The notes under the pieces were generated by a model. The model searched no databases and was not told where the DNA came from. It saw only the letters and a list, made by a program, of their open reading frames with translations. A program made the translations under genes and the position numbers. A stretch of DNA of 64,000 nucleotides from Candidatus Eremiobacter antarcticus (lineage in GTDB: Bacteria > Vulcanimicrobiota > Vulcanimicrobiia > Eremiobacterales > Eremiobacteraceae), in contig QHBK01000006.1 of NCBI GenBank assembly GCA_003244105.1, positions 62,001 through 126,000 of the forward strand, read 5' to 3'. Positions 1 to 64,000 of the stretch are shown here, piece by piece (position 1 is the stretch's first letter; each line of letters starts with the position of its first letter).

Positions 1-1
1 G

Positions 2-1276
2 ACTGCGTTTGCTCCGCTGTCGCCGCAGAACGGCGACGACCGCCAGGCTGCTCTGCGCGACCGCACCATTCTGGTCGGTGTGTGCGGCGGCATCGCGGCC
101 TACAAATGCGCCGGCATCGTCAGCACGCTGCGCCAGAGCGGCGCTGATGTCCACGTCATCATGACGGAGGCGGCGCAGAAGTTCGTCGCTCCCTTGACGT
201 TCGCCGCGCTTTCGAACCATGACGTCCACACCGACATGTTCGCCAAAGACACGACCTGGGACATCGCTCACATCGGCCTGGTCCGCAAGACGGACGCGTT
301 TGTGATCCTCAATGCCACCGCCAACACGATCGCAAAGCTGGCGCATGGGATCGCCGACGACCTGCTCACGACGTGCGTGCTCGCGACGCGCAAGCCGCTG
401 CTGGTCGCGCCGGCGATGAACACCCAGATGTTGGAAGCGGACGCGACGCAGGCCAATATCCGCTGCCTGCAAGAGCGCGGCTTCGAATTCGTGCAGCCCG
501 CGGCCGGGTTCTTGGCATGCGGCGAGACCGGCGACGGACGCCTCGCCGAAGAAGAGGAGATCATCGCGGCTCTCTGCGCGATGCTAACCCGCAGCCGCAG
601 TTTGGCGTCGGAGCATGTCTTGATCACGGCCGGCCCGACCCGCGAGTTTCTCGATCCCGCGCGATTTCTTTCGAATCCGTCGAGCGGCCGCATGGGCTAC
701 GCACTCGCTCGGGAAGCCGCTGCTCGCGGTGCGGCTGTCACGCTTGTTTCCGGACCGACGGAGTTGCCTGCACCCGCCGGCGCCGAACGTGTCTCGGTCA
801 CGAGCGCGCTGGACATGCACGCCGCGGTGCTGGAGCGCTTGCGCGGCACCACGATGTTCATTGGCGCCGCCGCGGTCGCGGATTTCCGGCCGTCGGCGTC
901 GTCCAAGATCAAAACGAAGAAGGAAGACGCCGATGTGAACCTGGCCATGACGCGCAACCCCGACATCATCGCGGACGTCGCACGTCAAAAGCCGCCTGCA
1001 TGTCTCGTGGTCGGTTTTGCCGCTGAAACCGACGACATGGAGCGCAACGCCGAAGACAAGCTGTTGCGCAAAGGCCTGGATTGCATCGTTGTGAACTCGA
1101 TTGCAGCTCACGGCACAGACGGCGCATTTGGGGCGCGCGACAACGCCGTCACCATTTTGTGGCGGCAAGCAGGCAACGGACACGTCGAGCGGTGCCGGCT
1201 CGCGCGCGCTCCAAAGACCGCGATCGCTGCGGCGATTCTGGACCAGGCAGCGGCGCTTCGCGCGCAAAGGCGCTGA
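2..1276 (+). CDS. coaBC: CoaBC: phosphopantothenoylcysteine decarboxylase / phosphopantothenate-cysteine ligase (5' partial)
   Basis: Bifunctional coenzyme A enzyme: the CoaB part joins 4'-phosphopantothenate to cysteine using CTP, and the FMN-dependent CoaC part decarboxylates the product. The frame is open to the left edge, so the start lies outside the window. The GTG at 80 is too late, because it falls inside the first beta strand (LVGVCGGIAAYK). CoaC signatures are the active-site His in DIAHIGL, the APAMNTQM loop and LACGETGDGR, which carries the catalytic Cys. CoaB signatures are the NPSSGRMGYALA segment and the lysine-rich KIKTKKE loop. A coaX-like gene follows after 9 bases, a pathway-consistent pairing. 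Confidence 0.95.
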   Translation, partial: TAFAPLSPQNGDDRQAALRDRTILVGVCGGIAAYKCAGIVSTLRQSGADVHVIMTEAAQKFVAPLTFAALSNHDVHTDMFAKDTTWDIAHIGLVRKTDAFVILNATANTIAKLAHGIADDLLTTCVLATRKPLLVAPAMNTQMLEADATQANIRCLQERGFEFVQPAAGFLACGETGDGRLAEEEEIIAALCAMLTRSRSLASEHVLITAGPTREFLDPARFLSNPSSGRMGYALAREAAARGAAVTLVSGPTELPAPAGAERVSVTSALDMHAAVLERLRGTTMFIGAAAVADFRPSASSKIKTKKEDADVNLAMTRNPDIIADVARQKPPACLVVGFAAETDDMERNAEDKLLRKGLDCIVVNSIAAHGTDGAFGARDNAVTILWRQAGNGHVERCRLARAPKTAIAAAILDQAAALRAQRR

Positions 1277-1285
1277 GGGCAAACG

Positions 1286-2083
1286 GTGCTGCTCGCGGTC
1301 GAAGTCGGCAACACGAACGTGAAGTTCGGCTTGTTCGAGCTCACGGGCGCGGCCGCCGGCACGCTCGTGCACACCTGGCGATCGGTGACCGACCATCGGC
1401 AGACCGCAGACGATATGGCCGCTTCCGTCGATGCGATGCTTCGCCTGAACGGCGTCGCCCGCTCGACGATACAGCGCGTGGCGGTCGCAAGCGTTGTGCC
1501 ACCCTTGTACCGAGCCTTGACCGGAATGGCGCAGCAGTATTTCGGCTGCCGGCCTGCGTTCTTGTCCGCGGCCAGGCAGCACATCTTGCCCGTGAAGACC
1601 CGCCACGCCGCAGAGCTCGGCGCCGATCTGATCGCCGGAGCCATCGGCGCTCAGGTCAAGTACGGTGCGCCCGCGATCGTCGTGCAGTTCGGAACGGCCA
1701 CCACGTTTGCGGCTGTGAACGCCGAATCGGAGTACGTCGGAACGGCGATCGCGCCCGGCGTCGAAGTATCCGTCGACGGTTTGATCGGGCGCGCCGCGAA
1801 ATTGATGAGCGTGCCGCTGATCCGGCCGGAGCGAGCGATCGGCACCGATACGGCCGCGTCTCTGCAGTCCGGCATCATCTTCGGCTTCATCGGCCAGGTT
1901 GAGTACTTGGTCGAACGGTTTCGAGAGGAACTGGGAAGCCGCGCTCGCGCGATCGCGACCGGCGGGTTAGCGGATCTCATTGCGCCGCACACCCAGGTCT
2001 TCCACGCGCGCGACGAACGCTTGGTCCTGGATGGCCTGTATCAATGGGCGGCGAGCGCGGTCAGGACGGAGTTGCCGGCCTAG
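1286..2083 (+). CDS. coaX: CoaX-like type III pantothenate kinase with altered motifs
   Basis: 265 aa from a GTG start 9 bases after coaBC. The fold signatures of type III pantothenate kinase (the first step of CoA synthesis) are clear: VGNTN near the N-terminus, FGTATTF in the middle, PGVEVSVDGL, and ATGGLADLI near the C-terminus. Three usually invariant positions differ. The Asp before xGNT is Glu6, the Arg of GADR is Leu (GADL), and the Asp before FGTATT is Gln134 (VVQFGTATTF), a residue considered catalytic in the family. It may be a low-activity or non-catalytic paralogue, or a variant. The family call is firm and the activity uncertain. Confidence 0.8.
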   Translation: MLLAVEVGNTNVKFGLFELTGAAAGTLVHTWRSVTDHRQTADDMAASVDAMLRLNGVARSTIQRVAVASVVPPLYRALTGMAQQYFGCRPAFLSAARQHILPVKTRHAAELGADLIAGAIGAQVKYGAPAIVVQFGTATTFAAVNAESEYVGTAIAPGVEVSVDGLIGRAAKLMSVPLIRPERAIGTDTAASLQSGIIFGFIGQVEYLVERFREELGSRARAIATGGLADLIAPHTQVFHARDERLVLDGLYQWAASAVRTELPA

Positions 2084-3270
2084 CGCTGCACCGGGTGGCG
2101 TGGCGCATCCAAGGCGAGCGCGGTCATCATTCTCACGCCGTTTTCGAGCGCCGCTTCGTCGATCTTAAAGCGGGCGCTGTGATGCGGCTCGCCGTCGAGG
2201 CCGGGCTGCGCTCCAAGGAAGAAGAAGCAGCCGGGCCGGCGCTCGAGCATGTACGAGAAATCTTCGGCGCCCATGATGGGCGTCAGGTCGACGGAGTTGG
2301 CGGCTCCCAACGTTCGAGCCGCGAGCTCCCGCACGTACTGCGATTCGACGGCGTCGTTGACGGTCACGGGGTAGCGCCGATCGTACTGGAAGTCGTAGGA
2401 CGCATCTGCGGCGCGACAGCAGCCCCGCAGCACGCCCTCGATGCGAGCGGGCATCTCATCGCGCAGCCCTGCGTCAAAGGCTCGCACGGTGCCGAGCAAT
2501 CGCGCCTCGTCCGGAATCACGTTGTGCGTCGTTCCGCTGTGGATCGAGCCTATGGTGATCACCGCCGGCTGCAACGGGTCGATCGTGCGGCTGACGACCG
2601 ACTGCACCGCCGTGATGAAGTGCGCCGAGGTAACAATCGCATCGACCGTCTCGTGAGGCGCTGCCCCGTGACCGCCTTTGCCGCGGATGGTGATCTCGAT
2701 CGAGTCGCTCGACGCCATGATGGGTCCCGGACGCACCGCCACGACTCCAGGCGTGAGCCGCGACCACACGTGCAATCCGTAGACCGCATCCACGCGCGGG
2801 TTTTCCAGGACTCCTTGCTCGACCATCGCCTTGCCGCCGCCTTTGCCTTCCTCGGCCGGTTGGAAACAGAAGACGAGCGTGCCGCAGCATTCATCCCGGC
2901 GCTCCCGCACGAGGCGAGCTGCTCCCAAAAGGATCGCAACGTGCGCGTCGTGGCCGCAGGCGTGCATCTTTCCCGGCGCGACCGAGGCGAACGGTACGCC
3001 GCTTTGCTCTTCGATCGGGAGCGCATCCATATCCGCTCGCAAGAGCACGGTGCGCCCCGGCCGGCCGGTGCGGAGCACGCCGACGACGCCCGTTTGTGCG
3101 ATGCTGGTGCGGACTTCATAGTCGAGAGATCGCAGCTCCCGCGCCACGATCGCGCTCGTGCGGAGTTCTTCGAATCCAAGCTCCGGATGGGCGTGGATAT
3201 CACGCCGCAGCTCGATGACATCCCGCAGGATGCTCGCGGGTATGTCAACAGCCAACGGCTGAACGGCCAT
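2080..3270 (-). CDS. M20D-family amidohydrolase (hippurate/IAA-amino acid hydrolase type)
   Basis: 396 aa, the usual size for the M20D metallopeptidases that cleave N-acyl or indoleacetyl amino acids. Visible family signatures are DIHAHPELGFEE near residue 28, MHACGHDAH (metal ligands), QPAEEGKGGG with the catalytic Glu, YGLHVW, and a C-terminal IMGAEDFSYML. There is no signal peptide, so it is probably cytoplasmic. Its stop overlaps the coaX stop by four bases in a tail-to-tail arrangement. It diverges from dusB across about 50 bases, so the two promoters must share that gap. Substrate cannot be told from sequence. Confidence 0.88.
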   Translation of the reverse strand: MAVQPLAVDIPASILRDVIELRRDIHAHPELGFEELRTSAIVARELRSLDYEVRTSIAQTGVVGVLRTGRPGRTVLLRADMDALPIEEQSGVPFASVAPGKMHACGHDAHVAILLGAARLVRERRDECCGTLVFCFQPAEEGKGGGKAMVEQGVLENPRVDAVYGLHVWSRLTPGVVAVRPGPIMASSDSIEITIRGKGGHGAAPHETVDAIVTSAHFITAVQSVVSRTIDPLQPAVITIGSIHSGTTHNVIPDEARLLGTVRAFDAGLRDEMPARIEGVLRGCCRAADASYDFQYDRRYPVTVNDAVESQYVRELAARTLGAANSVDLTPIMGAEDFSYMLERRPGCFFFLGAQPGLDGEPHHSARFKIDEAALENGVRMMTALALDAPRHPVQR

Positions 3271-3320
3271 GCCTGTCCTTCCGGCGAGGCGATGCCTCCG
3301 CCAAAGACGAACGCGTCAAA

Positions 3321-4352
3321 GTGGTGAAAAGCGTCGCGCCGCTGCGCATCGCAGGCCTTTCCATATTTCCACCGCTGGCCCTGGCGCCCATGGCCGGCGT
3401 GACGAACGCGCTCTTCCGCAAACTGTTCAAGCCGTTCGGCTTAGGACTGACGGTCAGCGAATTCGTGTCGGCGCAATCGCTCGTGCGCATGAATCAACGC
3501 ACGCTGGATATGATCGACGTCTATCCCGAGGAGCGCCCCACAGCCGTGCAGCTCCATGGGAGCGATCCGGAAGTTATGGCTCGCGCCGCCGCGTACGTGG
3601 AAGAGTGCGGCGCGGACATCGTCGACATCAACTTCGGCTGTCCGGCGCCTAAGATCGTGAAGGGCGGAGATGGCGCGGCCATCTTGCGTGACCCGCCGCT
3701 GGCTGTTGCCATCTGCGCCGCCGTGCGCAAAGCGGTGCGCACCGTGCCCGTCACCGTGAAGATGCGGCTGGGATGGGAGGCGGTGGACTTTCCGTATATC
3801 GACATCGCGCGCCGCGCCGAAGCGGTCGGCATCGACGGGCTCACATTGCACGGACGTTACGGCAAGCAGTTCTATAAAGGCGAATCCGACTGGTCGCACA
3901 TCGCGAAGCTGAAAGAGGCCGTCCGCATTCCGGTCATCGGCAACGGCGATGTGCGCACGGCTGCAGAGGCGATGCGGCGCCTCCGCGAGACCGGCGTCGA
4001 CGCGATCATGGTGGGCCGAGCCGCCCTTGGGAACCCGTGGCTCATGCGCGAGGTCGCATCCGCGATGACCGGCTTGGACTGCCCGCCGCCGCCAACGGTC
4101 GCCGAAAGGGTGGATTTCGGCCGCGCTCACTTCGACGCAATGCTGGAGCGCTACGGAGAGAAATCCGGCCTCCTGCAGATGCGAAAACATCTGGGCTGGT
4201 ATTTGAAGGGCATCGAAGGCGCCGGAGCGCTGCGCGAAGCGATCAACCGCGAGCCGTCGCCGGACGCCGTGCGTGCCATCTTACAGGAAGCCCGCACGCG
4301 TTCGCCCGCGGACGAAGCCCATGACGCGGAGCTTGCGGTCGCCGCCATGTGA
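3321..4352 (+). CDS. dusB: tRNA-dihydrouridine synthase, DusB type
   Basis: 343 aa FMN enzyme that reduces uridines in the tRNA D-loop with NADPH. It starts at GTG 3321; an adjacent GTG is an alternative. The TIM barrel opens with PPLALAPMAGVTNALFRKL. The catalytic Cys sits in INFGCPAPKIVKGGDGAA, and later FMN/phosphate motifs are TLHGRYGKQFYKG, IPVIGNGDV and GVDAIMVGRAALGNPW. The C-terminal helical tRNA-binding domain is present (RKHLGWYLKG). It stands alone on the plus strand, followed by 140 bases without a gene. Confidence 0.93.
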   Translation: MVKSVAPLRIAGLSIFPPLALAPMAGVTNALFRKLFKPFGLGLTVSEFVSAQSLVRMNQRTLDMIDVYPEERPTAVQLHGSDPEVMARAAAYVEECGADIVDINFGCPAPKIVKGGDGAAILRDPPLAVAICAAVRKAVRTVPVTVKMRLGWEAVDFPYIDIARRAEAVGIDGLTLHGRYGKQFYKGESDWSHIAKLKEAVRIPVIGNGDVRTAAEAMRRLRETGVDAIMVGRAALGNPWLMREVASAMTGLDCPPPPTVAERVDFGRAHFDAMLERYGEKSGLLQMRKHLGWYLKGIEGAGALREAINREPSPDAVRAILQEARTRSPADEAHDAELAVAAM

Positions 4353-4492
4353 TTGCCCGTCACACCGCGGGCGCACCAACCGTATGCGTTCGCTTGCGAC
4401 GGGGCCGGCTCGTCCGGACGTGTAACTTACGTGAAGCCGGCGGGTAGTATGCAAGAAAGCCGGCCAAGCAATTGCGAGGAGGGGGGTAACCG

Positions 4493-5131
4493 ATGGACTC
4501 AACGGAGACGGCAGGCCAAGTGCCGGCGCCCACTGCGCCGGCGGCGCACGTGACGGCTGACGCGCCGGCCGGTGCGGGAGCGCACGAAACGCCGCGTCAA
4601 GCGGTGCACTCCGTGCTCGACCACACGCAAAGCGTCGGCGACGCTTTGGCAAGTCTCGCGACTTTCATCCCGGGATTCGCCGGCTACAAGGCGGCCGAGG
4701 AACGAAGAATCGCCGACAAACAGCTGCGGGCCGTCATCGGAGAGCGCCTCACCAAGATCAAGGGGCGGCTTGACGACCTCAACGGAACGTTGTCGCGCAC
4801 GGGCTCGCTCGACGGATTGGCCTTGATCGACCAAAGCGGCCGCCGCCTCGAGCGGCTCATCGACCGCATGCGCTTCGCGGATTACGGGTATGCGGCCATC
4901 TTCGACCGCGTGTCGCTCGGCGAACCGGAGCTGTCTCGCCTGTACCAGTATGACACCGGCATCATGCAGGAGCTGGGAGCGTTCGACGATGCGGTCAGCG
5001 CAGCCGAGCAAGCCGCGCCCGACCAAGAGCGGCTTCGCATCGCGCTCGGGAAGCTCGACGCCCTGACGGCCGAATTCGACCGCCGTTTCGAAGCTCGCAA
5101 ACATCTCTTTGACGGCCTGCCCACCCCGTGA
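4493..5131 (+). CDS. conserved-looking hypothetical protein, coiled-coil rich
   Basis: 212 aa with a very strong ribosome-binding site (a GGAGGGGGG run just upstream of ATG 4493). I do not recognise the family. Residues 1-40 are low-complexity Ala/Pro/Thr. A short apolar stretch, LATFIPGFAGYKAAEERR, follows around residue 55. The rest is charged helix, likely coiled coil. There is no signal peptide and no Cys. It sits upstream of an NTF2-like gene and an SPFH/zinc-ribbon gene on the same strand, so a membrane-associated assembly is possible. That idea rests on context only. Confidence 0.75.
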   Translation: MDSTETAGQVPAPTAPAAHVTADAPAGAGAHETPRQAVHSVLDHTQSVGDALASLATFIPGFAGYKAAEERRIADKQLRAVIGERLTKIKGRLDDLNGTLSRTGSLDGLALIDQSGRRLERLIDRMRFADYGYAAIFDRVSLGEPELSRLYQYDTGIMQELGAFDDAVSAAEQAAPDQERLRIALGKLDALTAEFDRRFEARKHLFDGLPTP

Positions 5132-5177
5132 CGGTGGGTTGCCGGCGGCTGCATGCGGTACGAGCTGTCTGCCGATA

Positions 5178-5555
5178 GTGAAGGATGCAAGGAGCGTGAT
5201 TGCCGCCTACTGGGCGGCGGCGGAGGCGAGGGACTGGGACGGCTTCGGCCGGCTCCTCGCAGACGACGTCGTCTACGAAGGCCCGCAAACGCGTGAACGC
5301 GTCCGCGGCCGCGAGGCGTACATCCGCTTCAACGTCGAGGGTTTTCCGGGTGACTGGCATCTGGCGGTCGAGAGAATCGTCGCGGCACAGGGACAGGCGG
5401 CGAGCTGGATCCAGTCCGTGGGTTCAAACGGCGCTGAAACGGGCCTGTGCTTTTTCCAGCTCGACGACCGCGGGCTGATCGTTCGGATCACGGATTTTTG
5501 GCCCGAGCCCTACGAACTCCCGGCGAGCCGCTCGCATCTGGTCGAGAGGTACTGA
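5178..5555 (+). CDS. NTF2-like / SnoaL-like small protein
   Basis: About 125 aa from GTG 5178. The open frame extends upstream to 5109, but that stretch overlaps the preceding gene and does not resemble the fold. The protein begins with the typical NTF2-like helix (SVIAAYWAAAEARDWDGF), then LLADDVVYEGP and a beta sheet ending in GLIVRITDFWPEPYE. This cone-shaped fold occurs in polyketide cyclases, isomerases and simple binding proteins, so the function cannot be assigned. Confidence 0.7.
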   Translation: MKDARSVIAAYWAAAEARDWDGFGRLLADDVVYEGPQTRERVRGREAYIRFNVEGFPGDWHLAVERIVAAQGQAASWIQSVGSNGAETGLCFFQLDDRGLIVRITDFWPEPYELPASRSHLVERY

Positions 5556-5657
5556 AGTGTTCGCCGAAGAGTTCGGAATGACGGCTCCTCAAACGTTTCC
5601 GCTTGTTCGGCGGTTTGACGCGGCTGCGACGCCGCAGACGGGGTTGCGATAAAAGCC

Positions 5658-6746
5658 ATGGCCCTCGGCCTATCAGTCATAGAATTTTTTGACAACACCG
5701 GTCAGCAGATCGTGCACCGCTGGCCCGAGAGCGGCTCCGCGGACATTAAGTGGGGAAGTCAACTCATCGTCCAAGAGAGCCAAGCCGCGGTCTTTTTCCG
5801 CGACGGGCGCGCGCTCGACACGTTCGGGCCGGGTCGCTACGCGCTGTCGACGCAGAACCTTCCTTTGTTGTCGAACTTGGTGGCGCTGCCGTTCGGGGGC
5901 ACGTCGCCGTTTCAGTCGGAAGTGTACTTCGTCAACCTCAAAGTCTTCACGAACATGCACTGGGGTACCGCCGAGCCGATCCTGTTCCGCGACGACGAGT
6001 TCTCAATGGTGAGGCTGCGGGCGTACGGCATCTTCAGTATTCGCGTGACCGATGCGCAACTGTTCGTCAACAAGATCGTCGGCACACAAAACGTCTACAC
6101 CTCGGATGCGCTGCAGGACTTCTTCCGCAACATCATCGTCTCGCGCTTGAACAATCTGCTCGGTGAAACCGTCAAGAGCATCTTGGATCTGCCCAAGTAT
6201 TACGACGCTCTCGACGCGGCCGCGAAGGCCCGCGTCAAAGACGACTTCGGACAGTACGGCGTCCAGCTCATCGATTTCTTGATCAACGCGATCACGCCGC
6301 CGGATGAGGTGCAAAAGGTCATCGACGAACGCACAGGCATGGGCGTCGTCGGCAACATGGGCCAGTACATGCAGTTCAAAGCAGCGCGCTCGCTCGAAGA
6401 TGCGGCGCAAAATCCGGGCGGGGCCGCCGGAGCTGCCGCCGGCATCGGCATGGGCGCAGGACTTGGCTTCGCGGTGCCCGGGATGATCAATCAAGCGATG
6501 CAAGGGATGCAGCTAGCGCCTCAAACGAATTCGCAAAAATCCGCAGGCGCCCAGCAAGGCGCCGTTGCCGGAGCAACACAGGCGGCCATGATTTCCTGCC
6601 CGAGCTGCCACGCCTCCGTTCCGGCCTCGGCGAAATTCTGCCCGGAATGCGGCAAAGTGCTGCCCAAAGCCGCGGAGTGCCCCACCTGCCACGCCGCCGT
6701 GACCGCGGGAGCGAAGTTCTGCGCTGATTGTGGCACGAAGCTTTAG
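5658..6746 (+). CDS. SPFH (band-7) domain protein with two C-terminal zinc ribbons, YdjI-like
   Basis: 362 aa. Residues 1 to about 235 match the virion-core/YdjI branch of SPFH proteins: an early VIEFFDNTG strand, [17 protein letters not shown], and [14 protein letters not shown] Gly/Ala-rich linker follows, then two tandem zinc ribbons ([20 protein letters not shown] and [19 protein letters not shown]). Such proteins scaffold membrane-linked assemblies. No transmembrane helix is obvious, so membrane contact would be peripheral. The gene ends 19 bases before a convergent hydrolase. Confidence 0.88.
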
Positions 6747-6765
6747 CTCACGCCGATAAACCCGC

Positions 6766-7596
6766 TCACAGCGAGCGCCACCACCCATCCAGTGCCTGGT
6801 TGAAGGCGAGTGGGTTGTCGACGTTGGGCACGTGGCCGGCGTCGGCGATCACAGCGAGCGCGCTCGCGCTTTTCGTCAAGGCGACGATCTCTTCGCTCAG
6901 AGCGCGCGGCGCGACATCCGTGTCGTGTTCGCCCCAGATGGCCAAGACGGGCACCGTGATGCGCGGCAACAGCGCTCGGTAATCGCCCGTCCACGTCGCT
7001 CTCGTCGCAGCCTTATAGACGTCCAAAGGTATCGAGCCCATCTCCGCTCGCACCCGTTCGACCCGTTCGGGAAGCGCATCGGGACGCAAGACACCGCGTG
7101 CGCGCGTGCGCGCGAACTCGGTCATGCCGAGGCGCTCGAGCGTGTCGATGCGCTCGCGCATGCTTTCGACGCCGCCCGGGTAAAACGCAAACGTATCGAC
7201 CAGCGCGAGCGACCGTACGCGCCCGGGCGCCTGTCGGTAGCACTCAAGCGCGATGACGCCGCCCAACGAACAGCCGCAGAAATGCGCGGCGCTCACTCCA
7301 CAAGCGTCGAGCACTGCGAGCACGTCGCGGGCAAACGCCGCGCGGCTGATGGCCTGCGCATCGGCTGCGGCCGCTTCAAGCGAACGCGGCGGAGGCACGT
7401 CCGAGTCCCCGTAGCCGCGGTACTCAGCCGCGATGCACCGCATGCCGGTCGTGGAAAAGTGCTCAAGCTGCGCGCGCCAGACGTCCTTCGTGGATCCGAC
7501 GCCATGCAAGAAGACGACCTCAGGGCCGGCGCCTGCTTCCGCATAAGCGATTCTCAGCCCGTCGGACACGGCATATGATGTTTGCGGTTCATCCAT
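6766..7596 (-). CDS. alpha/beta hydrolase
   Basis: 276 aa alpha/beta hydrolase of the 3-oxoadipate enol-lactonase/haloperoxidase-like group. The oxyanion motif is VVFLHGVGSTKDVW, the nucleophile elbow is GCSLGGV (Ser), the acid is in WGEHDTDV and the catalytic His is in DAGHVPNVDNP. The complete triad suggests an active esterase or lactonase. There is no signal peptide. It diverges from the aminotransferase operon with about 25 bases between starts. The substrate is unknown. Confidence 0.85.
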   Translation of the reverse strand: MDEPQTSYAVSDGLRIAYAEAGAGPEVVFLHGVGSTKDVWRAQLEHFSTTGMRCIAAEYRGYGDSDVPPPRSLEAAAADAQAISRAAFARDVLAVLDACGVSAAHFCGCSLGGVIALECYRQAPGRVRSLALVDTFAFYPGGVESMRERIDTLERLGMTEFARTRARGVLRPDALPERVERVRAEMGSIPLDVYKAATRATWTGDYRALLPRITVPVLAIWGEHDTDVAPRALSEEIVALTKSASALAVIADAGHVPNVDNPLAFNQALDGWWRSL

Positions 7597-7621
7597 TGAC
7601 AGCTCTCATCGTCGTGCGACG

Positions 7622-8953
7622 ATGCCATGGAAGGCACAGGTGCTGCCGAGCAAGGGCGCCGAACGGCTGACCAGCATGACGACGCCGGCTTCGGAACAGC
7701 AGACCGCTCTTTTCGACGAAGTGTACACGGCCTATAAGGAATTCGTGAATCCGCCGCTCGCACGCTTCATGAAAATGGCCGGCGCGGGCGTGGAGCTTGA
7801 AACGAGAGGCTGCCGCGTTTACGATCATACGGGCAAGTCCTACTTGGATTTCTGCGGCGGCTACGGCGTCTTCACTCTCGGGTACATGCATCCGCGAGTC
7901 GTGGCCGCAGTCAGAGCGCAGCTCGACCGCATCGCCCTTTCATCTCGCGTTTTCTTCAACGCTCAGACCGCAGCGCTTGCGAAGGCGCTGGCCGATCTCG
8001 CGCCCGGCGATCTCAAGATCACGTTTTTCTCCAACAGCGGCACTGAAGCGGTGGAAGCGGCGTTGAAGCTGGCGCGGCTTTCCACCAAGCGGACCCACAT
8101 CGTCTCGACGTTCAACGGCTATCACGGCAAAACGATGGGCAGTCTGACCGCGACGGGCCGCGGCGTCTTCCGGGATTCGTTCCGGCCGCTGGTGCCCGAG
8201 TTCGATCACGTCCCCTTCGGAGATCTCGACGCCTTGGAACGCGTCTTGCCCGGCGCAGCCGCCTTCATCGTGGAGCCGGTGCAATGTGAGGGAGGCGTGA
8301 TCATCCCGCCCGACGGCTATCTGCGGGGCGTTCGCGAGCTGTGTGACCGCCATGGAGTGCTGCTGATCGCCGATGAGGTGCAGACCGGACTCGGTCGCAC
8401 GGGCTATCTGTGGGGAGTCGATCGTGAAGGCGTCGTCCCCGATGTCCTGGCAGCCGCCAAAGGGCTTTCCGGCGGCGTCATCCCGATCGGCGCCACCATC
8501 TCGAAGACAGAGGTGTGGATGAACGCATTCGGCAGCTCGCCGCTGCTGCACACCTCGACGTTTGGCGGCAATCCGCTGGCGTGTACCGCGGGTCTGGCGG
8601 CCTTAGAGGTGCTCATGGATGAACGCCTGGTCGAGCGATCGCGAGACAATGGCGCATACCTACTCGAGCAGGCGCGCCGGTTGCATCGCTCCTTTCCAGA
8701 CGTGATAGCGGAGGTTCGGGGACGAGGGCTGGTGGTCGGGGTCGAGCTCACGCACGAGGGTTATGGCGGCGTGCTCATCCCGCAGTGCCTCAAGCGCGGC
8801 CTTACGGTGGCCTACACGCTCAATCAACAGCGGGTCATCCGGCTCGAGCCGCCGCTCATCGTCTCAAAACCCGAGATCGATGAAGCCATGAGCATCTTCG
8901 ACCAGGCGCTGGCTCAAAGCAGGGAAAAGCTCGGTGCGCTCTCCGCAGTCTAG
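7622..8953 (+). CDS. class III aminotransferase (PLP)
   Basis: 443 aa fold-type I aminotransferase of the ornithine/putrescine/GABA class. PLP-site features are FFSNSGTEAVEAALKLAR, FNGYHGKTMGSLTATGR, LIADEVQTGLGRTG with the ring-stacking Asp, and the Schiff-base Lys in AAKGLSGGV. An ATG at 7676 is an alternative start that would remove 18 residues. It heads a tight gene set with an SRPBCC protein, an acyl-ACP-reductase-like enzyme and a quinate-dehydrogenase-like protein. An amino acceptor aldehyde made by the neighbouring reductase is therefore plausible, though this is inference. Confidence 0.88.
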   Translation: MPWKAQVLPSKGAERLTSMTTPASEQQTALFDEVYTAYKEFVNPPLARFMKMAGAGVELETRGCRVYDHTGKSYLDFCGGYGVFTLGYMHPRVVAAVRAQLDRIALSSRVFFNAQTAALAKALADLAPGDLKITFFSNSGTEAVEAALKLARLSTKRTHIVSTFNGYHGKTMGSLTATGRGVFRDSFRPLVPEFDHVPFGDLDALERVLPGAAAFIVEPVQCEGGVIIPPDGYLRGVRELCDRHGVLLIADEVQTGLGRTGYLWGVDREGVVPDVLAAAKGLSGGVIPIGATISKTEVWMNAFGSSPLLHTSTFGGNPLACTAGLAALEVLMDERLVERSRDNGAYLLEQARRLHRSFPDVIAEVRGRGLVVGVELTHEGYGGVLIPQCLKRGLTVAYTLNQQRVIRLEPPLIVSKPEIDEAMSIFDQALAQSREKLGALSAV

Positions 8954-8966
8954 GGGGCGTTGAACG

Positions 8967-9440
8967 ATGCCGTACGTGGAGACGTCCATCGAGATCTCTG
9001 CTCCCAAAGAGCGGATCTACGAGCTTGCCAAGGACATGGAGAGCTATCCCGAGTTCATGCCGGACATTGAATTCGTCAAAGTCATCAAGCGCTCGGGCAA
9101 CGAGACCGTGACCCGCTGGAAGACGCTGGTGGAAGAGGCGCCTATCGAATGGACGGAGCTTGACGTCTTCGACGACGCGAACACGCGCATCGACTACAAA
9201 CTGATCGAAGGCGATCTGGACAAGTTCGAAGGCGCTTGGACGTTTTCCGAACACGACGGCCGTACCAAAGTCGTACTGGGCGTCGACTATGACTTCGGCG
9301 TGCCGACGCTCGCCGAGCTCATCGGCCCGATCCTGCGCAAGAAGGTGGAAGAGAACTCCTTGATGATGCTGCAAGGCCTCAAAGTACGCTGTGAGAACAA
9401 CGCGGACGGTGCGCCGGCAAGTCCACCGTTTGACGGGTGA
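8967..9440 (+). CDS. SRPBCC-family protein (cyclase/dehydrase or COQ10-like)
   Basis: 157 aa, beginning 13 bases after the aminotransferase. The START/Bet v1-like fold signature is clear: an N-terminal strand (VETSIEISAPKERIYELAKDMESYP), then PDIEFVKVIKR, a long central sheet and a C-terminal helix (IGPILRKKVEENSLMMLQGL). This fold holds hydrophobic ligands such as polyketides, lipids or quinones in a central cavity. In this operon it may carry or shape an acyl or aldehyde intermediate. No catalytic residue can be named. Confidence 0.82.
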   Translation: MPYVETSIEISAPKERIYELAKDMESYPEFMPDIEFVKVIKRSGNETVTRWKTLVEEAPIEWTELDVFDDANTRIDYKLIEGDLDKFEGAWTFSEHDGRTKVVLGVDYDFGVPTLAELIGPILRKKVEENSLMMLQGLKVRCENNADGAPASPPFDG

Positions 9441-9504
9441 GGAAGGTCGCACCGAGGACGGCGCTGACAAAGTGTATCGTGGCCCCGCGGGGAATGTGAC
9501 CGGC

Positions 9505-10641
9505 ATGGCCGCAGCCCAAGGTCTCAAGCTACGGAAGTTCGGCTTTATCGTCCATCCGCTGTCCTACGAGGACGTGCTGCGCTACGAGCCCAAGGCGGCC
9601 GGCAAAGGCCAAGCGCTCATCCGCAAGATCCTGGAATGGATGCCCGCCTATCGCGTGTGCGACATCGTGGGCGTGCGTAGCCGCACGGGCGAAGAGATCA
9701 TGGGTCACTTCATCGGCGTGCCGCTCATGCCCGACCAGTTCCTGAGCCTGCCGCGCGCGGAAGTCATGGCCCGCATCATCCGGGGCACGAATCTCGCGGC
9801 GGAACTCGGCTGCGGCATCGTCGGTTTGGGCGGCTTCACAGCCGTTGTCGGCGACGGCGGCATCACGGTGGCCGAGAACAGCCCCATCGCCGTGACCAGC
9901 GGCAACTCGTACACCATCGCCGCCGCCATGCAAAGCCTCTTCCGCGGCGCGCGCGAGATGGAGATCGATCTTGCCGGCGCGCGCGCTGCGGTGATCGGCG
10001 CGACGGGCAGCATCGGCTCGGCGTGCGCTCAGATTCTCGGCAACGAGGTGTCGCAAGTGACGCTTGCAGCGCGCAACGCGACCCGCTTAGCGAAGCTGAC
10101 GCACGCGATGCAATCGCATGTCAAGGCGAAATTGGCGTGGACGACCGACATCGCCGAGGCCGTGCAGCACGCGGATCTGGTCCTGACGGCCACCGCGGCG
10201 ACGTCCAGTGTCGTGGAACCGGAAGATCTGCGGCCCGGCGCGGTGGTCTGCGAAGTCTCTCTTCCCCACGATGTCTCCCGCCGCGTGGCGACGGAGCGCG
10301 ACGACGTGCTGGTGACCGAGGGAGGCAATGTCAAAGTACCCGGTGACGTCAATTTCAATTTCGACTTCGGGCTGCCGCCGCAGATGTCGCTGGCCTGCAT
10401 GGCAGAGACGATGATCCTGACGCTTGAGAACCGCATGGTGAACTACTCGCTCGGCCGCGGCGTCAACCTGGACAAGGTGCTCGAGATCCAGCGGCTCGCC
10501 GAAAAGCACGGCTTCGAGCTTGCCGGCATGCGCGCGTTCGACAAGCCGGTGACCGAGGAGCAGATCGCCCACACGCGCGAGCGCGCCCGTGCCGCGCGGC
10601 TGGCGGGCGATCGTCCGCCTGCGGGCGTCGCCCTCTCGTGA
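9505..10641 (+). CDS. acyl-ACP reductase (AAR)-like oxidoreductase
   Basis: 378 aa from ATG 9505; an in-frame GTG at 9496 and a longer open frame from 9391 are less likely. It resembles cyanobacterial acyl-ACP reductase, which makes fatty aldehydes with NADPH. The N-terminus has GFIVHPLSYEDVLRY. The Rossmann motif is AAVIGATGSIGSACAQIL. Near the C-terminus, MSLACMAETMILTLEN followed by NYSLGR aligns with the AAR segment around its catalytic Cys, here Cys298. Annotation pipelines may call it a shikimate-dehydrogenase-like protein. No aldehyde-deformylating oxygenase is present in the window. The next gene overlaps by four bases. Confidence 0.78.
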   Translation: MAAAQGLKLRKFGFIVHPLSYEDVLRYEPKAAGKGQALIRKILEWMPAYRVCDIVGVRSRTGEEIMGHFIGVPLMPDQFLSLPRAEVMARIIRGTNLAAELGCGIVGLGGFTAVVGDGGITVAENSPIAVTSGNSYTIAAAMQSLFRGAREMEIDLAGARAAVIGATGSIGSACAQILGNEVSQVTLAARNATRLAKLTHAMQSHVKAKLAWTTDIAEAVQHADLVLTATAATSSVVEPEDLRPGAVVCEVSLPHDVSRRVATERDDVLVTEGGNVKVPGDVNFNFDFGLPPQMSLACMAETMILTLENRMVNYSLGRGVNLDKVLEIQRLAEKHGFELAGMRAFDKPVTEEQIAHTRERARAARLAGDRPPAGVALS

Positions 10642-11558
10642 AGAAGATCGTCTCGGTCAGCCTGGGGTCCTCGGCGCGCGACCATCAGGTCGAGGTGGAC
10701 TGGCTCGGAGAACGGCTCGAAATCTCGCGCGTGGGATTCGACGGTTCGCTCGAGCGCGCGCTGCAAGCCCTGCGAGAACTTGATGGCAAGGTGGACGCCA
10801 TCGGGTTGGGCGGCATAGACGTCTACTTGTATGCCGGTGCCAAGCGCTATGCGCTGCGCGACGGCCTGCGCATGCTTGAGGCCGTGAAGCAAACGCCGGT
10901 CGTCGACGGCAGCGGACTGAAGAACACGCTCGAGCGCGAGACCATCCGGCAGCTGCAAAGCCGAGGCATCGTCGATTTTTCCGGATTGCCCGTGCTCATG
11001 GTCAGCGCGCTGGACCGCTTCGGCATGGCTCAGGCACTGGTGGAAGCGGGCGCACACGTCACCTTCGGCGACTTCATCTTTGCCCTCGGCATCGATAAGC
11101 CGGTCACGTCACTGGCCGAATTCGAGGCGCTCGCGGAACGCTATCTGCCCGATGCATGCAGGCTGCCGTTCCAGTTCTTTTATCCGACGGGCAAAAAGCA
11201 GGACAAGCCGCCGGAGCCGAAGTTCCCGCAATACTATGAGGCGGCGTCTCTCATCGCGGGCGATTTCCATTTCATCAGACAGCACATGCCCGACCGTCTG
11301 AGCGGCAAGACGATTATCACGAACACCGTCACGGCTCACAACGTCGACGAGCTGCGAATGCGCGGCGTCTCGCGCCTCATCACGACCACGCCGAATTTGG
11401 GCGGCCGCTCCTTCGGCACAAACGTGATGGAGGCGGCGCTGCTCGCCGTTGTGGGCAAACGCTGGCAAGACGTCACGGCGTCCGACTACCAAGACATGTT
11501 GGAGCGGCTGAATTTCACACCGCGCGTCGAAGAGCTCAACGTCCATGCAACAGCTTGA
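10638..11558 (+). CDS. quinate 5-dehydrogenase-like protein
   Basis: 306 aa from a GTG that overlaps the upstream stop (GTGA), so it is translationally coupled to the AAR-like gene. The opening KKIVSVSLGSSARDHQVEV and the segments IGLGGIDVYLYAGAKRY, VVDGSGLKNTLE and NTVTAHNVDELRMRGV fit a little-studied family that databases label quinate 5-dehydrogenase. I see no classical GxGxxG near the N-terminus, so the label should be treated as a family name and not a proven activity. Confidence 0.65.
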   Translation: MKKIVSVSLGSSARDHQVEVDWLGERLEISRVGFDGSLERALQALRELDGKVDAIGLGGIDVYLYAGAKRYALRDGLRMLEAVKQTPVVDGSGLKNTLERETIRQLQSRGIVDFSGLPVLMVSALDRFGMAQALVEAGAHVTFGDFIFALGIDKPVTSLAEFEALAERYLPDACRLPFQFFYPTGKKQDKPPEPKFPQYYEAASLIAGDFHFIRQHMPDRLSGKTIITNTVTAHNVDELRMRGVSRLITTTPNLGGRSFGTNVMEAALLAVVGKRWQDVTASDYQDMLERLNFTPRVEELNVHATA

Positions 11559-11592
11559 CGAGTATCCGCGCAATCGCAGCAAGGGAGATCCA

Positions 11593-12095
11593 ATGACCGA
11601 GAAAGAGACCGTCGTCACCGAAGAGGGCTTACGCAAGCTTGAGGCTGAGCTGGAAGAGCTGAAGACCGTTCACCGCAAGGAAGTGAACGACCGCATCCGC
11701 CAGGCCAAAGAATTCGGCGACATCTCCGAAAACGCGGAATACGAAGACGCCAAGCAAGAGCAAGCCTTCATCGAAGGCCGCATCATGAAGCTCGAAACCA
11801 TGATCCGCAGCGCCAAGATCATCCACGAAGGCGAGGGCGGAGCGGACGAAGTGCACCTGGGCAGCACCGTGCGCATCCGCAATGTGGGCACCGGCAGCGA
11901 GAACGAATACACGATCGTCGGCAGCGCCGAAAGCGATCCGCCCAACGCCAAGATCTCAAACGAGTCGCCCATCGGCCGCGCGCTCGTGGGCGCCAAGCCC
12001 GGACAGACGGTGACGGCGTCCGCCCCGAGCGGCGATGTCCAATTCAAAATCATGAACATACGCGCGAATCGCCGCAGCGGACCAAAGACGAAAAA

Positions 12096-12099
<4 letters not shown>
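11593..12099 (+). CDS. greA: transcription elongation factor GreA
   Basis: 168 aa from ATG 11593, which has AAGGGAG a few bases upstream. The frame opens at 11545 but the family begins with TEKETVVTEEGL. GreA enters the RNA polymerase secondary channel and stimulates cleavage of backtracked RNA. The N-terminal coiled coil carries the acidic tip (EFGDISENAEYEDAKQEQ), followed by a FKBP-like C-terminal domain (VGSAESDPPNAKISNESPIG). A short basic tail (ANRRSGPKTKK) makes it slightly longer than the usual ~158 aa. It overlaps lysS by four bases. Confidence 0.95.
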
Positions 12100-13592
<1,493 letters not shown>

Positions 13593-13601
13593 GGCAACCG
13601 A

Positions 13602-14375
13602 ATGGACGCAGGCCCGCAGCGCTCGTCACGAACCCTTGCGCTCGTACTGGAATACGACGGCAGCCCGTACCACGGTTTTCAACGCCAGCACGGCCTTCCG
13701 ACGGTAGCTGAGCGCGTCGAAAACGCGCTCGCGCAATTGTTCGGCCATGAGACGAAGGTGGTGGCCGCCGGCCGCACCGATCGAGGCGTGCACGCGCGCG
13801 GTCAGGTCGTCAGCTGCACGACGACCAGCGCCTTTCCGTTGGAGCGCATGGCGTTGGCGGCCAGCGCCTTGCTGCGGCCGCACGCCATCGCAGTCGTGCG
13901 CGCGGCGGAACGTCCCGAGGGCTTCTCCGCGCGGCGCGACGCGCTCGCGCGCTGTTATCGCTACCTCATCCTCAACCGGGTTGCGCCTTCTCCCCTGCAG
14001 CGCGGCCGTGTCTTCCACGTGAGCCGCGGATTGGACGCGGCCGCCATGCAGAGCGCGGCCCTGAGCCTGGAAGGCGAACACGACTTTGCCGCTTTTTGCG
14101 CAGCCGGGTCGGACAGCGATCGCACGATCCGCCGCATCACGGCGGTGGAAGTGCGCCGGCAAGGGGAACTCGTCGAAGTCTCCGTCAGCGCGGATTCGTT
14201 CCTGCACAACATGGTGCGCATCATCGTCGGAACGCTTGTGGAAGTGGGGCGAGGAACGCGCGAGGTCGACGATGTGGAGGCGGTCCTGCGGTCGCGGTCG
14301 CGCAGCCGAGCGGGCTTCACAGCGCCGCCCCACGGCCTGTATTTGGAAAAGGTGGAATATGCAAATCAGGTCTAA
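13602..14375 (+). CDS. truA: tRNA pseudouridine(38-40) synthase TruA
   Basis: 257 aa. The catalytic Asp is residue 60 in AAGRTDRGVHARGQV. Other family signatures are LEYDGSPYHGFQRQ, the CYRYLI strand, HDFAAFCAAGSD and FLHNMVRIIVGTL. It modifies the anticodon stem of many tRNAs. It starts 9 bases downstream of lysS and ends just upstream of the rplM promoter. Confidence 0.95.
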   Translation: MDAGPQRSSRTLALVLEYDGSPYHGFQRQHGLPTVAERVENALAQLFGHETKVVAAGRTDRGVHARGQVVSCTTTSAFPLERMALAASALLRPHAIAVVRAAERPEGFSARRDALARCYRYLILNRVAPSPLQRGRVFHVSRGLDAAAMQSAALSLEGEHDFAAFCAAGSDSDRTIRRITAVEVRRQGELVEVSVSADSFLHNMVRIIVGTLVEVGRGTREVDDVEAVLRSRSRSRAGFTAPPHGLYLEKVEYANQV

Positions 14376-14382
14376 ACCCGAC

Positions 14383-14412
14383 TTGACGAAAGACTAGCCG
14401 TCCGGGTATCAT
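14383..14412 (+). promoter_or_regulatory. sigma-70-like promoter for rplM-rpsI
   Basis: TTGACG at 14383-14388 and TATCAT at 14407-14412 are separated by 18 bases, directly after the truA stop and 55 bases before rplM. This is one of the better housekeeping-type promoter matches in the window, and it explains why the ribosomal protein pair can be expressed apart from the upstream operon. Confidence 0.6.
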
Positions 14413-14467
14413 TCTAAGGTTGGCGCCGTCTAGCGGCGCTCAAGCGCTTCCATGTCCAGGTGGTTCC

Positions 14468-14902
14468 ATGACGACGCCCCTCATCGCACAAAAAGATGTG
14501 CAGCGCGACTGGTACATCGTAGACGCCGACGGCAAAACGCTCGGCCGGTTGGCCGCGCGCGTCGCGTTTGTGTTGGCAGGCAAGCACAAGAGCAGCTATA
14601 CGCCCAATGCGGACAGCGGCGATTTCGTCGTCGTGATCAACGCCGGCAAGGTGCACTTGAGCGGCAAGAAGTGGACGAAGAAAGAATATATCAAGCATTC
14701 GCAATATCCGGGCGGACTGCGCCGGCGCACGGCAAGCCAAGTGCACGCCGCCGATCCGACCGAGATCATCGAGACGGCGGTGCGCGGGATGTTGCCGATC
14801 AATCACTTGCGCGCGCGGCGCATGAAACGGCTGCGCCTATTCGCGGCCGCCGATCACGCGCATGAAGCGCAAAAACCAAAGGTTTTGCAAGGAATAGCAT
14901 GA
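14468..14902 (+). CDS. rplM: 50S ribosomal protein L13
   Basis: 144 aa from ATG 14468. The open frame extends to 14420, but the family starts close to [18 protein letters not shown]. Conserved segments [35 protein letters not shown] and [19 protein letters not shown] are all present. It overlaps rpsI by four bases (ATGA), the universal rplM-rpsI pairing. Confidence 0.96.
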
Positions 14903-15300
14903 CGGCGCAAACGGGCCAGAACTTCGCCGCGACAGGGCGGCGCAAACGGGCAGTCACAAGAGTTCGCATGTCGCTCGGCCAGGGCGAGATCAAAGTGAAC
15001 GGGCGGCCGGTGGAGCAGTACCTCGGCCGCGCTTCGCTGCTTCAGGTCGTGCGACAGCCGCTCGAGGTCACCAACAGCGTCGCGCGCTTCGACGTCGCCG
15101 TGACCGCCCACGGAGGTGGCCTCTCCGGTCAAGCCGGCGCCATCCGCCACGGCATCGCGCGCGCGCTCGTGCGCATGGATGAGACGCTGCGGCCGATCCT
15201 GCGCAAAGCCGGCTTTTTGACGCGCGACCCACGCGAAAAAGAATCAAAGAAATACGGGCGCAAACGCGCACGCAAGCGCTTCCAGTTCAGCAAGCGTTAG
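14899..15300 (+). CDS. rpsI: 30S ribosomal protein S9
   Basis: 133 aa, with [14 protein letters not shown] at the N-terminus and the characteristic basic tail ending [12 protein letters not shown], which reaches the P-site t[23 protein letters not shown] is the central family signature. It is coupled to rplM by ATGA. The stop is immediately adjacent to the stop of the convergent diguanylate cyclase gene, with no bases between them. Confidence 0.97.
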
Positions 15301-18300
15301 TCAGGCGCGTTGCGCGCGCGCATCCACCAAGGCACGGTTCTTAGGCTTCTCGGCGTACATCGCCGCATCGGCGAACGCGATGAGATCTCGCTTGTTGTCT
15401 CCGTCGAACGGATACACGGCGATGCCGGCGGACAGCTCGATCGCCGCGGCGGCCGAGCTCTTCTGGACGCGCTCCGCGATTTTTCGACGAACCCGTTCGA
15501 GCAGCAGCCGCGCGCCGTGAAGATCCGAGGCGGGCAGTATCACCATGAACTCGTCGCCGCCGTACCGCCCCGGCAAGTCGGACGCTCGCACGCTCTGACG
15601 CAAGATCTCGGCCGTGAGGCGCAGCATGTCGTCGCCGGCCTGGTGTCCCCGCGTATCGTTGAAGCCCTTGAAATCATTGAGGTCGAACATCACGACGGCC
15701 ATCTGCTCGCCGGACCGAGCTGCACGGACGATTTCCTGCTCCAAGCGGCCGTGCAGGTAGCGGTGGTTGAACAAGCCCGTCAACGAATCTTCATTGGCGC
15801 GTTCGCGAGCTCGTCCGTATAAGCGTGCGTTGCGCACCCCCAGCGCCAGCTGTGTGGCGATGGTCTCCAGGACGCCGAGCTGTTGAGCGCTGAAGATGCG
15901 CGGTTCGCTCGTCGAAGCGACGGTCACAGTGCCGGCGACCTGACCTTCTACGACGATCGCAGCGGCGGCGCAGCCTCTTATGCGGCGTGACGCCAGCGTC
16001 TCAGCGATGCCGTCGAAGCGGCGGTCGGCTGCGGCATCATCGCTCGCAAGCGACCGCAGTCCCAAGATGCGCAGCATCGGCCAATCGTCGGCTATCGGCA
16101 GTCGCTCGCCCTGAAGCGACGGCTTGTTCTTCCCCCAATAGTCGCCTGCAATGCGCCCTTCTTCAAGGTCGTCGTCGTACAGCGTGATGATGCAGCGCTG
16201 GGCGCGCATGCCGACCGCGATCTTCTCGGCGGCCGTGGAAAGCATCTTGTCCAGATCCAAGCTCGAGCTAACCGCCGTGCCGACCGCGCCGATCAGTTCC
16301 AGCTCTTGTTGTCTGCGCTCCAGGTAGCGCGCATACTCCTCTGTCTTCGCCGTGGCCGACTTGAGCGAAGCGAGGCTTTCGGTGGCGGTCGCGTATTGGC
16401 GCGCGTTCGACAGGGCGACGGCGGTCTGGTCCACGATGGCCGCCAGCAGGCGCCGGTCGCGCGCCGCAAAGCCGTTCAACGAGGCGCTTTCCACGCTCAA
16501 TAGACCCAGCACCGTATTCTCAAGCTTCAGCGGATAGGCGATGAACGATCGCACCTCTTCTGCGGCTTGAAGGTAGCGCGGCTCGCGGCGGACGTCGGGT
16601 ATGTACAGCATCTCGCCTCGCGTGGCGACCGCACCAACGAGACCCGCGTCGATCTGCATCTGCATGGCGGGCACGTCGGGCCCGTATCCCAAGCTCGCCT
16701 CGAGGTGCAAGTGCGCCGGATCCTCGCGGACGGAAAAAATCGTCAGGTATTGGTAGCCCAGCTGATCGCGCAACATCCTCAGGATACGTTCGTAGTCCAC
16801 CTGAAGAGTCGACACCAGCGCATGGCCGACGCGCGCGAGCAAGTCGTAATCCTCGATGCGTTCCGCCAAGCGTTGTGCGGCGCGAGCCCGGTGCATCGAG
16901 GCGGCCACTTGATCCGCGAACACCTGGGCAAGACGCGTCTCGCTGCTCGACAGCCGTACCGAGCCCTCGCGCCCGTGCAACGCGAGGCTGCCACCCAAAA
17001 TCCCGCGGTACGTCAAGGGGATGAGGAAAATGCTGCGGATGCCTTCCGCGGCCTGCAGCTCCGGTTGGCCGAGCGATGCCATCTGCTCGGGCCCGAGGAA
17101 GCGCTCGCGCGGCGGGTTGCCGTAGAGGTCGCGAAGCATTTTTCCGGACAACCGCCGGCGGCTGCTGTATTTATCTGAGAGGCCGAACGTAGCTGCGAGT
17201 TGGAACTCCCCGCGCTCGTCCTCTAAGGCGATCGATGCGGCATCCGCCCGAAAAATCGAAGCCGCCTCGATCACGACAGCCTCCATGATCCGGTCGAGCG
17301 CCGTCTCGGAGCTCGTCAAGACGGCGAGGCGATGCAGCATCGTCAGTTCGGAGGTGCGCCGGCGCTCTTCGCGCAGCACGCCCGCGTTGGCGATCGCCGT
17401 CGCCGCCTGCTCCGCCACCTCTAACAGGAATTCGGTCTGTTGCGGACCGTACGACCCTATCCTGGCGGCCTGGGTGGCCATGACGCCGATGATGGTGTTT
17501 CCGAGCCGCATCGGAACGATCAGCACGGGACACGAATTCGAACTCGTCGATCCGGCAAAGGGCGTTCCAGCGGCGCCCGATTCGACGATCGAGGCAAAAC
17601 CTGTTTCGAAGACGCGCCGCGCCGCGCCGTCTGCTTCGGGCAAGGCCTCAGCCTGGAGCCGGACGCCGTTGCACACCGCGTATTCAGTCCGCAGCTCGCT
17701 CAGGTCGCCGCTCTGCAAGGCGACGTAGAACGAGGTGCTGTCCATGTGTCGAGCCACCTCCTCGTGAATGGCTGCGAAGAGCTGGTCGAGGTCGAGTTCT
17801 CCCGCGAAACGAGCGGCGCTGTCGAGCAAAGCGGCAAGACGATCCGCGCGGTCGAGCGCGCCCTCGGTCCGTCGCGCCAGATCAAAGACCGCGGCGCCGA
17901 TGCGGTTGAACGAACCGGCCGTCGAGGATCCTTGTGCAGACAACTCGCGACGGGTGCGATAGGCGCACAGCACAAGGCCGAGCGCACGGCCCCGTTCACC
18001 ACGAAGCCGAAGACCCAGCAACGACGCGGCGCCAAGGCCCTCGGCGGCGGCGCGCAGCGGACCGCTGATCAGCCGGCAGTCGTCGACCGTGAGGACGCTT
18101 TGGTCGGCTGCGAACAAGTCATCGATCGAGGATGCTGCAAGACGGGCTTTGCCCGCACCGGGCTCCGACGCGCCCTCACGCGCGAGGCTCTCATAGCGCG
18201 CCGTCGACTCGTCGAACAAGTAGACCTCGGCAGCATCGCATTCAAGCAAGCCCAGCGCCGATGCGGCGAGCGTCTCAGCGGCCTTGCGGCGAGTATCACC

Positions 18301-18360
18301 AAGCGTTCCGGCCACCGCCAGGACGCTCAGGCGGTCGACCTGTCGGGCGTCGTTAGCCAT
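15301..18360 (-). CDS. multi-GAF diguanylate cyclase
   Basis: 1019 aa soluble sensor. Four to five GAF domains are stacked from about residue 10 to 840, followed by a GGDEF domain that makes c-di-GMP. The GGDEF motif is intact (around residue 934, GRYGGDEFMVIL), and an RASD inhibitory I-site lies five residues upstream, implying product feedback. No transmembrane helix or EAL domain is visible. The start overlaps the end of an adenylate cyclase gene by eight bases, so both second-messenger enzymes come from one operon. The operon is divergent from the flagellar genes. Confidence 0.88.
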   Translation of the reverse strand: MANDARQVDRLSVLAVAGTLGDTRRKAAETLAASALGLLECDAAEVYLFDESTARYESLAREGASEPGAGKARLAASSIDDLFAADQSVLTVDDCRLISGPLRAAAEGLGAASLLGLRLRGERGRALGLVLCAYRTRRELSAQGSSTAGSFNRIGAAVFDLARRTEGALDRADRLAALLDSAARFAGELDLDQLFAAIHEEVARHMDSTSFYVALQSGDLSELRTEYAVCNGVRLQAEALPEADGAARRVFETGFASIVESGAAGTPFAGSTSSNSCPVLIVPMRLGNTIIGVMATQAARIGSYGPQQTEFLLEVAEQAATAIANAGVLREERRRTSELTMLHRLAVLTSSETALDRIMEAVVIEAASIFRADAASIALEDERGEFQLAATFGLSDKYSSRRRLSGKMLRDLYGNPPRERFLGPEQMASLGQPELQAAEGIRSIFLIPLTYRGILGGSLALHGREGSVRLSSSETRLAQVFADQVAASMHRARAAQRLAERIEDYDLLARVGHALVSTLQVDYERILRMLRDQLGYQYLTIFSVREDPAHLHLEASLGYGPDVPAMQMQIDAGLVGAVATRGEMLYIPDVRREPRYLQAAEEVRSFIAYPLKLENTVLGLLSVESASLNGFAARDRRLLAAIVDQTAVALSNARQYATATESLASLKSATAKTEEYARYLERRQQELELIGAVGTAVSSSLDLDKMLSTAAEKIAVGMRAQRCIITLYDDDLEEGRIAGDYWGKNKPSLQGERLPIADDWPMLRILGLRSLASDDAAADRRFDGIAETLASRRIRGCAAAAIVVEGQVAGTVTVASTSEPRIFSAQQLGVLETIATQLALGVRNARLYGRARERANEDSLTGLFNHRYLHGRLEQEIVRAARSGEQMAVVMFDLNDFKGFNDTRGHQAGDDMLRLTAEILRQSVRASDLPGRYGGDEFMVILPASDLHGARLLLERVRRKIAERVQKSSAAAAIELSAGIAVYPFDGDNKRDLIAFADAAMYAEKPKNRALVDARAQRA

Positions 18361-19984
18361 GGACGACGTACACCCGCGTCAAGCCGGCCTTTCCGCGCAC
18401 GCGCGAGAAGTGCGAGGTGGCGTACAAAGAATCTTCGATGCTCTCGTAGGTGCGCGCGTCGGCCAGGATCTGGTTCGGTTCGGCCATCGCTTGCAGGCGC
18501 GACGCCATGTTCACCGCGTCGCCGATGACGGTGTACTCCAAGCGCCGCTCGGAGCCGATGTGGCCCGCGACGACATCGCCCGTGGCCAAGCCGATGCTCA
18601 CCGACAACGGCCACACGACGCCGGCAGCGGCATTGAGAAGACGCACCTGCTCGAGGATTTGCGTTGCGGCTTGCGCGGCGCGCAGCGCATCGTCCTCGCC
18701 TGGCTTGGGGGCGCCGAACACAGCCATGACGCCGTCGCCATAGAACTTGTCGAGCAGGCCGCCGTTGGCGAAGATCACGTTGACGACGGGCGCGAGGTAA
18801 CGGTTGAGCAGCTCCACCACCTGCTCCGGCAGCAGCAGCTCTGAAAGCTGCGTGAAGCCGCGGATATCCGCGAAGAGCATGGTCGCGACCTGACGCGTGC
18901 CTCCCAGCGCCACGCTGTCCGGGTCTTTCATCAGGCTGTCGACGACGTGCGGCGCCAAATAGCGTTCGAAGGAATGGGCGATGCGTGCGCTCTTCGCGAG
19001 CTGCGCTTGGTTTTCGGCTTCGAGCGCGCGTGTCTCCGTGAGATCGTTGATGACGGCGGCGGTGCTGCCGGAGCGCGTGACAGTGCCGCGCACCCGGAAG
19101 AAGGTCACTTGCAAGATGAACGGGCCACGCACGAAGTGATTCCCGGGAATCTCGACCTGCAACGGCGTGCTCGCGTCGGCGCGATGCTGCTCCAGCAGAG
19201 CGGTGAAGCCGGGCAGCCAGGTGTTCAAAATGCGCGCGCCGCGGCCCACCACGGTGGAAGCCGAAAGCCCGAACGTGATCTCGGCTGCGTGGTTGAACTG
19301 CGTGATCACGTTTTGGCTGTCGAAGACGAGCACGCCGGAAGCGATTGACTCGAGCAGCTCATCGTTGTGCGCCTTCATCGCAGACAGGTCGCGAAAACTG
19401 CGGCTGAGGTCCTCGTACAAGCGAGCGTTGACGATGGCCGCTGCCGCCTGGTCCGCGATAGCGGACAGGAGTTGGGCATCCAAAGGGGGCGACGCATCGT
19501 TGCCAATGGCGGCGTCGACATAGATCGCCCCCACAACCTCGTCTTTGCCTCGCAGCGGTGCGCAGAGCACGGATGTAGCGCCGTCGATGGTCGCCTGAAT
19601 CGGCTCGCCCTCTCGCAAGGCCCGCTCGAGGATCGTACGGCTCGCAGCGAACTCCGGGTCGCTCCACGCGCGGGGGCGCAAACGGACGTCGGCGGTGCCG
19701 CCGTGCGTGCCCCCGAGCGGGTCCGAGATCATGATGAACCCGCGTTCGGCGCCGGTGGCGTGGACCGCGAGCTCGATGACGAGCTGCAGCAGCTCATCGG
19801 ACCCGTGCACCGCGTGAATGGCTTTGCCCGCGCGCATCAAGGCCTGCATCCGGTGGCGCTGCAGGACGAGCTCCGCTTCCGGCGTTCCGAACTGCGCATC
19901 GCTACGAGCAGCAACCGCCGCGGCCGGTTGGGCGGGGAGGGGCCGAATGGACGGATCGCGCGGCGAGGCCGAGGGTTTTATCAC
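18353..19984 (-). CDS. class III adenylate cyclase with GAF and PAS domains
   Basis: 543 aa from a GTG start. A GAF domain spans about residues 50-190 (LVIELAVHATGAERGFIM) and a PAS-like region about 205-330 (ESIASGVLVFDSQNVITQFN). The class III catalytic domain begins near 365. Metal-binding Asp residues are Asp373 (FADIRGFT) and Asp417 (FYGDGVMAVFGAP). Lys413 and the TVIGD segment at 485 favour ATP over GTP. Transition-state Asn492 and Arg496 lie in DAVNMASR. It has no membrane segment. It is the first gene of a two-gene operon with the diguanylate cyclase. Confidence 0.88.
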   Translation of the reverse strand: MIKPSASPRDPSIRPLPAQPAAAVAARSDAQFGTPEAELVLQRHRMQALMRAGKAIHAVHGSDELLQLVIELAVHATGAERGFIMISDPLGGTHGGTADVRLRPRAWSDPEFAASRTILERALREGEPIQATIDGATSVLCAPLRGKDEVVGAIYVDAAIGNDASPPLDAQLLSAIADQAAAAIVNARLYEDLSRSFRDLSAMKAHNDELLESIASGVLVFDSQNVITQFNHAAEITFGLSASTVVGRGARILNTWLPGFTALLEQHRADASTPLQVEIPGNHFVRGPFILQVTFFRVRGTVTRSGSTAAVINDLTETRALEAENQAQLAKSARIAHSFERYLAPHVVDSLMKDPDSVALGGTRQVATMLFADIRGFTQLSELLLPEQVVELLNRYLAPVVNVIFANGGLLDKFYGDGVMAVFGAPKPGEDDALRAAQAATQILEQVRLLNAAAGVVWPLSVSIGLATGDVVAGHIGSERRLEYTVIGDAVNMASRLQAMAEPNQILADARTYESIEDSLYATSHFSRVRGKAGLTRVYVVHG

Positions 19985-20088
19985 CTTACAAATATCGGCT
20001 GGAGCTCGGAGACCTCGCCATGCTTTATTCCCCTCCCGTTCATTAAATTAGGATAGCGTTGGCGGACACAAACCAGGAGGTGACCCTC

Positions 20089-20409
20089 ATGAGCGATTCA
20101 GCGCTTTCGTACATCGAAGCAGGCATGAGCTTTGCCGAGAAACGGGCAGCGTTCTTGGCAGCGGACATCGCCAACGCGCGCACGCCGGACTTCCGTCCCA
20201 TGGACCTCACGCTCGAAGCAGGTAGTAGCGGTGGGTCAGCTAGGCTCCGCGCGGTTCCGACCCAGGTCGAGGTCCGCGGAACGGTTGGAGCGATCGAATA
20301 CGCCATGACGGCGCAGGCCAAGAACTCCATGACCTACAGAGCGTTGGCGGACCAAGAGCGCGCGATGCTGCACGAGTTGCGCACCGTCGCCGAAGAATCG
20401 CGACGGTGA
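20089..20409 (+). CDS. flgB: flagellar basal-body rod protein FlgB
   Basis: 106 aa from ATG 20089, chosen because AGGAGGTG lies 7 bases upstream; the frame opens earlier at a TTG (20059). FlgB forms the proximal rod. The N-terminal helix (ALSYIEAGMSFAEKRAAFLAADIANARTPDFRPMD) is the rod-protein signature with the usual IANARTP turn. The C-terminal helix is also present. It is slightly shorter than most homologues. It opens the operon flgB-flgC-fliE-fliF-fliH-fliI. Confidence 0.88.
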   Translation: MSDSALSYIEAGMSFAEKRAAFLAADIANARTPDFRPMDLTLEAGSSGGSARLRAVPTQVEVRGTVGAIEYAMTAQAKNSMTYRALADQERAMLHELRTVAEESRR

Positions 20410-20412
20410 TGC

Positions 20413-20916
20413 ATGCCCGATGACGCATACGACATCGCTGCGAGTGGAATGGCGGCACGGCGCATCGAGCTCGATTTGATCGCATCGAATCTGGCGAATT
20501 CGAGCACCACCCTGACCGAGAACGGCGGCCCCTATCGGGCCAAGGCCGCGCTCTTCGCCCCGAGCGAAAGTGCCGACGGGGCGGCCGGGTTCTCGCAGAT
20601 CTTCGGTAACGCGATGGCGCCGCCGGCGCAATTTTGGAGCGGAGCCTTTTTCGATGGTGACGAGGATGGGCCGCGCGGCGTCCAGCTGGCGGCGATCGTG
20701 GATCGCGCGGACCCGCCGCAGTACCGCTTCGATCCGGGCAACCCGTTCGCAGCGCGAGCCGGTGCGCACAAAGGATACGTGGCGCTGCCGGCGGTGGACC
20801 CGATCAAAGAGATGGTCGCCCTGATCGCGGCGGGGCGAAGCTATGACGCTGATGTCGCGGCCTTGCAAGGCGCTAAGCAGATGGATATGGAGGCGGTGGA
20901 TGTCGATCGTGCTTAG
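20413..20916 (+). CDS. flgC: flagellar basal-body rod protein FlgC
   Basis: 167 aa, starting three bases after flgB. The rod signature YDIAASGMAARRIELDLIASNLANSST is at the N-terminus, and the C-terminal helix VDPIKEMVALIAAGRSYDADVAALQGAKQ is typical of FlgC. A mid-protein insertion makes it a little longer than the common ~135-150 aa. It overlaps fliE by 17 bases. Confidence 0.92.
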   Translation: MPDDAYDIAASGMAARRIELDLIASNLANSSTTLTENGGPYRAKAALFAPSESADGAAGFSQIFGNAMAPPAQFWSGAFFDGDEDGPRGVQLAAIVDRADPPQYRFDPGNPFAARAGAHKGYVALPAVDPIKEMVALIAAGRSYDADVAALQGAKQMDMEAVDVDRA

Positions 20917-21220
20917 TTCGCCTTTCAGTCCCCAACTGGGCGCGATGTCGTCCGTAGACCCCAGCAATGTTTTCGAATCCCCGGTCCTGCGCAGCGCGGA
21001 AACGCCATCGTTCAGCCAAACGCTCGCCGGTGCTCTCGATGGCCTCGGCGTGATAACCGCACGAGCGGACGCGCTCGGCGCCGGCATCGCCGCGGGAAGG
21101 TCGACCATCGCGCAAGCCGCGATTGCGCGCGCCAAAGCGGACGTCTTGTTGGAAGTCGCCGCCGTCGCCGCCTCGCGCCTCAGCAGCGACATCAATACGC
21201 TGATGCAGACGCAGATATAG
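20900..21220 (+). CDS. fliE: flagellar hook-basal body complex protein FliE
   Basis: 106 aa from ATG 20900, inside the end of flgC and preceded by GGAGG. The upstream part of the frame (20843-20899) is basic and unlike FliE. The family's SFSQTLAGALDGL segment and the C-terminal helix (KADVLLEVAAVAASRLSSDINTLMQTQI) identify it. FliE joins the MS ring to the rod. The next gene begins one base after its stop. Confidence 0.85.
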   Translation: MSIVLSSPFSPQLGAMSSVDPSNVFESPVLRSAETPSFSQTLAGALDGLGVITARADALGAGIAAGRSTIAQAAIARAKADVLLEVAAVAASRLSSDINTLMQTQI

Positions 21221-21221
21221 C

Positions 21222-22655
21222 GTGCTCGCTCATCTGCCGGCCGCCATGCCGCAGGTGGCGCGGCAGACGAGGGCTTGGCTCGCACCGCGCAAGGCGGCCG
21301 TGGCGCTCGTCTCGGCCGCGCTTTTGGCCGCAGCAGCGTTGGCCCTAGCGCAGTCTCGGACGAGCGCCGAGGTGCCGTTGTACAGCGTCGCGCTGCATCC
21401 GGCGCAAGCGGTCGAGGTCGAGCGCGCGCTCACGCTTTGGAACGAACCGTACAGCGCGGACGGCGCGCACACGCAGGTATTCGTCGCGCATTCGCGCCGT
21501 CGGGACGTGCTGCTGCGCCTGACGCTGGCCGGCTTGCCGCACGGCTATGTCCCCACGACGTCAGACGTGCTGCAAGAGTCGCAAAGCGCGTTCTTGCCGC
21601 AAACGGCCATCGACGACCGGCGCCGCGCCGGCATTCAAGGCGACCTCACGGCGAGCTTGCGGCGCATCAAGAACGTCGCCGACGCAAGCGTGGTCATCGC
21701 GCCCGCGGCGGACACGGGGCTGGCCCTCGACGTGCAGCGTCCGCTTCCGAGCGCCAGCGTTCAGATCGTGATGCAGTACGGCACCGCGCTGTCGGGAGCG
21801 CAGCTTGCCGGTGTGCGTCGCTTCGTGGCGGCCGGCTATCCCGGTTTGACGCCCGAGCGAGTCACGGTCATGGATGGCTCCGGAACGTTGCAGACAGGCG
21901 CTGTGTCCGGCGAACGGGCCCCGTCACGCGAGAGCCGCCTGCAGACCTCAGTGCAGACCGCTTTGGACGCGGTCTTCGGCGCGGGAGCGGCGGTCGTCCG
22001 TGTCAACCTTCGCACGACCGGAACGAGCAGCGACATCCGGAGCACGCGAACGGTGCCGCACGGCTTGCTCGACTCACAGACCGGGCGCGAACGAGGAACC
22101 GAACATGGCCGAACCTTCTTCAAAGAGCAGTCGGCTCATCATTTCGCATATGACACGATCGTGGAGAAGAGATACGCGCCGGCCGACGCCATCGCCCGGA
22201 TGAGCATCGCCGTGTTCCTCGACTCGGGGAAGGTCTCGGCCGACCAGCGCGGAGCGGTCGCGGATCTGGTGCGCGCCGCTGCCGGCGCAGATCTCAAAAG
22301 CGGCGATGAAATCGTCGTGCGGGCGCTGACGTTCGCCGCCGCGTCCGCGGGCAACGCGGGACCCAAAGCCGCTTCGGCGATCGATCGCCGCTGGGTCTTC
22401 AGGCTGTTTGTGGTGGCGCTGCTGACCATCGCAGCGATAGCGGTAGGTCCGCGCGTCGCCGAAATGTATGCGAACGCTCCACGGGCGCGAGCGGCTCAGG
22501 CGATGTGCGGAACGCTGCAAAAAGAACTGCCTCAGACAGCCGCCTACGTGTTGCAAACGCTGCCTCAGGATCTCCGCGAAGGCGTGCTCCGCTGTTACGA
22601 TCCCGAACAGCGCGCAAGAGTCGAAGCTTACCTGCCGCGGTCCACGCATGTCTGA
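21222..22655 (+). CDS. fliF: flagellar MS-ring protein FliF with FliG-like tail
   Basis: 477 aa from GTG 21222. An N-terminal membrane helix (VALVSAALLAAAALALA, about 26-42) is followed by YscJ/FliF ring-building domains (VPLYSVALHPAQAVEVERAL, RIKNVADASVVIAP) and the central beta collar. A second membrane helix is WVFRLFVVALLTIAAIAVG near 390. The last ~55 residues contain LQKELPQTAAYVLQTLPQDL, which resembles the EHPQTIA helix of the FliG middle domain. Usual FliF ends in a short FliG-binding helix, so this tail is odd. No fliG follows. fliH starts inside the last eight bases. Confidence 0.85.
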   Translation: MLAHLPAAMPQVARQTRAWLAPRKAAVALVSAALLAAAALALAQSRTSAEVPLYSVALHPAQAVEVERALTLWNEPYSADGAHTQVFVAHSRRRDVLLRLTLAGLPHGYVPTTSDVLQESQSAFLPQTAIDDRRRAGIQGDLTASLRRIKNVADASVVIAPAADTGLALDVQRPLPSASVQIVMQYGTALSGAQLAGVRRFVAAGYPGLTPERVTVMDGSGTLQTGAVSGERAPSRESRLQTSVQTALDAVFGAGAAVVRVNLRTTGTSSDIRSTRTVPHGLLDSQTGRERGTEHGRTFFKEQSAHHFAYDTIVEKRYAPADAIARMSIAVFLDSGKVSADQRGAVADLVRAAAGADLKSGDEIVVRALTFAAASAGNAGPKAASAIDRRWVFRLFVVALLTIAAIAVGPRVAEMYANAPRARAAQAMCGTLQKELPQTAAYVLQTLPQDLREGVLRCYDPEQRARVEAYLPRSTHV

Positions 22656-23289
22656 ACCGGTCTTTCGCCCGTTCGTTCCCCGCCGTGTGCTCGCGCGCGG
22701 TCACGACGCGGGGCATGACGCAGCTGCTCACGTGACGGGTGCGGATGACGCGTCCGCAGACGCTGACATGACGTCATTGCGCATCGATGAACCCGTGGGT
22801 GCGCTGTCCGCCCTCGCCCTGGAAGGGGATTCCGGCGACTCCCCAACTGCACAGACGGCGGCTCCGACAGACGCGGCATCCGACGAAACCGGCGTAGGCG
22901 CCGCGCCCGACGACATGTCGGCCGGAAAAAGAGTGCCGCCGTCGTTGCACGCCGCCATCGGGAGCGCCTGGCGGCGCGCCGAGATACGCAACGAAGCAGT
23001 GCGGCTGGCGTCGATAGCCTGCGGGAAGGCGGTGCGCCGCGGACTCTTGGTTGACCCTGGTTTACTGGCGCGGTTCGTAGATGAGGCATTGTCCGACGCG
23101 CAGGGTGACGACAGCGTCGTACGGCTGAATCCGAACGACGCCGGCATCGCAGCGCGGCGCGGTTATGACATTATAGCCGATCAATCTGTCGCGCCGGGCG
23201 AATTCGCGATCGACACACCGTCGGGCACCATCGGCGGCACCATCGAAGAACGTGCCGCACTGCTGGTCCTGGCGGCGTCGCATGCCTGA
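22648..23289 (+). CDS. fliH: flagellar assembly protein FliH-like
   Basis: 213 aa from ATG 22648; the longer frame from 22468 lies inside fliF. The N-terminal ~100 residues are low-complexity and acidic. The C-terminal half follows FliH/YscL: a helical segment (AEIRNEAVRLASIACGKAVRRGLL), then VVRLNPNDAGIAARRGYDIIADQSVAPGEFAIDTPSG. FliH binds and restrains the export ATPase FliI. Position between fliF and fliI supports the call, with eight-base overlaps on both sides. Confidence 0.8.
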   Translation: MSEPVFRPFVPRRVLARGHDAGHDAAAHVTGADDASADADMTSLRIDEPVGALSALALEGDSGDSPTAQTAAPTDAASDETGVGAAPDDMSAGKRVPPSLHAAIGSAWRRAEIRNEAVRLASIACGKAVRRGLLVDPGLLARFVDEALSDAQGDDSVVRLNPNDAGIAARRGYDIIADQSVAPGEFAIDTPSGTIGGTIEERAALLVLAASHA

Positions 23290-24604
23290 AGGCGCAGCCG
23301 ATCTCCCCGTCTGCTACGCGAACTGCGACGGCTTGGTGCGACGCGGGCGTGTGATCGGCCTCAGCAGCTCGTCGGTGCGGGTCAGCCTGCCGGGTGCGCG
23401 GCCAGGCGATATCGTGTCGATCGCACCGCGGCAGCGCAAACCGGTCCTGGCTGAAGTTCGCGCCGTGGCACAGGACGAGGTCGTGTGCTCCGCGCTGTCC
23501 GACGTTGGCGACGTGGTCGTCGGTGCGCCCGCCACGTGCGTGCGCGCGCGCTCGAGTTCCTACGTCGGTCCCTCTCTGCTGGGCCAGGCCGTCGATGCGT
23601 GGGGTCGAGGACCCGACGCTGAACCGGCAATCGTGCGCGACTGCACGGTCGAACGCTCGCCCTTGAACGAGAGGCGCTCGGTCCAGGACGTCTTGTGGAC
23701 GGGCATCCCCGCCATCGACGCCTTTTGCACGCTGGGCTTGGGCCAGCGCGTCGGGCTTTTCTCCGGCGCCGGAGTCGGCAAGTCGACGTTGCTGCGCTGT
23801 ATCGCGGAGCGAAGCGCTTGCGACGCTCAGGTGATCGGTTTAATCGGCGAGCGCGCGCGCGAAGCGGCCGAGCTGATCGGGTGGCTACGTCGCAGCCGTC
23901 GTTGGCCTGTCACGACCGTTGTGTGCGCGACGGCCGCCGCATCGCCCATGGAACGCTTAGCGGCCGCCCGCACCGCTGTTTCGCAAGCCGAGTGGCTGCG
24001 CGATCTGGGCTGTCACGTCGTCCTCGCGATCGACTCTCTCACACGCGTGGCCAACGCATGGCGCGAGATCGCGCTCGGCGCGGGTGAGGCGCCGGCGCAT
24101 CGCGGACATCCGGCATCGATGACGAGCGTCCTGGCAGGCATCGTAGAGCGCGCCGGTGTGACCAAGGACGGCAGCATCAGCGGCATTTTTGCGGTCCTGG
24201 TGGACGGCGACGATCCGTTCGAGCCGGTCAGCGATGCGGTGCGCGGACTGCTCGACGGCCATATCATGCTGTCTCGGGGCTTGGCTGAGGCCGGCTGTTT
24301 TCCGCCCGTGGACGTCTTGCGCAGCGTGAGCCGGATCATGCCGCTCGTTGTGTCGCCGGCGCACGCCCGCGACGCAGCGCTGCTGCGCAAAGCCCTCGCC
24401 TCGTTGGAAAAAGCGGAAGACCTGTTCGCCATCGGAGCCTACCAGCGCGGTGGAGACCCGTGGCTTGACGCCTGCGTCGACGTGCGCGAGCGCATGCAGG
24501 CGTGGCTCTTCCAAGATCTTACCTCAGCGGCGCCGCCGGCCGCGCTGCATGAGTTGGCGGCCGAGCTGAGGCGCGCTACTGGACTGCCGCTGAACCAGGC
24601 GTGA
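23282..24604 (+). CDS. fliI: flagellar export ATPase FliI
   Basis: 440 aa from ATG 23282. Walker A is SGAGVGKSTLL, Walker B VVLAIDSLTRVANAWREI, and GIFAVLVDGDDPFEPVSDAVRGLLDGHI with LSRGLAEAGCFPPVDVLRSVSRIM is the conserved catalytic region of the F1-like export ATPase. The ATPase energises unloading of substrates into the flagellar export gate. Length is normal. It is the last recognised export gene here, since no fliJ or fliK follows. Confidence 0.95.
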   Translation: MPEGAADLPVCYANCDGLVRRGRVIGLSSSSVRVSLPGARPGDIVSIAPRQRKPVLAEVRAVAQDEVVCSALSDVGDVVVGAPATCVRARSSSYVGPSLLGQAVDAWGRGPDAEPAIVRDCTVERSPLNERRSVQDVLWTGIPAIDAFCTLGLGQRVGLFSGAGVGKSTLLRCIAERSACDAQVIGLIGERAREAAELIGWLRRSRRWPVTTVVCATAAASPMERLAAARTAVSQAEWLRDLGCHVVLAIDSLTRVANAWREIALGAGEAPAHRGHPASMTSVLAGIVERAGVTKDGSISGIFAVLVDGDDPFEPVSDAVRGLLDGHIMLSRGLAEAGCFPPVDVLRSVSRIMPLVVSPAHARDAALLRKALASLEKAEDLFAIGAYQRGGDPWLDACVDVRERMQAWLFQDLTSAAPPAALHELAAELRRATGLPLNQA

Positions 24605-24680
24605 GAAAAGGCGGACAACAGTCTGGTAACTCGAGCGCGTCTTCGCAAGGGCGCGCCGCCGCCGGCAGGAGCTGAAAAAC

Positions 24681-25427
24681 ATGACCGTCGATCCGATGAT
24701 AGTGAGTTCTTCCTTCTCCCAACTCGGCGCCGTGTTGGATGCCTCCGGCACGGACGGCGTGAGCGACGTTCGAGCTGACGGATGGCGTGCCACGTCACGC
24801 TCATCGTCGTACTCCTCGCCGTCTGTCGCTGACCCTCTGGCCGCGCTCGAGCAACAGTTCGCGACGTTCATGAAGCAGCTGTCCAAGCAGCTGTCGGCGC
24901 TCGAAAAGCGATTCACTCAAGCGCTGGGCCAGCTCGCCAGACAATACCAAAGCGCAGCCGGCGCATGCCCATCCACGTCCGCCAGCGCTTCTTCAGAACT
25001 GGAGCCGGTTGCGCGTCATGCCGTCCCGCGCTGCTATCAGAACCTCGTGAGCGACGCGGCGCGAAGGCACGAGCTCGACCCGAATCTTCTGAGCGCGGTG
25101 ATCCGCCAAGAATCAGGATTTCATGCCGATGCCGTGTCCAAGGCAGGAGCCCTCGGTCTCATGCAATTGATGCCGGACACGGCTCGTTCGCTGGGCGTCA
25201 CCAATCCACTGGATCCGCAGCAAAACGTCGAAGGCGGCTCGCTGCTGCTGCGCCAACTGTTGGACCGCTATCACGGCAGAGTCGACCTCGCGCTCGCAGC
25301 CTACAACGCAGGTGCGGGCGCTGTTGACAGATACGGGGGCATTCCCCCGTACGCGGAGACGCAATCATACGTCAAGAGCATCCTGTCCTCGTACCGCTCC
25401 GCAGCCTTGAATCCACCCAGCGCTTGA
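24681..25427 (+). CDS. SLT-family lytic transglycosylase, flagellar locus
   Basis: 248 aa with an AGGAG site upstream of ATG 24681. Residues 45-95 form a likely coiled coil (LEQQFATFMKQLSKQLSALE). From about residue 115 the soluble-lytic-transglycosylase fold is clear: LLSAVIRQESGFHADAVS with the catalytic Glu, GALGLMQLMPDTARSLGV, and ALAAYNAGAGAVDRYGGIPPYAETQSYV. There is no Sec signal. Combined with its place after fliI, that suggests it is exported by the flagellar apparatus to open peptidoglycan for the rod. This role is inferred. Confidence 0.85.
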   Translation: MTVDPMIVSSSFSQLGAVLDASGTDGVSDVRADGWRATSRSSSYSSPSVADPLAALEQQFATFMKQLSKQLSALEKRFTQALGQLARQYQSAAGACPSTSASASSELEPVARHAVPRCYQNLVSDAARRHELDPNLLSAVIRQESGFHADAVSKAGALGLMQLMPDTARSLGVTNPLDPQQNVEGGSLLLRQLLDRYHGRVDLALAAYNAGAGAVDRYGGIPPYAETQSYVKSILSSYRSAALNPPSA

Positions 25428-25474
25428 CAGCCGGCTGACGGCACCCTTACTATTATCGAGAATGATTCTCGATA
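25424..25474 (+). promoter_or_regulatory. promoter and Fur/Zur-like operator overlapping the start of the metal ABC operon
   Basis: TTGACA (25424-25429) and TACTAT (25448-25453) are 18 bases apart, a strong sigma-70-type promoter. Directly after it is a perfect inverted repeat, TATCGAGAA, TGA, TTCTCGATA, at 25454-25474. The start codon of the substrate-binding protein (25462) lies inside the repeat. A start point about 7 bases past the -10 would be at ~25460, giving an almost leaderless mRNA. The core GAGAATGATTCTC resembles Fur-family boxes, and a Fur-family gene is in the same operon. Confidence 0.75.
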
Positions 25475-26418
25475 GTAGGACGAGAGCAGCAGCGCTCCTA
25501 TCCTGCGCTGCTTTTTTCTTGTGCGCCTGCGGCGGCTCAGGCTCCCGGCAGACTGCAACCGTTTCCTCTGCGACCGTGGACGGGGGCGTGGTCGCAACCA
25601 CCTCAGTGCTGGGCGCTCTGGTCCGCTCCGTCGCGGGCGGCGCAGTGCCGGTCGATACGCTTGTGCCGGTGGGCAGTTCGCCCGAGACCTACGAACCAGC
25701 GCCCCAAGACGTCGTGCGCTTATCCCATGCGCGCCTGGTGGTCCTAAACGGCGCCGGCCTGGAAGTGTGGCTCGAGAAGCTGCTGCGCGCAGCGGCATCG
25801 CAGCAGGCCAGCATCCTCGTGTTGAGCGATGGCATCGTCGTGAGTCCGAGCTCTTTGCCGGCGGCCGCGGGCCGAAGTCAGAGCGCTCGCGCGTTTTTGA
25901 ATCCGCACCTCTGGTTGGACCCGATATACGCCCAAGCGTACGTGCGCCGGATCCAAACGGCGCTCGTGCGACAGTTCCCGGCTCAGGCACGCGTTATCAA
26001 CCAAAACACCGCCGCGGAACTCGCGCGCTTGCAGCAGCTGCATCGCTGGATACAGGCGCAGATAGCGACCGTGCCCCCATCGAAGCGGGCAATGCTCACC
26101 TTCCACGATGCCTGGTACTATTTCGACAAGCGATACGGCATTCGCGACTTGGGAGCCATCGAATCGTCGCCGGGAAAAGAGCCGTCCGCCGCTGAGTTCG
26201 CCGCCTTGGTGGACCGAGCCAAAGCCAACCACGTGCGCGCGATCTTCGCAGAGCCCGAATTCTCCCGCAAGCTGGCCGACCAGCTCGCCGCCAGCGCAGG
26301 CACCAAGACCGTGATCGATCTCTACGACGACTCGTTGGGCACGGAGCCCGGCATGGATTCGTACGAGGGAATGATGCACCATGACGTCAGCGCGATCGTG
26401 GCAGGACTGAAGATATGA
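25462..26418 (+). CDS. metal (Zn/Mn-type) ABC transporter substrate-binding lipoprotein
   Basis: 318 aa of the cluster A-I (ZnuA/TroA) binding proteins. A lipoprotein signal is visible: after a short n-region, LLSCAAFFLCACGGSGS places the lipidated Cys near residue 25. Family segments are VATTSVLGALVRSVAG, PVGSSPETYEPAPQDV, NPHLWLDPIYAQAYV (His ligand) and MLTFHDAWYYFDKRYG (His ligand), with VIDLYDDSLG providing the carboxylate. The first usual His is Glu (SPETYEP), a known variant. No His-rich loop is present, so zinc and manganese cannot be separated. The start codon sits inside the operator. Confidence 0.88.
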   Translation: MILDSRTRAAALLSCAAFFLCACGGSGSRQTATVSSATVDGGVVATTSVLGALVRSVAGGAVPVDTLVPVGSSPETYEPAPQDVVRLSHARLVVLNGAGLEVWLEKLLRAAASQQASILVLSDGIVVSPSSLPAAAGRSQSARAFLNPHLWLDPIYAQAYVRRIQTALVRQFPAQARVINQNTAAELARLQQLHRWIQAQIATVPPSKRAMLTFHDAWYYFDKRYGIRDLGAIESSPGKEPSAAEFAALVDRAKANHVRAIFAEPEFSRKLADQLAASAGTKTVIDLYDDSLGTEPGMDSYEGMMHHDVSAIVAGLKI

Positions 26419-26461
26419 GCGCGCCCGACGCGGAAACAGTTGCGGTCGAGGGATGTCAATA

Positions 26462-27340
26462 ATGGATCACGACCATACGCACGTGCTGCCGGCAGATGTC
26501 GCCAACCCCCGGGAGCACAGCCACACCATCGCTCCCGCGGGCCGGCATTTGCACGCCCATGCCGGTCATCGCAAAGAGATCGATCGCCCGGTGGGGGAGC
26601 GCATGTCGGAAGCGGTCGCTCTCCAAGGCGTATGTGCCGGTTACTTCGGGCGCGATGTGCTGGACGAGATCAGCTTCGAGGTGGCTGCGGGCGATTTCAT
26701 CGGCGTCATTGGGCCGAACGGCTCCGGCAAGTCGACGTTGCTGAAGGTCATCGCCGGATTGTTGCCCGTGCAGTGCGGTTCTGTCCGTGTGTTCGGGCGC
26801 GCGCCCGATTCCGCTACGCGGCGAATGCTAGGATACGTGCCCCAGATCGAGTCGGTCAACTGGTCGTTTCCGGTCACAGTCTTTGATGCCGTGCTCATGG
26901 GAACGTACGGCCGTTTGGGTTTTTTCCGCCGGCCCTCCGCCGCCGACCGCGAGGCCGCGCATCAGGCGCTGGCAGACGTGGGCATGAGCGAGCACGCCGA
27001 TTCGCAGATCGCTCAGCTTTCGGGCGGCCAGCAACAGCGCGTCTTCATCGCCCGTTCGCTCGTGCAGCACCCAAAGCTGCTGCTGCTCGACGAGCCGATC
27101 GCCGGCGTGGATGCCACCACCCAGCATGCCATCTTCACGCTGCTGGAAAAGCTTCAGAAAGCAGGCGCCACCATCATCGTCACGACCCACGACCTGTCGT
27201 GCGTCGCCGAGTGGTTCGACCGCGTTCTGTGCCTCAACCACCGGCTCATCGCATTCGGACCGCCGTCCGAGGTGTTGAATGCCCAGACGCTTTCGGCGAC
27301 GTTCGGCAGCCACGTGCTGTTCGGCACCGCGGCGAGCTGA
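26462..27340 (+). CDS. metal ABC transporter ATP-binding protein with His-rich N-terminal extension
   Basis: About 292 aa from ATG 26462, which has GAGGG nine bases upstream; ATG 26453 is in frame but abuts that site. Residues 1 to ~40 contain nine His (DHDHTH, EHSHT, RHLHAHAGH) before the ABC domain begins at SEAVALQGVCAGYFG. Walker A is IGPNGSGKSTLLK, the signature LSGGQQQR, and Walker B LLLLDEPIAGVD, followed by the switch His in TTHDLS. It pairs with the binding protein upstream and permease downstream. The His-rich segment is not part of usual ZnuC/MntB proteins. Confidence 0.9.
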   Translation: MDHDHTHVLPADVANPREHSHTIAPAGRHLHAHAGHRKEIDRPVGERMSEAVALQGVCAGYFGRDVLDEISFEVAAGDFIGVIGPNGSGKSTLLKVIAGLLPVQCGSVRVFGRAPDSATRRMLGYVPQIESVNWSFPVTVFDAVLMGTYGRLGFFRRPSAADREAAHQALADVGMSEHADSQIAQLSGGQQQRVFIARSLVQHPKLLLLDEPIAGVDATTQHAIFTLLEKLQKAGATIIVTTHDLSCVAEWFDRVLCLNHRLIAFGPPSEVLNAQTLSATFGSHVLFGTAAS

Positions 27341-27356
27341 AGCCGGGCCGGTCACC

Positions 27357-28220
27357 ATGCACTTCTTGTCGGACCCCCTGCACAACGACTTCATGGTGCG
27401 CGCCTTCGTCGCCGCCACGCTGATCGGTTTGGTCTGTTCGATCACAGGCGTCTATGTGGTGCTGCGCAACCTGTCGTTCATCGGAGATGGGTTGGCCCAC
27501 GCCTCGTTCGCGGGCATCGTCATCGCATATCTCTTGAAGTTCAACCTGTACCTCGGTGGCCTGATCTTCGCCGTCGTCACCGCGCTCGGGATCGGGGCTG
27601 TCAGCAAGAAGTCGGAAGTCTCGCTCGACACGAGCATCGGCGTGCTGTTCACCGCCTCATTCGCGCTGGGCATCATGTTGATGTCGCGCGTGCGCAACTA
27701 CGTCGTGGACCTGCAGGACTTCTTGTTCGGCAACATTTTGGCGATCGATCGCCGCGACATTTTCATCGTGGCCGTCTTGGTGGTGCTGGTGCTCTCAATC
27801 GTGGCGCTGTTCTATAAGGAGCTGCTGTTCGCATCGTTCGATCCCATCACGGCTGCGGCCAACGGCATTCCGATCGAAGCGCTCTCGTATCTGCTGCTCG
27901 TCTTGCTGGCCGTCACCATCATCGTCTCGCTGCAGGCCGCAGGCATCGTGCTGGTGGCGGCGCTGCTTGTGACCCCGGCCGCCACTGCCTATCAGCTCAC
28001 CAACCGCTTCGGCTGGATGATGTTCATCTCGGCCTGCGTGGGAGTCGTCTCGGCGATCGTGGGCCTCTACGCGTCCTACTACCTCAATGTCGCGTCGGGC
28101 TCGACCATCGTGTTGGTGGCCACGGCCTGGTTCTTCTTGGCCATCGCGCTTTCGCCGAAGCGCCGCTCTTTGCTGACGGCGCTATTGGAAGCTCGCCGGA
28201 CGGCGGCGAAGGTCCGATGA
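27357..28220 (+). CDS. metal ABC transporter permease (ABC-3 family)
   Basis: 287 aa from ATG 27357; the frame upstream overlaps the ATPase gene and is basic non-membrane sequence. About eight hydrophobic helices are visible, starting with FVAATLIGLVCSITGVYVVL. The ABC-3 signature NLSFIGDGLAHASFAG and VSLQAAGIVLVAALLVTPAATA are present. It forms the membrane channel of the Zn/Mn-type transporter. It ends overlapping the Fur-family gene by four bases. Confidence 0.92.
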   Translation: MHFLSDPLHNDFMVRAFVAATLIGLVCSITGVYVVLRNLSFIGDGLAHASFAGIVIAYLLKFNLYLGGLIFAVVTALGIGAVSKKSEVSLDTSIGVLFTASFALGIMLMSRVRNYVVDLQDFLFGNILAIDRRDIFIVAVLVVLVLSIVALFYKELLFASFDPITAAANGIPIEALSYLLLVLLAVTIIVSLQAAGIVLVAALLVTPAATAYQLTNRFGWMMFISACVGVVSAIVGLYASYYLNVASGSTIVLVATAWFFLAIALSPKRRSLLTALLEARRTAAKVR

Positions 28221-28687
28221 AAGCGCAGACATCAGCCGGCCGACGAGTCCAAGGCAACGACGCGCGCAAGCGAGGCAACGTGGACGCGGCCTACCGCGCG
28301 CTTGCCGGCACCAACCGCCGTCTGACGAAACAGCGGCGCGTTATTCTGGCGCAGCTCGCACGCCTCAAGCGATACGTCACGGCCCAAGAGCTGCATTCGC
28401 GCATGGCTCGGAGTCGCGCGCCGGGAGGCTTGGCCACAGTCTACCGCACGCTGGAAGCGTTGCGAGGCTTAGGCATGGTCACCACTTCATCGCACGGCGA
28501 TCAGACAACGTATCTCTTGTGCGACAGCGCGCATCACCATCATGCGGTGTGCATCAAGTGCGGGCGTGTGGATGAGGTCCCGTGCCGCTCGGGTTCCAAC
28601 CTCCAGCGAGCGCTTTTGCGCGGCTTGCGGTTCCGGCTCACTCAACACGAGATGAAATTTCTCGGCGTATGCGCGCGCTGCTCGTAG
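28217..28687 (+). CDS. Fur-family metalloregulator
   Basis: 156 aa, coupled to the permease by ATGA. A winged-helix DNA-binding domain (RLTKQRRVILAQLARLKRYVTAQELHSRM, then GLATVYRTLEALRGLGMV) precedes the dimerisation/metal domain with SAHHHHAVCIKCGRVDEVPC and the C-terminal CARCS. The two CxxC pairs form the structural zinc site, and the HHHH run is the regulatory-site region. Operon position with a metal importer and the palindrome at the operon head suggest Zur- or Mur-like autoregulation. Confidence 0.9.
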   Translation: MKAQTSAGRRVQGNDARKRGNVDAAYRALAGTNRRLTKQRRVILAQLARLKRYVTAQELHSRMARSRAPGGLATVYRTLEALRGLGMVTTSSHGDQTTYLLCDSAHHHHAVCIKCGRVDEVPCRSGSNLQRALLRGLRFRLTQHEMKFLGVCARCS

Positions 28688-29490
28688 TCTGCAGCGCGGC
28701 CGCCCTCAGCCTGCTGGTCGCGCCGTCTGCACAGCCGGCGGCGGGCATGAGCGTCCGACCGGAGATCGGCGACCGCATCACGCAGACGGCCGTCTTCCAG
28801 TATCTCTTCGCCGCGCCCGGCACCGGCGATTGGCTACGCTACCGGTTTTCCCACAACGGCCGCCCTGTGCTGACCAAAAACGTCGGGTTCGGGAGCGACC
28901 GCATCGGCGCTGCCTCTGAAGCGTACTTCGAGACCACCACGCAGCTGCAACCTTTGACAGATTCGCCCGTGCATAGCTTTCCGGTTGCCGGCGGAACGGT
29001 AGTCACCAAGCTGTATGTCAATGCGGCCGACTTCTCGGATCCCGCCCGTCGTTTTTCAGTCGTCGGCGGTGCTGTGCGGATCGGGGACGCGACGTTCACG
29101 CTGGATCCCAAGACTCGTGACGCGGCTTCGGCACTGGACGTCCCTCTGCAAACGCTTTTGTTGTCCGGAGCTTTGCCGCTGCCCGATGAGCGTCTGGGAA
29201 CCGTCGTCGGCGCGGCAGCGGAGGACGTGAACGTCCAAGGACACCCCGTGCACTGCGTGCACCTCACCGCCGATTTTCCGCCGTCGCGGATATCCGGCGC
29301 CACGGATGTGCCTGCGCTCAGACTGGAAGCGTGGCAATCACCAGACGTTCCGCTTGGAACTGTAGCGTGGAAGACGAGCGTCGGGAGCGACGTGTTCGAC
29401 GTCCGGCTCGTCGCGTTCGGTCGCGCGAGCTACCGGGCGACGATCTCTTCCGACCAGAGAGGCAATGCCAATGCCGGATATCAACGATAA
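28669..29490 (+). CDS. secreted protein of unknown function
   Basis: 273 aa from ATG 28669, which lies inside the last 19 bases of the Fur-family gene. A Sec signal peptide is evident (MRALLVVCSAAALSLLVAPSAQPAAG). The mature part is beta-rich with no motif I recognise; DWLRYRFSHNGRPVLTKNVGFG and VQGHPVHCVHLTADFPPSRI are typical stretches. Same strand, no gap: it is probably part of the metal-uptake operon and may act in the envelope. Function unknown. Confidence 0.72.
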   Translation: MRALLVVCSAAALSLLVAPSAQPAAGMSVRPEIGDRITQTAVFQYLFAAPGTGDWLRYRFSHNGRPVLTKNVGFGSDRIGAASEAYFETTTQLQPLTDSPVHSFPVAGGTVVTKLYVNAADFSDPARRFSVVGGAVRIGDATFTLDPKTRDAASALDVPLQTLLLSGALPLPDERLGTVVGAAAEDVNVQGHPVHCVHLTADFPPSRISGATDVPALRLEAWQSPDVPLGTVAWKTSVGSDVFDVRLVAFGRASYRATISSDQRGNANAGYQR

Positions 29491-30226
29491 GAACAAAGCG
29501 CAGCCCCGCCAGACGCAATCCGCGTCCGGGAGATCTCGTGCGCTCTCCCCGCAGTCGGGCGATCGAAAGACGAGCGGCAGCTCCCGGAGCGCTCAGAATC
29601 CAAAACTGCCCAAGCGCACGGCGGCGTCGTGGGCGCCGTGGCTGGGATTGCTCGTGCTTGCGATTGTCGCCGGCTGGTTTTGGCGGCATGCGGTTCGCAA
29701 CCAAGCCGGCGCACCCGCGCCGTCAGCTTCTGCGGCGGATCTCGGTACGCACTATCCGGCACAAGGGCATCAGGGACATGGCGCGGGCGACGCCGTGCGA
29801 TACGGGCATTTCCAGTACAGCTCGGAACCGCCGACGTCAGGATATCACCGGGAGATTTTGACGAGCACGTTCTCGAGTCCGACGCCTTTGCCGAAGTACA
29901 TCCAGGTCCACCTGTTGGAGCATGGCAACATCTTGTTGCAGTACAGCTGTTTCTGCCCGGACGTCGTCAAGCGCTTGAATGCGATCGCCGCTCAGTTCAA
30001 CAACCGCCTGCGGCCCGGCGCCGCCGATATAGCCCCCCGTGCGACGGATGTGAACAGCGCGGAAGAGCAGGGACTGGCGGTGGTGGTCGCGCCCTATCCG
30101 TCCATGAAAGCGCCGATCGCGCTGACCGCTTGGACGAGACTTGAAACGCTGAACTCGGTCGACGATGCGAAGATCGTCGCCTTCATCAACCAGTACCTTC
30201 ACAACGAGCAAAACCTCAATCAGTGA
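29471..30226 (+). CDS. DUF3105 protein, membrane-anchored
   Basis: 251 aa from ATG 29471, chosen because AGAGG is 8 bases upstream. A basic, disordered N-terminus of ~50 residues precedes one membrane helix (WAPWLGLLVLAIVAGWFW), so the DUF3105 domain faces outward. Domain landmarks are QGHQGHGAGD, EPPTSGYHREIL, VHLLEHGNILLQYSCFCPD and GLAVVVAPYPSM. The conserved His, Glu and two Cys (CFCPD) could bind a metal, but that is inference. A paralogue follows directly, with a four-base overlap if its GTG is used. Confidence 0.85.
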   Translation: MPDINDKNKAQPRQTQSASGRSRALSPQSGDRKTSGSSRSAQNPKLPKRTAASWAPWLGLLVLAIVAGWFWRHAVRNQAGAPAPSASAADLGTHYPAQGHQGHGAGDAVRYGHFQYSSEPPTSGYHREILTSTFSSPTPLPKYIQVHLLEHGNILLQYSCFCPDVVKRLNAIAAQFNNRLRPGAADIAPRATDVNSAEEQGLAVVVAPYPSMKAPIALTAWTRLETLNSVDDAKIVAFINQYLHNEQNLNQ

Positions 30227-30273
30227 GCTTTAGAGCCAAGGGCCCGCCGCCGCTTGTGGCCGAACAGCCTGCT

Positions 30274-30927
30274 ATGACGCGGTCATCGGCTGCACAGGCA
30301 GTCCGTCCATGTGCAGCATTGCTGCTCGTGCTTCTATGCGCTGCTTGCGGCAACTCGAGCAAGGCGGGCCAGCCGCAGAGCCGGACGACGGCTTTTGCGG
30401 TCGCGGTGGCCGCTGCGACGCAAGCGCCGGCGCCCGCCGGCGAAAAGGGGTTCTTGGGTAAGTTCTATCCCTCGCAAGGTCACACGCATTTGGCGCCTGG
30501 GGAGCCTGACGACTTCGTCTATAATTCGAATCCGCCGACGTCGGGTCCGCACCGGGAGATCTTCAACGACGCGTTCATAAGCCCGGCCCCGCTGCCCAAA
30601 TACGTCCAGGTGCACCTCTTGGAGCACGGCAACGTATTGCTCCAATACAACTGCACGTGCCCCGACATCGTGTCGGCCCTCAGCACGATCGCGACGCAGT
30701 ACGACGGCAAGCTCATCCCGCCCAGCCAGCTCCAGCCGATGCCCGCCGACGTGCAAAACGCGGAGGAGCAAGGGCTGGCAGTGGTGGTCGCGCCGTATCC
30801 GCGCATGAAACCGAAAATCGCCCTCACTGCCTGGACGCGTCTGGGAGTGCTGCAGCAGCCTGACAAGGCGAAGATCGTCTCGTTCATCAACGCCTATCTC
30901 CACAACGAAGCGAACACGGGTCAGTAG
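30274..30927 (+). CDS. DUF3105 lipoprotein, paralogue of the preceding gene
   Basis: 217 aa from ATG 30274. The frame extends to GTG 30223, which overlaps the preceding stop and could also be used. Starting at 30274 gives a clean lipoprotein signal, CAALLLVLLCAACGNSS. The domain repeats the upstream landmarks: NPPTSGPHREIF, VHLLEHGNVLLQYNCTCPD, GLAVVVAPYPRM and ALTAWTRLG. The pair looks like a tandem duplication that diverged in anchoring, one by a helix and one by lipid. Confidence 0.85.
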   Translation: MTRSSAAQAVRPCAALLLVLLCAACGNSSKAGQPQSRTTAFAVAVAAATQAPAPAGEKGFLGKFYPSQGHTHLAPGEPDDFVYNSNPPTSGPHREIFNDAFISPAPLPKYVQVHLLEHGNVLLQYNCTCPDIVSALSTIATQYDGKLIPPSQLQPMPADVQNAEEQGLAVVVAPYPRMKPKIALTAWTRLGVLQQPDKAKIVSFINAYLHNEANTGQ

Positions 30928-30948
30928 CGGCCGGCTGCGCTTAGGTGC

Positions 30949-31209
30949 TTAGAGGTCTTCGACGGTGCCGTCGCGGCTTTCATAATCGACGCGCATGAGC
31001 CACAAGGGCGCAAGCTTGGCGCCCGCCAGCCAACCGCGCGCCGCGTCTTGGCTTTCGGCCTCGAACTCGATCAGCATCTTCCCTGCGATCTGGCCCGCGC
31101 TGACGCGCAGCACGCGAGCGCCTGTATCGGCAAACGTCTTCTTGCACAGAGCGACGAATGCAGGTTTCGGAAGGCAGCCCAAACCATGCAGAGAGATGTA
31201 GCGCGGCAT
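30949..31209 (-). CDS. small protein, possibly DUF4242-like
   Basis: About 86 aa from ATG 31209; the open frame continues to 31317 but the natural domain begins MPRYISLHGLGCLPKPAF. A beta-alpha-beta pattern (ARVLRVSAGQIAGKMLIEFEA, then a helix and LAPLWLMRVDYES) is reminiscent of small ferredoxin-like proteins such as DUF4242. The resemblance is weak. It is convergent with the DUF3105 gene, with about 20 bases between stops. Confidence 0.5.
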   Translation of the reverse strand: MPRYISLHGLGCLPKPAFVALCKKTFADTGARVLRVSAGQIAGKMLIEFEAESQDAARGWLAGAKLAPLWLMRVDYESRDGTVEDL

Positions 31210-31243
31210 GCGGTCGTCCAACGACAAATGATGTTGAAAATAA

Positions 31244-31534
31244 GTGAAAACGGCGTCGGCGCGCGACGTTCGAGCCCCAGGCTTTGAGGGCGCCTGCCAC
31301 CAATCCCTGGCGCGCAAGACGACGGAAACCTATAGCTTGAGGACACAGGCACTGAGGCGGCCCGGCTCGATCGCTAGAGCCATCGTCCCCGCTTTGCGGC
31401 TGGCAAGCGCCGTGCTGTTGGGCCTGCCAGTGACACTGCTCGCCCACGGCATGCTTTACGGTGCAGATCACATCCTCAAGCGAGGTCTGATTCTGGCAGC
31501 GCGGTCCGTCCAAACCGAACCGATCTATGAATGA
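31244..31534 (+). CDS. possible small membrane protein upstream of lutA
   Basis: A 96-codon frame from GTG 31244 in the ~390-base stretch between the small minus-strand gene and lutA. It has one hydrophobic segment (SAVLLGLPVTLLAHGMLYGA), and codon third positions are fairly G/C-rich. There is no clear ribosome-binding site and no recognised family. If it is not a gene, this stretch holds nothing else that I can identify. Confidence 0.3.
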   Translation: MKTASARDVRAPGFEGACHQSLARKTTETYSLRTQALRRPGSIARAIVPALRLASAVLLGLPVTLLAHGMLYGADHILKRGLILAARSVQTEPIYE

Positions 31535-31600
31535 CGGCTGCGCCGTCGCGAGCTGACCGCACGAGGGGCGCCGCTTCGGAGTCGCAGAACAGCCCGGGCG

Positions 31601-32353
31601 ATGAGCGCAACGGCATCTGCCTTTTCGCGTTTGCGTGGCGGCGAGCGCGTGGCGCTGTTCTTGCCGTGCTATTGCGATATGCTCTATCCGCACATCGGTC
31701 AGGCGATGGTCGGGCTATTCGAGCGACTGGGAGTGAGCCTGGACTATCCGCAGGAGCAGACGTGCTGCGGCCAGCCCGCCTTCAACGGCGGCTCCTGGCC
31801 GGAGGCGCGCGCGCTGGCCCGGCGCTTCGCGAAGGTCTTCTCGCCGTATCCCTGGATCGTCGTCCCTTCGGGTTCGTGCGCTGCAATGGTCAAGGTCTTC
31901 TACCCGTACATCGAGGCCGGAGCGCAAGCTGACGAGTTGGGGGGAAGAGTCTTCGACCTGGCCAGTTTTCTGGTCGATGTCTTGGGAGTCGTCGACGTCG
32001 GCGCCACATTTGCGCACAGCGTCACCTACCATGACGGCTGCCACGCGCGGCGCGAACTGAAGACAAGCGGCGCAGCGGTTGCGTTGCTGAAAGCGGTTCG
32101 CGGCCTGCGCTATGTTCCGTTGCCCAGCATCGACGAGTGCTGCGGTTTCGGCGGACTGTTCAGCGTTGAGTACGAGCGCCTCTCGGCGTCGATGGGCCGG
32201 GCGAAGTGCGACAACATCCTGGTCACGGATGCTGACGTTGTGACGTCACAGGACGCGAGCTGCTTGATGCACCTCGAAGGGCTATTGGAGAGACAGCGGC
32301 TCGGGAAACGCCCGCGCACGATGCACCTCGCCGAAATCCTCGCGAGGCCGTGA
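31601..32353 (+). CDS. lutA: LutA: lactate utilisation Fe-S oxidoreductase subunit
   Basis: 250 aa with two cysteine-rich CCG domains: ALFLPCYCDMLYP with EQTCCGQPAFNGG, and VTYHDGCHARREL with IDECCGFGGLFSVEY. These are the hallmarks of LutA, which with LutB and LutC oxidises L-lactate to pyruvate. It begins the lutABC operon and is joined to lutB by a four-base overlap. Confidence 0.9.
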   Translation: MSATASAFSRLRGGERVALFLPCYCDMLYPHIGQAMVGLFERLGVSLDYPQEQTCCGQPAFNGGSWPEARALARRFAKVFSPYPWIVVPSGSCAAMVKVFYPYIEAGAQADELGGRVFDLASFLVDVLGVVDVGATFAHSVTYHDGCHARRELKTSGAAVALLKAVRGLRYVPLPSIDECCGFGGLFSVEYERLSASMGRAKCDNILVTDADVVTSQDASCLMHLEGLLERQRLGKRPRTMHLAEILARP

Positions 32354-33741
32354 ATTTAGTGAGACCTGCGGCTTCGGCGCACACGCATCCCGGCCGATCC
32401 TTTCAGGACCCTGCGGCCACAGCCGGTTTCCAAGCCGTCATGCGCAGCGCGATCGAGCACAAGCGGGAAGCGCAACTTCAGGTGCCGTGGGCGCAGCTGC
32501 GTGCGCAAGCGCATCGCCTCAAGGCGGAAGCCATCGGCGATCTCGACCGGTTGCTCGTCCACTTCGAGCGAGAGTTCAGCGCACGAGGTGGCACGGTGCT
32601 GTGGGCTCCGAGCGCTCGCGACGCGGTTGAACACGTCCTGGCCATTTGCCGGCGCCACGGTGTCAGCACGCTCGTCAAAGGAAAGTCCATGATCTCCGAG
32701 GAGATCGATCTCAACGACGCGCTGCAAGCTTCAGGGATCGAAGCGGTCGAGACGGACCTCGGTGAGTTCATCATCGCGCTCGCCTGTGACCAGCCGTCTC
32801 ATATCACGGCTCCGGCGTTGCACCTTTCCCGCGGCGATATCGGCGAACTGTTCGCACGGAAGCTCGGAATTCCGTACAGCGACGATCCGCACGTGCTCAT
32901 GACCGCAGCGCGCGACCGTCTGCGCGAAACGTTGCTGCGCGCACAGGCCGGCTTGACCGGCGTCAATTTCGCCGTCGCGGACACCGGTACGATCGTGGTC
33001 GTCGAAAACGAAGGCAACGGCGGCCTATCGGCTACGCTGCCGCCGGTTCACATCTCGTTGATGGGCATCGAGAAGATCATCGCCCGGCTTGCGGACCTGC
33101 CGGTCTTCCTCCAGTTGCTGGCGCGCGCAGCGACCGGGCAAAAGCTGACGTCGTACACCCACCACTTCCTGGGCCCTGAGGAAGGCAGGAAAGCATATTG
33201 CGTCGTGATCGACGCCGGCCGCAGCGAGGTCTTGGCAGACCCGAAGACGCGCGAATCGCTCTACTGCATACGCTGCGGCGCGTGCCTCAACGTCTGTCCG
33301 GTGTATCGCCGCGCGGGCGGGGCGGCTTACCGATCAGTGTACGCGGGTCCGATCGGGTCGGTGATCACCGCCCAACTGAGCGGTCATCGCCACGGCGCTG
33401 AGCTGCCGTTCGTGTCGACGCTGTGCGGAGCGTGTCAAGAAGAGTGCCCGGTCAACATCGACTTGCCGCATCAGCTCGTGCATATGCGCAGCCGCCTCGC
33501 ACCAGATGCGCGCGACGGGCGCAAAGGCAAAGCGATAGGCGCCGCCGCCTTCTTGATGCAGGGACGGATGACGTATGCGCTGGCTTCCGCGCTGGTGCGC
33601 GTCGCCTTGCGCTTGGCGCCCGCGTGCCGGCCGCTGCTCCCCTTCCTGTCGGGTTGGACTCGCGAACGCGCGTTGCCGGCGCTGCCGAAGCAAAGCTTCA
33701 AGGCTTGGTGGAAAAGCCGGGAGCGTGAACGTCCGAGATGA
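32350..33741 (+). CDS. lutB: LutB: lactate utilisation iron-sulfur protein
   Basis: 463 aa. The N-terminal LUD domain (HGVSTLVKGKSMISEEIDLNDAL, GVNFAVADTGTIVVVENEGNGG) precedes two [4Fe-4S] motifs, YCIRCGACLNVCPVYRRAGG and CGACQEECPVNIDLP. A C-terminal helical region follows. Size and order match LutB/YkgF. It overlaps lutA and lutC by four bases each. Confidence 0.93.
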   Translation: MNLVRPAASAHTHPGRSFQDPAATAGFQAVMRSAIEHKREAQLQVPWAQLRAQAHRLKAEAIGDLDRLLVHFEREFSARGGTVLWAPSARDAVEHVLAICRRHGVSTLVKGKSMISEEIDLNDALQASGIEAVETDLGEFIIALACDQPSHITAPALHLSRGDIGELFARKLGIPYSDDPHVLMTAARDRLRETLLRAQAGLTGVNFAVADTGTIVVVENEGNGGLSATLPPVHISLMGIEKIIARLADLPVFLQLLARAATGQKLTSYTHHFLGPEEGRKAYCVVIDAGRSEVLADPKTRESLYCIRCGACLNVCPVYRRAGGAAYRSVYAGPIGSVITAQLSGHRHGAELPFVSTLCGACQEECPVNIDLPHQLVHMRSRLAPDARDGRKGKAIGAAAFLMQGRMTYALASALVRVALRLAPACRPLLPFLSGWTRERALPALPKQSFKAWWKSRERERPR

Positions 33742-34430
33742 CATCCGACGGTGCTCGGGCTGAGGTATTGGCAGCGGTGCGCGCCGCCCTGCGCTTCCCG
33801 CTGCATCAAGGCGCTGATGGCGCAACCGCTGCAGCCGCACCGCCGTCCGCAGTCCCAGCGCCAGAGCACGCGGACCACGAAGCCTTGACGCGGTTGTTCT
33901 GCTCTGAACTGGAAGCCTTGGGCGGCTCAGCTCGCACCGTCCACGATCCCAAGGCGTGCGCCGCCGACATCAAAGACACGATGCAACGCCAGTCTCTGCG
34001 CAGCATCGCGGTCCAATCGTCGCGGTTGGCGCTGGCGGTCGGGGGGTGCTTGCGCGATTGCGAGGTGCTGCGCGCCGACGAGCTCGACAGGAGCGAGCTG
34101 GCTGCCGTTGACTGCAGCTTGCTGGAAGCCGGCGCACTGCTAGCGGAAAGCGGATCGGCCGTGATCATCACACGCGGTGAGGGCGATCGCATGCTCCCAT
34201 ATCTGCCGCAAACCTGCTTCATCGTCTGCGAGGCGCACAACGTGCGTGCCGGCATGAACGACGAAGCGCTGCTATGCATAGCCGACGCTGCCCAGGCGGG
34301 GGCGCGGGGCGAAGCCCTTATCATGACGGGGCCGAGCCGGACCGCGGACATCGAAAAGATACTCGTGCTGGGCGCCCATGGTCCGGGTTTTGTCAGAGCG
34401 CTTATCATGGCGCAGGGGCAGCCCACGTGA
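33738..34430 (+). CDS. lutC: LutC: LUD-domain lactate utilisation protein
   Basis: 230 aa with a single LUD domain. Family features are CSLLEAGALLAESGSAVIIT, LPQTCFIVCEAHNVRAGM and LIMTGPSRTADIEKILVLGAHGP, the last being the typical LutC C-terminus. It completes lutABC. Its stop overlaps the GTG of the following PDZ/membrane gene (GTGA), so that gene may be co-expressed. Confidence 0.9.
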   Translation: MTSDGARAEVLAAVRAALRFPLHQGADGATAAAAPPSAVPAPEHADHEALTRLFCSELEALGGSARTVHDPKACAADIKDTMQRQSLRSIAVQSSRLALAVGGCLRDCEVLRADELDRSELAAVDCSLLEAGALLAESGSAVIITRGEGDRMLPYLPQTCFIVCEAHNVRAGMNDEALLCIADAAQAGARGEALIMTGPSRTADIEKILVLGAHGPGFVRALIMAQGQPT

Positions 34431-36361
34431 ACGCGAGCGTGCCGTCCAGCGGTCAATCCACAGCAGCGCCCGATCAGGCGTATCCCCCGTCTGATGCAAG
34501 CGTTCGGGCAAGGTCTTCCCTGCGCATCGTGGTGGTGGCGCTGTTGTCGTTGTGGACGCTGTTCACGACCATGCCGAGCGCCGTCGCTTTGTGGATGCCG
34601 CAAGGCACGGTCGGCATTCACGCCGACTACGACGGCCGCATCTTCGCCGTTGATGCCGGCAGCGCGGCTGCCCTAGCCGGCATCGCCCCCGGCGACCGCA
34701 TCGACTTGCGCACGACCCCGTCCGCGTTCCGCTTATTCGCCTCGCCCGCCGCACCGTTGTCATCGCCCGGCGGCAGCATCACGCTTCGCATCGTGCGCGA
34801 GGGAACGTCGCGCACGGTGATGCTGACGCCAGCGCTGCACACGCTCTCCGCCGGCGACAAACTATCGGTGCTCGCGCGCATCGTCAGCACGCTTTTGTAC
34901 GTCGTCATCGGGTCGATGCTCGTGTGGTTGCGTCCCAGCGCGGCGACGTGGGGCTTTTTCTTGTCGTGCTTGGGCATCAACTTGCCTTCGCCCATCACGC
35001 TGTCGCAGCTGGCGTTCCCTTGGAACGCGCTGGTGGCGCTCGGCGCCCATCTCTTGTTCGCCGCCGGAGCGACCGGCTTTTTGATCTTCGCCCTGCGCTT
35101 TCCGGATCACGACGCGCAGGGCTGGGGCGCGAAGCTTCAGCGCTTTGTGCCGGCGATCTTCGCGGTGACCGCGCTGCTGTTCACATATCCGGACGTCGCG
35201 CCCGTGTTCTTGGGGCGCCCCGCGGAGTCGGTGGAAGTCGCTGCGCTCGTGTGGGGCACGCTGATCGGGATCACAGTCGTGCTCGCCCTGCTCAACACAT
35301 ACTCGCATGGTGGACCGGAGGACCGCCAGCGGATCCGCTGGGTCATCGTCGGTTTCGCGTTCTCGGTCATCGCCGCGGCTGCCGCCGGCATCCTTGGTTA
35401 CAGCTCGCTCGTGCCGGTCCACTCGTCATTCGCGATGGCCAACCTGTTCTTCGCTCTCACCGCGGTCGAGCCCGTGACCGTCGCGTACGCGGTGATCCGG
35501 CACCGCGTGTTGGACGTGCGCTTTGCCATCAGTCGGGCGTTGGTCTACGGCGCCATCACCTCGAGCGCGATCATCATCTTCGGGATCATCGACTGGTTCT
35601 TCAGCCGGGTGCTCGCCTCGACGCGCCTTGCGATGGTGGCCGAAATCCTCATGTCGGTCCTTCTCGGCTTCGCCCTCAACGGGGTGCAGAAGCGAGTGGA
35701 CTCGCTCATCGACAGCGTCTTCTTCCGCGCGCGGCGCGAAGCGGATCGCCGGTTGACGCGCGTGGCCGCGGGCTTGCCGCATGCCAATGCCGCAGCGGCG
35801 GTCGATGCGCTCGTGATCGCCGAGCCTGTCGACGCATGGCGCCTGTCGTCGGGCGCCATGTTCCGCCGCGGACCCGACGGGCGTTTCGCGCGAACGGCGG
35901 CCGTGAATTGGCCGCAAGACGCGGCGTCGGACTTCGAGGCCGACAACACGCTGTTTTTGCAGCTGCAAGGAGAACCCGGCGCGTTGCACATCGCCAACAT
36001 GCGTTGGTCCGACCAGATGTTGCCGCCGGCGGGTGCCCGTCCGGCTCTGGCGGTGCCAGTGACCGTGCGGCACGACTTGGTGGCGGTGGCGCTTTACGGC
36101 GCTCCCCTTTCCGGAGAGGCCTTCGATCAGGCGGAGATACCGCATACGATCATCTGGAGGCGGCAGCGCTGCGGCGGCGGATCGCCGACCTCGAGGAGCG
36201 GCTGGGCGCGCGAAGCGACAGCCCCCGCTTTAGGGGAAGCCCGCGCTAAGGCTTGGTCCGCTGGCGCTCCAACTTCAGCAAAAGCTTTTTCCGCTGCGAA
36301 CCCCAGCGGTAGCCGCCGGCACCTCCGCTGCGAGGCACCGCCCGGTGGCACGGCACGATGA
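34427..36361 (+). CDS. PDZ-domain multi-TM protein with GAF-like tail, probably frameshifted near its 3' end
   Basis: About 644 codons from GTG 34427. An N-terminal membrane helix is followed by a PDZ-like domain (IFAVDAGSAAALAGIAPGDRIDLR), then seven or so helices (from VLARIVSTLLYVVIGSMLVWL to AMVAEILMSVLLGFAL), then a GAF-like region ending LVAVALYGAPLSGEAFDQAE. After that the frame becomes basic low-complexity sequence overlapping ada by 115 bases. Another frame reads AYDHLEAAALRRRIADLEERL and stops at 36249, just inside the ada 3' end. The natural end is therefore probably 36249. No kinase domain is present. Confidence 0.7.
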   Translation: MNASVPSSGQSTAAPDQAYPPSDASVRARSSLRIVVVALLSLWTLFTTMPSAVALWMPQGTVGIHADYDGRIFAVDAGSAAALAGIAPGDRIDLRTTPSAFRLFASPAAPLSSPGGSITLRIVREGTSRTVMLTPALHTLSAGDKLSVLARIVSTLLYVVIGSMLVWLRPSAATWGFFLSCLGINLPSPITLSQLAFPWNALVALGAHLLFAAGATGFLIFALRFPDHDAQGWGAKLQRFVPAIFAVTALLFTYPDVAPVFLGRPAESVEVAALVWGTLIGITVVLALLNTYSHGGPEDRQRIRWVIVGFAFSVIAAAAAGILGYSSLVPVHSSFAMANLFFALTAVEPVTVAYAVIRHRVLDVRFAISRALVYGAITSSAIIIFGIIDWFFSRVLASTRLAMVAEILMSVLLGFALNGVQKRVDSLIDSVFFRARREADRRLTRVAAGLPHANAAAAVDALVIAEPVDAWRLSSGAMFRRGPDGRFARTAAVNWPQDAASDFEADNTLFLQLQGEPGALHIANMRWSDQMLPPAGARPALAVPVTVRHDLVAVALYGAPLSGEAFDQAEIPHTIIWRRQRCGGGSPTSRSGWAREATAPALGEARAKAWSAGAPTSAKAFSAANPSGSRRHLRCEAPPGGTAR

Positions 36362-37319
36362 TGGCCAAGCGGTTCGACGCGCAAGCTTGGGCTACGGCTC
36401 GGCCGGCGGAAGGCAGACCGATGGAGCGCGCGATCTCGCCATAGGTGCGAGTCCCTCCGTACGGTATGGCGGCGAGCGCTTTCCACACCTTGCGCTGAAA
36501 CGCAGTGGCCACCACGTCCTTCGGCAGATCCGGCAACGGCGCGCTGCTTTGGAGGTGCGCCAAGATGGCCCGCACGATCTCGGCCGGCCTTCCGTCGTCG
36601 CGCCTGATGGCGGCCGCCCTGAATTCACTTTTCAGGTCTTGCTGCAGCGCGGCGTCGCTGGCGCCGAGTTTCACCGAACAGACGCCGGCTTTTGTACGCG
36701 CCACCAGCATGTGCCCGATGGCGGTGCGCACGATTGTGAAGAAGACGGTCGCTCCGTCACCGCCACGCCGGTAGGCCGCAGGCGACATCCCCAAGTAGGC
36801 CGCTCCATTCTCGTAGAGGCGGCTTGCGGAGCCGAAACCTGAGTCGTACAGCGCCGACGTCACGGATCCGCCTGACTGCATGCGTTCTTTGAATCGCTCG
36901 ATGCGGCGCATGGAGGCGTATTGCTTGGGAGTCATCCCGACCACCGTTTTGAACGCGCGTGTAAGGTAGCCTGAACTGAAGCCAAGCCTGTTTGCGAGCG
37001 CAGTCAGAGCGAAGGGTTCAGCGTCGCCGCGATCGATGGCCTCGCAGACGGCAGCGATGGCTTGATCTTTATCGCTGGACCGGTGCACGTCGGGCTGGCA
37101 GCGGCGGCAAGCGCGGTAGCCCGCGTCTAGCGCTCGCCGCGCGTCGGGGAAGAACGAAACGCCGCTTTGACGGGGACGCCGGGCGGGGCAAGACGGCCTG
37201 CAATAGATCTTCGTCGAATGCACGCCGTACACGAAGCTGCCGTCAGCCCTGCGGTCCCGGGTCTGGACGGCAGCCCATCGGTCATCCGACGCGGTGGCCT
37301 TGCGCGGAGAGACATTCAT
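36246..37319 (-). CDS. ada: Ada: bifunctional methyltransferase/transcriptional activator
   Basis: About 357 aa from ATG 37319; the frame opens at 37367 and either start is possible. The N-Ada domain (SFVYGVHSTKIYCRPSCPAR with the methylphosphotriester-accepting Cys, CRRCQPD) is followed by an AraC-type helix-turn-helix (ALANRLGFSSGYLTRAFKTV) and the O6-methylguanine methyltransferase domain with the active Cys in AIIVPCHRAVP and a C-terminal GGYRWGSQRKKLLL. All three parts are intact. It responds to alkylation damage and activates its own regulon. Confidence 0.93.
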   Translation of the reverse strand: MNVSPRKATASDDRWAAVQTRDRRADGSFVYGVHSTKIYCRPSCPARRPRQSGVSFFPDARRALDAGYRACRRCQPDVHRSSDKDQAIAAVCEAIDRGDAEPFALTALANRLGFSSGYLTRAFKTVVGMTPKQYASMRRIERFKERMQSGGSVTSALYDSGFGSASRLYENGAAYLGMSPAAYRRGGDGATVFFTIVRTAIGHMLVARTKAGVCSVKLGASDAALQQDLKSEFRAAAIRRDDGRPAEIVRAILAHLQSSAPLPDLPKDVVATAFQRKVWKALAAIPYGGTRTYGEIARSIGLPSAGRAVAQACASNRLAIIVPCHRAVPRSGGAGGYRWGSQRKKLLLKLERQRTKP

Positions 37320-37420
37320 TGAGATGAGGTTCGTCGAAGCAAGTCGCATGGCTTTATGATGCCGCATACCAGCACGGAAATCTATCCGAATCCAGCCGTC
37401 AAAAGCCCTGTCCCTCTCGG

Positions 37421-38554
37421 ATGACGTACGACGCGATCGTTATCGGGCTGGGGGCAATGGGGAGCGCGGCAGCCGCTCACGTTGCTCGCCGCGGCGCATC
37501 GGTCGTGGGTCTCGAGCAATTCCATGCCGTCCACGCGCTCGGATCCTCGCACGGCAAGTCCCGTATCATACGCCAAGCGTATTACGAAGACCCGGCCTAT
37601 GTGCCGCTAGTGCTGCGTGCGTACGAGTTGTGGCGTGAGCTTGAAACGGTCACAGGGGCGACGCTTCTGCAGCGTACCGGCGGCATCATGGTCGGCACGG
37701 CGGAGGGCGAGCTCGTGCGCGGCTCGCTGCGCAGCGCGCGCGAGCACGGGCTCGAGCACGAGCTGCTCGACGCAGCGGAGCTGCGAAAACGCTTTCCGGC
37801 CACCACACCGCGCGCTGAAGAAGTCGGCGTGTTCGAACGGCCGGCCGGCATTTTGTTTCCCGAGGAGTGCGTGCGAGCACACCTGCTCGCTGCCAGCGCG
37901 GCCGGCGCCGATCTGCGATTCGAGACGCCGGTGACATGCTGGCAGAGAACCGCTGGAGGCGGCGTGCGAGTGGACACCGCCGCCGGCGACACGATCGAGG
38001 CGCGCAGCGCGGTCGTGTGCGGAGGAGCGTGGCTTGCGAAGCTGGTGCCGGGCTTGCGCGTATCGTTGCGCGTCGAACGCAACGTCATGCACTGGTTCGC
38101 TCCGCGCTCGCATCCCGAGCTGCTCGGCGCCGATCGGCTCCCGATCTTCATGTTGCAGCGCGCAGAACAACCGCTGTTCTATGGGTTTCCGAACATCCGC
38201 GGACAAGGCGTCAAAGCGGCGTTCCACCACTCCGGGGAATACAGCGAACCGCACCTCCTGCGACGCGAGGTTGGCGACGCGGAGATCGAGACGGCGCGAA
38301 CGGCGCTGTCGGCCTGGCTTCCGGATGCTGCAGGATCGCACGTCGATTCGGTCGCCTGCATGTATACGCTGACGCCCGACGAGCACTTCTTGATCGGCGT
38401 GTTAGCGGACCATCCGCAAGTCGTCATTGCGGGCGGCTTCTCTGGTCACGGCTTCAAGTTCTCAAGCGTGGTCGGCGAAATCGCGGCGGATCTAGCGCTG
38501 CAAGGGAGCACCCGGCATCGAATTGACCGGTTCGCGCTGCGTCGCTTCGCCTAG
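37421..38554 (+). CDS. MSOX/MTOX-type FAD amine oxidase (sarcosine or N-methyltryptophan oxidase)
   Basis: 377 aa. The dinucleotide-binding motif is YDAIVIGLGAMGSAAAAHVA, followed by the family's SSHGKSRIIRQAYYEDPAYVPL. Near the C-terminus, ACMYTLTPDEHFLIG contains the Cys that binds FAD covalently in monomeric sarcosine oxidase, and GGFSGHGFKFSSVVGEIAADL follows. It oxidises small N-methyl amino acids, producing hydrogen peroxide. A catalase gene is nearby. The last codons and stop lie in the first unit of a short tandem repeat. Confidence 0.88.
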   Translation: MTYDAIVIGLGAMGSAAAAHVARRGASVVGLEQFHAVHALGSSHGKSRIIRQAYYEDPAYVPLVLRAYELWRELETVTGATLLQRTGGIMVGTAEGELVRGSLRSAREHGLEHELLDAAELRKRFPATTPRAEEVGVFERPAGILFPEECVRAHLLAASAAGADLRFETPVTCWQRTAGGGVRVDTAAGDTIEARSAVVCGGAWLAKLVPGLRVSLRVERNVMHWFAPRSHPELLGADRLPIFMLQRAEQPLFYGFPNIRGQGVKAAFHHSGEYSEPHLLRREVGDAEIETARTALSAWLPDAAGSHVDSVACMYTLTPDEHFLIGVLADHPQVVIAGGFSGHGFKFSSVVGEIAADLALQGSTRHRIDRFALRRFA

Positions 38555-38614
38555 AAAACCGCTTCGCGCTGCGTCGCTTCGCCTAAGAAAAACGCTTCGC
38601 GCTGCGTCGCTTCG
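38531..38614. repeat. short tandem repeat, three units of 32-33 bases
   Basis: TTCGCGCTGCGTCGCTTCG occurs at 38531, 38563 and 38596. Units are separated by near-identical CCTAGAAAACCGC and CCTAAGAAAAACGC linkers. The first unit encodes the C-terminal FALRRFA of the amine oxidase and its TAG stop; the next two are non-coding. Only three units are present and the spacers are conserved, so this is a tandem duplication and not a CRISPR. Confidence 0.85.
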
Positions 38615-38653
38615 ATCAAGCGGGCGGCGCAACGGCGGTGCGAAGGGAGAGCG

Positions 38654-38681
38654 AAAAAAAAGGGCGATCTTTCGATCGCCC
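38654..38681 (-). terminator. intrinsic terminator of the zinc-ribbon gene
   Basis: On the minus strand an 8-bp stem (GGGCGATC with GATCGCCC, positions 38662-38681) with a GAAA tetraloop is followed by a run of eight T. It lies 30 bases past the stop of the zinc-ribbon gene and is the clearest rho-independent terminator in the window. Confidence 0.9.
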
Positions 38682-38710
38682 CCAGTATGCGTCGGGTTAT
38701 GAAGCTTGTG

Positions 38711-39034
38711 CTAGTACGCGCGCTGTTTTTGGAAACAGTCGCGGCAGTAGACGGGCTTGTCGCCGCGCGGCTGGAACGGAACTTCTGCGGCTCCGCCACA
38801 ACTGCTGCACGTCGTGCTGAACATCTGGCGCTGTGCGCCGTAACGCGGGCGATCCATCCCGCCGCCGCCGCCGCCTCCGCCTGAGGCGCGATTGGCCTTG
38901 CGGGCCTGACGGCAATCTGGGCAGCGATTCGGTTTGTTCTGAAAACCTTTTTGCGCGTAGAATTCTTGTTCGCCGGCTGTGAATGTGAATTGTGCGCCGC
39001 AATCGACGCATGTCAGTAACTGATCGGTATACAC
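38711..39034 (-). CDS. zinc-ribbon domain protein (CxxC-rich, probable RNA/DNA-associated)
   Basis: 107 aa from GTG 39034, with AGGGAG about 11 bases upstream; the frame continues to 39223 but that part is unlike the family. The N-terminal ribbon is LTCVDCGAQFTFTAGEQEFY with NKPNRCPDCRQARK. A Gly-rich linker (GGGGGGGG) joins a second ribbon, TTCSSCGGAAEVPFQPRGDK with YCRDCF. Proteins of this build are small and often highly expressed, and their function is undefined. It has its own terminator and a long leader. Confidence 0.85.
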   Translation of the reverse strand: MYTDQLLTCVDCGAQFTFTAGEQEFYAQKGFQNKPNRCPDCRQARKANRASGGGGGGGGMDRPRYGAQRQMFSTTCSSCGGAAEVPFQPRGDKPVYCRDCFQKQRAY

Positions 39035-39406
39035 CTGGTTTTTAGCTCCCTCTGCGCTTGTCCACCCACTCGAAACTCGACTGAGGCCGAACGATGTCGT
39101 CAGCGCACCATTTGCGATTATCGGTTCCGACCGGGGGTGCTGACGTTCGCAAAGAGGAGATTGAAAAGATCCAATTTCGACATCCTGGCAACGCTTGCCA
39201 CCACTGACCAAAACCAGTAGCAATCATAGCATTGATGCCGTCCCAATAGCAAGTGCGCCTCGTCTTGGCGCACTCGTTTCGTCTCCTTCAGGTCGCGCGC
39301 AGGTCGCGCGGAGGCCGAGTGCACGCTCGCTAGCCCGGAAAGCGAAACGCATCTGAGCGCATTGCCGCAAGGGCCGCGACCTCATGGCCGCAGTCCCCGC
39401 GTGCGT
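39035..39406. other. gene-free stretch (372 bases)
   Basis: This region lies between the zinc-ribbon gene and the duplicated membrane protein gene, both on the minus strand. It is less GC-rich than its surroundings. It contains the candidate promoter at 39223-39252 and the presumed leader of the zinc-ribbon mRNA. Open frames here are short, differ from known families and look spurious. No tRNA or recognised riboswitch was seen. Confidence 0.6.
39223..39252 (-). promoter_or_regulatory. candidate promoter of the zinc-ribbon gene
   Basis: On the minus strand TTGCTA (39247-39252) and TATGAT (39223-39228) are 18 bases apart. The -10 is good and the -35 weak. Transcription would start near 39216, leaving a ~180-base untranslated leader before GTG 39034. 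Confidence 0.4.
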
Positions 39407-39868
39407 TCATGCTTGCGAACGGCTCTCTTTTGAGCCTCTCTCGTACAGCTTCTTTGTGAGCAGCACGAGGCCCAGCATCTGTCCCCATTCCGAGACGATG
39501 TTGCCGACGACCTGACCCCACTTCGACGTCGCGTCGGAGTGCATGTAGGCAAGCGCCCACAGCGCTCCCGTTCCGAACACGAACAAGCTGAGAGAGTGCT
39601 CATCGAGGAAACCCCGGACGCCGCCGTGCTTTTTAGCCCGTTTTTTGCTTTCCGGCGATCCGCGTTCGATCAAGTATTTCGTGCCCAAGATCACGAGCAC
39701 GGAGCCCGACCAGTCGGCGATGGCATTGCCGTAGAATGCCCCAAGGTGCGTCTTGGGATCGTTCAGGCAGTAGAGCACAATCCATGCGCCAAGGACCAAG
39801 CCGGCGACAATGCTGAGCGAATGCTCCTTCCAGATGCGCCGCGGCGACGCTCGGCTCAGGCTTTTCAA
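39407..39868 (-). CDS. small membrane protein with internal duplication
   Basis: 153 aa with four membrane helices arranged as two copies of one unit. Copy 1 starts EHSLSIVAGLVLGAWIVLY, continues AFYGNAIADWSGSVLVILGT and ends YLIERGSPESK. Copy 2 starts EHSLSLFVFGTGALWALAY, continues QVVGNIVSEWGQMLGLVLLT and ends KLYERGSKESR. It resembles widespread small membrane proteins annotated only as DUFs. Function unknown. Confidence 0.75.
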   Translation of the reverse strand: MKSLSRASPRRIWKEHSLSIVAGLVLGAWIVLYCLNDPKTHLGAFYGNAIADWSGSVLVILGTKYLIERGSPESKKRAKKHGGVRGFLDEHSLSLFVFGTGALWALAYMHSDATSKWGQVVGNIVSEWGQMLGLVLLTKKLYERGSKESRSQA

Positions 39869-39924
39869 CGAACCTCGCGCGTCAGGCGATGAAGCGAGGG
39901 TGATCCAGTCAAAGCGCTGACGGG

Positions 39925-41211
39925 CTAGTACCGGGCGAGCGTCGGATCGACGTCATCGATCCAGGCGTGCAATCCGCCGTGCAGGCTCTTGACGTTGTCA
40001 AACCCGGCGGCGCGCAGAAGCCGGACAGCGGTCGCGCTGCGCACTCCGGTGCGGCAATACACCACGATCTCCGCCTGCGGCGCGATTTCCCCCAACCGAT
40101 CCTCGAGCTCGCGCAATGGGATCTCGATCGTGTTCGGGAGTTTGGCGATCTCGCGCTCGACGGGTTCGCGCACATCCAGCAACTCGACCGACGCGCCCTC
40201 GTGCAAGCGCCGCTGCAGCGTCGCGGGCAAAATTGTCTCGACGGAGTCCGTCATACGCGCTGCGTCCGCAGGCACGCCCTGGCAAAAGTTGGGGTAGTCG
40301 TCAAGCAGCGCCGTGATGGTGGGATTGGATCCGCACACGGCGCACTGGTCGTCTTTGGCGAGCTTCAGCTCGCGGAAGCGCATAGCCAAACCGTCGAAGA
40401 CGAGCAGGCGGCCGACGAGAGTCTCCCCTGCGTCGAGGATCAGCTTGAGCGTCTCCGTCGCCTGGATTAGGCCGATGACGCCTGGAACGACTCCGAGCAC
40501 GCCGCCTTCCGCACAAGACGGCACGTCGCCGGGTGCGGGCGGTTCGGGGAACAGGCAGCGATAGCAAGGCCCGCTTTTCGAATCGAAGACCGACGCTTGT
40601 CCCTCGAAACGGTAGACGGACCCATACACGTTGGGTTTGTCCGCCAAGACGCAGGCGTCGTTGATGAGATAACGCGTCGGGAAATTGTCGCTGCCGTCGA
40701 GGACGATGTCGTAGCCGGCTACGATATCGGCGGCGTTGTCCGATGTCAGCGCCGCCCTGTGCTCGTCGACTTGCACGTGCGGGTTCAGGTCATTCAGTCG
40801 CCGGTGCGCGGACCCGACCTTGTGCCGTCCGATGTCGGCGCTTCCATGAATGACTTGGCGCTGGAGGTTCGAGGCCTCGACGCTGTCGCCGTCGGCGATC
40901 CCTAACCGGCCAACGCCTGCGGCGGCCAGATACAAGGCGGCCGGCGATCCCAGCCCCCCCGCACCGACGAGCAGCACGCTTGCGGCTTTGAGTTTGCGCT
41001 GACCATCCAGGCCGACCTCAGGCAACAGCAAGTGGCGACTGTACCGTAGCCGCTCATCGGGATCGAGATCTGCGCTGAGGAGAGGCGCGCTAGACGCGCG
41101 CCTCTTGCCGTCCGACTTCGTTTGGCTGTCCGTTGCTCGGCTCTGCTTTCGCGCGCGGTTGGCCCGGCGCAGGTCTTCCCGGCAGCGCTGAAAGGCTGCG
41201 CGCTTTTTCAA
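39925..41211 (-). CDS. ThiF/MoeB-type adenylyltransferase fused to rhodanese
   Basis: 428 aa. The E1-like domain has the ATP site [48 protein letters not shown], and zinc-binding CYRCLF and CAVCG pairs. A rhodanese domain fills the C-terminal ~100 residues ([15 protein letters not shown], active Cys in [11 protein letters not shown]). Such proteins activate a ThiS/MoaD/CysO-type sulfur carrier for thiamin, molybdopterin or cysteine synthesis; no carrier gene is nearby. The only canonical in-frame start is TTG 41211, which overlaps the catalase gene by 122 bases, so the first ~45 residues are doubtful. Confidence 0.85.
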
Positions 41212-42679
41212 CGTCGACGCCGATGCCCTCGGCTACCCGCCGCCCGTAGTCCTCGTCGGCATGGAGGAAATGCCATACCATGCGCTCTTGGATGTGCGGC
41301 GCGCACTGTTTCAGAGCGCCGACGAGATTGTTGATGAGATCGTCGCGCTCACGCTGGTCGATCGCACGGTAGCGCTCACCCGCTTGCTGGTAGTCGCTCT
41401 GCGTCCGCGACGTCTGATAGCGCCCCAACTCACCCTCGACATGCGGCCGGTACTCGTGCGGAACCTTCGGCGCCTCTTTGAGCGAGCCCGCAAGCGTGCT
41501 GGGCTCGTAGTTGACGTGCGGGTTGTCGCCCGTGCCTTCAAAGCGTGCCATGATCCCGTCGCGTTGATTCGAGGCCACATGTCTGCCCGCATTGATGGGC
41601 AGCTGGAGGTAGTTCGGCCCCACGCGGTAGCGCTGGGTGTCGGAGTACGAAAGCGTGCGCCCTTGCAGCATCTTGTCGTCGGAGAAATCGATGCCTTCGA
41701 CCAAAACGCCGGTGCCGAACGCGGCCTGCTCAGTCTCGGCAAAGACGTTGGAGGGGTTGCGGTCCAAGACCATCCGGCCGGCGGGCAGCATGGAGAACTG
41801 GTCTTCCGGCCAGATCTTGGTGTCGTCGAGCGGGTCGAAATCCAGTTCCGGATGTTCGCCATCCGGCATCACTTGGATCATGAGTTCCCACTCGGGAAAC
41901 TCTTTGCGTTCGATCGCCTCGTAAAGATCGCGACTCGCGTGGCCGAAGTCTTTCGCCTGGATCGCCTCGGCTTCGGGTTGCGTCAGCGACTTGACGCCCG
42001 CTTTTGGGATCCAGTGGAACTTGCACAGGACGGCTTCGCCTTTTGCGTTGACCAGCTTATAGGTGTTGACGCCTGCGCCTTCTTGATGGCGGTAGTCGGC
42101 GGGGATGCCGCGCGGACTGAACAGGTACGTGATCATGTTGATGGATTCGGGGTGCAAGCTGATGAAATCGAACTGGCGATTCGGGTCTTGCCGGTTGGTG
42201 ACCGGATCGGGTTTGAAGGAGTGGATGAAGTCGGGGAACTTGATGGCGTCGCGGATGAAGAAGATCTTCAGATTGTTGCCGACGAGGTCCCAGTTGCCGT
42301 CTTCTGTGTAGAACTTGACGGCGAAGCCGCGCGGGTCGCGCAGCGTCTCGGGCGAGTCTTTGCCGTGGATGACGGTCGAGAAACGGACAAACACCGGCGT
42401 ACGCTGGCCTTTGGTCTGCAGCAGTTTCGCGCTCGTGTAGGTGCTCGCCGGTTCGCCGCCGATGGTGCCATAGGCCTCAAAGAAACCGTGAGCGCCGGTC
42501 CCGCGCGCATGCACGACCCGTTCGGGGATGCGCTCGCGGTCGAAATGCGTGATCTTTTCGATGAAGTGATAATTTTCCAACGTGGCGGGGCCGCGCTCCC
42601 CGACGGAACGCAAGCTCTGGTTGTCGCGGATCGGGTGCCCTTGCCTATCGGTCAAGATCTTTTCGGACGAATCGCCCAT
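41090..42679 (-). CDS. kat: monofunctional heme catalase
   Basis: 529 aa from ATG 42679, chosen because GAAAGG precedes it by about 8 bases; ATG 42694 is in frame. The distal His is in [16 protein letters not shown], the catalytic Asn in [10 protein letters not shown], and the proximal heme Tyr in [19 protein letters not shown]. These place it among small-subunit Kat catalases that split hydrogen peroxide. The C-terminal ~40 residues are shared in DNA with the start of the ThiF-like gene. Confidence 0.95.
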
Positions 42680-42803
42680 CGGTCGGCCTTTCATCGCGCA
42701 GCGGGGACCAGTTATCTATGAGGAACGGGGTGGCAAATCCTATGGCTTGCTTTTCTCGTACGGCCGACAGGTCGCATCGGTGCAGCGCCGATATGGTATC
42801 AAG

Positions 42804-43007
42804 ATGAACAGCGACGAGACGACGCGCAATGCGCTCGATTTGCGCCACATCGGGCGCTTCTACGACAAAGATATGGAAGTCGACGAGCCTGGCATGGAGA
42901 TGTCAAAGCCCGGCCTTGCGGATCTGCGGCGGAGGACGCATTCCGTCGGATCGCAACCGGCAGCGCCGGGCTCCCGCGCGGAAAATCCACCGCAGACGCA
43001 GCGCTAG
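42804..43007 (+). CDS. small hypothetical protein
   Basis: 67 aa from ATG 42804, divergent from catalase. Codon use is coding-like (third positions mostly G/C). The sequence NALDLRHIGRFYDKDMEVDE is followed by a low-complexity tail rich in Pro, Gln and Ser. No family recognised. It ends 12 bases before the convergent acetyltransferase gene. Confidence 0.45.
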   Translation: MNSDETTRNALDLRHIGRFYDKDMEVDEPGMEMSKPGLADLRRRTHSVGSQPAAPGSRAENPPQTQR

Positions 43008-43019
43008 CGCACCGGCGCT

Positions 43020-43505
43020 CTAGCGGTTCGGCCGCGCGCCGTCCGAGCGGTACAACACCATCTCGTTGCCCGCGGCAAAGCCCATCGACTCGTAGATCGG
43101 CCGCGCCAGTTCTGCAGCGTGCAACGTGATGCGCTCGCAGCCCATCTCCCACAAGAAGTCGACGGCCGCTTGGGTGACGGCGCGGGCCAAACCGCGGCGC
43201 CGGTATGAGGGCGCGACGTACACTCCGGCGACATAGCCGACGCGTCGGGCTGTGGCGATATCGCGCGGGTATCCATCGTCGATAAAACCGGTTGCGCCCG
43301 CGACGATGCGCGGGCCGTCGCAAGCGAAGAACCATGCAAGCTCCTCGGCTTCGTGGCGGCGGTTCCAGTAGGCAAGCGCCCGTGCCGACCAATCGGCGGG
43401 CAGATGATCTTTCGACATGGCAAGTTCGCTGCGCATCGCCGCCCAAAAATCGGTCGCGATATGGAATTCTTCAGGACGCGCTCTGCGCACGATGAGGCCG
43501 GCCAT
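43020..43505 (-). CDS. GNAT-family N-acetyltransferase
   Basis: 161 aa from ATG 43505; the frame opens at 43595 without similarity. GNAT motif A, GYVAGVYVAPSYRRRGLARAV, binds acetyl-CoA, and the C-terminal motif B (ITLHAAELARPIYESMGFAA) is present. The upstream part, RRARPEEFHIATDFW, is the usual first strand and helix. The substrate cannot be predicted. Confidence 0.85.
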   Translation of the reverse strand: MAGLIVRRARPEEFHIATDFWAAMRSELAMSKDHLPADWSARALAYWNRRHEAEELAWFFACDGPRIVAGATGFIDDGYPRDIATARRVGYVAGVYVAPSYRRRGLARAVTQAAVDFLWEMGCERITLHAAELARPIYESMGFAAGNEMVLYRSDGARPNR

Positions 43506-43633
43506 CCGGTGCATGCTTGTCCGGCTGCCGCGCCATCCCATGTGGACAACGGTAGCAATGGGCGAGGGTTGGCTTCTCCATATCGCCGAACACAAGGGCC
43601 CCTTCGCCCTAGCAAGCCCGCACGGGAGCCGAC

Positions 43634-45208
43634 ATGGCCACGATAGTGAAAGAGCCGGGCCAGTTCAGCAACGAGCCCATCAAGCCGTTTTCCGACCCCC
43701 AAGAGCGGTCCGGCTTGGCCCAAGCGATCGCGAAACTGCGCGGCGACCCGCGCACATGGGACCTTGTGATTGGCGGCCGGCGCGTAAAGGCGCGAACGCA
43801 GTTCAGCTCCATCAACCCTGCCAAGCCGGCAGACACCGTCGGCATGATGCAATCGGCGTCCGGCGAGCAAGCGCTCGAAGCCATCGGTGCGGCCGAGAAA
43901 TCCTTTCCGGCATGGTCGCGGGTGCCAGCCCAACAGCGGGCGGAGCTGCTGTTCGCCGTTGCGGACAAGGTCAGACAACGGCGAGACGAGCTTGATGCGC
44001 TGCTCGTGCTCGAGGTCGGCAAGCCCTGGGTCGAGGCAGACGGCGATGTGGCCGAAGGCATCGACTTTCTCGAGTACTACGGTCGCGAGATGCTGCGGTT
44101 CGCAGGACGGCGCGAAGTGACGCCTGTGCCGGGTGAAGACAACGAGATGCATTATCTGCCGCTGGGTGTGGGCGTCGTCATCCCGCCTTGGAATTTCGCG
44201 TTTGCGATCATGGTGGGGATGACATCAGCCGCCATCGTCGCCGGCAACACGGTCGTCTTGAAGCCGTCGAGCGACTCTCCCGTCATCGCGGCGCGCTTCG
44301 TGGAGATGCTGGAGGAATGCGGTCTTCCACCGGGCGTGGTCAACCTCATCACCGGTTCGGGCGGCTCCATCGGTGACGCGCTCGTCAAGGATGCGCGCGT
44401 GCGATTCGTCTCATTCACCGGCAGCAAAGAAGTGGGGCTGCGCATCAACCGGCTGGCCGCGGATCCAGAGCCAGGACAGCTGTGGATCAAGCGAGTGGTG
44501 GCCGAGATGGGCGGCAAAGACGCGATCGTGGTCGCCGCGGACGCGGACCTGCCGGCTGCCGTTGAAGCGGTCGCCGTCTCTGCATTCGGCTTCAGCGGCC
44601 AGAAGTGCTCGGCGTGCTCGCGCGCGATCGTGGAGGCGCCGGTCTACGACGAATTCGTAGAGCGCTTGGCACAGCGCGTCGACGCGATCACCATCGGCGA
44701 TCCGGCCGACCCGAAGACTGCCATGGGGCCCGTCATCAACGAGCGCTCGCGCGACAAGATCGAGCAATACATCCGAACCGGCAAGGATGAGGGAAAGCTG
44801 CTGACCGGCGGCGAGCGTGCGAGCGACGACGGTTATTTTCTGGAACCGACCGTCTTCATCGATGTGGCTCCGCGGGCGGTGATCGCTCAGGAAGAGATTT
44901 TCGGACCCGTGTTGGCGGTGATCAAGGCGAAGAACTACGAGGAAGGGCTGGCCTTCGCAAACGATAGCGAGTTCGGCCTGACCGGCAGCGTCTTCTCGAC
45001 CGACCGCTCCAAGTTGGAGCGGGCCCGCGCCGAGTTTCTCGTCGGCAACCTGTACCTGAACAGGAAGTGCACCGGCGCGCTCGTGGGAGCGCATCCGTTC
45101 GGTGGTTTCAAGATGTCGGGCACTGATTCCAAGGCGGGCGGCCCCGACTATCTGCTGCTGTTCTTGCAGGCCAAGTCCGTGAGCGAGAAGATTGCAGCCC
45201 GCGGTTGA
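43634..45208 (+). CDS. 1-pyrroline-5-carboxylate dehydrogenase (RocA-like aldehyde dehydrogenase)
   Basis: 524 aa, the length of stand-alone P5C dehydrogenases that oxidise glutamate semialdehyde to glutamate. The N-terminal extension (NEPIKPFSDPQERSGLAQAI) is typical of the RocA group. GVGVVIPPWNFAFAIMVGM, LKPSSDSPVIAARF, the general-base Glu in VAEMGGKDAIVV and the catalytic Cys in FSGQKCSACSRAIV are all present. It works in proline or arginine breakdown. No proline dehydrogenase gene is adjacent. Confidence 0.92.
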   Translation: MATIVKEPGQFSNEPIKPFSDPQERSGLAQAIAKLRGDPRTWDLVIGGRRVKARTQFSSINPAKPADTVGMMQSASGEQALEAIGAAEKSFPAWSRVPAQQRAELLFAVADKVRQRRDELDALLVLEVGKPWVEADGDVAEGIDFLEYYGREMLRFAGRREVTPVPGEDNEMHYLPLGVGVVIPPWNFAFAIMVGMTSAAIVAGNTVVLKPSSDSPVIAARFVEMLEECGLPPGVVNLITGSGGSIGDALVKDARVRFVSFTGSKEVGLRINRLAADPEPGQLWIKRVVAEMGGKDAIVVAADADLPAAVEAVAVSAFGFSGQKCSACSRAIVEAPVYDEFVERLAQRVDAITIGDPADPKTAMGPVINERSRDKIEQYIRTGKDEGKLLTGGERASDDGYFLEPTVFIDVAPRAVIAQEEIFGPVLAVIKAKNYEEGLAFANDSEFGLTGSVFSTDRSKLERARAEFLVGNLYLNRKCTGALVGAHPFGGFKMSGTDSKAGGPDYLLLFLQAKSVSEKIAARG

Positions 45209-45239
45209 TGTCGGCGCGGCAGCGCCGCCGCGGGAGCCT

Positions 45240-45722
45240 ATGACTGCGGCGCGACGGGGTATGGTCGCGATATCGCTCGTATTGGCTTTGCTCGTTATTT
45301 GGACGCTATTGGGGCTTGCGGGGGTCGCACCGCTGCCGCGTTCCATCGCGGCGCTCGCCGACGCCAATAAGCCGGGTCATGGCAGGGCGCTGGTGTTTGG
45401 TTATTACATCGCCCAGCCGTTCATGTCGCTGGGCGGCGCTTCGCTTCCGCCGTACGCGTTTGCGGGGAGCACAGAAGCAGGTGCCGCATCGGTGCGCGTG
45501 TCGCCGACGCTGGGGGACCTGCGCGCCGGACGGGTCGCCGGCATCATCGACACTGCAACGGGAGACGGGACGCGCTGGTCCCCATACGTCATACACACGG
45601 TATCGAGCTTCAATAATTTCATCAGCGCGCTCGTCACCGGAGCGCTCATCCTCTTCGCTCTGGCCTGGTGGCTAGCCGGCCTGCTGTCGGCGCGCTTCAG
45701 CGCGGCCCAAACCCGAGGCTAG
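45240..45722 (+). CDS. membrane protein of unknown function
   Basis: 160 aa from ATG 45240, with CGGGAG just upstream; the frame opens at 45192 inside the dehydrogenase gene. Two membrane helices flank an outside domain: MVAISLVLALLVIWTLLGLAG near the N-terminus and ALVTGALILFALAWWLAGLL near the C-terminus. The middle (RVSPTLGDLRAGRVAGIIDTATG) is not recognised. Confidence 0.65.
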   Translation: MTAARRGMVAISLVLALLVIWTLLGLAGVAPLPRSIAALADANKPGHGRALVFGYYIAQPFMSLGGASLPPYAFAGSTEAGAASVRVSPTLGDLRAGRVAGIIDTATGDGTRWSPYVIHTVSSFNNFISALVTGALILFALAWWLAGLLSARFSAAQTRG

Positions 45723-45742
45723 CGCTGATGAGCACGGGTGCC

Positions 45743-46063
45743 CTAATGCTCGCGGAACCAGATCTGCAAGCCGTTGCAGATGCCGAAGGCGATGATCTCT
45801 TCTTCGAGGTCTTGCAGCCACTCGCGTGAAGGCAGGCTGTTGCGGTCCCAAGACACCGTCACGCCGCTCAGCAGGGGTGTGATGCGGCCGTGGACGTTGG
45901 ATCCGGCCATATCGGCCGCGGCGCCGATGAGCTGGCTCACGGCCGAGGCCATCGCGCGTGGCCCCGCCATGGCATCGACGCCCGCGACGATCGTGCCCGC
46001 ACCGTCAAGGCGGGGCATCGGCTGGGTCGGCAAACCTTGCTTGGTTTCCATGAACATCGCCAT
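45743..46063 (-). CDS. hypothetical protein
   Basis: 106 aa from ATG 46063, supported by GGAAGG seven bases upstream; TTG 46078 is an in-frame alternative. It has a Gly/Ala-rich middle (IVAGVDAMAGPRAMASAVSQ) and an acidic C-terminus (EWLQDLEEEIIAFGICNGLQ). I do not recognise it. A TATGAT hexamer about 35 bases upstream may be its -10 box. Confidence 0.6.
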   Translation of the reverse strand: MAMFMETKQGLPTQPMPRLDGAGTIVAGVDAMAGPRAMASAVSQLIGAAADMAGSNVHGRITPLLSGVTVSWDRNSLPSREWLQDLEEEIIAFGICNGLQIWFREH

Positions 46064-46245
46064 CTCAACACCTTCCAAAGCGACCGTGATGTTTTGATAT
46101 CATAGACGATTTTCTCGCGGACGGACGTCACATCGTGGTAAGTAGTGTTTAGGGTGCCGGCCGCGCGTTTCTGGGTCTTTCACGTGGATTTTAACTGACG
46201 GCGGTATAAGGAAGGGCTGACGGGAGAAAACGACTGCAGCGGCAC

Positions 46246-46920
46246 GTGGCGCGCGAGCTGATGGACGACGACGAGTCGTCGGGCTCCCAGCAGGAATGGA
46301 CCGAAAGCTTTCGCGACCTCGCTCGCGTCAATCGCTACTTGGGCGGCTGGAATGCCTTGCGTGATGCCGTCGCTCGGTTGCCGCGCCTGCCGGATCATTT
46401 TCTTGATGTGGGAGCCGGCGACTGCGACATGGCGCTGCGTCTGCTCGTCTACCTGAAAAGGCGCGGCATCGCGGCCCGCGGCGTGGCGCTCGACCGTTCA
46501 GCGCAGATCTTGTCCATCGCGGCGCAGCGCTTGGGGTCAGCGGCCGATGTCGTGTTGGTCCGGGGCGACGCTCGCTCGTTGCCTTTTGCGGAGGCGAGCT
46601 TCGACCTGGCGATGCTCAACCTTTCGCTCCACCATTTTGAACCCGCCGACGCCGTGATCGTCCTTCGTGAATTGGCGCGCGTGTCAACCACAGCCGTGGT
46701 CAACGATTTGCGGCGCAGTCTGGTGGCATACGCCTTTGCGCGGTTTGCATTCCCGCTGTTCACGCACAGCCGCTTGACGCGCAACGATGGGCCCGTCTCC
46801 GTCATGAGGTCGTATACGCCGCGGGAAGCGCACGAGCTGGCGCGCGCGGCCGGCTGGCAGCGCATCGAAGTGCGCACGCATTTCGGCTATCGCATGACGC
46901 TCTGCGGTGGGCGCGCATGA
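46246..46920 (+). CDS. class I SAM-dependent methyltransferase
   Basis: 224 aa from GTG 46246; ATG 46261 is an alternative. The SAM-binding motif I is FLDVGAGDCDMALRLL, motif II includes VRGDARSLPFAEASFDLAML, and LSLHHFEPADAVIVLRELAR follows, a pattern shared with UbiE/menaquinone-type and small-molecule O-methyltransferases. It starts a four-gene operon with an FAD oxidoreductase, an SRPBCC protein and a ketosynthase, with four-base overlap to the next gene. A role in tailoring a polyketide- or quinone-like product is inferred. Confidence 0.85.
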   Translation: MARELMDDDESSGSQQEWTESFRDLARVNRYLGGWNALRDAVARLPRLPDHFLDVGAGDCDMALRLLVYLKRRGIAARGVALDRSAQILSIAAQRLGSAADVVLVRGDARSLPFAEASFDLAMLNLSLHHFEPADAVIVLRELARVSTTAVVNDLRRSLVAYAFARFAFPLFTHSRLTRNDGPVSVMRSYTPREAHELARAAGWQRIEVRTHFGYRMTLCGGRA

Positions 46921-48101
46921 CGGACGTCGCCATCGTCGGCGCTGGGCCGGCCGGCACGAGCCTTGCGCTGCAGCTCGCCCGCTCCGGCTGCGACGTGACG
47001 ATCCTTGAGCGCCGAGTCTTTCCGAGGACGAAGGTTTGCGGCGAATACCTCGCGGGCGGCGCTCGCAGCGCGCTTTCGGACTTGTCGATCGAAGATCGAG
47101 CGTTGCGGGGAGCGCATCCCATCCGCAGTATCTCTCTCTCGGCCTTCGGTTCGGAACCGGTGCGGCTGCGTTTGCCCAGCCCGGGCGCCGTATCGTTGGA
47201 ACGAGCCGTGCTGGACAGCCGCCTGCTTGAAGCGGCCCTGGCCGCCGGAGCGAGCTTGAAACAGGGCTCGTTCATGCGCAGCAGCGAGCGGAGCCTCAGC
47301 AACCGCGCACGCAAGACCGGCCGGTCGAGCAGCAACGGCCTGGTCGACGTCGTTTATCGCGATGAGCATGGCGCCGAGCGTTCGCTCAGCGCTCGTGTTT
47401 TGGTAGGAGCCGATGGAGCGTGGTCGGCAGTGGCGCAACGCAATGGCATGGCCAAGCCAGGCGCGGGCGGCCGTTGGGCCGTCGGCGGCCATCTCGAGGG
47501 CCAGACTGACAGCGACGAATTGGAGATGTACGTGGGCCCGGGCGGTTACTACGCGCGCAATCCCCTCAGCGCCACGGTGGTCAACTCCATGCTCGTGTTG
47601 CCGCGGCCCGCTCAAGCGAGCGAAGCTGAAGCCGCAGTCGCGACGATCACGAGCGGCAGACGGCGCTTTGAAGCGGATGCGCTGCAGCGGCGGGTCGCAA
47701 TCGGCCCCCTGCGCTATGCCGCGGAGCATCTTTGCGCCCGGCGCACGATACTGACCGGGGATGCCGCCGGTCTGCTCGATCCATTCACGGGCCAAGGCGT
47801 CTCGTGCGCGCTGCGGCTGTCATTTTCGGCGGCTGAAACGATCGCGGGCTTATTGGCCGGAGGGCGGCCCGAACGACTAGCGGCGCGCTATGCCGCCGAG
47901 TGGCGACGCGCCGTGGGCATGCGCAAGGTGCTGTCTTTTCTCATCGATGCGCTGATGCGAAACGGAGCGTTGCGGAGACGCGCGCACGCGAAGGTGCGAC
48001 AGGATCCGTCGATCGCCGAGGCGATGCTGGCCGCGATCAGCGGGTACGCACCGATTGGGGCCGCGCTCTCTCCCGGGCTTTTGTGGCGGCTGCTCGCGTG
48101 A
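46917..48101 (+). CDS. FAD-dependent oxidoreductase (geranylgeranyl-reductase/PHBH-like)
   Basis: 394 aa. The FAD-binding motif is VAIVGAGPAGTSLALQLARS; RRVFPRTKVCGEYLAGG follows, as in geranylgeranyl reductase and flavin halogenase-type enzymes. ARVLVGADGAWSAVAQ and ILTGDAAGLLDPFTGQGVS are the GD and C-terminal flavin motifs. No halogenase WxWxIP motif is visible, so hydroxylation or reduction is more likely. It sits between the methyltransferase (ATGA overlap) and the SRPBCC gene (GTGA overlap). Confidence 0.87.
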   Translation: MTDVAIVGAGPAGTSLALQLARSGCDVTILERRVFPRTKVCGEYLAGGARSALSDLSIEDRALRGAHPIRSISLSAFGSEPVRLRLPSPGAVSLERAVLDSRLLEAALAAGASLKQGSFMRSSERSLSNRARKTGRSSSNGLVDVVYRDEHGAERSLSARVLVGADGAWSAVAQRNGMAKPGAGGRWAVGGHLEGQTDSDELEMYVGPGGYYARNPLSATVVNSMLVLPRPAQASEAEAAVATITSGRRRFEADALQRRVAIGPLRYAAEHLCARRTILTGDAAGLLDPFTGQGVSCALRLSFSAAETIAGLLAGGRPERLAARYAAEWRRAVGMRKVLSFLIDALMRNGALRRRAHAKVRQDPSIAEAMLAAISGYAPIGAALSPGLLWRLLA

Positions 48102-48574
48102 GCCATGCGGATCAGTCGGTCGACATGGCCGCGCCTGCCGCGACGATCTACGCCTTGGCCCAAGACGTCGCCAGCTGGCCGCGGTTCCTCCCGCATTATC
48201 GCTATGTCCGCGTCCTGCAAGAGACGCCAGACGAGCGCATCGCCGTGATGGGGGCGAGGCGCAGTTGGATTCCGGTGCGTTGGACCGCGCGCGAGCGGTT
48301 GCATCCCGCCATACCGCGCATTGAGTTCATCCATCTATCCGGCTGGACCGTAGGAATGGAAGTGGCTTGGACCTTTGCGCCGACACCCGGAGGTACGCGG
48401 GTGACGATCGAGCACGATTTGCGCACGTTGCGCCGGCCGGTCAGTCGCACGCGGCTCGCGCGGGCGATCATCGCAAGGTTTTTCATCCGGCCTATCGCAA
48501 CCCGTACGCTCGCCCGCATGAAGGCGCTCGCGGAGCAGCTGGCTTCCAACACGAAAGAGCCGCATGAGCAGTAA
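48098..48574 (+). CDS. SRPBCC-family protein (cyclase-like)
   Basis: 158 aa from GTG 48098, which overlaps the preceding stop; the longer frame from 47900 lies inside the oxidoreductase gene. SVDMAAPAATIYALAQDVAS and WPRFLPHYRYVRVL form the START-like N-terminus, and GMEVAWTFAPTPGGTRVTIE the central sheet. Aromatic polyketide cyclases and COQ10-type quinone carriers share this fold. Its place before a ketosynthase favours a cyclase-type role. Confidence 0.82.
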   Translation: MSHADQSVDMAAPAATIYALAQDVASWPRFLPHYRYVRVLQETPDERIAVMGARRSWIPVRWTARERLHPAIPRIEFIHLSGWTVGMEVAWTFAPTPGGTRVTIEHDLRTLRRPVSRTRLARAIIARFFIRPIATRTLARMKALAEQLASNTKEPHEQ

Positions 48575-49796
48575 AGTATTCATCACTGGCATCGGCGCCT
48601 TGACCCCCATTGGGATCGGACGCCCGAGCCTGTGGAACGGCGCGCTTGCGGGGAAGAGGTCCGTGCAGGCGGTCGATCGCTTCGATACAAGCTCGTTCCG
48701 CTCTCGGGTGGCGGGCCAGGTGAACGGCTTCGACGCCGCGCCGTTTCTCGGCCGCAAGGAAACGCAGCGGACGGAACGGTTCAGTCAGTTCTCCATCGCG
48801 GCCGCTCAAATGGCGTTCGATGATGCTGAATACGCCCCGCGCAGCGGGGACGCCGACTTTGGAATTTGGATCGGCAGCGCTCTGGGCGGCGTGGTGTATG
48901 CGGAACAGCAATACGACATCTACGCGAAGCGGGGACTGCGAGCCGTCCATCCGATGCTGGCCTTGAGCGTCTTCGGCGCGGCCTCGTGCTGCAACGTCGC
49001 CATCCACTTCGGCCTTCATGGCCCGACGGTGTCGAATTCCAATTCTTGCGCGGCCGGCGCGGTCGCAATCGGCGATGCCTTTCGCGCGGTCCGCGACGGC
49101 GTGTGCAAAGCCGCGCTCGCCGGCGGCGTTGAGGCGCCGCTCGCTCCACTGACGTTCGGCGCGTTCGATATCATCCGATCGATGTCGACTCGCAATGACG
49201 ACCCGGCGGGCGCAAGCCGGCCCTTCGATGCTCATCGCGATGGCTTCGTGATGGCCGAAGCCGCGTGCTTGCTCTTGTTGGAGCGGGAAGAAGACGTCGT
49301 CGAGCGAGGCGTGACGCCCTACGCAGAGATCGCGGGCTACGGCCTGACGAACGACGGCCAGCACATGACCGCGCCGCGCCAAGATGGCCGCGAGGCGGCG
49401 CGCGCGATGTCGAAGGCCCTACGCGAAGCGCAAGCCGACCCGACGGAACTGGATCACATCAACTCGCACGGGTCATCGACGCCGCTCAACGATCCGACCG
49501 AAAGCAAGGCTATACGCTCCGTCGCGGGTACGCACAGCGATCGCATCCTCATCTCGGCCATCAAAGGCATGATGGGGCACGCGCTCGGCGCGACCGGTGC
49601 GGTGGAAGCGGCGCTGTGCGCCCTCAGCATCAAGGAGAGCATGGTCGTTCCGACGGTCAATCTGGAACAGCCCGGAGACGGGTGCGACCTGACCTATGCG
49701 CCTCCGCGGGCGACTCCATTGCGACAGCGCCTCGTGATGTCCAACAGCTTTGGTTTTGGCGGGCTCAACGCGGCGCTCGTCTTCCGCGCGGCCTGA
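48564..49796 (+). CDS. beta-ketoacyl-ACP synthase, FabF/KAS II type
   Basis: 410 aa thiolase-fold enzyme. The Cys-His-His triad is visible: nucleophile in NSNSCAAGAVAIGDA (the usual TAC is SC here), His in LDHINSHGSSTPLNDPTE, and His in IKGMMGHALGATGAVEAALC. The N-terminus (KVFITGIGALTPIGIGRPSLWNG) and C-terminal SNSFGFGGLNAALVF are standard. It overlaps the SRPBCC gene by 11 bases. No acyl carrier protein, ketoreductase or chain-length factor lies nearby, so it more likely makes a specialised product than membrane fatty acid. Confidence 0.88.
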   Translation: MSSKVFITGIGALTPIGIGRPSLWNGALAGKRSVQAVDRFDTSSFRSRVAGQVNGFDAAPFLGRKETQRTERFSQFSIAAAQMAFDDAEYAPRSGDADFGIWIGSALGGVVYAEQQYDIYAKRGLRAVHPMLALSVFGAASCCNVAIHFGLHGPTVSNSNSCAAGAVAIGDAFRAVRDGVCKAALAGGVEAPLAPLTFGAFDIIRSMSTRNDDPAGASRPFDAHRDGFVMAEAACLLLLEREEDVVERGVTPYAEIAGYGLTNDGQHMTAPRQDGREAARAMSKALREAQADPTELDHINSHGSSTPLNDPTESKAIRSVAGTHSDRILISAIKGMMGHALGATGAVEAALCALSIKESMVVPTVNLEQPGDGCDLTYAPPRATPLRQRLVMSNSFGFGGLNAALVFRAA

Positions 49797-49845
49797 AGAG
49801 AACCCAGAAGGGAACGTAGTGACTATGGCATACAAGGCCGGCGAC

Positions 49846-51231
49846 TCAGGCGCCTAGCTGCGCCCCATGGAGGACAAAAGTCGGTATGGCCTGGCCTCCC
49901 TTTGAGACGTTGATCACCTGCGACTGCGACAGCCTCGTCAGAACGCCGCCCAGCCTGCCGCGAAATACATAAGCATTGCAATCCTCGATCAATGTCTGCA
50001 GCGAGACTCCGGCGGCCGGCTTCGCGAGGTCGAAGACAGGGTAGGTGCCCATGCGCGGCGCAACGCGCTCCTGCACGACGAAGCCGTTGCGCATGCCGGC
50101 TGCGCTCGCGGCGAGCCAGGTTTCAGCATCGACATCCCATCCGAGCACGATGCCGTCACCGCCATGAGCGTCGTTCGGCTTGAGAAGCAGCTCATTTTGC
50201 GCACGGGCCGCCCCGTCGCTGCCCGCAAAACTGTCGGCGGCCCATGTAGCCGGCACGAGCGTTTCAATGGCACGCCGTTGGTCCGCGGAAAACCAGCCCG
50301 CCCGCGCCGGATCCTTGAGGATCGCAAGTGCTTTCTTCTTATGAGCGATCGTGCACCGAAAAGAGCTGGCCACGCAAACCGCGCCGTCCGCATACGCGCG
50401 GATGAGCGGATGCCGCAGATCGAAATGCGCGAGGAAATCAGCGACAAGCAATCGTTTGTAGACGAGATCGATGCGCTTGCCAAAGGCGCTCAGCTCGCCT
50501 GACTGATAGCGCAGATCTTCAGGCGCTGCGATGAAGGCGGGTATGTCGTGCGCTTGCAGATCTCTGACGACCAGTTCGAACTCGGGACCGGTGGCGGCGT
50601 CCGAGAGATCGACGACCGCGATGGTCGGAACGCTGCTCGGCTCATCCGCGTTCGCGCGGTCGCGGCGCCTTGCATCCGCGAATTCGTGCCACACACCGAG
50701 CAGCGTTGTGCGCAGTGACCTGTCCGCGTGCATCTCCTCGAGCCGGTATTCTTGGCAAAAACGCGCGAAGGCCGGCGTCTGTCTCATCAGCGCCGCCTGG
50801 CCGGCTTGATAGGAGATGCCGGCCGGACTATCGGCATTGTATTCCAAGACCCGCGGCCGTTCGCGGAAGTACGTGTCCAAGCGAGAGACCACGGTCGCGT
50901 CGTTGTATCCGGGTTCGACCGCGGCCAGCAGCCGTTCTTGGGCGCTCAGGCCCAACGCCGATGCCAACGAGGCATCGCGCAGCGCGCGCTCCTCGATCTG
51001 GCGGAACGCCTGCCATAAGAGCTCGACCGCGCGCTCGAGCTCGCGCAAGCGCTCGGCCGTCAAGAGAGCCGGACGCAAGGAACGGCATTGCACGACGCCG
51101 CCGAAGGTCAGCTTGGCATCAAGCTGAGCCTGCACGAAATCCTGGACGACGCTCGGTCCGGCTAGAGACGGATCCGCGCAGAGCTCGTGATAGCGGTCGA
51201 TCGCGCGCGCGAGAAATGCGTCATCGCGCAT
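49846..51231 (-). CDS. circularly permuted ATP-grasp-like ligase coupled to EgtB
   Basis: 461 aa. VLEYNADSPAGISYQAGQAAL, IDLVYKRLLVADFLAHFDL, CTIAHKKKALAIL and LLLKPNDAHGGDGIVLGWDVD match proteins described as circularly permuted ATP-grasp or glutathionylspermidine-synthase-like, which form amide bonds through an acyl phosphate. Its start overlaps the end of the EgtB-like gene by 11 bases, so the two are translationally linked. Divergent is a glutamate-cysteine ligase. Together they suggest a thiol-histidine product with an extra ligation step. The reaction itself is unknown. Confidence 0.75.
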   Translation of the reverse strand: MRDDAFLARAIDRYHELCADPSLAGPSVVQDFVQAQLDAKLTFGGVVQCRSLRPALLTAERLRELERAVELLWQAFRQIEERALRDASLASALGLSAQERLLAAVEPGYNDATVVSRLDTYFRERPRVLEYNADSPAGISYQAGQAALMRQTPAFARFCQEYRLEEMHADRSLRTTLLGVWHEFADARRRDRANADEPSSVPTIAVVDLSDAATGPEFELVVRDLQAHDIPAFIAAPEDLRYQSGELSAFGKRIDLVYKRLLVADFLAHFDLRHPLIRAYADGAVCVASSFRCTIAHKKKALAILKDPARAGWFSADQRRAIETLVPATWAADSFAGSDGAARAQNELLLKPNDAHGGDGIVLGWDVDAETWLAASAAGMRNGFVVQERVAPRMGTYPVFDLAKPAAGVSLQTLIEDCNAYVFRGRLGGVLTRLSQSQVINVSKGGQAIPTFVLHGAQLGA

Positions 51232-52531
51232 CGCGCGCGCAGCGCATGCCGATCAGCGCGGCTCGGAAGTTGCGGCGGTAGAAATTGCGGAAGGTCGTGC
51301 GCAAGAGACCGGTGGCGCTGAACCAAGAGCCTCCGCGCGAGACGCGATGATCGCCGTCGAACCAGGCCTCCGAATATTCGGGATACGGATATGCCGCGAA
51401 CCCCGGATAGCCTGCGAAGGGCGAGGCCGTCCATTCCCACAGGTTGCCGGCCGCGTCGTGAAGCCCGAGCGCGCTTGTGCCGCCTTGATACGTCCCTACC
51501 GGCGCGGTCGACCACAGGACGTTGTTCGCGTTGGCATCGGGCACGGCTCCGTCGTCCTCATGGTCTTCGCCCCACGGGAAGGGGCGCATGAGCCGGGCGT
51601 TTGGGTCCCAAGCCGCCGCCGCTTCCCACTCGAATTCGGTCGGCAGACGTTTGCTGCGGAAGCGCGCATAAGCGTCGGCCTCATACCATGAAATACCGCT
51701 GACTGGCGCGTCGTCGCGCAATGTGACCTCTTGGAAAAACCCGTGCTCTTTCCAAGGGGGGCCGACCCAATACAGGGGCTTGTCAACGGCCGCTGACTCC
51801 TTCCAAGCCCAGCCCTCGTCGTTCCAAAACCGGCGCTCGCGGTAGCCGCCCGCCTCGATGAACTCGGCGTACTCCGCGTTCGTGGTGAGATCGCGGTCGA
51901 GGAAAAAAGCTGACAGCTCATGTTCGTGCTGCGGCAGTTCGTTGTCGTATACGAACCGCGTCCTCGTTCCACCGATGGGTACACGCAAAGCGGGTATATG
52001 TATCTCCTGCGACGGTGCACGGCGCGTGCCGGACAGCGGCGGCGGTCCTGCCCTTTTGCTTTCGTACGGCAGCGCGGCGAAGAGAAAGGCGATGGTTTCT
52101 TGGTGCTGACGCTCGTGTTCCAAGACCAGCTCGACCGCGTATTGCATATCGATCGCGCCTTCGCGCCGCGCGCTTTGGTCAGCGACGCCGCTCTCGAGCA
52201 GCTCTTGGACGCGCGAAAGCGTCGCTTGCAGGTACGCTTCCATCTCGGCGCGAGCCGGCAACCGGCGTGCCTCTTCACGGGGAGTCTTCATGGGATCGAA
52301 ATGCACGTCGTAGGTCGGGTTCAAGCTGGGCATGCCGGCTGCGCGTTGGATGATCCAATAATTTTGAAAGACGCCGATGTGGGCGAGATGCCACAGGATG
52401 GGGCGGAAGCCGGGCATGGGCTCCCTCTGCACGCTGTCCTCGGAGGTGGCCAAGTCCAAAAGCTGAAGCGTCTGGGCTCGCAGCAAGGTCAGTCTGGTGA
52501 GCTGCTGTGATGGCGGCGTCTGAGTCTTCAT
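51221..52531 (-). CDS. egtB: EgtB-like sulfoxide synthase (ergothioneine biosynthesis type)
   Basis: 436 aa. The N-terminal DinB-like domain carries the iron triad: His51 in LWHLAHIGVF, and His139 and His143 in LEHERQHQETIAFL. The C-terminal FGE-sulfatase domain has VSGISWYEADAYARF, KRLPTEFEWEAAAAW, GNLWEWTASPFAGY and VSRGGSWFSATGLLRTTFRN. EgtB couples a cysteine thiol donor to trimethyl-histidine with oxygen. The RNFYRRNFRAALIGMR end differs from the WDYPIRR-like end I associate with mycobacterial EgtB, so donor choice may differ. No EgtD methyltransferase is in the window. Confidence 0.87.
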   Translation of the reverse strand: MKTQTPPSQQLTRLTLLRAQTLQLLDLATSEDSVQREPMPGFRPILWHLAHIGVFQNYWIIQRAAGMPSLNPTYDVHFDPMKTPREEARRLPARAEMEAYLQATLSRVQELLESGVADQSARREGAIDMQYAVELVLEHERQHQETIAFLFAALPYESKRAGPPPLSGTRRAPSQEIHIPALRVPIGGTRTRFVYDNELPQHEHELSAFFLDRDLTTNAEYAEFIEAGGYRERRFWNDEGWAWKESAAVDKPLYWVGPPWKEHGFFQEVTLRDDAPVSGISWYEADAYARFRSKRLPTEFEWEAAAAWDPNARLMRPFPWGEDHEDDGAVPDANANNVLWSTAPVGTYQGGTSALGLHDAAGNLWEWTASPFAGYPGFAAYPYPEYSEAWFDGDHRVSRGGSWFSATGLLRTTFRNFYRRNFRAALIGMRCARDAR

Positions 52532-52544
52532 CGGGGACGCTTAC

Positions 52545-53909
52545 GTGAAGCAAAAACCGATTCCTCGAAACGACGACGCCTCGCTGCGCAGCGAAGCGCA
52601 GCAGGGTGCCGCGCAGGCCACAGCGCTGCTGTCGACGCAAGTGCTCGATGCCACGACGGCCCGAGACTACTTGCGTGCAAATGCAAAGCCGCCCCACGAG
52701 TGGCGCGTCGGCCTCGAGTTTGAGGTCATCGGGTTTGATTCGCTCTCGCAACAGCGAATCGATCAGCGGCAGGTCGCCGCATTGCTGGCCGCATTTGCAC
52801 GCTGCGGCGGCGTGCCCCAGCGCGAGGGCGAACGCGTCGTGGCCATGCGCATGCCATACGGCGACATCACGCTCGAGCCAGGCGGGCAGATCGAGCTCTC
52901 TGCGTTGCCGCACCATCATCTCGCCGGCGTAGCGACGGCGCTGCACATGTTCCTGGATCAGTTGGCTGAGTTCGGGAGCGAGCTTCGCATGGAGTTCACC
53001 GCCCTTGGTTTTGATCCGCTGCGCCGCCTCGACGAGCAGTTCTGGATCGCCAAGCGGCGTTACGAGATCATGCGGCCCTACCTGCGCAGACAAGGCGGGC
53101 ACGCATGGGATATGATGACCCGCACGGCGGCGTTGCAGATCAGCGTGGACTACGGCGATGAGGAAGATATGGCGCGCAAGTACGTGCTGGGCAACCGGCT
53201 GGGTCCTATCGTCGCCGCCATGTTCGCCAACTCACCGTTCGCTGATGGACGCGTCACCGGGTTGAAGTCCACGCGCTACGCGTCGTGGCTGGATACCGAC
53301 GAACATCGCACGGGGCCCGGGTTCGGGACCTGCGAGGAAACCTTCGACCTGGACGCCTATCTGGCCGCAGTGTTGGATGTGCCGCTCCTCTTTTTGAACC
53401 GGAAAGGATCGCTGCAGGACGTCGCCGGCAAACGGCTGCGCGATATTGACGGGGCGGCCGCGCACGACTTTCCGGACCTCTTGAGCATGATCTTCACCGA
53501 GGCGCGCATCCGTCAATACGTCGAGATGCGCAGTGCCGACAGCGGCGGCTTCGAAAGCGCGCTCGCTTTGAGCGCTCTGTGGAAGGGATTGCTGTACGAT
53601 CCGGCAGCTCTACGCGCCGCGCTTCAGGCAGCCCCTCGTTTAGATCCCTCGGCCTTTCGAGCGTTGCAAATGGCCGTCGCGCGCGATGCGCTGGCAGCGG
53701 TGGCTGAAGGGGTCGCCGTTCTCGACGTCGCGCGCGAAGTGCTCGCGCTGGCGCGCGCGGGGTTGGAGCGCATCGCGCCGGATGAGGCCCAACATCTGGA
53801 CGCGCTGAGTCAGCGCGTCATTATCGACGGGTTGGCCCCAGCGGATATTCTTCTCAGAGACTCGGGCGCCGATGCCCGGCGCGCCACGCGACTGAGCCGG
53901 GTGGCATAG
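52545..53909 (+). CDS. glutamate-cysteine ligase (EgtA/GshA, GCS2-type)
   Basis: 454 aa from GTG 52545, only 13 bases from the divergent egtB start. EWRVGLEFEVIGFDS is the nucleotide/metal-binding Glu strand, ITLEPGGQIELSALPHHHL the substrate-binding core, and RYEIMRPYLRRQGGHAWDMM and TAALQISVDYGDEEDM follow as in alpha-proteobacterial/plant GCL and EgtA. It makes gamma-glutamylcysteine, the thiol donor for type I EgtB or the precursor of glutathione. No glutathione synthetase of the usual type is nearby. Confidence 0.87.
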   Translation: MKQKPIPRNDDASLRSEAQQGAAQATALLSTQVLDATTARDYLRANAKPPHEWRVGLEFEVIGFDSLSQQRIDQRQVAALLAAFARCGGVPQREGERVVAMRMPYGDITLEPGGQIELSALPHHHLAGVATALHMFLDQLAEFGSELRMEFTALGFDPLRRLDEQFWIAKRRYEIMRPYLRRQGGHAWDMMTRTAALQISVDYGDEEDMARKYVLGNRLGPIVAAMFANSPFADGRVTGLKSTRYASWLDTDEHRTGPGFGTCEETFDLDAYLAAVLDVPLLFLNRKGSLQDVAGKRLRDIDGAAAHDFPDLLSMIFTEARIRQYVEMRSADSGGFESALALSALWKGLLYDPAALRAALQAAPRLDPSAFRALQMAVARDALAAVAEGVAVLDVAREVLALARAGLERIAPDEAQHLDALSQRVIIDGLAPADILLRDSGADARRATRLSRVA

Positions 53910-53918
53910 TCCCGCTCG

Positions 53919-54638
53919 TCACTGAATCTTACCCAGGAGAAATGGCGTCGTCGTGGGCTTACGCGAGCCGCCGGCCGGCTCGACCGTCACGGCGACGATC
54001 AATCCCTTGCGCGGCGCGACTGGAATCACGACGCTGCCTTCGCCGCGCGAGTCGGGCAAGAACGTCGGCTCGGGGGTCGGCGATGCACCGGGCGCGATGA
54101 CCCACGTCTGATACGTCTTGCCGCGCGGCAGCGGGCCGAGCCCGTGCATGGCAAACGTCATCGATTTCGACGGCGATGCGCTGATGGTGCCTTTGGCGTG
54201 GCAGCGCGAGCCCAGCTTCGGCGCGCACGCGGCCGTCCATGTCAGGATGGTGGCGTTCGACGCTGCTGGGGTCGGTGCAGCGGCGATTGGCGTCGTGGTG
54301 GTGGGAGTGGACAAGTAGGCGCCGACGCCGACCAAGATCGCCGCGGCCGTTGCGAGCGCGACGAACAACCGCCGCCTCAGCAGCACGACGTTCGACGGCG
54401 CGGTGCGAGCAGGCAGCGCTGCGAGCACTCGAGCGCGCAGCGCAGCAGGCGGCGCTTCGGCCGCGGAGAGCGCAAGAGCGCTCGCTCCTGCGCGCGCGAC
54501 CTGGTATTCGTTCTGGCAGATCGCGCACTCCGGCAGATGAGCGCGGATCAAGCGCCACTCGTCCCCACCCTGCTCCAGCGCTTCGATCGCGTAGAGCGAG
54601 GCTAAGTCGAGCATCGTCTCGTCGTGCACGGTGCTCAT
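53919..54638 (-). CDS. anti-sigma factor, zinc-finger and RskA-like
   Basis: 239 aa from ATG 54638, which overlaps the sigma gene stop (ATGA). The N-terminal anti-sigma zinc site is HLPECAICQNEY (HxxxCxxC). A membrane helix (LFVALATAAAILVGVGAYLS) follows near residue 110, and the C-terminal domain (TYQTWVIAPGASPTPEPTFL, VAVTVEPAGGS) is the RskA type found outside the membrane. It should hold the adjacent ECF sigma factor at the membrane until an envelope signal releases it. Confidence 0.88.
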   Translation of the reverse strand: MSTVHDETMLDLASLYAIEALEQGGDEWRLIRAHLPECAICQNEYQVARAGASALALSAAEAPPAALRARVLAALPARTAPSNVVLLRRRLFVALATAAAILVGVGAYLSTPTTTTPIAAAPTPAASNATILTWTAACAPKLGSRCHAKGTISASPSKSMTFAMHGLGPLPRGKTYQTWVIAPGASPTPEPTFLPDSRGEGSVVIPVAPRKGLIVAVTVEPAGGSRKPTTTPFLLGKIQ

Positions 54639-55171
54639 GTCGCTACCGTCCGGTGCAGCGCTTCCCAAAGCTGGCGCAAACCGCTGCGGATCCTGCTCTT
54701 AACCGTGCCGAGCGGCGCGCCCATTCGTTCGGCCACCTCGCGGTATGAAAGCCCTTGGAAGTATGCTTGCTCGATCGCCTCGCGCTGATCAGCGGGCAAC
54801 GCCTTGACCGCTTCCACAATCGCGCCGGCCCGGACGCGTTCGAACACCTCATCTTCCAACACGTTGTCGGAAGGCATGTCGGTGGGCATCTCGGGTTCGC
54901 GCCTGCGCACCGCGGCGCTGCGCACGATGTCCAATGAAGCGTTGCGCGCGACGCGCGCTATCCAGCCCCCGAAATTGCCGCCCGCGAATGAGTACGGCTT
55001 GGCCCAGAGCTGCGTGAAGACCGACTGGGTGACGTCTTCTGCGGCGGCCGGATCTCCAAGGATGCGCTTGCAGATGCCATAGACCAGAGCCGCATGGCGG
55101 TCATAGATCGCCGTGAATGCTGAGGCGTCTCCCTGCGCCATCTGGGTCATCAACCTTGTATCATCGCTCAC
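54635..55171 (-). CDS. ECF RNA polymerase sigma factor (SigK/RskA-associated type)
   Basis: 178 aa from GTG 55171. Region 2 includes FTAIYDRHAALVYGICKRIL, AAEDVTQSVFTQLWAKPYSF and GWIARVARNASLDIVRSAAV; region 4 is LPADQREAIEQAYFQGLSYR with EVAERMGAPLGTVKSRIRSG. It is cotranscribed with its anti-sigma factor. Divergent from it, across 269 bases, are the NicO-DUF4331-TPR genes, which are the obvious candidate targets. Confidence 0.92.
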   Translation of the reverse strand: MSDDTRLMTQMAQGDASAFTAIYDRHAALVYGICKRILGDPAAAEDVTQSVFTQLWAKPYSFAGGNFGGWIARVARNASLDIVRSAAVRRREPEMPTDMPSDNVLEDEVFERVRAGAIVEAVKALPADQREAIEQAYFQGLSYREVAERMGAPLGTVKSRIRSGLRQLWEALHRTVAT

Positions 55172-55440
55172 GGCTCCGCGCGTTTCGTTCGCTTGAGAAA
55201 GGATGCCTTGCCATTCCTTATCTTCACTCGACCTCAGGCCCTCAAGTGGAGAACGAACGGGCGCTCATTTCGGCTCGTCCCTTCTGCCCCAGGAAGTTTC
55301 AAGGCCGAACGGACGTCCTTTTCGGGTCGCGCGTCATCCGAACGCCGGGCTGTGCCGTTACATTCCAGACTCCGACTCTGTGAGGGATCGTTATTCTAAG
55401 TCTGCAGCGGCGCTTTTTCAATGGACTCCACATCGCTATT

Positions 55441-56931
55441 GTGGCGAGCGTGCTGACCGCTGTCGTGCTGGGCAGTGCATCGATAGCGGCCGCGCACCCT
55501 CTCGGCAATTTCACCATCAACCGGCTTGCCAAGGTTCGCATACTCGACCATCGCATCGCGGTCCACTACGTACTCGATTTCGCCGAGATTCCGGCGTTCC
55601 AGATCATGCGGGCGCAGGGCGCGTCGAACGGGTCCGAAGGCAGGCTGAACGAGTGGGCGCAGGCGGAGCGGCGGATAGTCGAGGCCGGCTTGACCATTAC
55701 AGCCGCCGGCAATCCGGTCGCCTTGACGCCGCAAACAGCCAAAGTCTCGACTCGGCCCGGTGCCGGCGGCTTGCCGACCCTGTATTGGACGGCGGATTTC
55801 CAAGGGCGACTGCCTGACGCAGGCTCAGCGGTCGTTCGCATCTCCGACGCGACATACGGGGAGCGCATCGGCTGGAAGGATATCGCCGTCGCTCCCGCCC
55901 GCGAGCCGACCGACGATTTGCGCCGCTACCCCAACGAGCTGCTCGCGTCGCCGCGCGACGTTCGCGCCGTCGACGTGAATCTCTCCGCGCGCGGCACCAT
56001 CGTATCGGCGCTGCCGATCGCACAAGCGACGGCAGCCGTCAAGCCAGCGTCGCAGATCCGCAGCAATGCGCTATCAGACTTGGTAGCGCGAGGCTCGAGC
56101 AAGCCGCTCTGGGTGTTGATCACGATACTGCTGGCCGTGTGTTTGGGTGCGCTTCATGCGTTGGAACCCGGCCACGGAAAGACGCTGCTGGCGGTTTCAC
56201 TCGTTGGAGCGCGCGCCACCACGAAGCAGGCGATCTGGCTCGCGGTAGCGTTGACGATCTCGCACACCGCAGGCGTCATCGCGCTGGGCGTTGCCATGCT
56301 CCTCGCGGCCAAATGGATCGTGCCGGAAGACATCTATCCCTGGGTCACCGCGATCTCAGGCGTCGCCGTGGCCTTCATCGGTGCACGAGCGCTGGCGCGC
56401 TTTTTCCACGCCCACGGTTCGGCTTATCACGATTCTCATTCTGGCGCTGAGACGCACGGCCACGCACATCCGCACGCGGAGGTTCCCACCGGTCAAGCCA
56501 TCTCATTTCGCAACGTCCTGGTGCTCGCCATGGGCGGAAACGTCGCGCCGTGCCCCGCTGCGCTGGTCGTCTTGCTGACGGCCTTGACCCTGCACCGGGT
56601 CGGCTACGGGCTGCTCGTGATCGTCGCGTTCAGCGTGGGGCTTGCAGCGGTCCTCACGGGGCTGGGCATCGCCTTCGTCCGTGGTGCCACGTGGCTCGCA
56701 GCCCAGCCGCGTTTGCAGCGCCTCGTCAGGTTTGGGCCCCTGCTGTCGGGTTGCGCCATCGCGCTGATCGGCGCGATCATGCTCGGTCAAGGGCTGGGCG
56801 CGGGAGCGCTGCATGCCCCGGCAGCAGCGGTGACATGTTTAGCGCTGCTCGCCATCGCGGGCTACGCGGCACGCGGCGGCCATGCGCACGCACACCTCAC
56901 GCACGTCCACCAGCCGCACGCGGTTCGCTAA
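55441..56931 (+). CDS. NicO-family nickel/cobalt transporter with N-terminal envelope domain
   Basis: 496 aa as drawn from GTG 55441. A signal sequence (VASVLTAVVLGSASIAAA) is followed by an outside domain starting HPLGNFTINRLAKVRI that covers ~200 residues. Then come six or so helices with NicO signatures: GALHALEPGHGKTLLAVSLV and LAMGGNVAPCPAALVVLLTA. His-rich stretches lie in a loop (HDSHSGAETHGHAHPHAE) and at the tail (GGHAHAHLTHVHQPH). Codons just upstream, back to a CTG at 55402, would add LQRRFFNGLHI and give a better basic n-region, so the start is uncertain. Confidence 0.85.
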   Translation: MASVLTAVVLGSASIAAAHPLGNFTINRLAKVRILDHRIAVHYVLDFAEIPAFQIMRAQGASNGSEGRLNEWAQAERRIVEAGLTITAAGNPVALTPQTAKVSTRPGAGGLPTLYWTADFQGRLPDAGSAVVRISDATYGERIGWKDIAVAPAREPTDDLRRYPNELLASPRDVRAVDVNLSARGTIVSALPIAQATAAVKPASQIRSNALSDLVARGSSKPLWVLITILLAVCLGALHALEPGHGKTLLAVSLVGARATTKQAIWLAVALTISHTAGVIALGVAMLLAAKWIVPEDIYPWVTAISGVAVAFIGARALARFFHAHGSAYHDSHSGAETHGHAHPHAEVPTGQAISFRNVLVLAMGGNVAPCPAALVVLLTALTLHRVGYGLLVIVAFSVGLAAVLTGLGIAFVRGATWLAAQPRLQRLVRFGPLLSGCAIALIGAIMLGQGLGAGALHAPAAAVTCLALLAIAGYAARGGHAHAHLTHVHQPHAVR

Positions 56932-56946
56932 AGGCGAGGAGAACAG

Positions 56947-57756
56947 ATGATCGCATCAGTCACGGACGCAGGTTTGGGAGTGACCGCATTCACCGTCTTC
57001 ACGCTGGGTTTGCGCCACGGCGCCGATCCCGACCATCTGGCGGCCATCGACAACCTGACGCGCAACTCGCTTACGCTCAAACGACGGCTGAGCCGTTTCG
57101 TCGGCACGTTGTTCGCGGGCGGTCATTCGATCATGGTGCTCTCCATTGCGGCGCTCGCCGGATTGCTCGGCGGCAGGCTCGCGTCCCACGGCGCGCTCTT
57201 GGAAATGGCCGGCACGTGGGTGAGCATCTTCACCTTGTTCCTGATCGCTGCGCTCAACGTCCGCCAGCTGCGCTCCAAAAGCCAAAGCGGCGTGGCGGGT
57301 TTCAAGAGCGCGATGCTGCCGAAGGTGCTGCGCGCGTCGACCAGTCCGCTTGCGGCCATTCCCATTGGTTTGCTGTTCGGGCTGGGTTTCGATACCTCGA
57401 GTCAGGTCGCCACGTATGCTCTCGCCTTCACTAACGGCGGCGGTGTTGTGCTCGCGCTGCTCATCGGGCTCGTCTTCTCGCTGGGCATGGCGGTCACAGA
57501 TACCCTGGACAGCCTGCTCGTCTACCGGCTCTGCACGAGGCATCCACTCGAGCTCGTGCGAGCGACGCGCATCTGGATCATCGCCGTGACGTCACTTGCG
57601 TTGCTGGTGGCGACGTTTGAGCTGGCGCAAGCCCTTGGGTGGAAGTCGCCCGTTCCCGACCTCGCGGTCAGCGCAGCCCTCGTGTTGACCCTCTTGACAG
57701 TTTTTGCGTGGACGTGCGCTGCCGCCGGTCGACGGACCGAGAGCGCAGTGATCTGA
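56947..57756 (+). CDS. NiCoT-like nickel/cobalt permease (HoxN/NixA-related)
   Basis: 269 aa membrane protein starting 15 bases after the NicO gene. NiCoT landmarks are LGLRHGADPDHLAAIDNLTR (the HxxADxDH metal motif), TLFAGGHSIMVLSIAALAG, LLFGLGFDTSSQVATYALAF and GMAVTDTLDSLL. About seven helices are visible. The two metal permeases are from different branches, so they may pair or have different substrates. The specific metal and direction are not proven. Confidence 0.85.
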   Translation: MIASVTDAGLGVTAFTVFTLGLRHGADPDHLAAIDNLTRNSLTLKRRLSRFVGTLFAGGHSIMVLSIAALAGLLGGRLASHGALLEMAGTWVSIFTLFLIAALNVRQLRSKSQSGVAGFKSAMLPKVLRASTSPLAAIPIGLLFGLGFDTSSQVATYALAFTNGGGVVLALLIGLVFSLGMAVTDTLDSLLVYRLCTRHPLELVRATRIWIIAVTSLALLVATFELAQALGWKSPVPDLAVSAALVLTLLTVFAWTCAAAGRRTESAVI

Positions 57757-57814
57757 CGCGCAAAATTTACCCACACCATGCGGGCATGAGCTCGCATTCC
57801 ATGGAGGAGACCAC

Positions 57815-58603
57815 ATGACTGGAAACAGGCTGCGGGCCGCCGGCGGGGCAGCGATCGTCGCTGCGCTCGCGGGCGTCCTGTTCTTCTACAGCGCGCACCC
57901 AGTGCGCGGATCGGACCATCAAGACTCTCCGACCGTCGTCAACCGTGTCGGCGCCGACATCAGCGACGTCTACATGTTTCCGCCGAACAACGCCAACCGC
58001 GACCGCGATGTGGTGCTCGTCATGAACGTGCACCCGATCATCACGCACGCGCAGCTGGGCACGACGTTTTTCGATCCCGCTGTCATGTACCAGCTCAAGA
58101 TCGCGCACGGCGGCAGCACGGTCGAGGATCAAGTCATCCAATTCAAAGCGGGAAACCCCGGAGCGAACCAGAGCATCACGCTCTACGGCCCGGGCAAGCC
58201 GAACGTCACCGGCACGCAATCGGTGTTCATCGCGCCGACCGGCACTGCGACCATCGACAGTCCGGCGACTCTGCCGAACGGGATCCAGTTCTTTGCAGGG
58301 CACCGGGCCGACCCGTTTTTCTTCGACTTGTCGCAGTTCTTCAAGATCATTCCGGACCGCAACGCCGGTTTCCACAACCCTGGACCGCCGCCGCCCCCGA
58401 CCGCCGGCACCTTCCGTGGCTTCTCGAGCGCCTTCAATTCGCTGCACGGCGTCAGCTGCGACACGAGCGCCTCGAATGAGTTCCTCTCCAGCAACGGGCT
58501 GAACGTGCTGACGCTCGTCGTGGAATTGCCGCGCAGCATGCTCACCACTTCGTCGCCGTTGATCCACGTCTGGGCGACCACCAGCACGACAACCGGAAAC
58601 TAG
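57815..58603 (+). CDS. DUF4331-family secreted protein
   Basis: 262 aa with GGAGGAGA before ATG 57815. A signal or anchor (GAAIVAALAGVLFFYSAHPV) leads to SDHQDSPTVVNRVGADISDV and YMFPPNNANRDRDVVLVMNV, the DUF4331 signature, then TTFFDPAVMYQLKIAH and FAGHRADPFFFDLSQFF. The domain is usually outside the cell, and its function is unknown. It lies between metal permeases and a related lipoprotein, so envelope metal handling is a reasonable guess. Confidence 0.85.
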   Translation: MTGNRLRAAGGAAIVAALAGVLFFYSAHPVRGSDHQDSPTVVNRVGADISDVYMFPPNNANRDRDVVLVMNVHPIITHAQLGTTFFDPAVMYQLKIAHGGSTVEDQVIQFKAGNPGANQSITLYGPGKPNVTGTQSVFIAPTGTATIDSPATLPNGIQFFAGHRADPFFFDLSQFFKIIPDRNAGFHNPGPPPPPTAGTFRGFSSAFNSLHGVSCDTSASNEFLSSNGLNVLTLVVELPRSMLTTSSPLIHVWATTSTTTGN

Positions 58604-58617
58604 GAGGATTGACATTC

Positions 58618-59199
58618 ATGCGTATAACCAAAGCCTTTAGCATAGCCATCGGGCTGGCCGCGGCGGCCGGCATCGCCGGTTGCGGCTCGAGCTCGATTCC
58701 CATCGGCAGGACACCCGTCTATCAGCAGATCGAACGCTTGTCCAGACCGGCCGTCAAAGAGGCCTTCGAAGCGTTCAACGACCACGACATCACGAATCGC
58801 AGCAATCCCTACAACAAGACGACCGATGCGCAGCTCGCAAACGAGATCTTGAGCTTCGCGGGGCCAGGCGGCGTCGCCAACCGTTCCCAAGCCATCGCGC
58901 AGACCTTGCAGAGCATCCTCATCCCCGACGAGATGACCGCTGATCTTTCCAAAACCGGCACCCTGGGGTCGTACCTAGGCGTCGAAACGGGCGGAGTCAC
59001 GGGCAGCCTTTTCGGTGGAAGAAAGCTCTCGGACGACGTCATCGACATCGATCTCGGAGCCATCTTCGGTCCGACGATCCCGGCAGTCGTGCCGAGCGTG
59101 CCGGATGATGGCCACGAGTCGTGGTGCCTGACAACCGACAACGTCAGCTACGCCGGCGGCGCCAACACGACGTTCCCGTACCTCGACGCTCCTCGATAA
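58618..59199 (+). CDS. lipoprotein, partner of the DUF4331 protein
   Basis: 193 aa from ATG 58618, 14 bases after the DUF4331 gene and preceded by AGGAGG. The lipobox is GIAGC after a clear signal sequence. The mature part starts with IPIGRTPVYQQIERLSRPAV and KEAFEAFNDHDITNRSNPYN, which look like the C-terminal part of longer DUF4331 proteins. The family may thus be split into two exported polypeptides here. Confidence 0.75.
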   Translation: MRITKAFSIAIGLAAAAGIAGCGSSSIPIGRTPVYQQIERLSRPAVKEAFEAFNDHDITNRSNPYNKTTDAQLANEILSFAGPGGVANRSQAIAQTLQSILIPDEMTADLSKTGTLGSYLGVETGGVTGSLFGGRKLSDDVIDIDLGAIFGPTIPAVVPSVPDDGHESWCLTTDNVSYAGGANTTFPYLDAPR

Positions 59200-59217
59200 A
59201 GCGGGCTGACGAAAGCC

Positions 59218-60591
59218 ATGCTGATGAGCCGCCGCACGGTCTGGGTCGCAGCGCTCTGCGCGCTCGCGGCCCTCATCGTGTGGCCCTGGTTCATCGAGCG
59301 GCGCATGACGCTCGAGGCGCAAGCCGCGCTGCCCACCCCTGCGCCGGTCATCGCGGACTATGCGAGCCGGGAACAAGTGGTGAGTTTTTACGAGCGCGAC
59401 GCCCGGCGGCACCCCGATGATCAGATCATCGCCCGGCTGCTCGCGACCCAATACCTGCAGCGCTTCCGCGAACGAAACGACGTCGGCGACTTGCTGCGAG
59501 CGCAAGCCCAGGCTCAGCACTCGCTCGCCTTGCAGCCTCGCAACAACATCGGCGCGGACATGACGATGACATCGGCGCTGCTCTCCCTGCATCAGTTCCG
59601 GTCAGCGCTGCGCTACGTACACGAAGCGGAACAGATCGAGCCGTGGAACCCGGCGCCGACAGCGCAAGAGATCTCCCTGCAAACGGAGTTGGGCCGGTAC
59701 GACGTCGCAGACAAGCTCCTGCGTCATCCTCCGCCCGGCATGCGGCGCAACGATGTTTGGGACGGCGCCCAGGCGCGCTACGACGAGATCACGGGCGGCC
59801 TCGCGCATGCTCGCCGGCTGATCGATAGGGCTATGGCCGATGCCGACGCCGTCATGGACAATCCCGCCGAGACGCGCGCCTGGTACCACATGCGATCCGG
59901 CGAGCTGGCATTCAGCGCGGGCGACTACCTGACGGCAGAGCAGCGTTTCAACGAGGCCCTCGCCATCTTTCCGTCCGACGCGAAAGCGCTCAGCGGCCTT
60001 GCCCGGTTGGCGTGGGCAAATCGTCGCTGGCCTGAAGCATTGCGCTTCGCCGCGCGCGCAGCGGAGCTGCTGCCGACGCCCGAGACGCTCGGGTATGAAG
60101 CCGATGCGCAACGAGCTCTCGGAGATCCCGGCGCGGCGGCGCAGACCGAGGATTTGATCGGCGCGGTCGAGCGCGTCGGCAACGCGCGCGGCATCAACGA
60201 CCGCGCGCTCGCGGTGTACTACGCGGAGCATCGCGAACATCTCGCCGACGCGCTGCGAATCGCTCGCCGCGACCTGGCCGCGCGCGACGACATATACGCC
60301 GAAGATACGCTGGCGTGGGTTTTGGGGGCGAACGGGCGCTGGGCCGAGGCACGCAAATACGCGCGCGAGGCGACGCGTTTCGACACCGAAGACGCGCGGC
60401 TGCAATTCCACGCGGGCATCATCGCGCTGCGAAACGACGATGTTGAAGAAGGCCGCCGCCGTCTGGGGTTCGCGCTGCGGTTGAGCCCGCATTTCCATCC
60501 CGACTACGCTGACCAGGCAAAGCGAGCGCTTGCTGAGCTCGCTGGAGCAGATGGGTCAAAGACGGCCCTCAGCGGCGATAAATGGCACTAA
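59218..60591 (+). CDS. TPR-repeat protein, membrane-anchored
   Basis: 457 aa. One N-terminal membrane helix (TVWVAALCALAALIVWPWFI) is followed by TPR-like helices: AQHSLALQPRNN, FRSALRYVHEAEQIEPWNP, ELAFSAGDYLTAEQRFNEAL and EGRRRLGFALRLSPHFHPDY. It is the last gene of the run starting with NicO. A TPR partner next to DUF4331 and nickel-type permeases points to an envelope complex, not an enzyme. Confidence 0.85.
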   Translation: MLMSRRTVWVAALCALAALIVWPWFIERRMTLEAQAALPTPAPVIADYASREQVVSFYERDARRHPDDQIIARLLATQYLQRFRERNDVGDLLRAQAQAQHSLALQPRNNIGADMTMTSALLSLHQFRSALRYVHEAEQIEPWNPAPTAQEISLQTELGRYDVADKLLRHPPPGMRRNDVWDGAQARYDEITGGLAHARRLIDRAMADADAVMDNPAETRAWYHMRSGELAFSAGDYLTAEQRFNEALAIFPSDAKALSGLARLAWANRRWPEALRFAARAAELLPTPETLGYEADAQRALGDPGAAAQTEDLIGAVERVGNARGINDRALAVYYAEHREHLADALRIARRDLAARDDIYAEDTLAWVLGANGRWAEARKYAREATRFDTEDARLQFHAGIIALRNDDVEEGRRRLGFALRLSPHFHPDYADQAKRALAELAGADGSKTALSGDKWH

Positions 60592-60796
60592 ACCAGGCCT
60601 AAAGTTCCTCACGCAAGCGCTCAATGCCCGATGACACCGTCCCTCGGCAACGCGGATGAGTGAACGCCGGCCGTCGAATACGTGAGAACCCTTGCGGGCA
60701 AAAGCACCGTCAGCCGACGGCCCAAGCTTTAGTCCCGCAACTTTAGCCGCCTGAAACCCCGCCCCGGGTAGTACAAGAAAGCGCAATAGGTTCCCC
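60592..60796. other. 205-base intergenic region with possible RNA structure
   Basis: No open frame fits. It contains short stems such as CCGTC-AGCC-GACGG (60707-60720) and CCC-TTGC-GGG (60689-60698), and three CTAAAG/CTTTAG hexamers near 60598, 60727 and 60741. No known riboswitch consensus (c-di-GMP, SAM, TPP, cobalamin) was found. It could be a leader of the M16 peptidase gene or a small RNA. Confidence 0.4.
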
Positions 60797-62101
60797 ATGC
60801 CCCGAAAGCGGCCGATGTCCGATCCCCACATGCAGACGCTGCGCAACGGTTTGCGCGTGATATGCACGTCCATGCCGCACGCGCGCAGTTTGAGCTTCAC
60901 GTTGGCAGTGCGGGCGGGCTCGGTATATGACCCGCCTAAGAGCATCGGGCTTGCGCACTTCTTGGAGCATCTGATCTTCAAGTCCACGCATGACTTCTCG
61001 CGCCAGGAGCTGGCCGCGACCATGCAGCGCTGCGGCAACCGCTTCGATCCCACCACCAATAAGGAGATCATCTCCATCGCCGGCACGGTGCCGATGCGCA
61101 AGACGGAAGATGCGCTCGAGCTTGTGGCCAGCGTGTCTCAGCGTCCGCTCTTCAACCGCGATGACGTCGAAACGGAACGTCAAGTCGTGCTGGAAGAGCT
61201 GCGCGACTGGGAGGTCGATCCCAGCAAGCGCATCGAGGCTCTCACCGACGCGACGATGTGGGGAACCCATCCGCTGGGTCGCGACACGGGCGGCACGCGC
61301 TCGAGCGTCCGTGACATCACGCGCGCTCAAGTCCGCCGATATCACGCGCGCTACTTTCATCCGCGCAACGCTGTGCTCAGCTTAGCGGGCCCCATGACGG
61401 CGGCCGATATGAGGTCCGCGGCAAATCGCCATTTCGGCGGCTGGCGGGCAGCTCCGCAAGCGGGCTTTCCGCGCCGTCCGCATGCCGCTTCTCAAATCCC
61501 GGTTCTCGCCCAGGGCCGCCGCTCGAAGGTATTGCGCCGCGCCGACACCCAGCAGGTCTGGTTCTCGGTGTCCACCACCACGCCGTCGTATCCCGACGGA
61601 TATGCCGCCGTATTGCAGGCTCAGCTGGCGCAAGTGCTCATCGGCGATGGGGACGGCAGTCGCCTGTGGGATGGCTTGCGCGAGCGCTTGGGCCTCGCCT
61701 ACGAAGTGTATGCCACGCTTGATTTCTACTCGGACGTCGGCGTGATGAGCGCCATGGCCGCGGTCGGCCGCAGCCGTGCTGCGAGCGCCGTGCGTGAGAC
61801 GAAGCGGATCTTGGAAGACACCGTGTCGCGCGGATTCAGCCGAGAAGAGGTCGCGCGCGGCAAGGACGCCCTTGCGGCTCAGATCGACCTCGTCGCCGAA
61901 TGGAATGCCGCGAACGCGGCGCGCTACGCGGAACTAGCGCTGTTCGACCAAGAGCTCGTGACGCCCGCCGAGGAGCTGACGATGCTCAGCCGCATCGGCG
62001 CGCGGGAGTTCAACGCGTTTCTGCGCAGCAAGCTGCGCTGGGACGACGCGACCCTGTGCGCGATCGGCGAAGGCCCGGCCTTGGCCGTGGTGCGCTCATA
62101 A
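60797..62101 (+). CDS. M16-family zinc peptidase (pitrilysin/processing peptidase-like)
   Basis: 434 aa. The inverted zinc motif HxxEH is in GLAHFLEHLIFKST, with the third ligand in VVLEELRDWEVDPSKR about 75 residues on. The C-terminal half has the paired non-catalytic M16 fold (LLIGDGDGSRLWDGLRERLG-like segment, RLGLAYEVYA). Size and lack of a signal peptide fit the YmxG/mitochondrial-processing-peptidase group. The natural start could also be ATG 60815. Confidence 0.9.
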   Translation: MPRKRPMSDPHMQTLRNGLRVICTSMPHARSLSFTLAVRAGSVYDPPKSIGLAHFLEHLIFKSTHDFSRQELAATMQRCGNRFDPTTNKEIISIAGTVPMRKTEDALELVASVSQRPLFNRDDVETERQVVLEELRDWEVDPSKRIEALTDATMWGTHPLGRDTGGTRSSVRDITRAQVRRYHARYFHPRNAVLSLAGPMTAADMRSAANRHFGGWRAAPQAGFPRRPHAASQIPVLAQGRRSKVLRRADTQQVWFSVSTTTPSYPDGYAAVLQAQLAQVLIGDGDGSRLWDGLRERLGLAYEVYATLDFYSDVGVMSAMAAVGRSRAASAVRETKRILEDTVSRGFSREEVARGKDALAAQIDLVAEWNAANAARYAELALFDQELVTPAEELTMLSRIGAREFNAFLRSKLRWDDATLCAIGEGPALAVVRS

Positions 62102-62110
62102 GCGCTTGAG

Positions 62111-62752
62111 CTACGTGCCGGTGGGTACTGGTGCTCCGGCGGTCTCGATATGCTTGCCGCAGCTCACGATCAGCGCGGCCGCAGCCTCGGAGGTCAGCCG
62201 CTCGGTGTTCACGATGATGTCGTACAGACTGGGATCTCGCCAGTTGACAGAATAGTACTGCTGCATGTAGGCGGCGCGGTGCTGATCCGATTTGCGGATC
62301 TCTCTGATCGCCTCTTCGGCTGAACAACCGCGCCGAGAACGCATTCGCCGCACCCGCACGTCGAATGGCGCGGTGACGAACGCCCCAAGCGCATCCGGAC
62401 GGTTTTTGAGCAAGACGGGCGCGCCGCGCCCTATCGCCACGAGCGACTTGGTGCGCGCTCGCTCTTGGATGATTCCCGCTGTCAGCGCGACCAGGCGCTC
62501 TTCCGACCAGTCCGGCAGACCTTCGGCGGCATACGCTTCGGGATAGGCTGCGGTGATCACGCGGAAAAGGCGATCCACGAAGCCTTCGACGTGCTCGTCG
62601 TGCGCCTCCACATACGCTGCCGGCGCTCCGATGCGGGTCGCGACGAGATCGATGATCTGCGTGTCGAGCAGTTCGGCGCCCAGCAGCGCGGCGACGCGCT
62701 CGCCGACTTCGCGTCCGCCTGCGCCGATCTCCCGGCCGATGGCGACGATCAC
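62111..62752 (-). CDS. cytidylate-kinase-like family protein
   Basis: 213 aa P-loop protein. The motif IGREIGAGGREVGERVAALL replaces the canonical Cmk GxxGSGKS loop, as in the cytidylate-kinase-like family found beside many regulators. VAIGRGAPVLLKN, APFDVRVRRM and a helical C-terminus follow. True nucleoside kinase activity is unproven for this group. It follows a small YflT-like gene after 12 bases on the minus strand. Confidence 0.82.
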   Translation of the reverse strand: MIVAIGREIGAGGREVGERVAALLGAELLDTQIIDLVATRIGAPAAYVEAHDEHVEGFVDRLFRVITAAYPEAYAAEGLPDWSEERLVALTAGIIQERARTKSLVAIGRGAPVLLKNRPDALGAFVTAPFDVRVRRMRSRRGCSAEEAIREIRKSDQHRAAYMQQYYSVNWRDPSLYDIIVNTERLTSEAAAALIVSCGKHIETAGAPVPTGT

Positions 62753-62764
62753 AGCGGGGGCGCC

Positions 62765-63115
62765 TTATCGGCCGCCGTTCGCGGACCCTTCAGTAGCGCT
62801 GGGTGCATCGGGCCCCTCGACGTCCGCCCAGAGGCGAGCCGGCAACTCAGCCATGAGCGCACCGCCTTCGCGCTGTAAGGTGTCGGCGGCTTGTCGATAC
62901 GCCACCGGTGCTGCGTCCAGATCGAGCGCGACAATCCAACGTAGATCGGTGCGGCGGTTATCGCCGCGCTGCGGCGCCCGAGGCTTTTCACCCGGCGGCA
63001 CCGCGGCGATCAGAATCGCGTCGGGATCGGTCCCCTGATTGCGGAACCAGTCCACAGCTCCGGTCGCCTGACCCAAGACATCGAAAGAAGCGGCCACCAA
63101 CCTGCGCTCGTGCAT
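62765..63115 (-). CDS. small YflT-like (general stress) protein
   Basis: 116 aa. The N-terminus LVAASFDVLGQATGAVDWFR followed by NQGTDPDAILIAAVPPGE has the strand-helix-strand pattern of heat-induced stress protein YflT-like domains. The C-terminal tail is low complexity. It is the first gene of a pair with the cytidylate-kinase-like gene and is divergent from isocitrate dehydrogenase. Confidence 0.6.
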   Translation of the reverse strand: MHERRLVAASFDVLGQATGAVDWFRNQGTDPDAILIAAVPPGEKPRAPQRGDNRRTDLRWIVALDLDAAPVAYRQAADTLQREGGALMAELPARLWADVEGPDAPSATEGSANGGR

Positions 63116-63253
63116 TCCGCACCATCAATTGGGTCGTGGCAACCACAACCCTGCACGCGTAACGGATACCGGGCTGCTCGCGAAGCGACATCTGTTGCGC
63201 GCCTGCGGTGCGAGTCAAAGGTCCGAGCGCGCGACGTCGCGGAAGAGCAAATC

Positions 63254-64000
63254 ATGCACACAAAGACGCCGATCACGGTGGCGTACGGCGACGGCATCGG
63301 CCCCGAGATCATGCAGGCGACGCTCGACGTGATCATGGCCGGCGGCGCGCAGCTCGATCTGGACATCATCGACATCGGAGAGAAGGTCTATCTGTCAGGC
63401 GAGGTCGCCGGTATACAGCCGAGCTCCTGGGATTCGCTGCGGCGCACGAAAGTTTTCCTCAAAGCGCCCATTACCACGCCGCAAGGCGGCGGTTTCAAAA
63501 GCCTCAACGTCACCACCCGCACGACGCTCGGCCTGTACGCGAACGTTCGTCCGTGCGTCTCCTACGACCCGTTTATCCGGACGAAGCATCCCGGCATGAA
63601 CGTCATCATCGTACGCGAGAACGAAGAAGATGTCTACGGTGGGATCGAGTATCGCCAAACGCAGCAGATGGCCGAGTGCTTGCGGCTCATCTCGCGGCCG
63701 GGCACGGAGCGGATCGTGCGCTTCGCGTTTGAATACGCGCGCCGCAACAACCGCAAAAAAGTGACGTGCTTCGCTAAAGACAACATCATGAAGATCACGG
63801 ACGGCCTGTTTCACCGCATCTTCGACGAGATCGCGGGGCAGTACGCGGACCTCGAGCACGAGTTCTGGATCGTCGATATCGGCGCAGCGAAGCTCGCGGA
63901 CACACCGCAGGCGTTCGACGTGGTTGTGCTGCCGAATCTGTACGGTGACATCCTGTCCGACGTGGCCGCTCAAATCGCGGGGTCGGTGGGCTTGGCCGGC
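63254..64000 (+). CDS. icd: NADP-type isocitrate dehydrogenase, Rickettsia-like (3' partial)
   Basis: 249 codons from ATG 63254 (GGAAGAG upstream), running off the right edge. VAYGDGIGPEIMQATLDVIM is the N-terminal family motif. KAPITTPQGGGFKSLNVTTR and TTLGLYANVRPCVSYDP bind isocitrate, with VRENEEDVYGGIEYRQTQ, CFAKDNIMKITDGLFHRIF and LPNLYGDILSDVAAQIAG. The KSLNVTTRTTLGLYANVRP form is typical of the Rickettsia-type IDH, not of isopropylmalate dehydrogenase. It catalyses the TCA-cycle oxidation to 2-oxoglutarate. Confidence 0.92.
   Translation, partial: MHTKTPITVAYGDGIGPEIMQATLDVIMAGGAQLDLDIIDIGEKVYLSGEVAGIQPSSWDSLRRTKVFLKAPITTPQGGGFKSLNVTTRTTLGLYANVRPCVSYDPFIRTKHPGMNVIIVRENEEDVYGGIEYRQTQQMAECLRLISRPGTERIVRFAFEYARRNNRKKVTCFAKDNIMKITDGLFHRIFDEIAGQYADLEHEFWIVDIGAAKLADTPQAFDVVVLPNLYGDILSDVAAQIAGSVGLAG

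Follow-up and report, generated by a model that had tools for sequence, protein, structure and literature searches.

A conserved methyltransferase–FAD oxidoreductase–SRPBCC–ketosynthase operon in Eremiobacteria and Gemmatimonadota, a candidate variant of phenolic-lipid and quinone operons

To which class of polyketide pathway does an operon belong that encodes a methyltransferase (MT), an FAD-dependent oxidoreductase (FAD), an SRPBCC protein and a ketosynthase (KS), and what might it make? Such an operon lies on the plus strand at positions 46246-49796 of the DNA analysed here, a stretch of 64,000 nucleotides from Candidatus Eremiobacter antarcticus (the window; Table 1). The ORF coordinates and domains confirmed that the four genes are real and that they overlap by 4, 4 and 11 bases, as an initial annotation had reported. 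The start of the SRPBCC gene was set at the GTG at 48098 by the conserved protein; the mechanical ORF list instead opens this ORF at an upstream GTG, 47900. The domains and homologies of the four products support the early suggestion of a biosynthetic operon, one that would provide C-C bond formation, cyclisation, redox chemistry and methylation. The named public relatives of the window genes are Candidatus Eremiobacterota assemblies, and a contig search matched close relatives only.

Table 1. Genes of the operon and an upstream neighbour, in window positions
Feature	Position	Strand	Remark
Class I SAM methyltransferase (HidA/PkqB/SrsB-like tailoring MT)	46246..46920	+	GTG start; Pfam Methyltransf_25/11
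FAD-dependent oxidoreductase, GG-reductase-like/PHBH-fold superfamily (HidB/PkqC/SrsC-like)	46917..48101	+	PF01494
SRPBCC aromatase/cyclase-like protein	48098..48574	+	GTG start; PF03364
FabF-fold ketosynthase (KS)	48564..49796	+	PF00109/PF02801
L-glutamate gamma-semialdehyde dehydrogenase, neighbour	43634..45208	+	Upstream in most same-family genomes only

The neighbouring dehydrogenase is probably outside the pathway. On its other side, the operon is adjoined at 49846-53909 by genes for a circularly permuted ATP-grasp-like protein, an EgtB-like protein and an EgtA/glutamate-cysteine ligase-like protein, which suggests ergothioneine- or selenoneine-type synthesis. Within the four-gene cluster, we found no carrier protein, chain-length factor (CLF) or type III polyketide synthase (PKS), in agreement with the initial annotation. 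According to a search of the host genome (2.64 Mb, 95.8% complete), a type III PKS is absent from the whole genome as well. The genome encodes two full ketosynthases, the operon KS and a canonical FabF, and two more matches are weak and partial; no CLF partner was found among these full KS-type genes. Nor was a dedicated acyl carrier protein (ACP) found, the genome's single protein with a Pfam PP-binding match being encoded on another contig. The earlier proposal of an aromatic or lipid-like product built on the housekeeping ACP is rated likely.

We compared the operon KS with characterized subfamilies by profile and by phylogeny. The KS scored 447.6 bits against TIGR03150 (fabF), under the cut-off of 493.75, and 434.8 against the NCBIfam subfamily PRK07314, over the cut-off of 387. 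In maximum-likelihood trees, the operon KSs formed a clade of their own (support 100/98) with an Eremiobacteria half and a Gemmatimonadota half. This clade was separate from FabF and stood beside the KS-alpha/CLF of type II PKSs (98/96), in which KS-alpha was represented by three Streptomyces strains only, a thin sampling. The placement outside FabF and closest to KS-alpha persisted at 98/92 after CLF and two long-branched rows were removed. The catalytic Cys, both His and the Lys are intact. The nucleophile context NSNSCAAG, singled out at the outset as unusual, was read correctly, and the N/D/M-S-C pattern is specific to the KS clade. More specifically, Ser directly precedes the Cys in all 30 aligned Eremiobacteria sequences and in the Gemmatimonadota sequences for which this motif was read; this residue is Ala in the FabF rows and Gly in the three Streptomyces KS-alpha.

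The operon KS shares the fold, the Cys-His-His-Lys residues and about 40% identity with housekeeping FabF. It might accordingly serve fatty-acid synthesis as another FabF-like elongation enzyme and lie only by chance beside unrelated tailoring genes, as its PRK07314 score and its complete catalytic residues would allow. We consider this very improbable: the KS falls in a separate clade with Ser before the nucleophile, a canonical FabF is encoded elsewhere in the genome, and the gene order is kept across two phyla. The biosynthetic interpretation had been made to depend on the KS not being a housekeeping FabF and the only fabF of the genome. According to the trees and the genome search it is neither, and the objection fails because of the separate canonical FabF.

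The two genes at the start of the operon point to a known kind of pathway. The FAD protein matched TIGR02032 below its cut-off, in addition to PF01494, and its PRxKxC and GDA motifs are conserved. Halogenases were among its PDB profile matches; a halogenase assignment was rejected on the presence of a KxC(G/A) motif, which we take to be a mark of GG-reductase-like proteins. Searching the MT and FAD proteins against annotated plasmids retrieved type III PKS operons. Homologues of the pair occur in the order type III PKS-MT-FAD in Paracoccus, MT-FAD-type III PKS in Paludisphaera and KAS III-like-MT-FAD in Deinococcus, and together with a type III PKS in Sphingobium. On plasmid pLA3 of Novosphingobium pentaromativorans (L224), a type III PKS, a FabF-fold KS, a carrier protein, an FAD monooxygenase and an MT share one locus. 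Judged by these homologies, MT-FAD corresponds to the two tailoring genes in operons of the hidABC/pkqABC type (hidAB, pkqBC, srsBC), the likeness to HidA/HidB and PkqB/PkqC being drawn from homologues that adjoin type III PKS genes. In the FAD tree, KS-linked and type III-linked proteins are split by one change. The corresponding split of the MT tree needs three, indicating that the MT association was exchanged more than once or that this tree is poorly resolved.

Operons of the hidABC kind yield hierridins in cyanobacteria (PMC8086630), and the MT-oxidoreductase-type III PKS operons of Planctomycetota encode alkylresorcinol synthases with ring methylation (PMC10896814). The operon described here has the same kind of MT and FAD, in the same order and with the ring builder last, but has SRPBCC and a FabF-fold KS instead of the type III PKS. 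The actinobacterial pkqABC and srsABC operons, whose polyketide quinones are alternative respiratory carriers (PMC9927152), likewise join a ring builder to a methyltransferase and a flavin oxidoreductase. The present operon differs from these in having no type III PKS, in occurring in other phyla and in its gene order, and its quinone product is putative. The initial annotation had known of no characterised cluster with this minimal set. This held for the KS/SRPBCC half, as we found no description of an MT-FAD-SRPBCC-KS variant in the open literature, the scope of the search. It did not hold for MT-FAD, a tailoring pair already known from type III PKS operons, and the minimal set is therefore a variant of a characterised kind.

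The four-gene order proved to be widespread. It recurs in about 20 Eremiobacteria besides this one as well as in Gemmatimonadota, and finding it in two phyla is far more than chance would give. Eleven genomes of the same family have the KS at 70-79% identity, and about 20 more from the class have it at 49-57%; most of these genomes keep the MT-FAD-SRPBCC-KS order. Four same-family loci have no MT (L056, L057, L058 and L060); in three of these loci, the aldehyde dehydrogenase gene is separated from FAD by a homologue of the uncharacterised window ORF at 45192-45722. In one Eremiobacteria family, a gene for a 2[4Fe-4S]-type ferredoxin precedes the MT gene in 15 loci; an 80-aa ORF first suspected of being an ACP is a 4Fe-4S ferredoxin. 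A third family retains SRPBCC-KS only.

In Gemmatimonadota, the KS was found at 46-58% identity in about 140 of 295 genomes of one class, that of a Longimicrobiales match. MT, FAD, SRPBCC and KS occurred together in 22 of the 30 KS loci read, usually in the order FAD-flavin reductase-MT-SRPBCC-KS and otherwise as MT-FAD-SRPBCC-KS. The flavin reductase (PF01613) was present in 18 loci. MT and FAD did not adjoin the KS in the remaining eight. Some Gemmatimonadota loci contain SRPBCC-KS or KS alone, with neither MT nor FAD (L180, L183, L184, L189, L190, L204 and L207); loci of this sort are mostly upstream of a gene for a principal-type sigma factor. Ahead of the operon, upstream of FAD (L188, L191), Gemmatimonadota have a gene for a DUF92 membrane protein, and some loci also an ECF sigma factor gene and a small cysteine-containing ORF, possibly for an anti-sigma factor. 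DUF92 includes the plant phytyl-phosphate kinase VTE6, and its position here could be a hint of an isoprenoid link.

The KS is tightly paired with the SRPBCC protein. Both are present in 30 of 30 genomes from Eremiobacteria and in 137 of the 148 from Gemmatimonadota that have either; the operon-type SRPBCC is missing from five of 142 KS-bearing Gemmatimonadota genomes, three of which have a type III PKS. All but three of 61 Eremiobacteria genomes, including operon-free ones, gave an SRPBCC match, and in the operon-free genomes the match was a weaker-scoring paralogue or a fragment only. A profile of 40 SRPBCC homologues first matched BexL, WhiE-ORFVI (WhiE-VI), TcmN, ZhuI-type and other cyclases in the PDB. 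Consistent with this, the top PDB fold match of the predicted model (pLDDT 93.7) was the aromatase/cyclase ZhuI. H33, Y34, R35, H79 and H106 are invariant and are candidate polar pocket residues. By profile and predicted fold, the SRPBCC protein is closest to aromatase/cyclases, with putative catalysis.

The SRPBCC superfamily also has lipid- and quinone-binding members of the COQ10/RatA-like kind. If the operon protein were one of these and the KS modified fatty acids, the operon would tune membrane lipids and form no aromatic ring. TTHA0849-type structures among the fold matches and a weak match to NCBIfam RatA agree with such a role, which we nevertheless judge quite unlikely: aromatase/cyclases are the best matches by both profile and fold, a distinct SRPBCC paralogue with a weaker score occurs in nearly every genome, and the MT-FAD pair goes with alkylresorcinol synthases.

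A key indication of what KS and SRPBCC may do came from the Gemmatimonadota type III PKS loci. FAD lies directly upstream of the type III PKS in 21 of 30 such loci, most of which have MT before FAD. In this phylum, the MT-FAD pair is followed by either a type III PKS or SRPBCC-KS, with the ring builder immediately 3' of FAD. Because the same pair accompanies either, we infer that KS and SRPBCC are a replacement ring builder. Of the 295 genomes, four combined SRPBCC-KS with a type III PKS, 41 had the type III PKS only, 133 had the pair only and 117 had neither (p=6e-9, phylogeny ignored); eight Gemmatimonadota genomes hold a type III PKS and the KS together. In Eremiobacteria family f2, the numbers were three with both, 26 with type III PKS only, 13 with KS only and three with neither (p=3e-6, phylogeny again ignored). 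This mutual avoidance is strong but, on a tree of Eremiobacteria built from FabF, was not significant for want of enough independent changes; it is thus suggestive only.

The type III PKSs of Eremiobacteria are of a different kind. They are BpsA-like with an ICMT-like partner, and the MT-FAD pair was absent from their loci save for an FAD neighbour in one genome (G059), so that sharing of the pair was ruled out. This counts against a replacement, as do several findings noted above: the eight Gemmatimonadota KS loci with no adjoining MT and FAD, the five KS-bearing genomes that lack the SRPBCC protein, the eight genomes with a type III PKS as well as the KS, the lack of significance on the FabF tree and the four same-family loci that have no MT. 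In f2 genomes that have no KS operon (L101-L128), the type III PKS is directly followed by a conserved partner of ~166 aa with no Pfam match, which is presumably similar to the ICMT-like methyltransferase known from BpsAB systems for alkylpyrones.

The operon also resembles type II aromatic PKSs such as those of R1128 and tetracenomycin, in that its KS lies beside KS-alpha and its SRPBCC protein is like ZhuI, TcmN, WhiE-VI and BexL. It differs from these in having neither a CLF nor a cluster ACP. The operon is therefore outside both the type III PKS operons, as it has no type III PKS, and the type II PKSs, as it has no CLF or dedicated ACP; it joins the tailoring genes of the former to a reduced version of the ring-building machinery of the latter.

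The homologies, the gene order, the conserved catalytic residues and the ring-builder swap, all read from sequence, lead us to favour with moderate confidence an operon for phenolic lipids or quinones, of the hidABC/pkqABC type, whose type III PKS was replaced by a KS-alpha-like KS and an SRPBCC aromatase/cyclase. As to substrates, number of extensions, product and physiological role, we infer the following. The KS would accept a fatty acyl chain delivered by the housekeeping ACP and extend it by about three malonyl units without reduction. The SRPBCC cyclase would fold the poly-beta-keto chain into an aromatic ring, giving an alkylresorcinol or resorcylic acid, which the MT would then methylate. 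The FAD enzyme would hydroxylate or oxidise the ring with electrons that, in relatives, may come from the ferredoxin or flavin reductase. These steps would yield either a methylated phenolic lipid or a polyketide quinone in the form of an alkyl benzoquinone. Genes of the MqnA/D family (futalosine menaquinone route) occur in all 61 Eremiobacteria genomes, ruling out the operon as supplier of the only quinone; any polyketide quinone would come on top of menaquinone.

We are least sure of the repeated elongation, which the KS would have to perform without a CLF. Enzymes of the FabF fold that work as homodimers normally lengthen a chain by one unit in each cycle and, to our knowledge, known type II aromatic PKSs require a CLF; both count against the proposal. 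Alternatively, the KS may catalyze one Claisen condensation, for example of a fatty acyl-ACP with a beta-keto or enoyl thioester, after which SRPBCC closes the ring and MT and FAD tailor it. DarA/DarB, an unrelated pair, makes dialkylresorcinols by a comparable condensation and ring closure. A lone FabF-fold KS with no CLF, strictly paired with a cyclase-like protein, is what such a route would use. We nonetheless regard it as unlikely, since the KS clade lies beside the iterative KS-alpha and the enzyme replaced at the same position is the iterative type III PKS, which iteration fits better.

If KS and SRPBCC replaced the type III PKS, as we favour, one PKS class would have been exchanged for another behind an unchanged tailoring pair. 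The two proteins stand where the usual ring-building enzyme belongs, so the molecule may arise by an undescribed route. A CLF-based survey of type II PKSs lists 14 phyla, with Gemmatimonadota and Eremiobacteria not among them (PMC10132072). CLF-based type II mining and chalcone-synthase-based type III mining would both miss the operon, present though its KS is in almost half of the 295 genomes sampled in one Gemmatimonadota class. More tentatively, and with considerable doubt, KS and aromatase/cyclase acting on the fatty-acid ACP could be a CLF-free type II-like synthase that convergently took over the production of respiratory-type polyketide quinones from the type III PKS; it would be widespread in both phyla and represent a state near the root of type II aromatic PKSs. 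The operon brings two questions within reach of testing: whether a KS-alpha-like enzyme can form an aromatic polyketide without a CLF, and whether both phyla make polyketide quinones or phenolic lipids.

Follow-up and report, generated by a model that had tools for sequence, protein, structure and literature searches.

Within a 64,000-nucleotide stretch of DNA from Candidatus Eremiobacter antarcticus (hereafter, the window), a glutamate-cysteine ligase (GCL), an EgtB-family sulfoxide synthase and a circularly permuted ATP-grasp ligase form a real three-gene unit. We infer all of its chemistry. In the best explanation, to which we assign a probability of about 45%, the GCL and the ligase would together produce a thiol of the form gamma-Glu-Cys-X, either glutathione or an analogue of it, with which EgtB would sulfurise hercynine. 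Overall, the trio would represent a self-contained unit combining sulfur-donor supply with the sulfoxide synthase of ergothioneine biosynthesis. This would be a new variant of that pathway, possibly with a so far unrecognised type of glutathione synthetase. The genes and their landmarks are as follows.

52545..53909, + strand: GCL of the GCS2 family, apparently of plant/proteobacterial type; starts with GTG; would make gamma-Glu-Cys
51221..52531, - strand: EgtB-family iron-dependent sulfoxide synthase (DinB_2 + FGE-sulfatase), from Pfam, NCBIfam and residue alignment
49846..51231, - strand: circularly permuted ATP-grasp ligase of predicted glutathione-synthetase/glutathionylspermidine-synthetase fold, from the model fold and conserved residues
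52532..52544, no strand: 13-base spacer separating the diverging starts of GCL and egtB, from the sequence
48564..49796, + strand: fabF-type ketoacyl synthase, bordering the swap site on one side (a landmark outside the module), from Pfam, NCBIfam and locus comparison
53919-54668, - strand: RskA-type anti-sigma factor, bordering the swap site on the other side (landmark), from Pfam, NCBIfam and locus comparison
54635-55171, - strand: ECF sigma factor, likewise on that other side of the swap site (landmark), from Pfam, NCBIfam and locus comparison
53919..55171, - strand: the anti-sigma and sigma pair, whole span

The earlier note had described these three genes, a coupling of egtB to the ligase and a narrow divergent spacing. 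All three open frames are indeed where it placed them, the end of egtB and the beginning of the ligase gene share 11 bases (51221-51231), and 13 bases separate the divergent starts. A consensus scan of this gap found no sigma-70 promoter. A survey of how often the three genes co-occur, proposed in the same note, places the trio in 6 of the 14 genomes of the family and 4 of its 9 genera, the source genome (G000) among them, always adjacent and in the same head-to-head order. Such recurrence exceeds chance. Across 149 genomes of the phylum, GCL matches above 700 bits and ligase matches above 790 bits came from the same six genomes, all of one family. The ligase is never separated from egtB in these six; a close EgtB (56–61% identity) lies beside the ligase and GCL in each, and the GCL orthologues of the five relatives are 52–57% identical. 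Neither the ligase nor this GCL was found in the other eight family genomes. The source genome is 95.8% complete, and absences from G013 and G010 carry little weight because these genomes are 72% and 81% complete.

In the source genome and G007, the trio occupies a slot between fabF and the anti-sigma/sigma pair. The same slot in the relatives G005, G004 and G011 holds a single, different (sister) EgtB-type gene and no trio; G013 shows one flank of the sister EgtB slot, and in G006 it is split across two contigs. The carriers of the trio are uncultured bacteria, in which it replaces the single-gene version of their relatives. In genus g3, the trio is intact at another chromosomal site, with no relative of the sigma/anti-sigma pair in the stretches opened.

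Outside the family, ligase relatives adjoin GCL-type genes in the absence of EgtB in two Sorangium records and one Selenomonas plasmid; at 36 of 39 loci no GCL was found beside them, and none of the 36 scanned for EgtB (L051-L066, L087-L106) had one nearby. For ligase relatives from the rest of the phylum, regions were opened at 20 of 41 listed places, several of which end at contig ends. Scanning genome contigs with a single-sequence query returned nothing; an alignment query returned 19 loci. Among the plasmid matches listed (all 9 for the ligase, 25 of 279 for EgtB and 15 of 24 for GCL) there was no second trio. None of the nine ligase matches covers 80% of the protein, and of four regions opened, the Nonomuraea one is unannotated where the match falls. 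The trio was likewise not found in literature on EgtB with ATP-grasp and ergothioneine, on glutathione synthetase of Eremiobacterota or on circularly permuted ATP-grasp, GCS2 and amidoligase proteins; this literature was mostly non-subscription and is weak evidence of absence. For ergothioneine combined with Eremiobacterota names, none of the matches listed (best 10 of 75) contains the word ergothioneine.

The window GCL exceeds the Pfam cut-off for GCS2 (131.5 bits). Its best NCBIfam model is glu_cys_lig_pln (TIGR01436; 270.9 bits, under the cut-off of 463.15), and its PDB matches are the plant GCLs 6gmo and 2gwc (E 2.7e-65 and 4.1e-65).

The earlier note was wrong in regarding egtD as absent: a strong EgtD is encoded on another contig (G000:C3:304332-305282; 370.8 bits in Pfam and 360.9 for the NCBIfam EgtD model, whose cut-off is 290.9), and a pathway lacking EgtD is rejected. 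The EgtD family (PF10017) is above cut-off in 12 of the 14 family genomes, including all six with the trio; the EgtD tree covers 11 of the 14 (it lacks G011 and G013, which gave no match, and the protein of G006). Its other absence, that of egtC, holds as far as tested. The sole PF13230 match in the source genome is a full GlmS, so that an EgtC elsewhere in this genome is rejected. For the source genome, an ordinary GshB that would make the ligase redundant is rejected too, as it is one of four trio genomes out of six in which no bacterial GshB match was found. G002 and G012 have one match each (25–27 bits, Pfam cut-off 23), which scores far better as D-cycloserine-synthetase-like (DcsG-like; 202–207 bits, under the cut-off of 360). 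Gamma-glutamyltransferase is present in the source genome and in five of the six trio genomes; it was rejected as a marker of the trio, being about equally common without it (six of eight). Of 14 control genomes, 2 gave a match for PF10017, 9 for PF02955, 12 for PF13230, 4 for PF02798 and 8 for PF01019, and these must therefore be considered broad families.

In Pfam, the window EgtB shows the expected domain pair, with DinB_2 at 53.8 bits and FGE-sulfatase at 181.3 bits, and the three-His iron site H51/H139/H143 and the catalytic-Tyr equivalent Y383 (window numbering) are present in all six trio EgtBs. In NCBIfam, it scores almost equally against EgtB (TIGR03440; 318.5 bits, cut-off 360) and SenA (311.0, cut-off 420), under both cut-offs. 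Might it then serve selenoneine-type or other chalcogen chemistry and not ergothioneine synthesis? The orthologues are divided, SenA outscoring EgtB in L009 (316.2 versus 310.7) and EgtB outscoring SenA in L011 (328.1 versus 320.4). However, no SenB- or SenC-like partner was detected among the nine window genes scanned, and the adjacent GCL points to a cysteine-derived donor, leaving this assignment only a slim chance.

The closest solved structure to the window EgtB is the gamma-Glu-Cys-using enzyme of Mycobacterium thermoresistibile (E 1.4e-62; next 1.1e-41). This proximity fits a Mycobacterium-like supply, in which gamma-Glu-Cys would pass straight from GCL to EgtB and the ligase would have an unrelated substrate. 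The donor site argues otherwise. In the available part of PMC4768315, the putative substrate residues of that enzyme are Arg87, Arg90, Tyr380, Trp415, Asp416 and Arg420; only Arg87 and Tyr380 are kept, in all six trio EgtBs. R90, W415, D416 and R420 are all replaced, and the altered site of the window protein reads R85 (kept), A88, F417, Y418 and F422. A Nonomuraea EgtB is left out of this comparison because its sequence was taken from a wrong frame. The C-terminal loop RNFYRRNFRAALIGMR has an RNFYRR core identical in all six orthologues, with later positions varying; as the earlier note had claimed, it differs from the mycobacterial form, at three substrate-site positions relative to the M. 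thermoresistibile enzyme. Given four of six residues changed, no EgtC found and a ligase never apart from EgtB in six genomes, we consider the Mycobacterium-like supply highly unlikely.

The same four replacements would also suit two pathways under one control, whereby GCL and the ligase would make a general glutathione-like thiol, EgtB would separately use free cysteine, and the genes would lie together because both pathways answer oxidative stress. The GCL–ligase linkage without EgtB elsewhere and the ECF sigma/anti-sigma pair adjoining the trio point in this direction. On the other hand, all six trio EgtBs retain Arg87, which the three aligned sister EgtBs do not, and the g3 trio stays intact away from any relative of that pair in the stretches opened. 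Moreover, GST_N (PF02798), the one glutathione-user family examined, matches in only two of the six trio genomes and two of the eight others, at 21.7–23.2 bits (cut-off 20.9), and the match inspected, from the source genome, is a 111-residue glutaredoxin/GST_N_3-like protein above those Pfam cut-offs. So few and weak matches in this family argue against an ordinary glutathione economy. We therefore regard two separate pathways as rather improbable.

The window ligase falls under every curated Pfam cut-off, including those of GSP_synth (PF03738; 21.3 against 29.3) and CP_ATPgrasp_2 (PF14403; 20.3 against 32). It has no match to CP_ATPgrasp_1 (PF04174), which its orthologue L011 passes (28.2 against 23.1), or to the GSH-S_ATP domain of bacterial GshB. 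For its structural model (pLDDT 91), Foldseek places first the glutathione synthetases of human, plant and yeast, glutathionylspermidine synthases, YgiC/YjfC and Cp1B; the VIA Z for this group is 25.7–31.9 over 332–417 residues (rmsd 3.2–5.4), whereas E. coli GshB scores 10.0, over 211 residues. Judged by its modelled fold, the ligase is a member of the glutathione synthetase/GspS group. Its R117-x-D119 and E130-x-N132 residues, invariant in 20 of 20 sequences, correspond by motif (RxD, ExN) to Cp1B R139/D141/E163/N165; the printed Cp1B alignment omits this stretch and the YjfC alignment covers it. According to the accessible part of PMC12568646, alanine replacement of these Cp1B residues abolished or mostly abolished activity.

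On which side of EgtB, then, would the ligase act? If EgtB came first, joining gamma-Glu-Cys to hercynine, the ligase might couple an amine to the sulfoxide, or to ergothioneine itself, and so produce a novel thiol-histidine conjugate. The lack of a detected EgtC for trimming the sulfoxide is in line with this order, as is the egtB/ligase overlap, which all six genomes show when the earliest standard start codon is chosen (in L010 and L012, a later start leaves none). Nevertheless, action on gamma-Glu-Cys ahead of EgtB appears more likely, because in two other lineages relatives of the ligase adjoin GCL-type genes with no EgtB present and because the acid substrate of the fold-mates is gamma-Glu-Cys or glutathione. 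For these reasons we think it unlikely that EgtB comes first. The earlier note was right to tie the ligase to EgtB and GCL, but a finished thiol-histidine as its substrate is doubtful on the same two grounds.

In the preferred reading, that of a GCL- and ligase-made donor, GCL would, judging by its family, join glutamate and cysteine into gamma-Glu-Cys. The ligase would then phosphorylate the cysteine carboxylate and couple it with an amine, glycine being the simplest choice, to yield glutathione or a close analogue; this step is suggested by its fold, by its catalytic residues and by its recurrent association with GCL-type genes. EgtB, from its family and residues, would combine the thiol of the ligase product, rather than free cysteine, with O2 and hercynine supplied by the unlinked EgtD, giving a peptide sulfoxide. 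There is a precedent: in the part of a review available to us (PMC10295655), ergothioneine synthesis in Synechocystis is served by glutathione itself, not gamma-Glu-Cys. More speculatively, general enzymes such as gamma-glutamyltransferase might trim the sulfoxide before C–S cleavage releases ergothioneine. Against the preferred reading stand the sparse GST_N matches, the similar frequency of gamma-glutamyltransferase in genomes lacking the trio, the 36 of 39 outside loci where no GCL was found next to the ligase relative, and a window ligase under every curated Pfam cut-off. A more specific proposal, namely that the ligase is an unrecognised class of gamma-Glu-Cys-X synthetase and EgtB is specific for that tripeptide, giving either a dedicated glutathione-type donor route to ergothioneine or the accumulation of a new thiol-histidine peptide, we advance tentatively and with some doubt.

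If the preferred reading is true, the making of ergothioneine can be rewired when a block of three genes takes over the chromosomal site of one, and glutathione-type assembly is tied directly to EgtB. It would also suggest a further type of bacterial ligase with the glutathione-synthetase/GspS fold. The sulfur donor of EgtB outside actinobacteria becomes a question directly testable with three small genes.

Compared with known systems, the trio shares with mycobacterial egtABCDE the logic of GCL, EgtB and EgtD, the three-His site, the Tyr377/Tyr380 equivalents and the nearest solved EgtB. It differs in the unlinked egtD, the lack of a detected EgtC, the extra ATP-grasp ligase, the altered donor site and a GCL that is not of the EgtA type (TIGR03444; 137.5 bits, cut-off 370.8). 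With glutathione-dependent synthesis in Synechocystis it would share a tripeptide thiol, as opposed to gamma-Glu-Cys, as sulfur source; the available part of PMC10295655 names egtB, egtC and egtD in cyanobacteria, whereas here egtC was not found and the donor-making genes appear packed with egtB. Eukaryotic-type glutathione and homoglutathione synthetases match the ligase fold over its whole length (Z about 28–31), and the ligase gene is paired with a GCL of apparent plant type; yet identity in the structural alignment is only 11–15%, and the Pfam scan gave no sequence match to the eukaryotic family. Glutathionylspermidine synthetase, the YgiC/YjfC acid-amine ligases and fungal Cp1B have the same fold (Z 27–32) and RxD/ExN catalytic motif, and YjfC also has the EYNAD-P motif in common with the ligase. 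Unlike them, the ligase is under the GSP_synth cut-off, has no amidase domain and is tied to GCL and EgtB. Finally, amidoligase operons are reportedly described in the comparative-genomics literature in which a GCS2-family ligase lies beside a circularly permuted ATP-grasp protein; the arrangement described here differs in having EgtB as the third partner.

The glutamate-cysteine ligase (GCL), the EgtB-family sulfoxide synthase and the circularly permuted ATP-grasp ligase form a real variant of ergothioneine biosynthesis that comprises three genes and is restricted to one lineage; its ligase is uncharacterised, and its reactions are ones that we infer. The sequence places the three genes exactly where the earlier note, in this respect a good observation, had put them:

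49846-51231, minus strand, ATP-grasp ligase; Pfam GSP_synth and CP_ATPgrasp_2, both sub-threshold
51221-52531, minus strand, EgtB-family gene; Pfam DinB_2 and FGE-sulfatase, confirmed
52545-53909, plus strand, GCL with a GTG start; Pfam GCS2, confirmed

In the window, the ligase and egtB frames share 11 bases, the ligase starting within egtB, and 13 bases (52532-52544) separate the divergent start codons of egtB and GCL. On NCBIfam, the window EgtB is intermediate (EgtB 318.5 bits, SenA 311.0, neither over its cut-off), and the family nearest to GCL is the plant-type one, with a score below its cut-off. In the genus g3, the egtB and GCL starts appear to have one CATG in common (L011:8084-8087, L012 near 8541, L013 near 12006). 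The 13-base gap here and the common CATG there leave no promoter room between the two starts; thus, either promoters are embedded in the opposing gene, or the egtB/GCL starts have been misplaced.

The trio has been conserved as a unit. Of the 14 family genomes, the same six carry the ligase, GCL and a close EgtB (56-61% identity), ligase and GCL being absent from the other eight. When 149 genomes of the phylum were searched, only these six had a GCL match above 700 bits or a ligase match above 790 bits; the best remaining scores are about 100 bits for GCL (in four genomes, a fifth scoring 23 bits) and, for the ligase, about 337 bits. In all six the genes are adjacent in the same head-to-head order, and the ligase and egtB frames overlap if the first standard start codon is used, a later ligase start without overlap being possible in two. 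In an EgtD tree of 11 of the 14 family genomes, the six do not form one clade and well-supported branches force at least two changes, indicating that the three genes were lost, exchanged or relocated together. One of the six, G008, has a second EgtB-family gene (L138:6858-8009) that shares about 40% identity with the EgtB of the trio.

In the source genome and in G007, the trio has on one side a block whose last gene is fabF and on the other an anti-sigma/sigma pair. In G005, G004 and G011, these flanks surround just one EgtB-type gene, a different one, which encodes about 422 aa and is about 30% identical to the EgtB of the trio. For the G005 protein the nearest structures are those of EgtB-IV, and both it and the G004 protein are nearest to the OvoA N-terminal model, below its cut-off. 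Finding one in place of the other at a single site is suggestive, though no proof, of the trio and the lone gene serving the same overall function. Only the sigma side of the slot is visible in G013, the slot is split over two contigs in G006 (one flank each), and in G003 and G010 the sister gene resides elsewhere. In G008, the trio's neighbours are two genes that belong further upstream in this region; the fabF block is absent there, and on the trio's other side the contig ends. The surroundings differ from those in the window in G002, G009 and G012, members of one genus; the adjoining genes we take, partly from sequence, to be an Fe-S assembly (suf) set. At 46246-49796, the window carries a run encoding a methyltransferase, a geranylgeranyl-reductase-like FAD protein, a polyketide-cyclase-like protein and a FabF-type ketoacyl synthase, parts of which are kept beside the EgtB slot in relatives.

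The source assembly that includes the window (2.64 Mb, 95.8% complete) has a single EgtB-family match. Contrary to the earlier note, egtD is not absent: one copy is present on contig C3 (EgtD score 360.9, cut-off 290.9). EgtC, likewise described as absent, was indeed not found in this genome, the sole PF13230 match being GlmS, and neither was a bacterial GshB. A gamma-glutamyltransferase, which might trim the sulfoxide where EgtC is lacking, exceeds its Pfam cut-off but scores below that of TIGR00066 (345.2 bits against 357.85); it is about equally common in family relatives without the trio. On C3 (L014:10316-13531), egtD adjoins a four-gene betaine-type ABC transporter (OpuAC binding protein, ATPase, two permeases), possibly for ergothioneine or hercynine. 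For its binding protein, the best matches are choline/betaine binders; the solved ergothioneine transporter EgtUC also matches, at E about 1e-44. By eye, at least part of the set is near egtD in nine of the ten other loci opened (L139-L148); the tenth, L143, ends near egtD. The relative G001 has egtD and only weak EgtB-like matches; hercynine may be its end product, or the EgtB gene may be missing from the assembly.

The ligase very probably has acid-amine ligase activity, as judged from its modeled fold, invariant residues and sequence matches. The AlphaFold2 model (pLDDT 91), built from the window ligase and 19 related proteins, retrieved in the first Foldseek rows human, soybean and yeast glutathione synthetases, a putative glutathionylspermidine synthase, YgiC/YjfC and fungal Cp1B. 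VIA-align gave Z 25.7-31.9 to this whole group, compared with 10.0 over 211 residues for E. coli GshB. Residues R139, D141, E163 and N165 of Cp1B were shown by mutation to be important (PMC12568646). Their counterparts in the ligase, assigned by motif rather than from a printed alignment, are R117, D119, E130 and N132, which do not vary among the 20 sequences; for YjfC, the printed alignment does extend over the motif. The 20-sequence profile also matches 3n6x (E 3e-10), 9cjn (2e-6) and 7uk6 (0.0025) by sequence.

GCL is a recurrent partner of such ligases, though not across the whole ligase family. When 39 ligase-relative loci outside the family were scanned with a combined GCL model, a GCL-type gene was adjacent in three: two Sorangium records that nearly duplicate one another, as well as plasmid pSRC2 of Selenomonas ruminantium. 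The remaining 36, some on short contigs, had no GCL-type neighbour, so the pairing is no rule. The Sorangium order (L051:6410-10125 and L057) is GCS2, ligase, class-II (glutamine) amidotransferase, which looks like a gamma-glutamyl protect-ligate-deprotect mini-pathway. The pSRC2 order (L149:2702-7044) is GCL, MATE transporter, ligase relative, possibly a pathway whose gamma-glutamyl product is exported. EgtB was not found beside the Sorangium pairs by search or beside the pSRC2 pair in the plasmid annotation. Since the Sorangium GCS2 has no plant-type GCL match at 1e-5 (best NCBIfam 34.2 bits, a different GCL-like subfamily), its pairing with the ligase looks independent.

The nearest solved structure to the window EgtB is the M. 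thermoresistibile enzyme (E 1.4e-62), and all six trio EgtBs retain equivalents of its iron histidines, Gln137, Tyr377, Tyr380 and Asn414. Of the six putative substrate-binding residues listed in PMC4768315 (Arg87, Arg90, Tyr380, Trp415, Asp416 and Arg420), Arg87 and Tyr380 are retained; Arg87 is missing from the three sister EgtBs that were aligned. The changes at the other positions make it unlikely that the trio EgtB binds its donor in the mycobacterial manner, but do not indicate which donor it uses.

In the most likely reading, to which we give a probability of roughly 45%, GCL and the ligase would assemble gamma-Glu-Cys-X, glycine being the simplest X, and EgtB would take this thiol as the sulfur donor for hercynine. 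What the analysis shows are the genes, their co-occurrence and order, the swap site, the fold and the residues; each of the reactions is our inference. The conjugation of the thiol-histidine or its gamma-glutamyl precursor, as proposed in the earlier note, is plausible, but its order of steps is probably wrong, assembly of gamma-Glu-Cys-X before EgtB being favoured. The one glutathione-user family searched, GST_N, gave few and weak matches, a result that may fit a dedicated donor better than a redox buffer; against this, the source genome does encode a glutaredoxin/GST_N_3-like protein. Some members of the ligase's fold group use gamma-Glu-Cys or glutathione as the acid substrate. In Synechocystis, according to a review (PMC10295655), glutathione itself rather than gamma-Glu-Cys serves ergothioneine synthesis. 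Compared with the mycobacterial-type EgtB, the trio EgtBs have four of the six listed putative substrate residues replaced (Arg90 by Ala, Trp415 by Phe, Asp416 by Tyr and Arg420 by Phe).
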